Origin: a bacterium | Lineage (GTDB): Bacteria; Cyanobacteriota; Vampirovibrionia; Gastranaerophilales; Gastranaerophilaceae | NCBI GenBank assembly: GCA_017395765.1 | Contig: JAFQNY010000072.1 | Location: 1 to 32,797 of the forward strand | DNA length: 32,797 nt | Direction of reading: 5' to 3' | Part shown: piece after piece, positions 1-32,797 of the stretch | Position numbering within the stretch: position 1 is the first letter of the stretch | Layout of the letters: every line of letters starts with the position of its first letter | Made by a program: the position numbers and the translations under genes | The notes under the pieces: model-generated | What the model saw: the letters and a program-made list of their open reading frames with translations, nothing else | Databases searched by the model: none | Told to the model about the DNA's origin: nothing

Positions 1-2
1 GG

Positions 3-518
3 AGCAAAAAGATTGATAAAAAATCCGGCAATTATTATATTAAAAAAATTGCTAAGGGTACAAAATACTCTGAATTTTATGCGCCGGACGGAGTTTTTCT
101 TTTTTCAACGGGAAGTCATTATGATTTTATAAATAAAGGAACTTTGATTGGGTACTCTAATGTTGATATGGCTTTTTATGAATACACAATAAAAGATGGT
201 ATTCTTGAGTCCAGAAAACTTGGTGCTGACGAAGTTGAAGCTTTGTTTCCGAAATATAAGGTTATAAAAATTTCTGATTTTTCTTCAAGCACAAATTCTT
301 TAAAGATAAAAAAGGGGTTTAAAGATTTAAAAGTTTTAATTTTAAACGATACGGAAAATTCTTATGATAATTATGCATATACCACTAATAATGCTGATTT
401 TAAACAATATGAACTTAAAGGATTTTTGAAAATCAACAAAGTTGGCATGATACATTTTTCAAGCACAAGTGATGATTCTAAAAACAAGCCTTGGTATGTT
501 TTATTAATCAGAAAATAA
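3..518 (+). CDS. Unrecognised protein, 5'-truncated by window edge
   Basis: The frame is open from base 3, without a stop, through to the TAA at 516-518, giving about 171 residues. The first in-frame ATG-like codon inside the window (TTG at 144) has no Shine-Dalgarno, so the gene probably starts outside the window. The visible protein is lysine- and tyrosine-rich and soluble-looking, with alternating strand-like segments. It has no membrane helix, no cysteine cluster and no motif I can assign. It converges with the UbiA-family gene, leaving only 5 bases between their stop codons and no terminator hairpin visible there. No function is proposed. Confidence 0.7.
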   Translation, partial: SKKIDKKSGNYYIKKIAKGTKYSEFYAPDGVFLFSTGSHYDFINKGTLIGYSNVDMAFYEYTIKDGILESRKLGADEVEALFPKYKVIKISDFSSSTNSLKIKKGFKDLKVLILNDTENSYDNYAYTTNNADFKQYELKGFLKINKVGMIHFSSTSDDSKNKPWYVLLIRK

Positions 519-523
519 AAGTT

Positions 524-1507
524 CTACAGGCAAAGAGATAATAAGATTCCGATAAGTAATAAAATTGAGAAATAAATCATCAAATTTCTCGATTGAAACA
601 TTCTTATCATAAAAGAGGCTTCATTTCGTTTAATAAATAGTTTAAGGTTTTCCATCGGGAAATGGTACCATTTTAATTGAGGTATTGATTCCGGATTGCA
701 AGAAAATTCTTTCATTGAATTGTATAAATCAACTGCCAACGGGATTGTTAAATATGCTAAAAACACTTGCCAATCCGTAATATCAAAAATGCAAAGTAAG
801 AATATTGATAAATAGCCAAGAGTTAAGAATATTTTTAAAAGTACTAAGGACTCGAGTTGAGAATTAAACAGGTTTGAAAGAGTTCGCTTCCCTTCTTCTA
901 AGTCAAATTGGTAATCCATAATAGTATGAATATAAAGTAAAACAACCGTTATTATCATACTTGGGATTGCAAGAATAAAAACTTCGGAAGAATATGTTCC
1001 GCACATTGAATAATAAACCCCTCCAAAAAGTGCAGGGCCATACGCAATTGCCACAAGAATTTCCGACAAACAAAATCTCGATAATATGGGATAGAGCAGG
1101 ACTATAAAAGCTCCTACCAGTGTGTAATATAAGATTCCGATACCGCATTTAAAGTATAAAAACAATCCGCACGCAAAAGCAGCTGATAAATGAATAAAAA
1201 TCAAGCCGATTAATTGAGATTCTTTCATCGTACCGTTAATTAGGTATCTGCATTTTGTTTTTTGTGAATGTTTTAAATATTCTTTTTTATCAAATCCGAC
1301 CTGTTTGATTAAATTTTTGTAATCAAAATAATCATCTGCCAAATTTGTTCCTAAATGTGCAAAGCACAAACCTATAAGGGCTATTAGCCCGTATGTTATA
1401 TTTCCCGAATCAATGTATGCGTATGTGAAAATTATTAACCATGAAAATATTGTCATAGGTAAAGAAAAAATTCTTGCACATTGCATAATAGTTATAGCTT
1501 TTTGCAT
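524..1507 (-). CDS. UbiA/MenA-family polyprenyltransferase
   Basis: A 327-residue integral membrane protein with about eight hydrophobic segments. It has the two aspartate motifs of the UbiA superfamily: N55-LAD-D59-YFD62 in the first cytosolic loop and D198-YQFD202 followed by GKRTL (206-210) in the second. In this family these bind Mg-prenyl diphosphate. The GKRTL tail and the EILVA..YGP..GGVYY segment (149-166) resemble MenA, which prenylates 1,4-dihydroxy-2-naphthoate. No other menaquinone gene is nearby, so the acceptor is uncertain. It is the last gene of a minus-strand operon, 13 bases after the GT8 gene, with an AAGGA ribosome site upstream of ATG 1507. The family is firm; MenA itself is only likely. 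Confidence 0.8.
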   Translation of the reverse strand: MQKAITIMQCARIFSLPMTIFSWLIIFTYAYIDSGNITYGLIALIGLCFAHLGTNLADDYFDYKNLIKQVGFDKKEYLKHSQKTKCRYLINGTMKESQLIGLIFIHLSAAFACGLFLYFKCGIGILYYTLVGAFIVLLYPILSRFCLSEILVAIAYGPALFGGVYYSMCGTYSSEVFILAIPSMIITVVLLYIHTIMDYQFDLEEGKRTLSNLFNSQLESLVLLKIFLTLGYLSIFLLCIFDITDWQVFLAYLTIPLAVDLYNSMKEFSCNPESIPQLKWYHFPMENLKLFIKRNEASFMIRMFQSRNLMIYFSILLLIGILLSLCL

Positions 1508-1520
1508 AATTTTGTATCCT

Positions 1521-2297
1521 TTAGTTAGTAATTAAATCTCTGTATTTTATCCATTCTTTAGCAAAATTTTCATTTAAATTTTCCCAAGGTTTTTTTGAAT
1601 AATGGATTAGCGACGGGTCATTTTGACTGTCTATCAGTTCTATGGTTCTTTGCGGATAAGGCGTGCAGAAAGCTATCATAGGCTCAACGCAATTCCATTC
1701 TATCGGAAGAGACAGGATTTTCCCTCTGCAAACATCATTAATAACATCTTGATCAGTATAAAAAGTGCTTTTGCGTAGTTTGTCAAAAATAATTTCTTCC
1801 AGATTATTTTCTCTAAAAGCCTTTAAGTTCATTAAAGTAACACCGGCATTAAAAAAAGTCTCATCGGGTTTTAACTTAATACGAGTTTTCATTATTTTAG
1901 AACATTTATCTTCGACCATGGCTGTATAATATTCTTCTATATTATACGAATATAGTTTGGAGATGTCTTTTTTTACAATTATATCGGAATCAAGATATAA
2001 AACTTTATCTATATCTGTCAGTGATGATAATTTTAATCTGTATGAAGATGAAACGCCAAGCCAATCATGTATTGCTCCGTCAAAATCGGCATCATTTACT
2101 AATAAAAAATGATATTCAGCCGTTCTGATTTTATTCAACCTAAAGAACAGATTTTTACTATCTTCGGAGAAGTTATTACATATAAGGTAAAAATGATATT
2201 CATCCTCAGGATTTGAGTTTTTTAAAATAGAGGCTATTGTAACACTTGAATATTCAAGCCAATCTTCTGTAGCACCAAGAGATATATTAATTCTCAT
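1521..2297 (-). CDS. Family 8 glycosyltransferase (LgtC/GatL-like)
   Basis: At 258 residues this is near the usual size of a GT8 catalytic domain. It shows the GT-A metal-binding DxD inside YLDSDIIV (101-108), the FNAGVTLMNL segment (about 149-158), a DQDVIN motif and the C-terminal HYSKKPW, the family's HxxGxKPW with lysine in place of glycine. GT8 enzymes are retaining galactosyl- or glucosyltransferases that decorate lipopolysaccharide or other surface glycans. There is no signal peptide or membrane segment, so it should act on the cytosolic face of the membrane. ATG 2297 overlaps the end of the cytidylyltransferase gene by 11 bases and has an AAGG site 8-9 bases upstream. The co-transcribed sugar-activating enzyme suggests a surface-glycan role. 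Confidence 0.88.
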   Translation of the reverse strand: MRINISLGATEDWLEYSSVTIASILKNSNPEDEYHFYLICNNFSEDSKNLFFRLNKIRTAEYHFLLVNDADFDGAIHDWLGVSSSYRLKLSSLTDIDKVLYLDSDIIVKKDISKLYSYNIEEYYTAMVEDKCSKIMKTRIKLKPDETFFNAGVTLMNLKAFRENNLEEIIFDKLRKSTFYTDQDVINDVCRGKILSLPIEWNCVEPMIAFCTPYPQRTIELIDSQNDPSLIHYSKKPWENLNENFAKEWIKYRDLITN

Positions 2298-2973
2298 TTC
2301 TATAACCTTCTTTCATAATATTTTCGATAATAAGCCAATCGCTTGGTTCGTCAATTTCGTAAGCTGTTTCCGGAGGCATTTCATAAGTTATGATTTTCCC
2401 TGAAATCCGGCAATTGTTTTCCAAAATATTTTTAACGGAATTTATGTAGCAAGCTCCGTTTTCTGCAATGATTCCGTTAAAATCTTGTCTTCTCGGACGG
2501 TTTTTATAATCATAATTTATCGGTTCTACCCCTTGGGGAGTTTCAATCCAATGAAATTGTTTTTCTCTTACACCTGAAAAAATAGAATCAGCATCGGAAT
2601 TTAATAATTTTTCATACATTTCATCTATGTGATTAGATTTTAATAGCGGTGAAGTTGCTTGGATTAAAATAAATTTATCATTGTCACCTAAGCTGCTTTT
2701 CTTTATGTATTCAACCATAACACTTTCTGTTGAAGATGTGTCTTGGGCATTTTGGGGTTCTCTGTCATAAACTTCAAGCTTAGAAAAATTAAAACTTTTA
2801 ACAACTTTTTTAATTTCATCAGAATCAGTTGCAATAATTATTTTATCGATGCATTCAGAATTTTGTGCAGAAGCGGCTGTCCAATAAACGAGCGGTTTTC
2901 CGTTCAATTCTTTTATATTTTTTAGTGGAATAGATTTGCTTCCGCCACGTACCGGAATGAATGCAATATTCAT
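2287..2973 (-). CDS. Acylneuraminate cytidylyltransferase family (CMP-sugar synthetase)
   Basis: A 228-residue nucleotidyltransferase. The N-terminal IPVRGGSKSIPLKNI (6-20) is the CTP-binding signature of NeuA/PseF/LegF enzymes, which activate nonulosonic (sialic-acid-like) sugars as CMP esters. A QATSPL motif near residue 105 and the C-terminal YEIDEPSDW also fit the family. The true substrate (sialic, legionaminic, pseudaminic or another acid) cannot be read from the sequence, and no NeuB- or NeuC-like synthase lies in the window. ATG 2973 shares its A with the TAA of the upstream reductase gene (TAATG), so the two are translationally coupled. The flagellar operon elsewhere in the window makes flagellin glycosylation possible, but only by inference. 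Confidence 0.85.
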   Translation of the reverse strand: MNIAFIPVRGGSKSIPLKNIKELNGKPLVYWTAASAQNSECIDKIIIATDSDEIKKVVKSFNFSKLEVYDREPQNAQDTSSTESVMVEYIKKSSLGDNDKFILIQATSPLLKSNHIDEMYEKLLNSDADSIFSGVREKQFHWIETPQGVEPINYDYKNRPRRQDFNGIIAENGACYINSVKNILENNCRISGKIITYEMPPETAYEIDEPSDWLIIENIMKEGYRNEN

Positions 2974-3848
2974 TAATAAGACCCCTCTATTTCTTTTATT
3001 TTAGCATACATTTCTAAGTTATAAGGTGTTTCTATTCCCATTTTTTTTGCTAAATTAATTATTTCACCTGAAAAAATATCAATTTCTGTTTTTCTTTTTG
3101 CTAAAACATCTTGTAACATTGAAGTTTTTCCGTAATCAGACACTAAGTCTGCTGAAAATAAGACGTCATGTTCATAATTCTCAAGGTTTCTGACTTTGCA
3201 AAGTTGTGCAACTCTTTTTATCTCAGAAATTAGTTCTTTGACTAAATTTTGATAATTATCTTTTTTTCTTAACTCTCCGACAGTGAGTCCATATATTGCA
3301 GAAGGCTCGTTTAAGATAATATTTACGCCTAATTTAACCCATTGTGAGTAAATTATATCTTCAGCGACTTCGTAGTCAATTTGTGCGGAATTAAAAAAAT
3401 CTTCTAAAATATGATTTTTATCGATTACAATTTTTCCTTTTCCGTCTTGTAAAACTTTATTATCATGCCTTATTGCACTGCCTCCGATAAAAAATGAGCG
3501 TATAATATTGTCAGGATATTTTTTTGCAATAATTTCTTCGCTTGAGATTCCGTTAATCAAAGATATAATAATAGTTTTTGGAGTAACGAAATTGTTTATA
3601 TATTCAATTGCGGAATCAAGTCCTGAAGCTTTTGTTGAAATAATGATTAAGTCTGCTTCAAAATTTTCATTTGGAGTTATATAATCTAAATTCAGATTGT
3701 GACCGTTGAAGTTTGGGGGTTGTTTCTTATATTTTTCAAGTCTTTCAGTGTCAACAAGAATTTTTAAATTACATTTGTTCTGTAATTTATTGGCATAAGT
3801 TTGCCCCAAAGCTCCAAGTCCGCAGATTATAACATTATTTATTTTCAT
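2973..3848 (-). CDS. Ketopantoate reductase (PanE/ApbA) family protein
   Basis: A 291-residue NADP-dependent dehydrogenase of the 2-dehydropantoate 2-reductase family. The N-terminal GLGALG (10-15) is the Rossmann dinucleotide loop, LINGI near residue 108 corresponds to the family's LQNGI, and QWVKLGVNIILN carries the expected catalytic lysine and following asparagines. PanE reduces ketopantoate to pantoate for coenzyme A. Here it leads an operon with a CMP-sugar synthetase, a GT8 transferase and a prenyltransferase, so a different hydroxy-acid substrate is conceivable. ATG 3848 has no Shine-Dalgarno and lies 6 bases after a TAAAAT hexamer, suggesting a leaderless message. Family membership is well supported; pantoate specificity is not shown. 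Confidence 0.8.
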   Translation of the reverse strand: MKINNVIICGLGALGQTYANKLQNKCNLKILVDTERLEKYKKQPPNFNGHNLNLDYITPNENFEADLIIISTKASGLDSAIEYINNFVTPKTIIISLINGISSEEIIAKKYPDNIIRSFFIGGSAIRHDNKVLQDGKGKIVIDKNHILEDFFNSAQIDYEVAEDIIYSQWVKLGVNIILNEPSAIYGLTVGELRKKDNYQNLVKELISEIKRVAQLCKVRNLENYEHDVLFSADLVSDYGKTSMLQDVLAKRKTEIDIFSGEIINLAKKMGIETPYNLEMYAKIKEIEGSY

Positions 3849-3883
3849 AAATAAATTTTACTTGAAATTTGATTATCTAACAA
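3849..3883 (-). promoter_or_regulatory. Promoter of panE-like operon; leaderless start
   Basis: On the minus strand TTGTTA (3883-3878), a 17-base spacer and TAAAAT (3860-3855) make a good sigma-70 promoter. The hexamer is followed by only 6 bases (TTATTT) before the ATG at 3848-3846, so the transcript should begin at or next to the start codon. It sits in the 41-base gap after the GH57 gene, giving the four-gene operon its own promoter. Confidence 0.65.
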
Positions 3884-3889
3884 GTAATC

Positions 3890-6118
3890 TTATCCTTCAC
3901 GGGTTAGAGATAATAAAATTTCTTGCGGTAAATATGTATTTTTAACTCCTGAATCAGTGTTTGCCATAAATAGTTCAATAGTTTCGCCGGGGGCGATTCC
4001 TAATGTGTCAAACGGTATAGCTATATCTATAACTTCATTATAGACAATTTTTATACTGTCAGGGTTTGCCAGTGTCCACATGTTCGGATGTAAACAGCTG
4101 GTTAATCTTACCGGATAAAGAGTGTCTTTAAACAGGGTTAAAGTTAATTCTCTTTCAAATTTTTCTCTAAGAATCGGGTATTGATTTTCTGTTTTGCTGA
4201 TTAATCTGATATATGCACGACTTGCAATATTTGTGGCATTTCTTGTGTAGACATAGAATTGATTAATTCTTTCAATAAAAGAATTATCAGAAACACCTTT
4301 GTTAACGTGAAGTCTGAAATATAAATTTTCTCCGTCACATCCGTAATGGATTTTGTCAACATTTTTATTTTCTCTATAAACAGGCCCGTCTAACAGGCTT
4401 ATATTTCCGGAATAAAACCAGTCGTTATAACTGTCAAACATTCCGTCCATTCTTGGTGTTATTGCTCTGGTCGGATGTTTGAAAGGCATTTCAATTTTTG
4501 TTATCAAAGATTCGTTCAAGTATTCAGGATATTCAGCATCAAGACTTATATAAACATTTTTCAAATGTTCTCTGTACATATAATCGAATACAAAATCTTG
4601 TCCGGAATTGTTTGGTTCTCCGTACCACCAAAACCAGTCGCTACCTTGTGCAATGTGAAGCTCTCTTCTTGCTTTTTCAATCAGAGGATGTTCAGGCTTT
4701 TCTTTTACAAAATTTTCAAAGAAATCTTTTGTATCTTTTAAATATGACCAAGCTTTGTTTTTAGTGGTTTCTCCAATCCAGTATTGGAATGTTTGGTCAA
4801 TCCAAGAGCCTGAGAAAATTTTCTTTAAATTCTTTTTGTTTTTATCTTTTTTAATGTAATCGCTGATTAACACTGTTTCTAATGATTCATCATTTTCAAT
4901 TAATGAATAGATTTTATTTAAAAAATCCTCTCCGTCATTTTGATAATTTTCCCAACAATTTTCTCCGTCCAGTGCAATTGTTAGCAGATGTGTTTCATCA
5001 GGTGAAACTAAAAGTTTGCTTTGCATAACTTTAATTTTGTCATACAAATCACTTGCTGCCATATTGGAATCGATACCTGCGTATTCAAAGTTTATTAAAT
5101 TCGGGATTGAACGGTCTCTGAAGATTATATCAATGTTTTTGTCTGATTTGGTTTTGTATTCATAAACTTTTAAAATATGATAAGGGTCGTTTAGATTTCC
5201 TTTAAAATCTCTAATAAAATCCATATTAATAGAATCTGATAGGATTCCTTCGTCAGAAATTGTCCATTCCACACCTTCTTGAGCCAATAAATCAAGAGAT
5301 TTTTGTCCCAAACATAGTTCAGGAGGCCAAATCCCTTTTGGACGAGTTCCCATAACCTCTTCAACTCTGTCTAAGGCCTTTTTAATTTGCATTCTTGCAT
5401 CTTCAAGCATACCTAAAGAGCTTGGCAAACCTTCAGTTGTCAAGACATTTTTTGTGGAAGACTTTATGTCTGCTAAGATTGGCAGAATTGTGTGATAATA
5501 CGGGCTTGTTGTCATTTCAATACGCCCTTCTGCCACATATTTTTTATAAGTTGGAATGATTTCTTTTATTATTTGACGATGAATATTGATTATTTCAATT
5601 CTGTCTTCTAAAGAATAATTATATTGTTTGTCCCATAGTTCTTGGAGTCTTGGATATCTTGAAAAATGTGTGGGATCAATCCATACCAAATTGAACAATG
5701 CCATCAAATCAGAAAGTTCTTGGTTGTTATAATCTTCAAGACAACAAGTATCTTTAGAAAATCTTTTTTGGTACAAAGTTTTGTAGTTTTCACTTTTGTA
5801 TATCATTGTTTCGAATTTAGGACTAAAAAAATTGTTTAATATAAACGATTTTTCTTCATCCGGCATTGTTTCAACATCAGTGACAGTCAGTTCGGAATGT
5901 ATGTCGTGTTTTCCTTCTGCATAATCAATTACAGTATCCATTAGTGCGGGTACAACGTCAAAATTTAATTTTAATTTAGGAAACTTTTCCAAAATTAAAA
6001 TCATATCCAAATAGTCTTTAACAGCGTGTAGTCTGGCCCAAGGCATTAAGTATGTACCTTCAATTTCATAAACCGGCTGGTGCATATGCCAATAAATTGC
6101 TAATGATAATTTTTTCAC
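3890..6118 (-). CDS. GH57 family glycoside hydrolase (alpha-amylase/pullulanase-like) with C-terminal DOMON-like module
   Basis: The 742-residue protein begins with the GH57 hallmark HMHQPVYE (11-18). A second conserved block lies at GRIEMTTSPYYHT (198-210). The nucleophile is expected at E267 in GIWPPELCLG, and the acid at D384 in ALDGENCWE. GH57 enzymes cleave or rearrange alpha-1,4/1,6 glucans with retention. Residues from about 545 to the end are beta-rich with phrases such as MDGMFDSYNDWFYSG, resembling the glucodextranase/DOMON-like module that follows some GH57 domains. No signal peptide is present, so it probably acts on cytosolic glycogen-like glucan. The start is GTG at 6118, chosen for its GGAG site 6 bases upstream. 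It has its own promoter and a terminator separates it from the SLH gene. Confidence 0.9.
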   Translation of the reverse strand: MKKLSLAIYWHMHQPVYEIEGTYLMPWARLHAVKDYLDMILILEKFPKLKLNFDVVPALMDTVIDYAEGKHDIHSELTVTDVETMPDEEKSFILNNFFSPKFETMIYKSENYKTLYQKRFSKDTCCLEDYNNQELSDLMALFNLVWIDPTHFSRYPRLQELWDKQYNYSLEDRIEIINIHRQIIKEIIPTYKKYVAEGRIEMTTSPYYHTILPILADIKSSTKNVLTTEGLPSSLGMLEDARMQIKKALDRVEEVMGTRPKGIWPPELCLGQKSLDLLAQEGVEWTISDEGILSDSINMDFIRDFKGNLNDPYHILKVYEYKTKSDKNIDIIFRDRSIPNLINFEYAGIDSNMAASDLYDKIKVMQSKLLVSPDETHLLTIALDGENCWENYQNDGEDFLNKIYSLIENDESLETVLISDYIKKDKNKKNLKKIFSGSWIDQTFQYWIGETTKNKAWSYLKDTKDFFENFVKEKPEHPLIEKARRELHIAQGSDWFWWYGEPNNSGQDFVFDYMYREHLKNVYISLDAEYPEYLNESLITKIEMPFKHPTRAITPRMDGMFDSYNDWFYSGNISLLDGPVYRENKNVDKIHYGCDGENLYFRLHVNKGVSDNSFIERINQFYVYTRNATNIASRAYIRLISKTENQYPILREKFERELTLTLFKDTLYPVRLTSCLHPNMWTLANPDSIKIVYNEVIDIAIPFDTLGIAPGETIELFMANTDSGVKNTYLPQEILLSLTREG

Positions 6119-6138
6119 ACTTCACTCCGTTTTTCATG

Positions 6139-6167
6139 AGTATAAACTATTTTCGTGAAATCTGCAA
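6139..6167 (-). promoter_or_regulatory. Promoter of GH57 gene
   Basis: On the minus strand TTGCAG (6167-6162), 17 bases, then TATACT (6144-6139). Transcription would start near 6132, leaving a short leader that contains the GGAG ribosome site ahead of GTG 6118. Confidence 0.55.
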
Positions 6168-6178
6168 GCTTAAAAACT

Positions 6179-6214
6179 AAATAGCCTTGCAAGTGTGAAC
6201 TTACAAGGCTATTT
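6179..6214 (-). terminator. Rho-independent terminator of the SLH gene
   Basis: An 11-bp perfect stem (6179-6189 with 6204-6214) continues, after one mismatch, into AAGT/ACTT closing a GTGA loop. On the minus strand it is preceded by an A-run and followed by AGTTTTTA. It lies 22 bases beyond the SLH stop codon and upstream of the GH57 promoter. Confidence 0.8.
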
Positions 6215-6236
6215 GAAGATTTTTTGCGTATTCTGA

Positions 6237-7640
6237 TTAGAAAATAATTGTTAATTCTTCATCAGGATTTAAGCAAGAATCGTTAGTTGTATTAGGAACG
6301 ATTAAGTATTTGCATTCATCATAGAATTCATAAAGAACACCAAAAGTTCCGCTTACAGCCAATTTAGAAAGATTGTAAACACCTTTACCTACAGTGATAA
6401 AGCTGCTTCCTACGCTCTTAAGACCTTTAAGAGGGTGTAAAGAAGCTGTGTCTGCAAATGCATCTGACCAGTTTCCGCCGTATTCTTCAACGCCGTTAGC
6501 AATAACTTCTGCGCCTTCTGAAACAGTTCTTCCTGCAACACCTGCAACTCTTCCTACCATTGAGAATGGAGCTCCAAGGATTCTTGAAACGATGTTAGGA
6601 TTTTTCATAACTTCTGCTTGTGCGCTTGATAATTTATCAGGGAAGCAAGCACAGTTATCACCGTTTGTGATGCTTTCAAATTTAACTTCGATGAAACCAG
6701 GGTTTTTAACGCCAGGTCTTGATACAGAAGTCACTTTACCTTTAACTGTTGAACCTGCAGGGTAGCAAACTCCGTTAAGAGTTACATCTGCAGTTGTTTT
6801 AGCAGTGAATGTATCGTTAACATTTGAAGTTCTTGCGCTTAATCTTTCGCTTAATTTGATTTTAACAGCTACAGGTTCGTATTTTGTAGCACAACCAATT
6901 GCACCGTTTGAAAGGTTAATTTGGAAGTTTTTCTTCATAGCTGAAACAAAGTAAGCAACTTGTTCTTTTGAAAGGTATTCATCATTGATAACTTTGTCAG
7001 TGTTAGGAACAACATTTAAAAGACCGGAAGCGATAACTTCGTTAGTTGCTTTGTATGCCCATTCAGGAACATATTTGATTGTTTGTCCGTTTAAAGTAGG
7101 AACTGAAGAATCTGATTCAAGATTCATCAATTTAGCAAAAGTACAGAAAACTTCAGCTTTTGTGATTGCTTTGTCAGGTTTGAATGTAGAATCAGGATAA
7201 CCGATCATAACATCAGCAGTTAAAGCTCTTTCGATTTCTGTTTTCGCCCAGTATCCGTCAGATAAATCTGTATATTTTGTAGAATCACCTTTAGATAATC
7301 CTAAACCTTCTGAAATTAAGTAAGCTAATTCAGAACGTAATACAGGCATTTTTGGATCATATAATGCACCGCGTTTTGCATCCATTTTTGCTTGCATATC
7401 ATCTAACATTTTTTTAGCGCAACGTCCGATTAATACGTTTTGTTTACCTTCAATAGTTTTTGCAAGGCATGGTTTGTAGATTTTTCCACCAACTACTACG
7501 TCAGAATCCGCAGTAACCAGAGCATGACCTTGTGAACCAAAAAGTGTAGGGTGAGCGTATGCTTGAACTGAATCAGCTGCCATAGCGCAACCTGAAGTCA
7601 TGCATAATAGACCCATTGCCATTAATAGTTCTTTTTTCAT
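6237..7640 (-). CDS. Secreted SLH-domain surface protein
   Basis: A 467-residue exported protein. The first 21 residues (MKKELLMAMGLLCM...AMA) form a signal peptide. An S-layer-homology repeat is clear at about 121-175 (YTDLSDGYWAKTEIERAL, then IGYPDSTFKPD..ITKAE), preceded by a partial repeat near 99-115 and followed by a diverged one at 188-232. SLH repeats bind pyruvylated or similar cell-wall glycans, so the protein is probably anchored to peptidoglycan at the envelope. Residues 255-330 form a beta-rich domain with a PAGSTVKGKV segment. The C-terminal third is glycine/alanine-rich with no recognised fold. It has a strong AAAGGAG ribosome site, a hairpin in its leader and its own terminator, as expected for an abundant surface protein. 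Confidence 0.85.
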   Translation of the reverse strand: MKKELLMAMGLLCMTSGCAMAADSVQAYAHPTLFGSQGHALVTADSDVVVGGKIYKPCLAKTIEGKQNVLIGRCAKKMLDDMQAKMDAKRGALYDPKMPVLRSELAYLISEGLGLSKGDSTKYTDLSDGYWAKTEIERALTADVMIGYPDSTFKPDKAITKAEVFCTFAKLMNLESDSSVPTLNGQTIKYVPEWAYKATNEVIASGLLNVVPNTDKVINDEYLSKEQVAYFVSAMKKNFQINLSNGAIGCATKYEPVAVKIKLSERLSARTSNVNDTFTAKTTADVTLNGVCYPAGSTVKGKVTSVSRPGVKNPGFIEVKFESITNGDNCACFPDKLSSAQAEVMKNPNIVSRILGAPFSMVGRVAGVAGRTVSEGAEVIANGVEEYGGNWSDAFADTASLHPLKGLKSVGSSFITVGKGVYNLSKLAVSGTFGVLYEFYDECKYLIVPNTTNDSCLNPDEELTIIF

Positions 7641-7656
7641 ACTTCTCCTTTCTTAT

Positions 7657-7679
7657 TTTCCTTTAGTGTTTAAAGGAAA
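7657..7679 (-). promoter_or_regulatory. Leader hairpin of the SLH mRNA
   Basis: A perfect 9-bp inverted repeat (7657-7665 with 7671-7679, 5-base loop) lies in the 5' leader just upstream of the AAAGGAG ribosome site at about 7643-7650. It may stabilise the mRNA. Its UUUCCUUU arm could alternatively pair with the ribosome site. Confidence 0.6.
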
Positions 7680-7700
7680 GTTTCGTATTTTCATGACTAT

Positions 7701-7709
7701 AATATACCA
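7701..7709 (-). promoter_or_regulatory. Extended -10 promoter of the SLH gene
   Basis: On the minus strand TGgTATATT is an extended -10 element. No convincing -35 is visible. It predicts a leader of about 54 bases holding the hairpin at 7657-7679. Confidence 0.5.
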
Positions 7710-7754
7710 CAAATTTTTTATTTTTAAACCTATATATTTTAAAAAAATATTTTA

Positions 7755-7790
7755 TTGACAAAGTCTTTTATAACAAGCTAAAATAAGCTT
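7755..7790 (+). promoter_or_regulatory. folK promoter; leaderless start
   Basis: A consensus TTGACA (7755-7760), 18 bases, TAAAAT (7779-7784), then only 6 bases (AAGCTT) before ATG 7791. There is no Shine-Dalgarno, so the mRNA is expected to start at the AUG. Confidence 0.7.
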
Positions 7791-8291
7791 ATGGCAATAG
7801 TTTATTTATCTTTAGGTTCAAATTTAGGTGACAGGGTTGGATACATTCAACAAGCAACAAGTTTGTTGAGCGCAAATGCTGATATTAATATTGTTGCGAC
7901 ATCATCTTTTTATGAATCAGAGCCTTGGCAAATGGATTCTGAAAATTGGTTTGTCAATGCTATTGTCCAGATATCAACGACATTGTCTCCTGAAGAATTG
8001 TTGGATGAATGTCAAAGAATTGAAGTCCAGTTAGGGAGAAAACCCCGCAAAGACGAAGGTTATGCGGATAGAACGATTGATATTGATATAATATTTTATG
8101 ACAAATTAATAATGAATAATGAGCGTTTGACAATTCCCCATAAATATTTTCATAAACGAGTTTTTATGCTCGTTCCTATGCTTGAAATAGCAGAAGATTT
8201 TGTGCATCCTTTCTTTGGTAAAACCGTGGAGAGTCTTTTTGATGCAATAGAAGAACCGGAAGCCGTGTGTCTTTATGGAACGAGATTTTAA
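7791..8291 (+). CDS. folK: 2-amino-4-hydroxy-6-hydroxymethyldihydropteridine pyrophosphokinase (HPPK)
   Basis: At 166 residues this is the normal length of a single-domain HPPK, which transfers pyrophosphate from ATP to the pterin in folate biosynthesis. The N-terminal LSLGSNLGDR (6-15), the ESEPW loop (42-46), and RTIDIDIIFYD with its Mg-binding aspartates (around 94-105) are all present, as is the PHKYFHKRVFML segment. There is no fused FolB or FolP domain. It is read from a promoter whose -10 ends 6 bases before the ATG, suggesting a leaderless message. Its last 17 bases overlap the next gene, so the two are probably co-transcribed although functionally unrelated. Confidence 0.95.
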   Translation: MAIVYLSLGSNLGDRVGYIQQATSLLSANADINIVATSSFYESEPWQMDSENWFVNAIVQISTTLSPEELLDECQRIEVQLGRKPRKDEGYADRTIDIDIIFYDKLIMNNERLTIPHKYFHKRVFMLVPMLEIAEDFVHPFFGKTVESLFDAIEEPEAVCLYGTRF

Positions 8292-9411
8292 GACTGTTGC
8301 AATAATCGGAGCCGGAGCATCCGGATGTATATGTGCTTATCATTTACTCAATAAAGGGTATAATGTTACTCTTTTTGACAAAGCATCACCGCTAAGAACA
8401 TTATTGCCAACCGGTGGGGGGCGTTGTAATTTAGCTCATTCTGAATATGATTTTAAAGAATTAGCCGGAAATTATCCTCGTGGTGAAAAGTTTTTGTATT
8501 CGATTTTTTCTAAATTTTCAACAAGTGATACTTTAGAAATGTTTGAAAATATGGGGATTTCTACTTATTGTCAAGAAAACGGCAGAATATTTCCGGTATC
8601 AAATAGTGCGAAAAAAGTAAGAGAAATTATTTTAGATAAAATCAAACAGTCTAAAATTATTAAAGAAGAGGTTTTAGAAATAAAAGTTCTTGAAAACGGG
8701 TTTAAAATTAAATCAAGCAAATCCGAATATTATTTTACTCATTTGATTTTAGCAATCGGCGGGCATTCAAATTATGAGTTTATTAAGGATTTAGGGCTTG
8801 ATATTGTTGATTTAAAACCTTCTCTTGTGGGATTGAATACTTTTGAAAAACTTGAAGCTTTAAGCGGAACAGCAGTAAAAAATGCGGTATGTAATGGAGT
8901 TAAAGACGATTTATTATTTACGCATTTTGGAGTTTCAGGACCTTTGATTTATACAATTTCATCCCTTAAAGCTTTTGATAAAACACCTTATAAATTAAAT
9001 ATAGATTTGGCTCCGCAATTAATAAATTTGCAAGAGGATTTAAACAGTTATCCGCATAAAGAAATAAAGAAAATTTTGTGTAAATATCTTCCGCAAAAAG
9101 TTGTTAATTTTGTTTTAGACGGTATTGAGCAAACAACAAAAGCTCATAGTATAAACGGAAAAACTCGGGATTTGATATCAGACAGGATTCATAATTTTGA
9201 GGTGACAATAACAGGGGTAAATAAAGGAGAAGAAACTGTTTCTGCAGGTGGGATTGATTTGAATCAAATTGATTCCAAAACAATGGGTGTAAAAAATATT
9301 CCAAATCTTTATTGTATCGGAGAAATTTTGAATATTGACGGTTTTTGCGGAGGCTTTAATTTGCAAAATGCTTGGTCAACAGCATTTGTTTGTGCTGATT
9401 CTTTTGATTAG
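8275..9411 (+). CDS. HI0933/BaiN-family FAD-dependent oxidoreductase
   Basis: A 378-residue flavoprotein. VAIIGAGASGCICAYHL near residues 8-24 is the FAD Rossmann loop. PTGGGRCNLAH at about residue 46 and the C-terminal YCIGEILNIDGFCGGFNLQNAW are signatures of the HI0933 family, which includes the bile-acid enzyme BaiN and proteins annotated as aminoacetone oxidases. The physiological substrate of most members is unknown, and bile-acid activity should not be assumed. At 378 residues it is a little shorter than the usual ~400. ATG 8275 lies inside the end of folK (17-base overlap) without a strong ribosome site, suggesting coupled translation. It converges with uvrB, with 2 bases between stop codons. 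Confidence 0.88.
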   Translation: MERDFKTVAIIGAGASGCICAYHLLNKGYNVTLFDKASPLRTLLPTGGGRCNLAHSEYDFKELAGNYPRGEKFLYSIFSKFSTSDTLEMFENMGISTYCQENGRIFPVSNSAKKVREIILDKIKQSKIIKEEVLEIKVLENGFKIKSSKSEYYFTHLILAIGGHSNYEFIKDLGLDIVDLKPSLVGLNTFEKLEALSGTAVKNAVCNGVKDDLLFTHFGVSGPLIYTISSLKAFDKTPYKLNIDLAPQLINLQEDLNSYPHKEIKKILCKYLPQKVVNFVLDGIEQTTKAHSINGKTRDLISDRIHNFEVTITGVNKGEETVSAGGIDLNQIDSKTMGVKNIPNLYCIGEILNIDGFCGGFNLQNAWSTAFVCADSFD

Positions 9412-9413
9412 TT

Positions 9414-11399
9414 CTATTTGACCATTTCTCTGAGTTTTTTCAATTGATCCCGAATTTGAGCAGCTCGTTCAAAATCAAGAACTTTAGCACATTTGTGCAT
9501 ATCTTTTTCAAGTTTGGAAATCAGTTTTGGTAAATCTTTCTTTTCGATTCCGAGTTCAACCATTTCTTCCGCAACAATATCTTCGAAATTCCTGTAGCTT
9601 TCAACAAGGGACAGAAGGTTGTTTTCTATCGGTTTTTTGATGGTTTGTGGTACAATTCCGTATTTTTTGTTGTGTTCCAACTGGATTTCACGTCTGCGAT
9701 TTGTTTCATCGATTGCTCGTTGCATGGAATCTGTTATTTTATCGGCATACATTATTACTTCTCCGCAAGAATTACGGGCAGCACGACCGATTGTTTGTAT
9801 CAAACTGGTATCTGAACGAAGGAAGCCTTCTTTGTCCGCATCCATAATCGCAACAAGTGAAACCTCAGGAATATCGAGACCTTCTCTTAATAAATTGACT
9901 CCGATTAAAACATCAAATTCTCCCAGTCTTAAATCTCTTAAGATTTCGACTCGTTCAATGGATTTTACTCCGCTATGAAGATATCGGACTCTTATTCCGT
10001 CTTGTAAGAAGAAATCCGTTAAATCTTCTGCCATACGCTTGGTTAGAGTTGTAATCAAAACCCGCTCATTTTTTTCTGCTCGTTTGGCTATTTCTTTTTT
10101 TAAATCAGGGATTTGATATTCAATAGGTCTGATATGGATTTTAGGGTCAACAAGCCCTGTCGGACGAATGATTTGTTCAACCAATCTTTGAGAAGTTTGT
10201 AGTTCAAAATCTGCAGGAGTTGCTGAAATATAAATTTTTTGACCTACTTTGTCAAAGAATTCTTTACTTTTTAAAGGTCTGTTATCTTTAGCACAAGGTA
10301 GTCTAAAACCGTAATCTATTAATGTTTTTTTGCGTGATGCATCACCGTGGTACATTCCGTTTAGTTGAGGAATTGTTACGTGGGATTCATCTATAACAGT
10401 TAAAAATTCGCCTTGAAAATAATCTAATAATGTAGCCGGAGGGCTTCCCGGGGCTCTGCGTTCAATTATTCTTGAATAGTTCTCAATTCCGGAGCAATAA
10501 CCCATTTCTTTAATCATTTCGATATCGTATTTAACTCTTTGTTGTAGTCTTTGTGATTCAAGAATTTTATTTTCGTTTTCAAGCTCCGCAACACGATTTT
10601 TTAATTCTTGTCTTATTAAAGCAATTGTTTCTTCTTCATTTTCATCATAAGCAATATAATGTACGGCAGGATATATCATAACCTCTTGAGGTGTGTCAAT
10701 AATTTCGCCTGTCAAATGGTCGATTTTAACTATTTTTTCAATTTCATCCCCGAAGAAATAAATTCTTGTAATAATTTTTTCATATGCCGGCATGATTTCC
10801 AAAATATCTCCACGAGCACGGAAAGTAGCTCGTTCCAGTTCAACATCATTACGGGTGTATTGGGTTAAAACAAGGTGTTTGATTAAGTCGTTTCGTTCAA
10901 GCTCCATTCCTACTTTTAATTGGATTGTGCCTTTGAAATAACTTTCAGGTAATCCTAAGCCGTAGATACAGCTGACAGAAGCAATTATAATAACATCATT
11001 TCTTTCATAAAGACTTCTTGTGGTATTGTGGCGAAGCCTGTCTATTTCCTCATTGATACTTGCAGATTTTTCAATATAAGTATCTGTTCTCGGAATGTAG
11101 GCTTCCGGTTGATAATAATCGTAGTATGAAATAAAATATTCAACTGCGTTATTCGGAAAAAGTTCTTTAAATTCGTTATATAATTGAGCTGCCAAGGTTT
11201 TGTTGTGTGCAATAATAAGTGTCGGTTTTTGGACCTGTTCAATTACGTTGGCAATAGTAAAAGTTTTTCCGGAACCTGTAATACCCAATAGAGTTTGGGT
11301 GTCTTCTCCTGCAAGAACTCCTTCAACCAATTGTTTTATTGCCTTTGGTTGGTCGCCTGACGGTCTGTATTTTGACGAAATTTGAAACTTATTTTGCAT
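9414..11399 (-). CDS. uvrB: UvrABC excision nuclease subunit B
   Basis: A 661-residue UvrB, the damage-verifying helicase of nucleotide excision repair. Walker A is GITGSGKT (39-46). The beta-hairpin region [20 protein letters not shown], the DESH helicase motif, and the helicase C-domain segment [15 protein letters not shown] are all intact. The C-terminal UVR motif ([15 protein letters not shown]), which contacts UvrC/UvrA, ends the protein. The ATG at 11399 is preferred over the codon 15 bases upstream because family members start near MQ/M-(K)FxxxSxYxPxGDQPxAI. That ATG sits 6 bases after TATAAT with no Shine-Dalgarno, so translation is probably leaderless. It is divergent from comF. Confidence 0.97.
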
Positions 11400-11434
11400 A
11401 ATAAAATTATACACTTATAGATTTAAACTTGCAA
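11400..11434 (-). promoter_or_regulatory. uvrB promoter; leaderless start
   Basis: On the minus strand TTGCAA (11434-11429), 17 bases, TATAAT (11411-11406), then 6 bases (TTTATT) to the ATG. It lies back-to-back with the comF promoter in a 76-base intergenic gap. Confidence 0.7.
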
Positions 11435-11463
11435 AATTTGTTCAAAAAATATTGAAAACAGGC

Positions 11464-11475
11464 TATAATAACTTT
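11464..11475 (+). promoter_or_regulatory. comF -10 element; leaderless start
   Basis: A perfect TATAAT (11464-11469) is followed by 6 bases (AACTTT) and ATG 11476. The best -35 candidates (TTCAAA at 11441 with 17 bases, or TTGTTC at 11438 with 20) are weak. There is no Shine-Dalgarno. Confidence 0.55.
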
Positions 11476-12126
11476 ATGAAAAATTTTTTAAATTCTTTAT
11501 TAGATTTAATTTATCGTAAAAAGTGTTATTTCTGTGGTAATTCCAAGCAGTCAATAAAAATGTGCGATGAATGTTATGAAAAATTGGACTTTTCTGAATT
11601 TAAAGCAAACAGGATTATTGATGGCGTTGATATTTATTGTGCCGGAATTTATACAAAAGAATTACAAAAACTCATTAGGGGCTTAAAGTACCATAGGCAA
11701 AAAGACTTGGCTTATTTTCAAGCTAAATTTATGTATGAATATTTTAAGAATATTGAAGTTTTGCAAGGCAAAGATTTTGAATTGGTTGCGGTTCCGCTTC
11801 ATAAAAACAGAATTAAATCCCGAAAATATAATCACATGGAGTTGGTCTGTGAGGAGTTTTCGCATATAAGCGGTTTTAGTTGTAATTTTGAGTTAATAAA
11901 ACGGATAAAAGATACTAAACCTCAATACAGACTTTCAAGAAATGAAAGATTAATAAATTTATCTAAGGCTTTTGAGGTAGATAGAGATAAAATCAATGGT
12001 AAAAATATTTTGATTATGGATGATATTTGTACAACAGGTTCGACTTTTGAAGAAATGATAAAAGTTTTGAAAGAGAATGGTGTAAGCAATATTGTTTGTT
12101 TTGCAACAAGCAGTCCTAATTATTAG
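11476..12126 (+). CDS. comF: ComF-family phosphoribosyltransferase-like protein
   Basis: A 216-residue protein with the two ComF parts. The N-terminal zinc-ribbon-like region has C17-FC20 and C30-DEC33. The C-terminal phosphoribosyltransferase domain holds the PRPP loop ILIMDDICTTGST. ComF is needed for DNA uptake in naturally competent bacteria and is thought to act at the inner face of the membrane, but homologues are also widespread in bacteria not known to be competent. The start was set at 11476 rather than at a TTG 24 bases upstream, because the upstream extension runs through the promoter hexamer. It heads a plus-strand cluster with coaBC, Nif3 and a secreted protein. Confidence 0.85.
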   Translation: MKNFLNSLLDLIYRKKCYFCGNSKQSIKMCDECYEKLDFSEFKANRIIDGVDIYCAGIYTKELQKLIRGLKYHRQKDLAYFQAKFMYEYFKNIEVLQGKDFELVAVPLHKNRIKSRKYNHMELVCEEFSHISGFSCNFELIKRIKDTKPQYRLSRNERLINLSKAFEVDRDKINGKNILIMDDICTTGSTFEEMIKVLKENGVSNIVCFATSSPNY

Positions 12127-12138
12127 ATTTTTATCATG

Positions 12139-12150
12139 TATAATATTAGT
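12139..12150 (+). promoter_or_regulatory. coaBC -10 element; leaderless start
   Basis: A perfect TATAAT (12139-12144) is followed by 6 bases (ATTAGT) and ATG 12151, within the 24-base gap after comF. No -35 is recognisable and there is no Shine-Dalgarno before the ATG. Confidence 0.5.
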
Positions 12151-13326
12151 ATGTTAGAAAATAAAACTATCTTAATAGGAATAACCGGTGGAATTGCGGC
12201 ATATAAAATATGCTCACTTATTCGTTTGTATAAAAAAGCGGGTGCAAACGTAAGGGTTGTTATGACTCCTTCTGCGCTGAATTTTGTTACAAAATTAACT
12301 TTACAAACTTTGTCTGACAATGAGGTTTATGTTGAAAATTTTGAAATTGAGGAATACAAACCCGGACACATTTCTTTGTGTGACGAAGCTGACATTATGG
12401 TAATAGCTCCGGCAACTGCAAATACTATTTCGAAAATAGCTAACGGTATTTGTGATAATTTGTTAACATCAACTGTTTGTGCATTTTCAAAACCCGTCAT
12501 CATTGCTCCGGCAATGAATACAAATATGTGGAACAATCCTTTTGTGCAAGAAAATTTAAAAAAACTTGAAAATTACGGGTTTAATATTTTGAATCCTGAA
12601 TCAGGATTTCTTGCTTGCGGTACAAACGGTACAGGCAGAATGGTTGAGGTAGAAGATATTTTTGAAAAGACCTCTCAGGTATTTGCGCAAAAACAAGTTC
12701 TTAAAGATAAAAAAATATTAATTACTGCGGGCGGAACGAAAGAAAAAATAGATCCTGTAAGATATATTACAAACTGTTCTTCAGGGAAAATGGGTATAGC
12801 TTTAGCAGATTGTGCATACAATATGGGAGCAGAAGTTACTTTGGTTTCCACGTTTAAAATTGATAAACCTTATAAAAATATTGTAACTGAAACTGCTCAA
12901 GATATGGAAAAGGTTGTAAAAGCCGAACTTGTAAACCAAGATTGTATAATAATGGCTGCAGCTGTTGCGGATTGGAAAGTAAAAGATTATTCGGAACAAA
13001 AAATCAAGAAAACTTCCGAAAATTCAATGGTTTTGGAATTGGTGAAAAATCCTGATATTTTGAAAGAAATAAGTGCGCTTAAAACTAAGACAAAAATTGT
13101 AGGTTTTTGTGCAGAGAGTGAAAATTTATTGGAAAATGCTAAAATAAAAATTGCTTCAAAAGGTTGTGATTATCTTGTGGCAAATGATATTTCAAGAAAA
13201 GATATCGGATTTTCCAGTGATATGAATGAGGTTTACATACTTGATAAAAATCAAAATATAAGTCATATTAATATAAGTACAAAGCAGGAAATTGCGAAAA
13301 AGATTTTGGAGAAAATTTTTGAATAA
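12151..13326 (+). CDS. coaBC: Bifunctional phosphopantothenoylcysteine decarboxylase / phosphopantothenate-cysteine ligase
   Basis: A 391-residue two-domain enzyme of coenzyme A synthesis. The N-terminal CoaC half is a flavin decarboxylase, with ITGGIAAYK (11-19), catalytic H73 in GHISL, the PAMNTNMW motif (120-127) and the C156 active-site flap in SGFLACGTNGTGRM. The CoaB half starts near residue 185 with KILITAGGTKEKIDPVR and carries the YITNCSSGKMG nucleotide-binding loop. Both active sites look complete. The start is placed at 12151; an ATG 15 bases upstream would sit inside the -10 hexamer. It overlaps the Nif3-family gene by 8 bases. A ketopantoate-reductase-like gene is also in the window, far away. 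Confidence 0.96.
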   Translation: MLENKTILIGITGGIAAYKICSLIRLYKKAGANVRVVMTPSALNFVTKLTLQTLSDNEVYVENFEIEEYKPGHISLCDEADIMVIAPATANTISKIANGICDNLLTSTVCAFSKPVIIAPAMNTNMWNNPFVQENLKKLENYGFNILNPESGFLACGTNGTGRMVEVEDIFEKTSQVFAQKQVLKDKKILITAGGTKEKIDPVRYITNCSSGKMGIALADCAYNMGAEVTLVSTFKIDKPYKNIVTETAQDMEKVVKAELVNQDCIIMAAAVADWKVKDYSEQKIKKTSENSMVLELVKNPDILKEISALKTKTKIVGFCAESENLLENAKIKIASKGCDYLVANDISRKDIGFSSDMNEVYILDKNQNISHINISTKQEIAKKILEKIFE

Positions 13327-13990
13327 ATATGATATAATCTCAAGTATTGAAGATTTTGCACCTCTTGAAACTCAAGAAGCGTGGGATGCAAGCGGTTGGA
13401 TTATTGATTTGGAAAACCCTGAAGTAAAAAAAGTAATGTTTGCTCTAACCGTGACTCCACAAGTTTATGAACAAGCTTGCCAACAAGATTGTGACATGAT
13501 TATTTCACACCATCCGTTATTTTATGTACCTTTACATTATAAAAATATAAATATATATTGTGCGCATACAAACTTGGATAAAGCAAAGGGCGGAACAACT
13601 GATATTCTTTTAGATTCAATTCAGTTAAAAGGCAAAGCTTATAATGATTTTGTAAGAATCGTTGACTTAGGAAAAGAAATGAGTGTTGAGTACCTTAAGC
13701 TCAAACTTTTGTATATTTCTCCGCATCTAAAAGTTATAAATAATAATCATACCAGAACAATAAGAACCATAGGTTTCTGTGCGGGTTCAGGCAGTGAATT
13801 TATTTCTGAAACACCTTGTGATGCTTTTGTAACCGGAGATTTGAAATATCATACCGCAGTTGAGTGTGACAAAGTTGTTTACGATATCGGACATTTTGAG
13901 AGTGAAATAATGTCGGTAAAATTATTGAGAGAACTTTCCGGAGTTAATGATAATGGAGTTATCGCTAATGAAGAAAGCCCTTTTGGTTAG
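13319..13990 (+). CDS. Nif3/YqfO-family dinuclear metal-centre protein
   Basis: A 223-residue protein of the Nif3 family, which binds two metal ions and is often labelled GTP cyclohydrolase 1 type 2-like, although its true activity is unsettled. Metal ligands are visible in MIISHHPLFY and AHTNLD, and near the C-terminus in FVTGDLKYH and DIGHFESE. It has the short form without the central PII-like insert. The start is TTG 13319, overlapping the coaBC end by 8 bases. It has a GGAG site at about 13309 and gives the expected N-terminus LNKYDIISSIEDFAPL. A longer reading from 13292 would add nine basic residues not seen in the family. Confidence 0.85.
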   Translation: MNKYDIISSIEDFAPLETQEAWDASGWIIDLENPEVKKVMFALTVTPQVYEQACQQDCDMIISHHPLFYVPLHYKNINIYCAHTNLDKAKGGTTDILLDSIQLKGKAYNDFVRIVDLGKEMSVEYLKLKLLYISPHLKVINNNHTRTIRTIGFCAGSGSEFISETPCDAFVTGDLKYHTAVECDKVVYDIGHFESEIMSVKLLRELSGVNDNGVIANEESPFG

Positions 13991-14522
13991 TATAATTTTT
14001 ATGGTTTTAACTTGTTTAACTGTTTTTGCTTATGAAACAGTTATTATAAAATATCCTGATGGCGAATTATGGGAAAAAGGGTATTATAAAAAAGTCGGCA
14101 ATGAGGCTATTTTACAGTATATTCCGGCAGGACAATCTTATCGTAACTGGAATAGAACTATAATTGTTCACTCTTACTATGATTCTGCATTTCCTGTAAA
14201 CATATTTATTGCTAATGAATTAGCACGAATGACTAAAAATAATCCGACAGGAAAATATAAGTATTTAAAACTTTCTCCGGTGGATTCTATTGCCGGTCGT
14301 TGTACCGAAGATTATAAGGGTATAAAAGCTCAGTGTGAATTTTATAGAGTTTCACGAGCTCACGAGGGAATTATTTCTGTTCATTATATCAACCGTGATA
14401 AAAAAGATTTTATGAAAAATTATTCTCAATGGTTTGAAATTATTAAGAAAGCAAAGTTTTTGAACACATATTACAGAAATGACAGAACTTTAAATAAATC
14501 TGAATACTTTGAATTATGGTAG
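13968..14522 (+). CDS. Secreted protein of unknown function
   Basis: A 184-residue protein with a signal peptide (MKKALLVSIIFMVLTCLTVFA, about residues 1-21) and no further membrane segment, so it is probably periplasmic or exported. ATG 13968 is chosen because GGAG lies 9 bases upstream and the signal peptide starts exactly there. It overlaps the Nif3-family gene by 23 bases. The mature part is rich in tyrosine and lysine and has two cysteines close together (RCTEDYKGIKAQCEF) that could form a disulfide. I do not recognise the family. Its place at the end of the comF-coaBC-Nif3 cluster says little about its role. Confidence 0.75.
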   Translation: MKKALLVSIIFMVLTCLTVFAYETVIIKYPDGELWEKGYYKKVGNEAILQYIPAGQSYRNWNRTIIVHSYYDSAFPVNIFIANELARMTKNNPTGKYKYLKLSPVDSIAGRCTEDYKGIKAQCEFYRVSRAHEGIISVHYINRDKKDFMKNYSQWFEIIKKAKFLNTYYRNDRTLNKSEYFELW

Positions 14523-14532
14523 TTAGATTAGC

Positions 14533-14560
14533 TTGTATATTTTGAAAAAAATATTATAAT
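14533..14560 (+). promoter_or_regulatory. Promoter of the small orphan at 14649
   Basis: TTGTAT (14533-14538), 16 bases, TATAAT (14555-14560). It implies a leader of about 80 bases before the GGAGG ribosome site at 14637-14641. Confidence 0.5.
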
Positions 14561-14648
14561 TGTAAATAATTAGTGTTTATGTAAATTAAAAAGGCAATTT
14601 TTATTATCAAAATGACTTTATTAATATATATTAATCGGAGGAATCGTT

Positions 14649-14993
14649 TTGGGGACAAAAATTGGTGCTATTAATCATATAGTCAATCCTGTAAGAAATA
14701 CAGTGGCTCGTGCTCGCAAAAATAAGTTCATAAATTCTATATATCAAGAGTGTACTTCAGCTCAAGGAGCTTTTGTAGATGCCAGAAAAATTGCAAGGTC
14801 AGGTGGTAATAATCAAATAAAAAGCTTAACTAAAGGTGTTACAGCTTTTGCTAAAGAAGTAGGCCCGATTCCTTTTACTACAGCTGCAGCCGGTTTTTGT
14901 TTTTTACCAATAGGTGGGACTACAACAGGATTAATTACAGGTCTTTTGGCAAAACGAGGGTTTAAATTTATTCAAAGTCTCGTTAGATCATAA
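14649..14993 (+). CDS. Small orphan protein with glycine-rich hydrophobic segment
   Basis: A 114-residue basic protein. The start is TTG 14649, supported by a strong GGAGG site 7 bases upstream; no ATG alternative is available. The first 70 residues look helical and positively charged. Residues 75-105 (IPFTTAAAGFCFLPIGGTT..LITGLLAKRG) are hydrophobic and glycine/threonine-rich and could form a membrane hairpin. No domain is recognised. It stands alone between its own promoter and the extended -10 of the flavoprotein gene. Confidence 0.65.
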   Translation: MGTKIGAINHIVNPVRNTVARARKNKFINSIYQECTSAQGAFVDARKIARSGGNNQIKSLTKGVTAFAKEVGPIPFTTAAAGFCFLPIGGTTTGLITGLLAKRGFKFIQSLVRS

Positions 14994-14999
14994 AATTTA

Positions 15000-15008
15000 T
15001 GTTAAAAT
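15000..15008 (+). promoter_or_regulatory. Extended -10 promoter of the flavoprotein gene
   Basis: TGtTAAAAT, an extended -10 element, lies 24 bases before ATG 15033 in the gap after the orphan gene. No good -35 is seen. Confidence 0.5.
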
Positions 15009-15032
15009 GCATAAATATTAGTGAGGTTTATT

Positions 15033-15680
15033 ATGGGAAAAATTTTAAAGGTTTTGTTGTTTAACGGTTCGCCTAAAAAAAACGGCTGTACATATACGGC
15101 ATTGAAAGAAATTGCTGATACTTTAGAAAAAATGGGTGTTGAAACTTTGATTTATCATCCCGAAGATGAAGTAGTTGCTCCTTGCAAAGCATGCGGAGCG
15201 TGTACTAAATTAGGAAAATGTGTTATTGATGATAAAGTTAACGAATTTGTAGAATTAGCAGAACAATATGACGGATTTGTAATCGGTTCTCCGGTTCATT
15301 ATGCATCATCATCAGGATTGGCGGTATCATTCTTAGACAGAGCTTTTTACAGTGCGTCTCGTTCAGGCAGAAAACACATATTTAGCCATAAAGTCGGAGC
15401 TGCAATTGCAAGTGCAAGGCGTGCGGGAACAACTGCAACATTAGATCAGTTAAATAAATATTTTACAATCAACCAAATGGTTTTAGTTTCAGGAAGATAT
15501 TGGAACATGGTTCACGGAAACACTCCTGATGAAGTTAAACAAGACTTAGAAGGAATGCAAAACATGAGATTTTTGGCACGAAACATCGCTTGGGTTCTAA
15601 AATGTATTCAAGCCGGCAAAGAATCCGGTATTAATCCTCCTGAGCAAGAAGAAGTTGTTATGACAAATTTTGTAAGATAG
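15033..15680 (+). CDS. Iron-sulfur flavoprotein / NAD(P)H-dependent FMN reductase family
   Basis: A 215-residue flavodoxin-fold protein. LFNGSPKKNGCT (9-20) is the FMN phosphate loop of the NADPH-dependent FMN reductase family, and GSPVHYASSSG is the second flavin loop. Four cysteines (C51, C54, C57, C63) in the pattern C-x2-C-x2-C-x5-C match the compact motif of archaeal and clostridial iron-sulfur flavoproteins, which bind a 4Fe-4S cluster next to the flavin and carry electrons in anaerobes. ATG 15033 has a GAGG site 6 bases upstream, so the GTG four codons earlier is rejected. It converges with galE, with one base between stop codons. Confidence 0.85.
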   Translation: MGKILKVLLFNGSPKKNGCTYTALKEIADTLEKMGVETLIYHPEDEVVAPCKACGACTKLGKCVIDDKVNEFVELAEQYDGFVIGSPVHYASSSGLAVSFLDRAFYSASRSGRKHIFSHKVGAAIASARRAGTTATLDQLNKYFTINQMVLVSGRYWNMVHGNTPDEVKQDLEGMQNMRFLARNIAWVLKCIQAGKESGINPPEQEEVVMTNFVR

Positions 15681-15681
15681 A

Positions 15682-16647
15682 TTAGAACTTTTTATTAGTT
15701 TCCCAATTCCAAGCAGTTTGGATGATATCTTCAATGCTTGTATATTTAGGGTTCCAACCAAGAACTTCTTTAGCTTTGGTGTTGTTTGCGTATAATCTCG
15801 CAGGGTCTCCTTCTCTGCGGTCAACAATCTCAACATTACAAGTTTTACCGGAAACTTTTTCTGCTGCGTGGATTATTTCTTTAACGGACGTTCCGATGCT
15901 TGTTCCGAGATTGATGTATCCTTGATATTTTTCTAAATTTTCTACTGCAAGTTTGTGAGCGAGTGCTAAATCTTCAACGTGGATATAATCTCTTATACAA
16001 GTTCCGTCCGGTGTGTCATAGTCCGTTCCGAAAACTTTTACTGAAGTATTGTTTTGAATTGCTCTTAAAACTAACGGTATTAAATGTGTTTCAGGATTAT
16101 GACTTTCGCCTATTGTGGAATCTGATGATGCCCCTGCTGCGTTAAAATATCTTAAAGCAATGTATTTCAGACCGTAAGCCTTTTTATAATCTTCAAATAT
16201 TTGTTCAATCATTAACTTGCTTCTGCCATAAGGATTAATAGGGTTTTGCGAATGTTTTTCATCAATAGGTGTGTATTGAGGTTCTCCATATGTTGCACAG
16301 GTAGATGAAAAAACTATCTTTTTTACGTTGTTTTCAAGCATTACGTCTAATAAGTTTAAAGTCCCTATAACATTATTATGATAGTATTTTTGAGGGTTTG
16401 TTACACTTTCTCCGACATAAGCATAAGCTGCAAAATGCACAACGGTGTCGATTTTATAGGTTTTAAAAATTTTATCTAAAGATTGTTTGTCGGCTAAATC
16501 CGCTTTCTCAAAAACAGCTCTTTTGTCTATGGCTTCTTTGTGCCCATATACCAAATTATCTGCAACCACACAATTATAGTTGTTATCTAAAAGAAATTTA
16601 ACCGTATGAGAGCCGATATAACCCGCACCTCCGACTACTAAAATCAT
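15682..16647 (-). CDS. galE: UDP-glucose 4-epimerase
   Basis: A 321-residue short-chain dehydrogenase of the GalE type, which interconverts UDP-glucose and UDP-galactose. GGAGYIGSH (6-14) is the NAD-binding loop. VVHFAAYAYVGESV, SSTCATYG and the catalytic pair in NPYGRSK are all present, as is the GalE-specific GTDYDTPDGTCIRDYIHVEDLA. ATG 16647 shares its A with the stop codon of the upstream decarboxylase gene (TAATG), so they are translationally coupled. Together they supply UDP-galactose and UDP-xylose-type sugars for envelope glycans. Confidence 0.94.
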   Translation of the reverse strand: MILVVGGAGYIGSHTVKFLLDNNYNCVVADNLVYGHKEAIDKRAVFEKADLADKQSLDKIFKTYKIDTVVHFAAYAYVGESVTNPQKYYHNNVIGTLNLLDVMLENNVKKIVFSSTCATYGEPQYTPIDEKHSQNPINPYGRSKLMIEQIFEDYKKAYGLKYIALRYFNAAGASSDSTIGESHNPETHLIPLVLRAIQNNTSVKVFGTDYDTPDGTCIRDYIHVEDLALAHKLAVENLEKYQGYINLGTSIGTSVKEIIHAAEKVSGKTCNVEIVDRREGDPARLYANNTKAKEVLGWNPKYTSIEDIIQTAWNWETNKKF

Positions 16648-17591
16648 TAATCCACCTCGTTAATTTTTTTGTCAAAATATTCTATAGTTTTTTGTAAACC
16701 TTCTCTGATATCGACTTTTGGTTGCCAATCTAATTCTTTGTTAGCCAGTGTAATATCCGGTTTTCTTTGTGTCGGGTCATCCCCCGGTAAAGGTTTATAA
16801 ACAATTTTTGAATTAGAATTTGTCATCTCTATTATGAGTCGGGCAAATTCTAAAATGCTTCTTTCGGACGGATTTCCTAAATTTACCGGCCCGATAAATT
16901 TTTGAGGATTGTTCATCATTTTAATCATTCCGTCAATTAAATCTGAAACATAACAGAACGAGCGGGTTTGACTACCGTCACCATAAATTGTAATGTCTTC
17001 GTTTTTTAGTGCTTGAACTATAAAGTTTGAAACAACTCTGCCATCATTCATGTCCATATTAGGGCCATAAGTATTGAAAATCCTTACAATTCTGGTGTCA
17101 ACATTGTTTTGTCGATGATAATCCATCATTAAGGTTTCAGCGCAACGCTTTCCTTCATCGTAGCAACTGCGTATTCCGATAGGGTTAACATTTCCCCAAT
17201 ATGTTTCTACTTGCGGATGAACTTGCGGGTCGCCATAAATCTCTGATGTAGAAGCTTGAAGGATTGTTGCTTTACATCTTTTCGCAAGTCCCAACATGTT
17301 AATCATCCCGAGAACGGAAGTTTTTATGGTTTTAATGGCATTATATTGATAATGCGGAGGTGATGCAGGGCAAGCCAAGTTATAAATTTGATCGACTTCC
17401 GCAAAAAACTCTTTTGTTACATCGTGTCTGACAAGCTCAAAATGGTTATTTGATAATAAATGTCTGATATTATTTTTTGAACCTGTGAAAAAATTATCCA
17501 AACATATTACATCGTTACCTTCATTAAGCAACCTTTCGCACAAATGACTGCCTATAAAACCGGCACCGCCTGTGACCAATATCCTTTTCAT
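16647..17591 (-). CDS. UDP-glucuronate decarboxylase (UDP-xylose synthase) family
   Basis: A 314-residue short-chain dehydrogenase. [15 protein letters not shown] (8-22) is the NAD loop. The markers for UDP-xylose synthase rather than other epimerases are [13 protein letters not shown], the STSEIYGDP loop and [11 protein letters not shown] with the catalytic tyrosine and lysine. These enzymes convert UDP-glucuronate to UDP-xylose, though close relatives catalyse other decarboxylation or epimerisation steps. The length matches the bacterial enzyme without the extra N-terminal membrane anchor of animal forms. A CGGAGGG ribosome site precedes ATG 17591. The first gene of a two-gene operon with galE. 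Confidence 0.88.
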
Positions 17592-17626
17592 TAACTAAAA
17601 CCCTCCGAAATATCAGTTCTTTTCCT

Positions 17627-17635
17627 ATATTAACA
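17627..17635 (-). promoter_or_regulatory. Extended -10 promoter of UXS-galE operon
   Basis: On the minus strand TGtTAATAT is an extended -10 element about 36 bases before ATG 17591. The -35 is weak. Confidence 0.4.
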
Positions 17636-17658
17636 CATTTTAAGGATATTTTATATAG

Positions 17659-18018
17659 TTAAATATTTATAAATCGTTTAAATTCTTCCCAAAATCCGTT
17701 AATTCCGTTTCCCCAAACTTTTGCAACGCCTTTGTAATATGGCTTGTAATCATTTATGATATTTTTAGGAAGAGGCTTACCGCCGGAAAGGGTTTCGGCT
17801 ATAAATTCCAAATAATCATCTTGAGCATCTCTGTACTCAATATCTTTATATCTGATATCTTCATCCGCAGCATAATGTACTAATGCGTGGTATGCACATT
17901 CGATACTCGGATCTTTTGTTTTAGGAAAATGTTTTATTGCTTCTCGGACATTGCATGATTCTGTGAGAACTGAATATATAAGCCTGCCAACTATTTTTCT
18001 GTTATTTCTGTTTTGCAT
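17659..18018 (-). CDS. Orphan protein of unknown function
   Basis: A 119-residue soluble protein without signal peptide, membrane segment or recognised motif. It looks mostly helical and charged, with a tyrosine/aspartate-rich middle (YKDIEYRDAQDDYLEF) and an aromatic C-terminus (WGNGINGFWEEFKRF). ATG 18018 lies 3 bases after the stop codon of the lipoprotein gene and has no Shine-Dalgarno, so translation probably depends on ribosomes leaving the lipoprotein. The pairing with a small lipoprotein is the only hint of context. Confidence 0.65.
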   Translation of the reverse strand: MQNRNNRKIVGRLIYSVLTESCNVREAIKHFPKTKDPSIECAYHALVHYAADEDIRYKDIEYRDAQDDYLEFIAETLSGGKPLPKNIINDYKPYYKGVAKVWGNGINGFWEEFKRFINI

Positions 18019-18021
18019 TTT

Positions 18022-18261
18022 TTAATACGGATTAACTATCTTAAAATCAAAATTCAAATCTTGTGGTCCTAATCTAGCATCATATTTAAGCTTAGGTCCT
18101 TCGCTTAAATCAACTGTTCCTCCGTTTGTTTGTTTTTCATTTTCAAAGTATTTCCCCAGTTTGCGTTCATATTTTATAGGAGAATTTGGGGCTGAACTGC
18201 ATGCTGTCAAGAGCAAGTTTGAAATAATAAAGCACAATATCAAGAGACTAAGTTTTTTCAT
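18022..18261 (-). CDS. Small lipoprotein
   Basis: A 79-residue protein with a lipoprotein signal peptide: MKK, a hydrophobic stretch, and the lipobox LLTAC with the lipidated cysteine at position 21. The mature part is only about 58 residues, hydrophilic, with no recognised domain. ATG 18261 has a GTGAGG ribosome site 7 bases upstream and a clear extended -10 promoter. It is the first gene of a two-gene unit with the orphan at 17659. Confidence 0.75.
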   Translation of the reverse strand: MKKLSLLILCFIISNLLLTACSSAPNSPIKYERKLGKYFENEKQTNGGTVDLSEGPKLKYDARLGPQDLNFDFKIVNPY

Positions 18262-18295
18262 AAGCGAGCCTCACTTTAATTAGGATTGCATGTTC

Positions 18296-18304
18296 ATTAT
18301 AACA
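18296..18304 (-). promoter_or_regulatory. Extended -10 promoter of the lipoprotein gene
   Basis: On the minus strand TGtTATAAT is a consensus extended -10, giving a leader of about 28 bases that holds the GTGAGG ribosome site. Confidence 0.65.
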
Positions 18305-18332
18305 CTATTTATGGAGGTTACAATCATTCTAA

Positions 18333-19664
18333 TTAATTATTTTTGCGAGGAACTAATACTGATATTACAGCATTGTTTATATTTAAAAACTGCTTTGCGG
18401 TTTCTTGAAGATACTCTGTTGTAATTTCTTCACAAGTCGGAATATATTTTTCTGCCAAATCTAAATCATCGCAAACAGTCATATAATAACCTATAGATTC
18501 ACCAATTTCTGAAACGGTTTCTACTTCGCAAGCAAATCTTGATTTAAGTTTTTTCTTGGCTTTGTTCAATTCTCTTTCGGTAATATTTTCTTTTAATTTT
18601 TCTATTTCTGATTTTATAAGTTCAATAGCTTTATCCTTGTATTGTGGATTGAAATTTGCTTGAACAAAGAAATTACTACCATCTCTGAATGCATAATTTT
18701 CTGCATCAATCATGTTGAAAATTTGTTCATCCAAGTTTTCAACAAGATTAACATATAATCTAGAGCTTGTTCCTTCGCCTAAGATTATAGAAAGCATTTC
18801 CAGTGCAATAAGGTTTTTTAAATCTCTTGCCGGAACTCCCAAATATCCGAACATCATGAAAGATGAATTTATATTAGATTCATTTTCGATATAAACAGTT
18901 TCTTGAACAGGTTTGTCAAACTGAATATTTCTTTTTGGCGGAGTTGGTCTTTCACCCCAGTTGAATTCATTTTTAACTTTTTCAAGAACCGTGTCAAAAT
19001 CAAATTCTCCAACAATAATAGTTGTTACATTCTGTGGTGAATAAAAGGTTCTGTAATAATTCATAATCTCTTCTTGAGAAACTTGTGAAATTATCTCAGG
19101 AGTTCCTATTACATCTCTTTTGTACGGATGAGAAGTGTACATCGCATGGTTTGTTGAGTTATAAACTTTTGTCCATGGCTGATCTTTTCTCATACGAATT
19201 TCTTCGATAACAACGTGTCGCTCTCTTTTGTCAGTTACGTTTTTATCATTAATATCAAACGGTGCTCCCATCTCATAATCCGGAATTACAGGGTCTGTCA
19301 TCATATCTGCATGTAATTCTATTGCAAGATTGAAGTTTTCATTGTTTTCACCTTTTGGAAGAGTTACATAATAGAAAGTGTAATCTTTCCAAGTTGCAGC
19401 GTTAACAATAGCACCTTTAGCTTCGAGAATATGATCAAATTCTCCGGCAGGATGTTTATGAGTTCCTTTGAACATCAAATGCTCTAAAAAGTGTGAAATC
19501 CCGTTATTTGTATCATTTTCATTAATTGAACCGGTTTTAACCCAACTTGAAATATTAACCATTCCGCCTTCTTTATAAGCCAGAACTATTTTATGCCCGT
19601 TCTCTTGTTCATAAATTTTTACATCTCTCGTCAAAAACGGATATTTAACACTTGTTTCTTTCAT
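18333..19664 (-). CDS. M16-family zinc metallopeptidase (processing-peptidase-like)
   Basis: A 443-residue single-unit M16B peptidase. The inverted zinc motif HFLEH is at 58-62, with the conserved MFKGT after it. The third zinc ligand glutamate is expected in NLAIELHADMM. The R-x-(V)-I-E-E-I segment (RHVVIEEIRM) and the C-terminal inactive half are present. M16B members degrade or process peptides, often in the cytosol or periplasm; no signal peptide is seen here. A roughly 14-residue insert near DPVIPDYEMGAPFDIN is longer than in typical members. The start is ATG 19664, behind GAGAGG; the GTG two codons upstream overlaps that ribosome site. It follows pcrA by 30 bases. Confidence 0.88.
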   Translation of the reverse strand: MKETSVKYPFLTRDVKIYEQENGHKIVLAYKEGGMVNISSWVKTGSINENDTNNGISHFLEHLMFKGTHKHPAGEFDHILEAKGAIVNAATWKDYTFYYVTLPKGENNENFNLAIELHADMMTDPVIPDYEMGAPFDINDKNVTDKRERHVVIEEIRMRKDQPWTKVYNSTNHAMYTSHPYKRDVIGTPEIISQVSQEEIMNYYRTFYSPQNVTTIIVGEFDFDTVLEKVKNEFNWGERPTPPKRNIQFDKPVQETVYIENESNINSSFMMFGYLGVPARDLKNLIALEMLSIILGEGTSSRLYVNLVENLDEQIFNMIDAENYAFRDGSNFFVQANFNPQYKDKAIELIKSEIEKLKENITERELNKAKKKLKSRFACEVETVSEIGESIGYYMTVCDDLDLAEKYIPTCEEITTEYLQETAKQFLNINNAVISVLVPRKNN

Positions 19665-19686
19665 ATTCACCTCTCTAGTAATGAAT

Positions 19687-19692
19687 ATTATA
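19687..19692 (-). promoter_or_regulatory. -10 element of M16 peptidase gene
   Basis: A perfect TATAAT on the minus strand in the short gap after the pcrA stop, about 22 bases before ATG 19664. No clear -35. Confidence 0.4.
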
Positions 19693-19694
19693 CA

Positions 19695-22205
19695 CTAAAA
19701 TTTCTTAAGATGAGCGTATGTTGCATCCATAGCTTTTTTACCAAGTTTTCCAAAATCAATTGTAAGCATTGTGCTATCTCCGATTTGGATAACATCGGTA
19801 ACATGTCCGATACCTAATTTTTCGTGGAAAACCCTTTCTCCGATATTGAAATAATATTGAGTTGCGGTATTTTTTAATTCATTCGCTATAGCTTTTTCTT
19901 CGGCTTGTTTTTCTTGTTCTTTTTTACGTTCTTCAAGCCTGCGTTTCATAACATTATCTTCAAAAAAGGCTTTTATTTTTTCATCTTCTTTTTGTTTGTT
20001 TATCGGGTTTTTGTTGACAAAAGCACGTTTTGGAGAGCGTTGAACCACATTTGTTGTTTTTTGTGTTTCATATTTTTCTCTTCCCGGAGCAACAAAATTA
20101 GCACCAAACCCTGTTGTCGGTTTTACATAACCGCTTGAATCAGATGAAATTGAGGATTTACTTTTACCCCAATTATCATTTTTAGTGAATGTTTTTGCAC
20201 TCTTAACTGCGCTTGAGAAAGTACCTCTTGAAGAATAATCGCTTTGATATGATTCTTCAGTTTCAAGAAGATGACAAGGTATTTCTTCAATAAATTGACT
20301 TGGTGTGTAATATTTGTATTCACCCCACATTTGACGACGTTTAGCTGTTGTTAAATAAAGTTTTTGCTCAGCTCTTGTTATGCCTACATACATCAATCTT
20401 CTTTCTTCTTCTAATTCTGATTTGATGTTCATTGTTCTTGCGGAAGGGAATATGCCTTGATCACATCCCGCAAGATAAACAATCGGGAATTCCAAACCTT
20501 TAGAAGCGTGTAAAGTCATCAGTGTAACATTATTTGCAATTTCATCCATGCCGTCAATGTCTGAAACTAATGATACTTGAGTTAAGAATTCGCCAAGAAT
20601 ATTATCTTGTTCTTCCGGCTCAAATTCATTCGCTACGTTAACAAGTTCTTGCAAGTTTTCAATTCTTGTAACATCTTCATCAGTGCCTGTTGCTTGAAGT
20701 TCTCTCAAGTATCCGCTTTTTTCTAAAACTAAGCTTAAAAATTCAGGTAACTGATATTTTGGTTGAGCTTCTTGAAACTTCATTATAAGTGTAGAAAAGT
20801 CTTTAAGCTTTGTAGCTGTTCCTGATTTGATTGTAGAAATATTATCAACATCAAGAATTGCAGAGAAAAGACTCATATCTTTTTCATCAGCATATTCTTG
20901 AAGGTGTTTCAGAGTAGTTTCTCCGATTGCACGTTTTGGAACATTGATTATTCGTCTTAAAGATTGTGAATCATCGACGTTATGGATAAGTTTTAAATAA
21001 GCAATTGCATCTTTGATTTCTTTACGGTCATAGAATTTTAGACCTCCATAAATTCGATATGGAACGCCAGCTGCAATAAGAGCTTCTTCTAATGCACGAG
21101 ATTGAGCATTTGTTCGGTATAAAATCGAAAACTGATTGTAATTATCAGAAGTCGAAGTGATTGACTTAACGATGTAATTAGCCTCATCTGCTTCGTCTTG
21201 AGCTTCATAATATGTGATTTTTTCGCCGTCGCCTTTTTGAGAATAAAGCACCTTGTCAACACGTTCTTCATTGTTTTCAATAACAGCGTTTGCAGCGTTT
21301 AGGATATTTGCGGTTGAACGATAGTTTTGTTCAAGTTTTACGATTTTCGCATTCGGAAAATCTTTTTGGAAATTCATGATTATTCTAAAATCCGCACCAC
21401 GCCAACTGTAAATAGATTGGTCAACATCACCTACGACGCATAGTGAGCGTTCAGGCGGAATAAATGAATCCAAATTTGTATATAATGCGTTAACCAATTG
21501 ATATTGTGCTTGGTTTGTATCTTGATACTCGTCAACTAAAATGTGTTGAAATTTATCATAATATTTTTTTCTTACTGCCGGATTTTGTTCCAAAAGTTTT
21601 ACACATAACATAAGCATGTCATCAAAATCTATGGCATTGTTATTGTTTAAAGCGTTTTCATAGTATTCAAATATTTTTGCAATATTTTGGGATTTGAAAT
21701 CACGGGCAAAAGTTGCAAAAGTATAAGCATCTTGCATTTTGTTTTTTGCGTTTGAAATTACTGTTTTAACTAATTTTGGAGCGTAGATTTTATCATCAAG
21801 ATTAAGTTTTTTAATACCTTGCTTAATTACTGCAACAGAATCGGTTTCATCATATATAGTAAAATTTTTATCAAGCTTTTTCCCTGATGGGAATGTGAAA
21901 TTTTCGATATCCTGCCTTAATATTCTTCCGCAAATACTGTGAAAAGTTCCGACCCACATGTATTTAACAATATTTTCGCCCAAAATAGAAGAAAGTCTTT
22001 CTTTCATTTCTCGAGCAGCTTTGTTTGTAAATGTTACGGCAAGAATTTTTCCCGCAATAGCACCCTGTTTAATCATGTAAGCGATACGAGTTGTTAAAAC
22101 TCTTGTTTTTCCGCTACCTGCACCCGCTAAAATAAGTAAAGCTCCTTCGGTAGTTTTAGCAGCATCTTGTTGCTCGGCATTTAGTGTTGATAAAATATTT
22201 TCCAT
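19695..22205 (-). CDS. pcrA: ATP-dependent DNA helicase PcrA/UvrD
   Basis: An 836-residue superfamily 1A 3'-5' helicase used in excision repair and removal of proteins from DNA. Walker A is AGAGSGKT (27-34). The DEYQDTNQAQY Walker B, the QNYRST motif, and VMTLHASKGLEFPIVYLAG are all intact. It is about 100 residues longer than typical PcrA; the extra is a low-complexity, lysine/glutamate-rich linker at about 650-785. The last 50 residues (GERVFHEKLGIGHV..IDFGKLGKKAM) are the Tudor-like domain that binds RNA polymerase in PcrA. ATG 22205 is chosen by position; the nearest purine-rich site AGGGG is unusually close. Confidence 0.95.
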   Translation of the reverse strand: MENILSTLNAEQQDAAKTTEGALLILAGAGSGKTRVLTTRIAYMIKQGAIAGKILAVTFTNKAAREMKERLSSILGENIVKYMWVGTFHSICGRILRQDIENFTFPSGKKLDKNFTIYDETDSVAVIKQGIKKLNLDDKIYAPKLVKTVISNAKNKMQDAYTFATFARDFKSQNIAKIFEYYENALNNNNAIDFDDMLMLCVKLLEQNPAVRKKYYDKFQHILVDEYQDTNQAQYQLVNALYTNLDSFIPPERSLCVVGDVDQSIYSWRGADFRIIMNFQKDFPNAKIVKLEQNYRSTANILNAANAVIENNEERVDKVLYSQKGDGEKITYYEAQDEADEANYIVKSITSTSDNYNQFSILYRTNAQSRALEEALIAAGVPYRIYGGLKFYDRKEIKDAIAYLKLIHNVDDSQSLRRIINVPKRAIGETTLKHLQEYADEKDMSLFSAILDVDNISTIKSGTATKLKDFSTLIMKFQEAQPKYQLPEFLSLVLEKSGYLRELQATGTDEDVTRIENLQELVNVANEFEPEEQDNILGEFLTQVSLVSDIDGMDEIANNVTLMTLHASKGLEFPIVYLAGCDQGIFPSARTMNIKSELEEERRLMYVGITRAEQKLYLTTAKRRQMWGEYKYYTPSQFIEEIPCHLLETEESYQSDYSSRGTFSSAVKSAKTFTKNDNWGKSKSSISSDSSGYVKPTTGFGANFVAPGREKYETQKTTNVVQRSPKRAFVNKNPINKQKEDEKIKAFFEDNVMKRRLEERKKEQEKQAEEKAIANELKNTATQYYFNIGERVFHEKLGIGHVTDVIQIGDSTMLTIDFGKLGKKAMDATYAHLKKF

Positions 22206-22232
22206 TCCCCTATTCCCAAATCTGTGATTATG

Positions 22233-22242
22233 TGGTATTATA
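22233..22242. promoter_or_regulatory. Overlapping divergent -10 elements (pcrA / DprA-like)
   Basis: On the plus strand TGgTATTAT (22233-22241) is an extended -10 toward the DprA-like gene. On the minus strand TATAAT (22242-22237) is a -10 toward pcrA. The two hexamers share five bases, so the same DNA is read as a promoter in both directions. Confidence 0.5.
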
Positions 22243-22292
22243 CACTAGCATACACAAAATAAGTATTAGTTGCAATTAATGAAGGTGGTACA

Positions 22293-22868
22293 ATGATTGA
22301 AATTTTAAATTCTATGGAAGATGATTCTAAACAACCCTCAATTATGGTTCCTATGGGTGATTTAGATACAGCAGAACACAATCCTGATGCTATCGATGAA
22401 TTAGCATTAGAACTCGCGACAATCAAACAACCCGCCAAAAGAATTGCTATAATTGGTTCCAGAAACCTTGCAATTACTCATCAACAAATGATTGAAACAT
22501 TGGCAACTGCCCTTGTTATGCAAGGTAATACAATTATTACTTCAGGGGGTTCTTGCGGTACTAATGCTGCTGCTATTCGTGGTGCAATGAAATCTAATCC
22601 TGATAAGTTAAAAGTTATTCTACCTCAAACAATAGGTCAACAACCTTCTGATGTTCAAGACCAATTAATTGGGGTTCCAAATATAGTTGAGCACGCTGAT
22701 AGAGCTATGATGACTTTAGCTGATGCTTCAAGAGTATGTAACAGAGAGATTATTGATGATTGTAATCAATTAATTTGTTTCTTGTCTCATACCAGTAGAA
22801 CTCTTCACACAGCTGTTGAGTATGCTGAAGAAAATCATAAAGTGGTTACAGTATTCTATCTGGATTAG
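22293..22868 (+). CDS. DprA-like Rossmann-fold protein
   Basis: A 191-residue protein. After a ~48-residue acidic N-terminus comes KRIAIIGSRNLAITHQQM (49-66), then NTIITSGGSCGTNAAAIRGA (79-98). These are the nucleotide-binding loop and GG-motif region of the DprA/Smf superfamily, whose full-length members load RecA on incoming single-stranded DNA. It lacks the N-terminal SAM and C-terminal winged-helix domains of true DprA, and could instead be a nucleotide-binding LOG-like protein. Standalone proteins of this kind are, to my knowledge, common in cyanobacteria. ATG 22293 has a GGTGG ribosome site. The HEAT-like gene follows 9 bases later. Confidence 0.7.
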   Translation: MIEILNSMEDDSKQPSIMVPMGDLDTAEHNPDAIDELALELATIKQPAKRIAIIGSRNLAITHQQMIETLATALVMQGNTIITSGGSCGTNAAAIRGAMKSNPDKLKVILPQTIGQQPSDVQDQLIGVPNIVEHADRAMMTLADASRVCNREIIDDCNQLICFLSHTSRTLHTAVEYAEENHKVVTVFYLD

Positions 22869-22877
22869 GTTAAAATT

Positions 22878-24044
22878 ATGGATTTGATAAAAAAACTCAC
22901 AGGGAAGAATCCTTCTGAGTATGAAGCGGTTGCGAAATCTCTTGTTGATAATTCTGATGTGGAATTGTTCGCAAAACTTGTTAAACAAGATGATTTTTTG
23001 TTTGATTTTATAAAAGACAATGTTGCAAAAAGGATTCAAAATGCATGTAATAAAGAAAATTATTTGCATTTAATGAGTTTTTTGAAAAATTATTCTCCTA
23101 GTTATGACACAATGATAGCAAGGGTTTTATATTCATATAGCGGAGATGAGTTGTTGCCGGAGATGAAAGAATTTTTCTTGAACGGCGTGGATTCTGAAAA
23201 AGCATATGCGGTTAAATATTTTTCTTTTGTTTCAAAAGAAAAATTAACAGAAATTTTGCCGTTGTTACGTCGAACCGCAAAATCTTCTTATGAACCTTTA
23301 TCTATTAATTCGATAGAAGTTTTATCTTTATTAAAAGATGAAGAATCTAAAAAGGAAGCTTTAGATTTATTAAAGTCTGATGACGAGTTTGAGCAATATA
23401 ATGCGATTAAATTTTTAGTAAATTATCAGGCTAAGGATTGTTTAAATGAAATTGTTGAAGTAATGAAAAATTCTTCATTTTCAGAAAATATTGCATCTGA
23501 AATTCCGTATTTAATATCTATTGAAGAGCTTTTGGAAACAGATTATGAATCAGGAATTTTGGTGTTATGTAATATAATTAATGCAATTCCTGAAATATTA
23601 TCGCCATCTTGTGTTTGTGATTATGGATTGTATGAAATTTTTGCAAATATGGAGCTGACAAGCTCAAGTGCTACACTTATAAGACTTGCTAAGGATAAAT
23701 TTGAAGAATTGACTTCAAATGATGAATATTTGTTTGATTGTGATAAAAATACAAAAGATGAAGTTAAAGAAATAAATAATTTATTGAAAAAGTATAATTC
23801 TCAGCAATTAAAAAGTTTATTCTATGATGAATTATTTGATGAAAGTGATTTTGTATTCTTTGCGATAGATTATGTTGATGAAAAGGAAGAATTGGAAGAG
23901 CTTTTAGATAGTCAAAACCAAACTTTGGTATTAAAAGTTTTAACTGTTATGAAGGAAAAAGGCATGTTAAACCAGCAACATAAGGATATTGCATTGAAAA
24001 ATATTTCCTCTCTTGATATCAGAAATGTTGTCGAAGTGTTGTAA
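22878..24044 (+). CDS. HEAT-repeat-like protein of unknown function
   Basis: A 388-residue acidic, almost entirely helical protein without signal peptide. Repeated helix pairs with the pattern L-L-K-x-(E/D)...A..L (for example SINSIEVLSLLKDEESKKEALDLL and QYNAIKFLVNYQAKDCLNEIV) indicate HEAT-like alpha-solenoid repeats in residues 90-200. The C-terminal third is leucine/glutamate-rich and diverged. Such solenoids act as protein-binding scaffolds; no partner is evident. It sits 9 bases after the DprA-like gene and is probably co-transcribed. It converges with the acyltransferase remnant. Confidence 0.65.
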   Translation: MDLIKKLTGKNPSEYEAVAKSLVDNSDVELFAKLVKQDDFLFDFIKDNVAKRIQNACNKENYLHLMSFLKNYSPSYDTMIARVLYSYSGDELLPEMKEFFLNGVDSEKAYAVKYFSFVSKEKLTEILPLLRRTAKSSYEPLSINSIEVLSLLKDEESKKEALDLLKSDDEFEQYNAIKFLVNYQAKDCLNEIVEVMKNSSFSENIASEIPYLISIEELLETDYESGILVLCNIINAIPEILSPSCVCDYGLYEIFANMELTSSSATLIRLAKDKFEELTSNDEYLFDCDKNTKDEVKEINNLLKKYNSQQLKSLFYDELFDESDFVFFAIDYVDEKEELEELLDSQNQTLVLKVLTVMKEKGMLNQQHKDIALKNISSLDIRNVVEVL

Positions 24045-24049
24045 GTGGT

Positions 24050-24253
24050 TTAGGAGTTTTTATTATTGAGTTTTTTTCTGATAAAAAATTCTAGATAATA
24101 AAACATGATTCCTAAAGATAAGCAAATAGCCAAATTTAGCCCTAAATGTATAATAGGTGGAAAAATTTTCAAGGATTTTTCAGGTCCTGCATAAAACATC
24201 ATTTGAACTAAAAATATGTGCCATGATGCTTTTCCGATAGTTATTAAAATTAA
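24050..24253 (-). pseudogene. C-terminal remnant of an acyltransferase-3 family gene
   Basis: The minus-strand frame ending at TAA 24052-24050 reads about 67 codons. It begins LILITIGKASWHIFLVQMMF and ends with a second hydrophobic helix, then FIRKKLNNKNS. The GKASWHIFLVQ motif and the final helix match the last two membrane segments of acyltransferase-3 (OatA/exopolysaccharide O-acetyltransferase) proteins, normally 330-380 residues. There is no start codon or ribosome site in front, and the frame runs back into the 3' end of the beta-rich gene, where it meets a stop about 8 codons upstream of the similarity. The rest of the gene is not nearby. The 205-base gap between 24045 and 24249 holds nothing else. 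Confidence 0.7.
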
Positions 24254-24882
24254 AAAGCAACACCAACGCCTATGTTAGCACAACCTTTGGTTTGATTTAA
24301 ATGTTTTGAATATCCTGCCTTAAAATAAAGGTTATTTGTAATATTGTGTTTTGCATCAACTTTTACATAAGGAGAGGCTTTTTTTGTCGGATTAGGTCCG
24401 AAACCTGTGAACCAAGAATATCCGGTTTCTAATCCTGCAGACGTTTTTCCGGAATCGGATAAAGCTTCAATACGGCCTCCGACAGAAAAACAACTTGATG
24501 TGAATAAGCGGTTATGTCGGTTAACAAATTCAATATCTGCATCTTTTTCTGAAAGTTGATTGTACTTATAAAAATCTCCTTGCGCTTTTATTCCAAGAGC
24601 AAGGTTTTTGTTTAATGCAACTTCTGTGCCTAAGTCAACTTTGCAACCAAGAGTTCTTTGAATTCCGTTATCAACATTACTGGTAACATTGGTGTTACCA
24701 ATGTTAAAATTTATATTTCCATCAATATTTAAACCGTAACCGGTATTAATTTCTTTTCCTAAATCTATACCATATCTTGTTTGATTATCTGTAAATTCGT
24801 TTGAAGTCCTGACATTTAATTCAAGGATTATGTCATTACTTTTTTGATAATAACCTAATTTATTCTCTCGTGTATCAGTCAT
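24250..24882 (-). CDS. Beta-rich protein without signal peptide
   Basis: A 210-residue protein of alternating polar/hydrophobic strands separated by NT/DN/NG turns (for example KEINTGYGLNIDGNINFNI), ending in ...GVGVAF. The pattern and terminal phenylalanine are like outer-membrane beta-barrels, but there is no signal peptide: the N-terminus is MTDTRENKLGYYQKSND. A strong CGGAGGATTC ribosome site fixes ATG 24882, and no upstream in-frame start would add a signal. I recognise no family. It shares style with the beta-rich protein at 26301-26906, including a NN-[IL]-x-[VF]-x-A-x-x-GYS-like C-terminal phrase. Its stop codon lies inside the acyltransferase remnant frame. Confidence 0.6.
   Translation of the reverse strand: MTDTRENKLGYYQKSNDIILELNVRTSNEFTDNQTRYGIDLGKEINTGYGLNIDGNINFNIGNTNVTSNVDNGIQRTLGCKVDLGTEVALNKNLALGIKAQGDFYKYNQLSEKDADIEFVNRHNRLFTSSCFSVGGRIEALSDSGKTSAGLETGYSWFTGFGPNPTKKASPYVKVDAKHNITNNLYFKAGYSKHLNQTKGCANIGVGVAF
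24684..24706. repeat. Perfect 10-bp inverted repeat inside the beta-rich gene
   Basis: TAACATTGGT (24684-24693), GTT, ACCAATGTTA (24697-24706). It encodes part of an NIGNTNVTSN stretch. A second overlapping palindrome (GGTAAC/GTTACC) uses the same bases. Confidence 0.7.
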
Positions 24883-24934
24883 GAATCCTCCGGGGTTTAT
24901 ATAATATATAAAGTATATACTGCATTAAAAATTG

Positions 24935-24951
24935 CTCTTTTAATAAAAGAG
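24935..24951 (-). terminator. Probable terminator of the glycosyltransferase-like orphan
   Basis: A 7-bp stem CTCTTTT/AAAAGAG with a 3-base loop is followed on the minus strand by CAATTTTTAA. It lies 31 bases after the stop of the gene at 24982. The stem is AT-rich, so strength is doubtful. The plus-strand side is also followed by TTTT, though no plus-strand gene ends here. Confidence 0.4.
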
Positions 24952-24981
24952 TTTTAACAAAACTTAATGTCTTTTTTAAAA

Positions 24982-25761
24982 TTATTTTACAGGGTGATAC
25001 AATTTATTGTCTTGACGTAAATATAACCGTTCTTTTGCTAAATTAATAACAGGTGAATCCGTTATACGTTGGTTTATAATTCTTTCTGCACTCAAATTTT
25101 TGTTATTTGCAATTTCTGTAGCAAGAAAAAGTTCACAAAATACCCATCTTGCATTTTCGTCATTGATTTTATTTTTATATATTTCAGCGTGTTCAAGTCG
25201 TTTTGAGTACAAATAATCTATAGCAGAATTACTCAATCTGGTTATTGGTAAAATACAGCAATGTCTCTGTATTGATTCATCCCAAATCCAGTCGGTTTTT
25301 TCTGTTGCCCACCAATCATTTAAAGCATTTGTATAACGTACAATTAATAAATCATTTTTGTTGTTGTTATATATGTCAAAAAATGGCTGGTAACTGGTGC
25401 CATTGCAGTATACATCATACTCTATTTGCCAATAATAATCATAGTTAGGTAGGATGGTTTTGACTAAATATAGCGGATAGTCTGCGTTATACCACATAAA
25501 TCGGTTGAAATCATTACCTTCTTTATCATCATAAAACCCCGGTAAATTGTATTTTTCATAGATATCAAAGTCTGTAAGTAAAAAATCTATGTCGATACCG
25601 TAAACATTGATTTTACATATCGGATTTTCAGATTTTGGAAACGTGTTATTTTTATTATCAAACACAATTATTACATCAACATCTGATGCTCTCAGTTTTA
25701 AATATTCATCTACCAAACCCGGGTTTATTTCATGTGCTTTTAAAAATGCTAAGGTTTTCAT
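24982..25761 (-). CDS. Orphan protein, possibly a GT-A glycosyltransferase
   Basis: A 259-residue soluble protein rich in tyrosine, tryptophan and asparagine. YYWQIEYDVYCNG near residue 107 resembles the acidic metal-site segment (E-x-D-V) of some nucleotide-sugar transferase families such as DUF3405-type proteins. LAFLKAH...VDVIIVFDN at the start could be the first strands of a nucleotide-binding fold. No complete family signature is seen, so glycosyltransferase is a tentative reading. ATG 25761 has no Shine-Dalgarno and follows an extended -10 (TGaTAAAAT) by 6 bases, suggesting a leaderless mRNA. It diverges from the orphan at 25821 across a 59-base region. Confidence 0.55.
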   Translation of the reverse strand: MKTLAFLKAHEINPGLVDEYLKLRASDVDVIIVFDNKNNTFPKSENPICKINVYGIDIDFLLTDFDIYEKYNLPGFYDDKEGNDFNRFMWYNADYPLYLVKTILPNYDYYWQIEYDVYCNGTSYQPFFDIYNNNKNDLLIVRYTNALNDWWATEKTDWIWDESIQRHCCILPITRLSNSAIDYLYSKRLEHAEIYKNKINDENARWVFCELFLATEIANNKNLSAERIINQRITDSPVINLAKERLYLRQDNKLYHPVK

Positions 25762-25776
25762 AGTATTATTTTATCA
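25762..25776 (-). promoter_or_regulatory. Leaderless promoter of the orphan at 25761
   Basis: On the minus strand TGaTAAAAT (25776-25768), an extended -10, is followed by 6 bases (AATACT) and the ATG. No -35 is evident. Confidence 0.55.
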
Positions 25777-25785
25777 AAAAAACGT

Positions 25786-25800
25786 AACACGTGTTATAAT
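25786..25800 (+). promoter_or_regulatory. Extended -10 of the 25821 gene with overlapping palindrome
   Basis: TGtTATAAT (25792-25800) is a consensus extended -10. The perfect palindrome AACACGTGTT (25786-25795) overlaps its first bases and lies near the -35 position of the divergent promoter at 25768, so one bound protein could affect both. Confidence 0.5.
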
Positions 25801-25820
25801 AAAGAAAAAGGAGAGTTGTT

Positions 25821-26297
25821 ATGGGTTCAATTTATGACAAGTATAAAAATGATGTAGAAAACTTGACATTAAATAAAAATAAAATGATTGAGTTTTATGG
25901 TTTAATGCGAAAGATGCAACAGCTTGATTATGATGGTCGTGTTGCTTTAATGAAAGAAATGTGGGGTGAACCAAAAGTTTTGCCTGCAACACATTATTAT
26001 GGTGAATATTGCAATGTTGTTGTATTTAAAGAAAATGATAAGTATAAATTTACATTCAATTGTGATAACGGAGATTTTAAAGACCTTCAAAAGGCTTTTC
26101 CGGAATTGGCTGCGGAATTTAAAAGATTAGCTGATGAGAGATTGAAAACTAAACATCCGGAATTATTTGAACAACAGTCTAATGCAGATTCAGAATTGTT
26201 TGAAGTAAATAAGGATAGCGTTTATCTTAATCTTTATAACAACATAAAGATTAATAGAGCTAATCCTCCGGAGAAAAAGGATAAAAGTGACAATTAA
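25821..26297 (+). CDS. Small orphan protein
   Basis: A 158-residue charged cytosolic protein: helical start (MGSIYDKYKNDVENL...KMIEFYGLMRKMQQL), a central stretch with likely beta strands (YYGEYCNVVVFKENDKYKFTFNC) and a lysine/glutamate-rich tail. No domain recognised. AAGGAG 7 bases before ATG 25821 and the extended -10 give a leader of about 13 bases. It converges with the beta-rich gene at 26301, with 3 bases between stops. Confidence 0.65.
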   Translation: MGSIYDKYKNDVENLTLNKNKMIEFYGLMRKMQQLDYDGRVALMKEMWGEPKVLPATHYYGEYCNVVVFKENDKYKFTFNCDNGDFKDLQKAFPELAAEFKRLADERLKTKHPELFEQQSNADSELFEVNKDSVYLNLYNNIKINRANPPEKKDKSDN

Positions 26298-26300
26298 TAC

Positions 26301-26906
26301 TTAAAGTGTCATTTTGAAACTACAGCTCATGTAAACTCCGGTTGTATTGCTGTATCCGGTATTAGCAGAAACTGTAATATTGTTTTTAGGATCTTCATAT
26401 TTTGAGCTGAAGTCTATGTAATAGTTACCGTTGCCTAAATCATATTTTATTGAACCGTTAACACTGTTTCTTTCACCTTTAAAGCTACCGGTCATTTTGA
26501 GTTGCGAAAAATCAATAAAATTCGGATCATTAAGTGATAAATTATAATTCATGCTAACAGAACCGGATAATCCACCCATAGATGCTGTTAATGCAATAGA
26601 ATGCAAGCCGATACCAAAACCATAATTGGCACCGGAGCCGGAACCTGCATTGTTCATATATTCTTGAACTAATGCATCATAATTAATTTGACTGCCACTA
26701 CCGTAGCTTCCTGCACTGCCACAACTACCACATGAACCCATGCGCTCAGCTACCCATTGGTTAGCTTGATCCAATAAATTTTCACCCATTTTCTGAGCTT
26801 GGCTAATAGTATTTTTTACGATACTGGTATTCATTGCATAATTTTTTAAGTTGTTTTCAACAGTCTTCCTTACAGAACTCGGAAGATCTCCATAAGAACT
26901 TACCAT
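26301..26906 (-). CDS. Beta-rich protein under a flagellar sigma-28 promoter
   Basis: A 201-residue protein with no signal peptide. Residues 1-56 are helical (SSVRKTVENNLKNYAMN..., KMGENLLDQANQWVAERMG). A Gly/Ser/Cys linker (about 57-72) carries C59 and C62 as C-x2-C. Residues 95-201 are alternating beta strands, for example SVSMNYNLSLND and GSIKYDLGNGNYYIDFSSK. It is not a flagellin: the conserved flagellin ends are absent. AGGAG 5 bases before ATG 26906 sets the start. The promoter matches sigma-28/SigD almost perfectly and the flagellar operon ends about 110 bases upstream, so a late-flagellar role, perhaps export by the flagellar secretion system, is inferred. Function unknown. Confidence 0.65.
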   Translation of the reverse strand: MVSSYGDLPSSVRKTVENNLKNYAMNTSIVKNTISQAQKMGENLLDQANQWVAERMGSCGSCGSAGSYGSGSQINYDALVQEYMNNAGSGSGANYGFGIGLHSIALTASMGGLSGSVSMNYNLSLNDPNFIDFSQLKMTGSFKGERNSVNGSIKYDLGNGNYYIDFSSKYEDPKNNITVSANTGYSNTTGVYMSCSFKMTL

Positions 26907-26922
26907 GTCATCTCCTATATAA

Positions 26923-26941
26923 ATATATACATGGTATATAT
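26923..26941. repeat. Inverted repeat overlapping the sigma-28 start site
   Basis: ATATATAC (26923-26930), ATG, GTATATAT (26934-26941), perfect 8-bp arms. It covers the end of the -10 element and the predicted transcription start, so it could be an operator or simply AT-rich melting DNA. Confidence 0.5.
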
Positions 26942-26964
26942 CGGCACATTTTTGAATAACTTTA
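26938..26964 (-). promoter_or_regulatory. Sigma-28 (FliA/SigD) type promoter
   Basis: On the minus strand TAAAGTTA (26964-26957), 11 bases, GCCGATAT (26945-26938). The known enterobacterial consensus is TAAAGTTT-N11-GCCGATAA (14 of 16 match) and the Bacillus SigD form is TAAA-N15-GCCGATAT (all match). It lies about 32 bases before ATG 26906 in a non-coding gap. Confidence 0.8.
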
Positions 26965-26979
26965 GGGAATTAATAAAAA

Positions 26980-26998
26980 TTGTTACAAAAATTAACAA
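26980..26998 (-). terminator. Weak terminator candidate after anmK
   Basis: TTGTTA/TAACAA, 6-bp stem with 7-base loop, followed on the minus strand by TTTTTATT, 22 bases after the anmK stop. It could end the flagellar operon transcript; the stem is short and AT-rich. Confidence 0.3.
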
Positions 26999-27019
26999 AG
27001 TTTTGATGAAATTAGATTT

Positions 27020-28135
27020 TTAATAACAAACTTTTCCAAGCACAACTCTTTTTTCTGCGCCGGTGGAATCCGGTATATTATTAGGAATTCCGTAAAAATT
27101 ACAGTAACCAAGTAGGGCAAATGCCATTACTTCTTTAAAATTGTTTGATATCCCATAATCTTCGTGGGTTTTTAGTTCAATTCTTTTAGGTAAATAGCTT
27201 CGTAAGAATTTCATAAGTGTTTTATTATAAGCTCCTCCGCCTCCGATTATTGCAGTATCAACGCTTACTGTCGGATATACAAATCGTTCGTAAGCTTGTG
27301 CTATTGTTTTGGCAGTTAGTGCAGTTAAGGTTGCAATAATGTCCTTAGGCTCAGGCGGTGCTATTTTAAGAATATTTTCGATATATTTTGTTGAAAAATA
27401 TTCTCTGCCTGTTGTTTTTGGAGGTTCTATAAAATAGTATTCATCTTGTAATAAGCAATCTAACCAGCTTTCGCAAATATTACCTTCGTTAGCTATTTCA
27501 CCGTCTTTGTCATATTTTTTACCAAAGAATTTTTGGGTACAATAATCAATCATTATGTTTCCGCAACCGGTATCAAATCCAAAAGTTGCACAATCATCTG
27601 AAACCACTGTCACATTTGATATCCCGCCAATATTTTGCACCAAAGAGTTTTTGAACCATTTTTCATCGGCAAAACAGACCAAAGGTGCGCCTTGACCTCC
27701 GTATGCGATGTCAGATTCTCTAAAGTTTGATATAACCATACATCCGGTTTCACGGGCTATAACAGAGCTTTCTCCGATTTGCAAAGTGCTTTTTAGTGAA
27801 ATATTATCTAATTTTTCATCAAATGGGTAGTGATATATAGTTTGTCCGTGTGAAGAAATAAAATCAGGTTTTCCAAATTCTTGAATCAATGTATTTGCAG
27901 CATTGGCAAAACATTTTCCTACTGCAAAATTTAATTGACAAAGTTCTTTAATACTTATTTCCCCTCTGAAAGCCGAAAAAAGCTTTGCTTGAATATGTTC
28001 AGGATATGAGTAATTTATACCGTGGATGAGTTTAACTGATAAATCCGGAAAAACTTCACATAGACCTGCATCTATCGAATCACAGGAAGTTCCTGACATT
28101 AGTCCTATTACTTTTTTTACTTCTTTTTCTGGCAT
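27020..28135 (-). CDS. anmK: Anhydro-N-acetylmuramic acid kinase
   Basis: A 371-residue sugar kinase that phosphorylates and hydrolyses 1,6-anhydro-MurNAc released during peptidoglycan turnover. The family signature GLMSGTSCDSIDAGL (11-25) is at the N-terminus, followed by SSHGQTIYH, the NIGGISNVT motif and GFDTGCGNIMIDY with the catalytic aspartate. The length is typical. Its ATG shares the A of the fliI stop codon (TAATG), so it is translated with the flagellar operon, in the position where fliJ often stands. The enzyme call is firm; why it is tied to flagellar genes is unknown. Confidence 0.95.
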   Translation of the reverse strand: MPEKEVKKVIGLMSGTSCDSIDAGLCEVFPDLSVKLIHGINYSYPEHIQAKLFSAFRGEISIKELCQLNFAVGKCFANAANTLIQEFGKPDFISSHGQTIYHYPFDEKLDNISLKSTLQIGESSVIARETGCMVISNFRESDIAYGGQGAPLVCFADEKWFKNSLVQNIGGISNVTVVSDDCATFGFDTGCGNIMIDYCTQKFFGKKYDKDGEIANEGNICESWLDCLLQDEYYFIEPPKTTGREYFSTKYIENILKIAPPEPKDIIATLTALTAKTIAQAYERFVYPTVSVDTAIIGGGGAYNKTLMKFLRSYLPKRIELKTHEDYGISNNFKEVMAFALLGYCNFYGIPNNIPDSTGAEKRVVLGKVCY

Positions 28136-29463
28136 TATCTAATAACTCCGGCAGATTCACCTAACATTGATAAAGTGTTTATTGTATCTTGGAATTCTAT
28201 TTTTTCTTTTGTTGTTTGGGTTAAAAATCTATTTATATCACTCATCATTGCTATAGCTTTGTCACAAACAGGGTCTGAACCTGAAACGTATGCTCCGATG
28301 TTAATTAAATCTTCGTTTTTAGTATAAACAGCCAAAAGATTTCTGATTGTTCCGGCTGCATCCCTGTGTTCAGGAGTAGTAACATCGCCCATAACACGGC
28401 TTAGCGATTGTAAAACATCGATTGCCGGATAATGGTTTTTATGAGCTAATGTTCTTGAAAGCATAATATGACCATCCAAAATACTTCTTGCTGTATCAGA
28501 TATAGGTTCGTTAAAATCATCCCCTTCAACAAGTACTGTATAAAGACCTGTTATAGTTCCTTTGTCGTTAGTTCCGGCTCTTTCCATAAGTTTTGGCATC
28601 ATTGCAAAAACGGATGGTGTATAACCTCTTGTGGCAGGCGGTTCTCCGATTGCAAGCCCGACTTCTCTTTGTGCCATAGCGATACGGGTAACGGAGTCTA
28701 ACATAAACAGTACATCCATTCCCTTATCTCTGAAATATTCTGCTATTGATGTTGCAACAAAAGCAGCTTTGATTTTGACTAAAGAAGGTTGTTCAGACGT
28801 AGCGGCGATTACAATTGAGCGTTTCATTCCTTCAGCACCAAGGATTTCTTCTATAAATTCTTTAACCTCACGTCCACGTTCTCCGATTAGCGCAATGACG
28901 TTTAAGTCGGCGGAAGTGTTTTTTGCCATCATTCCTAATGTTGTACTTTTTCCGACCCCTGAACCTGCAAAAATCCCCATTCTTTGTCCTTTACCTACGG
29001 TAGCAAAACCGTCAACGGATTTTATTCCTAAAGACAAAGGTTCTGTTATTCTTTTTCTTTTTAGGGGATTAATTGCATCAGCCCGAGTTGATTTGTATTC
29101 AGAAAACCTGATTTCACCAAGAGTATCAATAGGACGTCCCAGTCCATCCAGTACTCGACCTATAAGTTGGTTTCCAACTCCTATTTTCATTGCTTCGCCG
29201 GAATTGATAACTAATGCTCCGGGGCGAATGCCGTCAGGTGAACCCAAAGGCATAAGTAGAATTTTGTCTTTTCTGAAACCTACAACCTCTGCCATTGTCG
29301 GTTGTTCATCAAGTTCATTATATATGTAGCACAAATCTCCGATAGAAGACTTCGGCCCGTCTGATTCAATTGTCAGTCCGATAATTTCTGTGATTTTACC
29401 GATTTCTTTTATGGTTTCGGTTTTTTTAATAATATCTATATACTTATCTTTATTCCAACTCAT
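28135..29463 (-). CDS. fliI: Flagellum-specific ATPase FliI
   Basis: A 442-residue F1-like ATPase that powers unfolding and export of flagellar substrates at the base of the flagellar type III apparatus. Walker A is AGSGVGKST (166-174). LIGERGREVKEF, the Walker B region VLFMLDSVTR and the LVEGDDFNEPISD segment are characteristic of FliI/YscN rather than of F1 or Rho. ATG 29463 is preferred to a GTG three codons upstream because MSWNKDKY gives the normal short N-terminus; the gene overlaps fliH by 14 bases. The start of anmK is embedded in its stop codon. Confidence 0.96.
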   Translation of the reverse strand: MSWNKDKYIDIIKKTETIKEIGKITEIIGLTIESDGPKSSIGDLCYIYNELDEQPTMAEVVGFRKDKILLMPLGSPDGIRPGALVINSGEAMKIGVGNQLIGRVLDGLGRPIDTLGEIRFSEYKSTRADAINPLKRKRITEPLSLGIKSVDGFATVGKGQRMGIFAGSGVGKSTTLGMMAKNTSADLNVIALIGERGREVKEFIEEILGAEGMKRSIVIAATSEQPSLVKIKAAFVATSIAEYFRDKGMDVLFMLDSVTRIAMAQREVGLAIGEPPATRGYTPSVFAMMPKLMERAGTNDKGTITGLYTVLVEGDDFNEPISDTARSILDGHIMLSRTLAHKNHYPAIDVLQSLSRVMGDVTTPEHRDAAGTIRNLLAVYTKNEDLINIGAYVSGSDPVCDKAIAMMSDINRFLTQTTKEKIEFQDTINTLSMLGESAGVIR

Positions 29464-30202
29464 TATCAGCACCCGTTAGCATTTTTTGTGCTATTTCTCC
29501 TATTTGTGCAGATATTCTTGAATCTAGTCTTGTGCGTAAAGTTTCTACAATAACTCCGTCCGGAGAAACTGAATTATCCTCAATTATTTTTATCGACTGT
29601 AGTTTTGGGATTTCAGTTTTAAAATCTTCGCATAGATTATTTATGTTATCAACAAGTTCAGGATTAACTATTATAGTAATATTTTCTTTGTCATTTAGTT
29701 TTTTTATTGCGTCTATGGTTATATCTTTCAAAACATTTTCATCAAGTTTAATATGACAAACCTTGTCTGCAATAGCGCTAACTAATTCAACGATGTCTAA
29801 AGTTGCTGATTCTATAATGTTTTTTTTAGCTTCAAAAGAACTGCTTATTAGTGTTTCAAGAGATTGTAAACTGGATTGCGCATCGTTTTTGAACTTTTCC
29901 AGTCCGTCAGCTTCTCCTTTGGCAAATCCTTCTTGATAAGCTTGTTGTTTAATAACATCATATTCTTGTTGAGCTTTTTCTTTCGCAGCATCAACAATTC
30001 TTGTGGCTTCAGTATTTGCACTGCCTATAATAACTTGTGATTTATTTTCTGCTCCCTGAAGAATTTGTTGAGCTTTTGAATCTGTTTCTTCAATAATCTT
30101 TTTTACTTTTGCTTGTTGAATAGTAACTTTGGACTGCTCAATCGGCAGAACATAGTTATTTCCTATTTGGATATCATCACTTTTTATTCTGTTACTACTC
30201 AA
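29450..30202 (-). CDS. fliH: Flagellar assembly protein FliH
   Basis: A 250-residue protein, the stator-like regulator that dimerises and binds the FliI ATPase. Residues 25-125 form a long glutamine/alanine/glutamate-rich coiled coil (KKIIEETDSKAQQILQGA..., AYQEGFAKGEADGLEKF) with the G-x3-G spacing typical of FliH. The C-terminal domain (VELVSAIADKV...VIVETLRTRLDSRISAQI) matches the FliH/YscL fold. The start is TTG 30202 (MSSNRIKSDD), overlapping the end of fliG by 8 bases, so translation is coupled. The call relies on position and coiled coil plus the C-terminal pattern. Confidence 0.92.
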   Translation of the reverse strand: MSSNRIKSDDIQIGNNYVLPIEQSKVTIQQAKVKKIIEETDSKAQQILQGAENKSQVIIGSANTEATRIVDAAKEKAQQEYDVIKQQAYQEGFAKGEADGLEKFKNDAQSSLQSLETLISSSFEAKKNIIESATLDIVELVSAIADKVCHIKLDENVLKDITIDAIKKLNDKENITIIVNPELVDNINNLCEDFKTEIPKLQSIKIIEDNSVSPDGVIVETLRTRLDSRISAQIGEIAQKMLTGADNELE

Positions 30203-31244
30203 TTAATTCGTCCTCAACACTTGCACGGGTAATAGTAATTTCTCCGGTTGCTTCAAGATTTCTGATAGAATTAACAATTCCGGTTTGAGCCTCTTGAACT
30301 TCTTTAGCACGTACAGGTCCAAGATATTCCATATCATCTGTAAGCATTTGTCTTGCTCTTTCTGACATGTTTTTAAAGATTTTGTCTTTGATTTCATCTT
30401 TTGTCCCTTTAAGTGCAAGAGCAAGGTTTTTAGTGTCAACTTCTCTAAGCAACCTTTGAATACTTCTGTCGTCGAGAATGGTAATATCTTCGAATACAAA
30501 CATAAGATCCCGAACTTCTTGAGCCATTTTTTGGTTCTCGATATCGAGCCATTCCATAATGTTTTTTTCTGTACCACGGTCGCAACAGTTCAAGATATTT
30601 GCTAAAGATTCTACGCCGCCTGCATTTGAAAAGTCTTGAACAAGCAATGAAGAAAATCTTCTTTGTACAATATCTTCAATTGTAGATAAAATTTCAGGGT
30701 TTGTAGGTGTCATATCTGCGATTTTCATTGATACAACAGCTTGCACGTCAGGAGGTAAAAATGCTAATACTTGTGCTGCTAATTCAGGTCTTAAGTACGC
30801 TAAAATCAGTGCCAATAGTTGTGGGTTTTCTGATGAAAAAGTACTTGCTAACTGAGAAGGGTCCGCTTCGTTCAAGAAATGGAACGGGTTAGTGTTAACC
30901 ATTGAGTTTACACGTTCAAGCATTTGAGCTGCTTCTGCTTCTCCGTATGTTTGTATCAATAGTTGTTTTGCATATGAAACACCGCCTTGAGTAATATAGT
31001 TTTTAGCTTGAAATACGGCTTTAAACTCTGCTAATACTTCATTTAACTCTTCATCGGAAACTTTGCCTAAATTAGCGATATCAAGAGTTATTTGTTCCAA
31101 TAAGTCTTCATCTTTTATATTTTTCAATATTTCTGATGCCGTAGTAGGTCCTAAAGCAATCAACAAAGCTGCAACCTTCTGGCTTGGTCGCTTAAAGACT
31201 TTTTTCTCTTCTTCTTTGGCTTTTTTTATATCTTCTATACCCAT
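30195..31244 (-). CDS. fliG: Flagellar motor switch protein FliG
   Basis: A 349-residue rotor protein of the C ring that couples FliF to FliM and contacts the stator. The N-terminal domain (RPSQKVAALLIALGP, 19-33) binds FliF. The middle domain has SENPQLLALILAYL (138-151), equivalent to the EHPQ motif that binds FliM, with histidine replaced by asparagine (N140). The C-terminal torque helix DDRSIQRLLREVDTKNLALALKG keeps the charged residues. ATG 31244 fits the family start, but no Shine-Dalgarno is next to it; the only strong one is 86 bases upstream beyond a repeat array. Confidence 0.96.
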   Translation of the reverse strand: MGIEDIKKAKEEEKKVFKRPSQKVAALLIALGPTTASEILKNIKDEDLLEQITLDIANLGKVSDEELNEVLAEFKAVFQAKNYITQGGVSYAKQLLIQTYGEAEAAQMLERVNSMVNTNPFHFLNEADPSQLASTFSSENPQLLALILAYLRPELAAQVLAFLPPDVQAVVSMKIADMTPTNPEILSTIEDIVQRRFSSLLVQDFSNAGGVESLANILNCCDRGTEKNIMEWLDIENQKMAQEVRDLMFVFEDITILDDRSIQRLLREVDTKNLALALKGTKDEIKDKIFKNMSERARQMLTDDMEYLGPVRAKEVQEAQTGIVNSIRNLEATGEITITRASVEDELIE

Positions 31245-31252
31245 TTTTATTT

Positions 31253-31326
31253 AAGTGAATAAGTGAATAGGTGAATAGGTAAATAAGAATTTGACTTATT
31301 AACTTATTAACTTAACTCTTATTAAC
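31253..31326. repeat. Two inverted arrays of an 8-bp repeat between fliF and fliG
   Basis: On the plus strand 31253-31287 has four tandem copies of GTGAATAA-like units (GTGAATAA, GTGAATAG, GTGAATAG, GTAAATAA). After a 7-base spacer, 31295-31326 has units of the related sequence in the opposite orientation (TTATTAAC, TTATTAAC, one 7-base variant, TTATTAAC). In the minus-strand mRNA the arrays can pair into an imperfect AU-rich hairpin, about 7 of 8 paired in two units and 6 of 8 in another. Confidence 0.75.
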
Positions 31327-31330
31327 TTTT

Positions 31331-31336
31331 CCTCCT
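31331..31336 (-). promoter_or_regulatory. Displaced fliG ribosome-binding site
   Basis: AGGAGG directly after the fliF stop codon is the strongest ribosome site in this part of the window, yet no start codon lies within the following 20 bases. The nearest start is fliG ATG, 86 bases on, past the repeat arrays. Confidence 0.6.
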
Positions 31337-32797
31337 TTATTCTCTAATAAATGATGTTAACAATTTTGCGGCTTCATCCGGAGCTGACATAATTGTTTCG
31401 TTAAGTTCGTGTATGTTTTGGTCTTTTTGAGACTGAATTTCACGTTTGTTGAATTCAATTCTCGGAGTAAACTCCATAGCTTCTTCTTCTTCCTCTTCAG
31501 GAACTTTTTGAATAGGTTTTTCAAGCATTCTTTTTTCAGTAGCTTTTGCGCTTGGAAGCTTGGAGACAAATCCTTTCAATACCGCTAAAGCAAAGCAGCC
31601 GAGAACAAGAACAACTAATAATGGTATTACGCTTGATGTAATAGTATAAATAGTTTGTTCTCTTTGATATTGCTTAGTGAATTCTTCGTGTTCTTTTTTA
31701 TCAATAGTTATACCTTCAAACTGTAAGCCGGAAATTGATATAACGTCTCCTCTTGCGTAATCAACACCGGATGCTGATAATACAAGTTCTTTAATTTCTT
31801 CTTTTTCTTCAGTTGTAAGAATTTTATTGACCGCAACTGCTATAGAAAGTCTTTTTACTGTGCCAGGAGCATAAATTACTTGTTTGACTTCTTTTGTAAC
31901 ATTGTAATTCATTGCGGTTTTTTGTTTTGAATAATTTAAATTTCTTTGATTAACTGTTGTAGGATTCGGTACTGCATTTGGATTTTCATAAGTTTCAACT
32001 TCAGTTTGAGAACTTATCAATACACCTTCATTTTTACCTTCAACGGGAATATAGCTTTCAATTGTTGATTTTGCTGAATTGAAGTCTATATCCGCATTAA
32101 CTTGTACGGAAACATTACCTTTTCCTACGATTTTTTCTAAAACATCAGAAACTTTTTTTGCGGTTTGTTTTTCAAGATTACTTTTAAAACTTTCCATATC
32201 TGTTGAATTCTTAGAAGTTTCGTCAGATAAAGTGTTTCCGTCTTGATCGGTTATAAAAACTTGTTCAGGGGTCATTCTCGGAACAGAATACGCAACTAAA
32301 TTTTTAATTGCTTTCACCTGAGAACTTTTAAGTCTGTATCCGGGTTCTAAAACCAACATTACTGATGCGGTAGGTTTCTCATCATTGTCATCAAAAATTG
32401 AGCGTTCAGGTTCTGCAAGTTGAACTTTTGCAAATTTAATACCTTGAATTTTTTCAATAGCACGAGTAATTTCACCTTGGAAAATTCTTTGTTTTGTTAA
32501 TTTGTTTTTAAAATCAGTAGAACCGAGTTGCATTTCGTCTAAGAGTTCAAAACCGGTGTCACCGTTTTTTATTAAGTCGTTTTCTGCAACGAAAATTCTC
32601 ATATCATCTCTTATTTTTGACGGAACAAGGATACTTCTCTTGTCTTCTGAAAGTTTATATTGGTAGCCGTTCTTTTTCATATTTTCAACGATAGTCAAAG
32701 CGTTAACTTCGTTTAAATCAGAATATAAAACTACCCAGTCCGGTTCCATTGCTTTTGAAAGGAAAAAAGTTGCCGCTATTATAGTTAGTACTATCAA
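31337..32797 (-). CDS. fliF: Flagellar MS-ring protein FliF, 5'-truncated
   Basis: 486 residues reach the window edge, where the frame is still open; the first visible residues (LIVLTIIAATFFLSKA) are the first membrane helix, so a short N-terminal part is outside. The periplasmic YscJ/FliF ring-building domain follows (VVLYSDLN, FELLDEMQLGSTDFKNKLTKQRIFQGEITRAIEKI). A second helix is near 380-405 (SVIPLLVVLVLGCFALAVL). The cytosolic tail has an acidic run (PEEEEEEAMEF) and ends in APDEAAKLLTSFIRE, the FliG-binding helix. It is the first visible gene of the fliF-G-H-I-anmK operon. Confidence 0.95.
   Translation of the reverse strand: MIVLTIIAATFFLSKAMEPDWVVLYSDLNEVNALTIVENMKKNGYQYKLSEDKRSILVPSKIRDDMRIFVAENDLIKNGDTGFELLDEMQLGSTDFKNKLTKQRIFQGEITRAIEKIQGIKFAKVQLAEPERSIFDDNDEKPTASVMLVLEPGYRLKSSQVKAIKNLVAYSVPRMTPEQVFITDQDGNTLSDETSKNSTDMESFKSNLEKQTAKKVSDVLEKIVGKGNVSVQVNADIDFNSAKSTIESYIPVEGKNEGVLISSQTEVETYENPNAVPNPTTVNQRNLNYSKQKTAMNYNVTKEVKQVIYAPGTVKRLSIAVAVNKILTTEEKEEIKELVLSASGVDYARGDVISISGLQFEGITIDKKEHEEFTKQYQREQTIYTITSSVIPLLVVLVLGCFALAVLKGFVSKLPSAKATEKRMLEKPIQKVPEEEEEEAMEFTPRIEFNKREIQSQKDQNIHELNETIMSAPDEAAKLLTSFIRE

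What the first reader, a model, noticed from the sequence alone, without database searches (positions are those of the whole stretch)
26301..26964. Orphan beta-rich protein driven by a near-perfect sigma-28 promoter
The sequence directly shows TAAAGTTA-N11-GCCGATAT in a non-coding gap about 32 bases before the ATG, with a ribosome site at 26916-26912. This matches the known FliA/SigD promoter. The gene is not a flagellin, hook protein or any flagellar family I recognise: helical head, Gly/Ser/Cys linker with C-x2-C, beta-strand tail, no signal peptide. Its position just past the flagellar operon and the promoter class suggest an undescribed late-flagellar product, possibly exported by the flagellar apparatus or coating it. 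The function is inference.
Basis: partly seen in the sequence, partly recalled or inferred. Interest (0 to 1): 0.75.

Follow-up and report, generated by a model that had tools for sequence, protein, structure and literature searches.

The report
Species-only protein under flagellar sigma-28 promoter
A protein found in only one species of uncultured gut bacterium is switched on by the flagellar sigma factor's promoter, as part of a set of some twenty mostly unnamed, signal-peptide-less proteins that look like cargo of a flagellum-type export machine rather than parts of the flagellum.

Summary
TAAAGTTA-N11-GCCGATAT (26964..26938, minus) lies 31 nt before a genuine 201-codon gene (26906..26301); no sigma-70-type promoter is found in the gap. 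The genome encodes a FliA-family sigma factor. The motif marks a real regulon: 22 sites in this genome (reversed control 0) and 5-34 per genome in all 65 same-genus species (control 0 in 144 genomes). One orthologous target keeps it in 26 of 28 species. In four relatives it drives fliD, which identifies it as flagellar.

The interpretation needs revision. The flagellins inspected in this genus (one copy per relative) lack the motif, as does this genome's fliD. The targets sampled are mostly unnamed, signal-peptide-less proteins with Ser/Asn-rich, Leu-poor N-termini typical of type III cargo. The gene has no detectable homologue in 143 relatives, and its place past the flagellar operon is not conserved.

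Best reading: a species-specific accessory substrate of flagellum-type export, comparable to Campylobacter Feds/FspA. Which machine exports it is open, because relatives also carry a second export-gate operon that flagellin-less genera retain. Export and function are inferred, not shown.

The parts
26957..26964 (-). sigma-28 -35 element TAAAGTTA
   Evidence: sequence; genome-wide regulon motif
26938..26945 (-). sigma-28 -10 element GCCGATAT, 15 nt from TAAA to GCCG
   Evidence: sequence; GCCGATA invariant in an alignment with six promoters of the 330-aa target family
26912..26916 (-). ribosome-binding site AGGAG, 5 nt before the ATG
   Evidence: sequence
26301..26906 (-). 201-codon species-restricted gene, stop codon included
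   Evidence: ORF; codon usage; no homologue in the 143 other genomes searched, phages or viral contigs
26736..26894 (-). residues 5-57, amphipathic helical head; residues 2-31 are 37% Ser/Thr/Asn/Gln, possible type III export region (inferred)
26622..26735 (-). residues 58-95, Gly/Ser/Cys linker with C59-x2-C62 (26732-26721) and a short predicted helix
   Evidence: sequence
26304..26621 (-). residues 96-201, beta-rich tail of about eight predicted strands ending YMSCSFKMTL, resembling an outer-membrane beta-signal
   Evidence: (low confidence)

Best explanation
The gene is a species-specific accessory member of an expanded FliA (sigma-28) regulon in a flagellated genus of Gastranaerophilales. 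Shown: FliA-family sigma present, canonical promoter at the right distance, regulon-wide conservation of the motif, a coding ORF, no Sec signal, no detectable relatives. Inferred: FliA-RNA polymerase transcribes it as a short monocistronic unit once FliA is active; its Ser/Asn-rich N-terminus and helical head take it unfolded through a flagellum-type (type III) export gate; the beta-rich tail folds outside the cell, as a surface or released factor facing the gut environment, host or neighbours. It is cargo rather than a structural part of the flagellum. Likelihoods: FliA-dependent transcription about 0.93; type III export by either gate about 0.55; surface beta-domain function about 0.3.
For: Promoter and FliA. 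All 65 genus genomes have 5-34 matches with 0 reversed-control hits in 144 genomes. FliD, a known late flagellar gene, is driven by the motif in 4 relatives. The 330-aa target family keeps the motif upstream of its start in 26 of 28 species examined, mostly 60-64 nt away (two lack it; 23 pass the stricter score cut-off). Sigma-28 targets against other ORFs of the clade: hydrophobic N-terminus 1/88 against 131/651 (p 4e-7), S/T/N/Q in residues 2-31 0.288 against 0.214 (p 5e-12), Leu 0.070 against 0.108 (p 1e-8); the orphan has 0.37, 0.067 and no hydrophobic stretch. Targets in relatives include other beta-rich, signal-less proteins with aromatic beta-signal-like ends, one with a Gly/Ser/Cys linker (L172, L161). 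This genome encodes a flagellar gate FliR-FlhB-FlhA, FliF/G/H/I in the window and flagellins.
Against: No transcript or secretome data. No homologues, so no selection analysis and no reliable fold (pLDDT 43; best Foldseek E 0.09). Ser/Asn enrichment extends beyond the N-terminus of the targets (0.250 against 0.206 after residue 31), so it may reflect composition rather than a signal. FliA regulons elsewhere include cytoplasmic proteins, and one target here is a GAF/HD-domain protein. Target and background sets were gathered by different rules and from overlapping but not identical species, and related targets from several species were counted separately.
Confidence: 0.55

Rival explanations
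1. Same regulon, but the cargo belongs to a second, flagellum-derived type III system (fliE, fliF-like, an unknown protein in FliG's place, fliH-like, divergent flhA) that the family keeps even where flagella are lost; FliA links it to the flagellar programme.
For: A second full-length FHIPEP gate (~725 bits) in the genus genomes read; in family f1 all 14 flagellin-less genera have only this lower-scoring gate, while the 7 other flagellated genera have a higher-scoring one. It forms a separate clade from flagellar FlhA, support 100, in a conserved five-gene operon. The flagellin-less genera keep a FliA-family sigma and 6-12 copies of the target superfamily. A CCGATA element like the -10 precedes fliE2 in three of four genus loci.
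Against: The motif is rare (0-5 hits) in the flagellin-less genera. The fliE2 sites are weak and inconsistent. The second operon of the window's own genome was not read: three FHIPEP matches are reported there and one was read. No needle, secretin or delivery is known.
Confidence: 0.2
2. A late flagellar structural or coat protein that decorates the filament or forms a sheath or cap.
For: FliA promoter class; fliD shares the motif in relatives; no signal peptide.
Against: Present in one species only while all 65 genus genomes have flagellins; inspected flagellins and this genome's fliD are not on this promoter; beta-tailed architecture unlike flagellin or hook-associated proteins; no flagellar family match.
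Confidence: 0.1
3. A cytoplasmic FliA-regulated protein of unknown role, not exported.
For: FliA regulons include regulators; one target in a relative is a GAF/HD-domain protein.
Against: Gly/Ser linker with an amphipathic beta tail; class-level type-III-like N-termini.
Confidence: 0.12
4. Chance motif before a recently arisen or spurious ORF.
For: No homologue anywhere searched.
Against: Codon usage, RBS, and position 31 nt downstream of a near-perfect motif with 0-1 control matches genome-wide.
Confidence: 0.03

Closest known systems
Campylobacter jejuni Feds and FspA (non-flagellar proteins expressed from sigma-28 promoters; PMC9856085)
   Same: Sigma-28 promoter, non-flagellar product, export by the flagellar apparatus shown (FspA) or proposed
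   Different: No sequence similarity is claimed or tested; in C. jejuni secretion (FspA) and colonisation roles (Feds) were shown by experiment; here the target set is larger and export is inferred only
Canonical FliA/SigD late-flagellar regulon (fliC, fliD, flgM, motAB; textbook knowledge)
   Same: Same promoter consensus TAAAGTTT-N11-GCCGATAA; fliD is a target in four relatives
   Different: The flagellins inspected and this genome's fliD lack the motif; most sampled targets match no flagellar family
Small outer-membrane beta-barrels (OMP_b-brl, OmpX-like)
   Same: About eight predicted amphipathic strands, beta-signal-like C-terminus
   Different: No signal peptide, no family match, C-terminal Leu instead of Phe, model unreliable

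Membership tests
FliA/sigma-28 promoter | TAAA, 15-nt spacer, GCCGATAA-like -10 | tested here: met
   TAAA-N15-GCCGATAT
FliA/sigma-28 promoter | cognate sigma factor encoded | tested here: met
   TIGR02479 229 bits, cut-off 189.6
FliA/sigma-28 promoter | motif drives known late flagellar genes | tested here: inconclusive
   fliD in 4 relatives yes; own fliD and inspected genus flagellins no; flgM and motA not searched
FliA/sigma-28 promoter | transcript start at the motif | not testable with these tools
   no RNA data
Sigma-28-dependent flagellar-secreted proteins (Fed/FspA type) | sigma-28 promoter and non-flagellar product | tested here: met
Sigma-28-dependent flagellar-secreted proteins (Fed/FspA type) | secretion depends on the flagellar type III apparatus | not testable with these tools
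   only N-terminal composition available
Flagellin / hook-associated protein | matches a flagellar axial protein family | tested here: not met
   no flagellar Pfam or NCBIfam match
Sec-dependent outer-membrane beta-barrel | N-terminal signal peptide | tested here: not met
   no hydrophobic N-terminal stretch
Sec-dependent outer-membrane beta-barrel | barrel fold | tested here: inconclusive
   eight strands predicted at pLDDT 43; best Foldseek E 0.089

The most novel reading that the evidence does not exclude
In this genus of non-photosynthetic gut cyanobacteria the flagellar sigma factor has been largely turned over to a fast-evolving set of type III cargo, with flagellins outside its control, and that cargo can pass through a second flagellum-derived export machine that flagellin-less relatives keep; this gene is a species-private member with an exported beta domain.
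Probability: 0.25. Interest if true: 0.85.

Novelty: new variant of a known kind. Interest (0 to 1): 0.58.

Why it matters
If true, an uncultured, widespread gut lineage exports a species-variable set of unnamed proteins under flagellar control, giving candidate host- or neighbour-facing factors in a group for which I found none described in the literature searched. A retained second gate in flagellin-less relatives would be a further case of flagellar-type export without a flagellum. The motif is sharp enough to list such proteins directly from any genome of the genus.

Tried and rejected
Homologue searches for the orphan: 144 genomes including its own (one match at E 0.003 over residues 22-74 in G035, with two stop codons, judged chance), six-frame phmmer over all loci held at the time, phages, viral contigs, PDB sequences, Pfam, NCBIfam, PHROGs. 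Relation to the neighbouring 210-aa beta-barrel-like ORF: none. Cys in a Gly/Ser/Ala/Thr linker as a regulon-wide trait: not significant, 6/88 against 30/965, p 0.11. Rfam elements in the window and flagellin contigs: none. Conserved position past anmK: no. Fold of the 330-aa core target: long helices at both ends (pLDDT 77) but no significant PDB match; the top hit, the Salmonella hook-filament junction, has E 0.19. One family search failed on bad coordinates and one fetch on region length. The promoter score used on upstream regions is a hand-made weighting, changed slightly between scripts.

Full report
What is there. The minus strand of the window at 26964..26938 reads TAAAGTTA-N11-GCCGATAT. 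TAAA and GCCG are 15 nt apart. The -10 ends 31 nt before the ATG of a 201-codon ORF (26906..26301), with AGGAG at 26916-26912. The ORF has coding codon usage. The gap between anmK and the ORF holds no sigma-70-type site on that strand. The downstream gene (25821..26297) is convergent, so the unit is probably monocistronic.

It is not chance. In the window's genome (1.83 Mb, 237 contigs, 86% complete) the fixed bases TAAAGTT-N11..13-GCCGATW occur 15 times against 1 for the reversed control, and the longer consensus with up to 3 mismatches 22 times against 0. Across 144 genomes every one of the 65 members of the genus has 5-34 matches, and the reversed pattern has none in any genome; other genera of the family have 0-6. 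The pattern was shaped on sites found in this genome, so its count here is partly circular; the counts in the other species are not. A FliA/WhiG-family sigma factor is encoded.

What the motif drives. I read the first supported ORF after each site in this genome and in three relatives for which blocks of sites were fetched, G038, G035 and G013, plus single loci from others. In G035 and G013 the fetched sites are part of each genome's matches, and the targets in most other genus members were not read. In that sample the targets form recurrent families (42, 51, 52, 59, 119, 130, 156 aa and a 330-aa family) and many one-off proteins. Of 83 targets scanned, four are FliD, three match calpain-type peptidase at modest scores, and most match nothing. 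FliD identifies the promoter as flagellar FliA type. The 330-aa family was checked at 28 same-genus loci: 26 carry the motif upstream, mostly 60-64 nt from the start; 23 of these pass the stricter score cut-off.

What it does not drive. Flagellin upstream regions of this genome (three with enough sequence) and of 20 same-genus species (one copy each, although genomes hold 5-19 flagellin matches) show no strong motif within 400 nt. Some outgroup flagellins do (L292, L294). This genome's own fliD lacks it and has a sigma-70-like TTGAAA-N17-TATAAT instead. Other flagellin copies, flgM and motA were not checked.

The protein. No Pfam, NCBIfam, PHROG or PDB-sequence match, and no homologue in 143 other genomes including 64 of the genus. 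It has an amphipathic helical head, a Gly/Ser linker with C59-x2-C62 and an alternating beta tail. The AlphaFold model, made without homologues, gives helices and eight strands at pLDDT 43 and supports no fold assignment. Two targets of G013 (L172) and one of G035 (L161) have a comparable beta-rich, signal-less build with beta-signal-like ends, without sequence similarity.

Export. Compared with 651 other ORFs of the clade, 88 targets almost never have a hydrophobic N-terminus (1 against 131) and are richer in S/T/N/Q and poorer in Leu over residues 2-31. That fits type III cargo but is not a demonstration; part of the enrichment runs through the whole proteins, and orthologues were counted separately.

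Position. In the anmK loci of relatives whose output I could read (part of it was cut), the genes that follow anmK differ between species. The place past the flagellar operon carries no weight.

A second gate. Every genus genome I read for this holds two full-length FHIPEP proteins. Within the family the 14 genera without flagellin hold only the lower-scoring one, and the 7 other flagellated genera hold a higher-scoring one. The two form separate clades. The second lies in an operon fliE, fliF-like, an unknown protein, fliH-like, flhA-like. The flagellin-less genera also keep a FliA-family sigma and members of the superfamily of the 330-aa target. Whether the sigma-28 cargo uses the flagellum or this second gate is open. 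I did not read the second operon in the window's own genome.

Known relatives of the idea. Campylobacter jejuni Feds and FspA are sigma-28-dependent non-flagellar proteins, FspA being secreted through the flagellum (PMC9856085). Flagellar gene sets, complete in some Gastranaerophilales and partial in others, were noted earlier (PMC4040986, PMC5877343). I found no paper on type III secretion or a sigma-28 regulon in this group in the library searched, which holds open-access papers only.

Noticed in passing
L361:5080-11063; L363:9085-15107; L366:8981-15115: Second flagellum-like export operon (fliE, fliF-like, unknown 338-360 aa protein, fliH-like, flhA-like) in flagellin-less and flagellated relatives; the unknown protein has no Pfam match.
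   Followed up: partly
L321 (G000:C159:1835-2530): This genome's fliD has a sigma-70-like promoter where four relatives have the sigma-28 motif.
   Followed up: partly
L121:675-1682; L152:409-1818; L007:3-935: Sigma-28 targets that by eye resemble a lytic transglycosylase with an EF-hand-like start and calpain-like cysteine proteases, without signal peptides.
   Followed up: no
L075, upstream of position 1491: Run of 14 G upstream of a large flagellin-like gene, a possible phase-variable tract or assembly artefact.
   Followed up: no
L046:1428, L148:2002, L032:5982, L045:2912: Very short ORFs (42-59 aa) after sigma-28 promoters, recurring in several species (clusters).
   Followed up: partly
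window 24250-24882: 210-aa beta-barrel-like ORF (OMP_b-brl, below cut-off) with no evident signal peptide, near the finding.
   Followed up: partly
L305-L319: Several flagellin upstream regions in the genus share an inverted repeat (AGTTAGAGAAATTTCTAACT-like) and no sigma-28 site.
   Followed up: no
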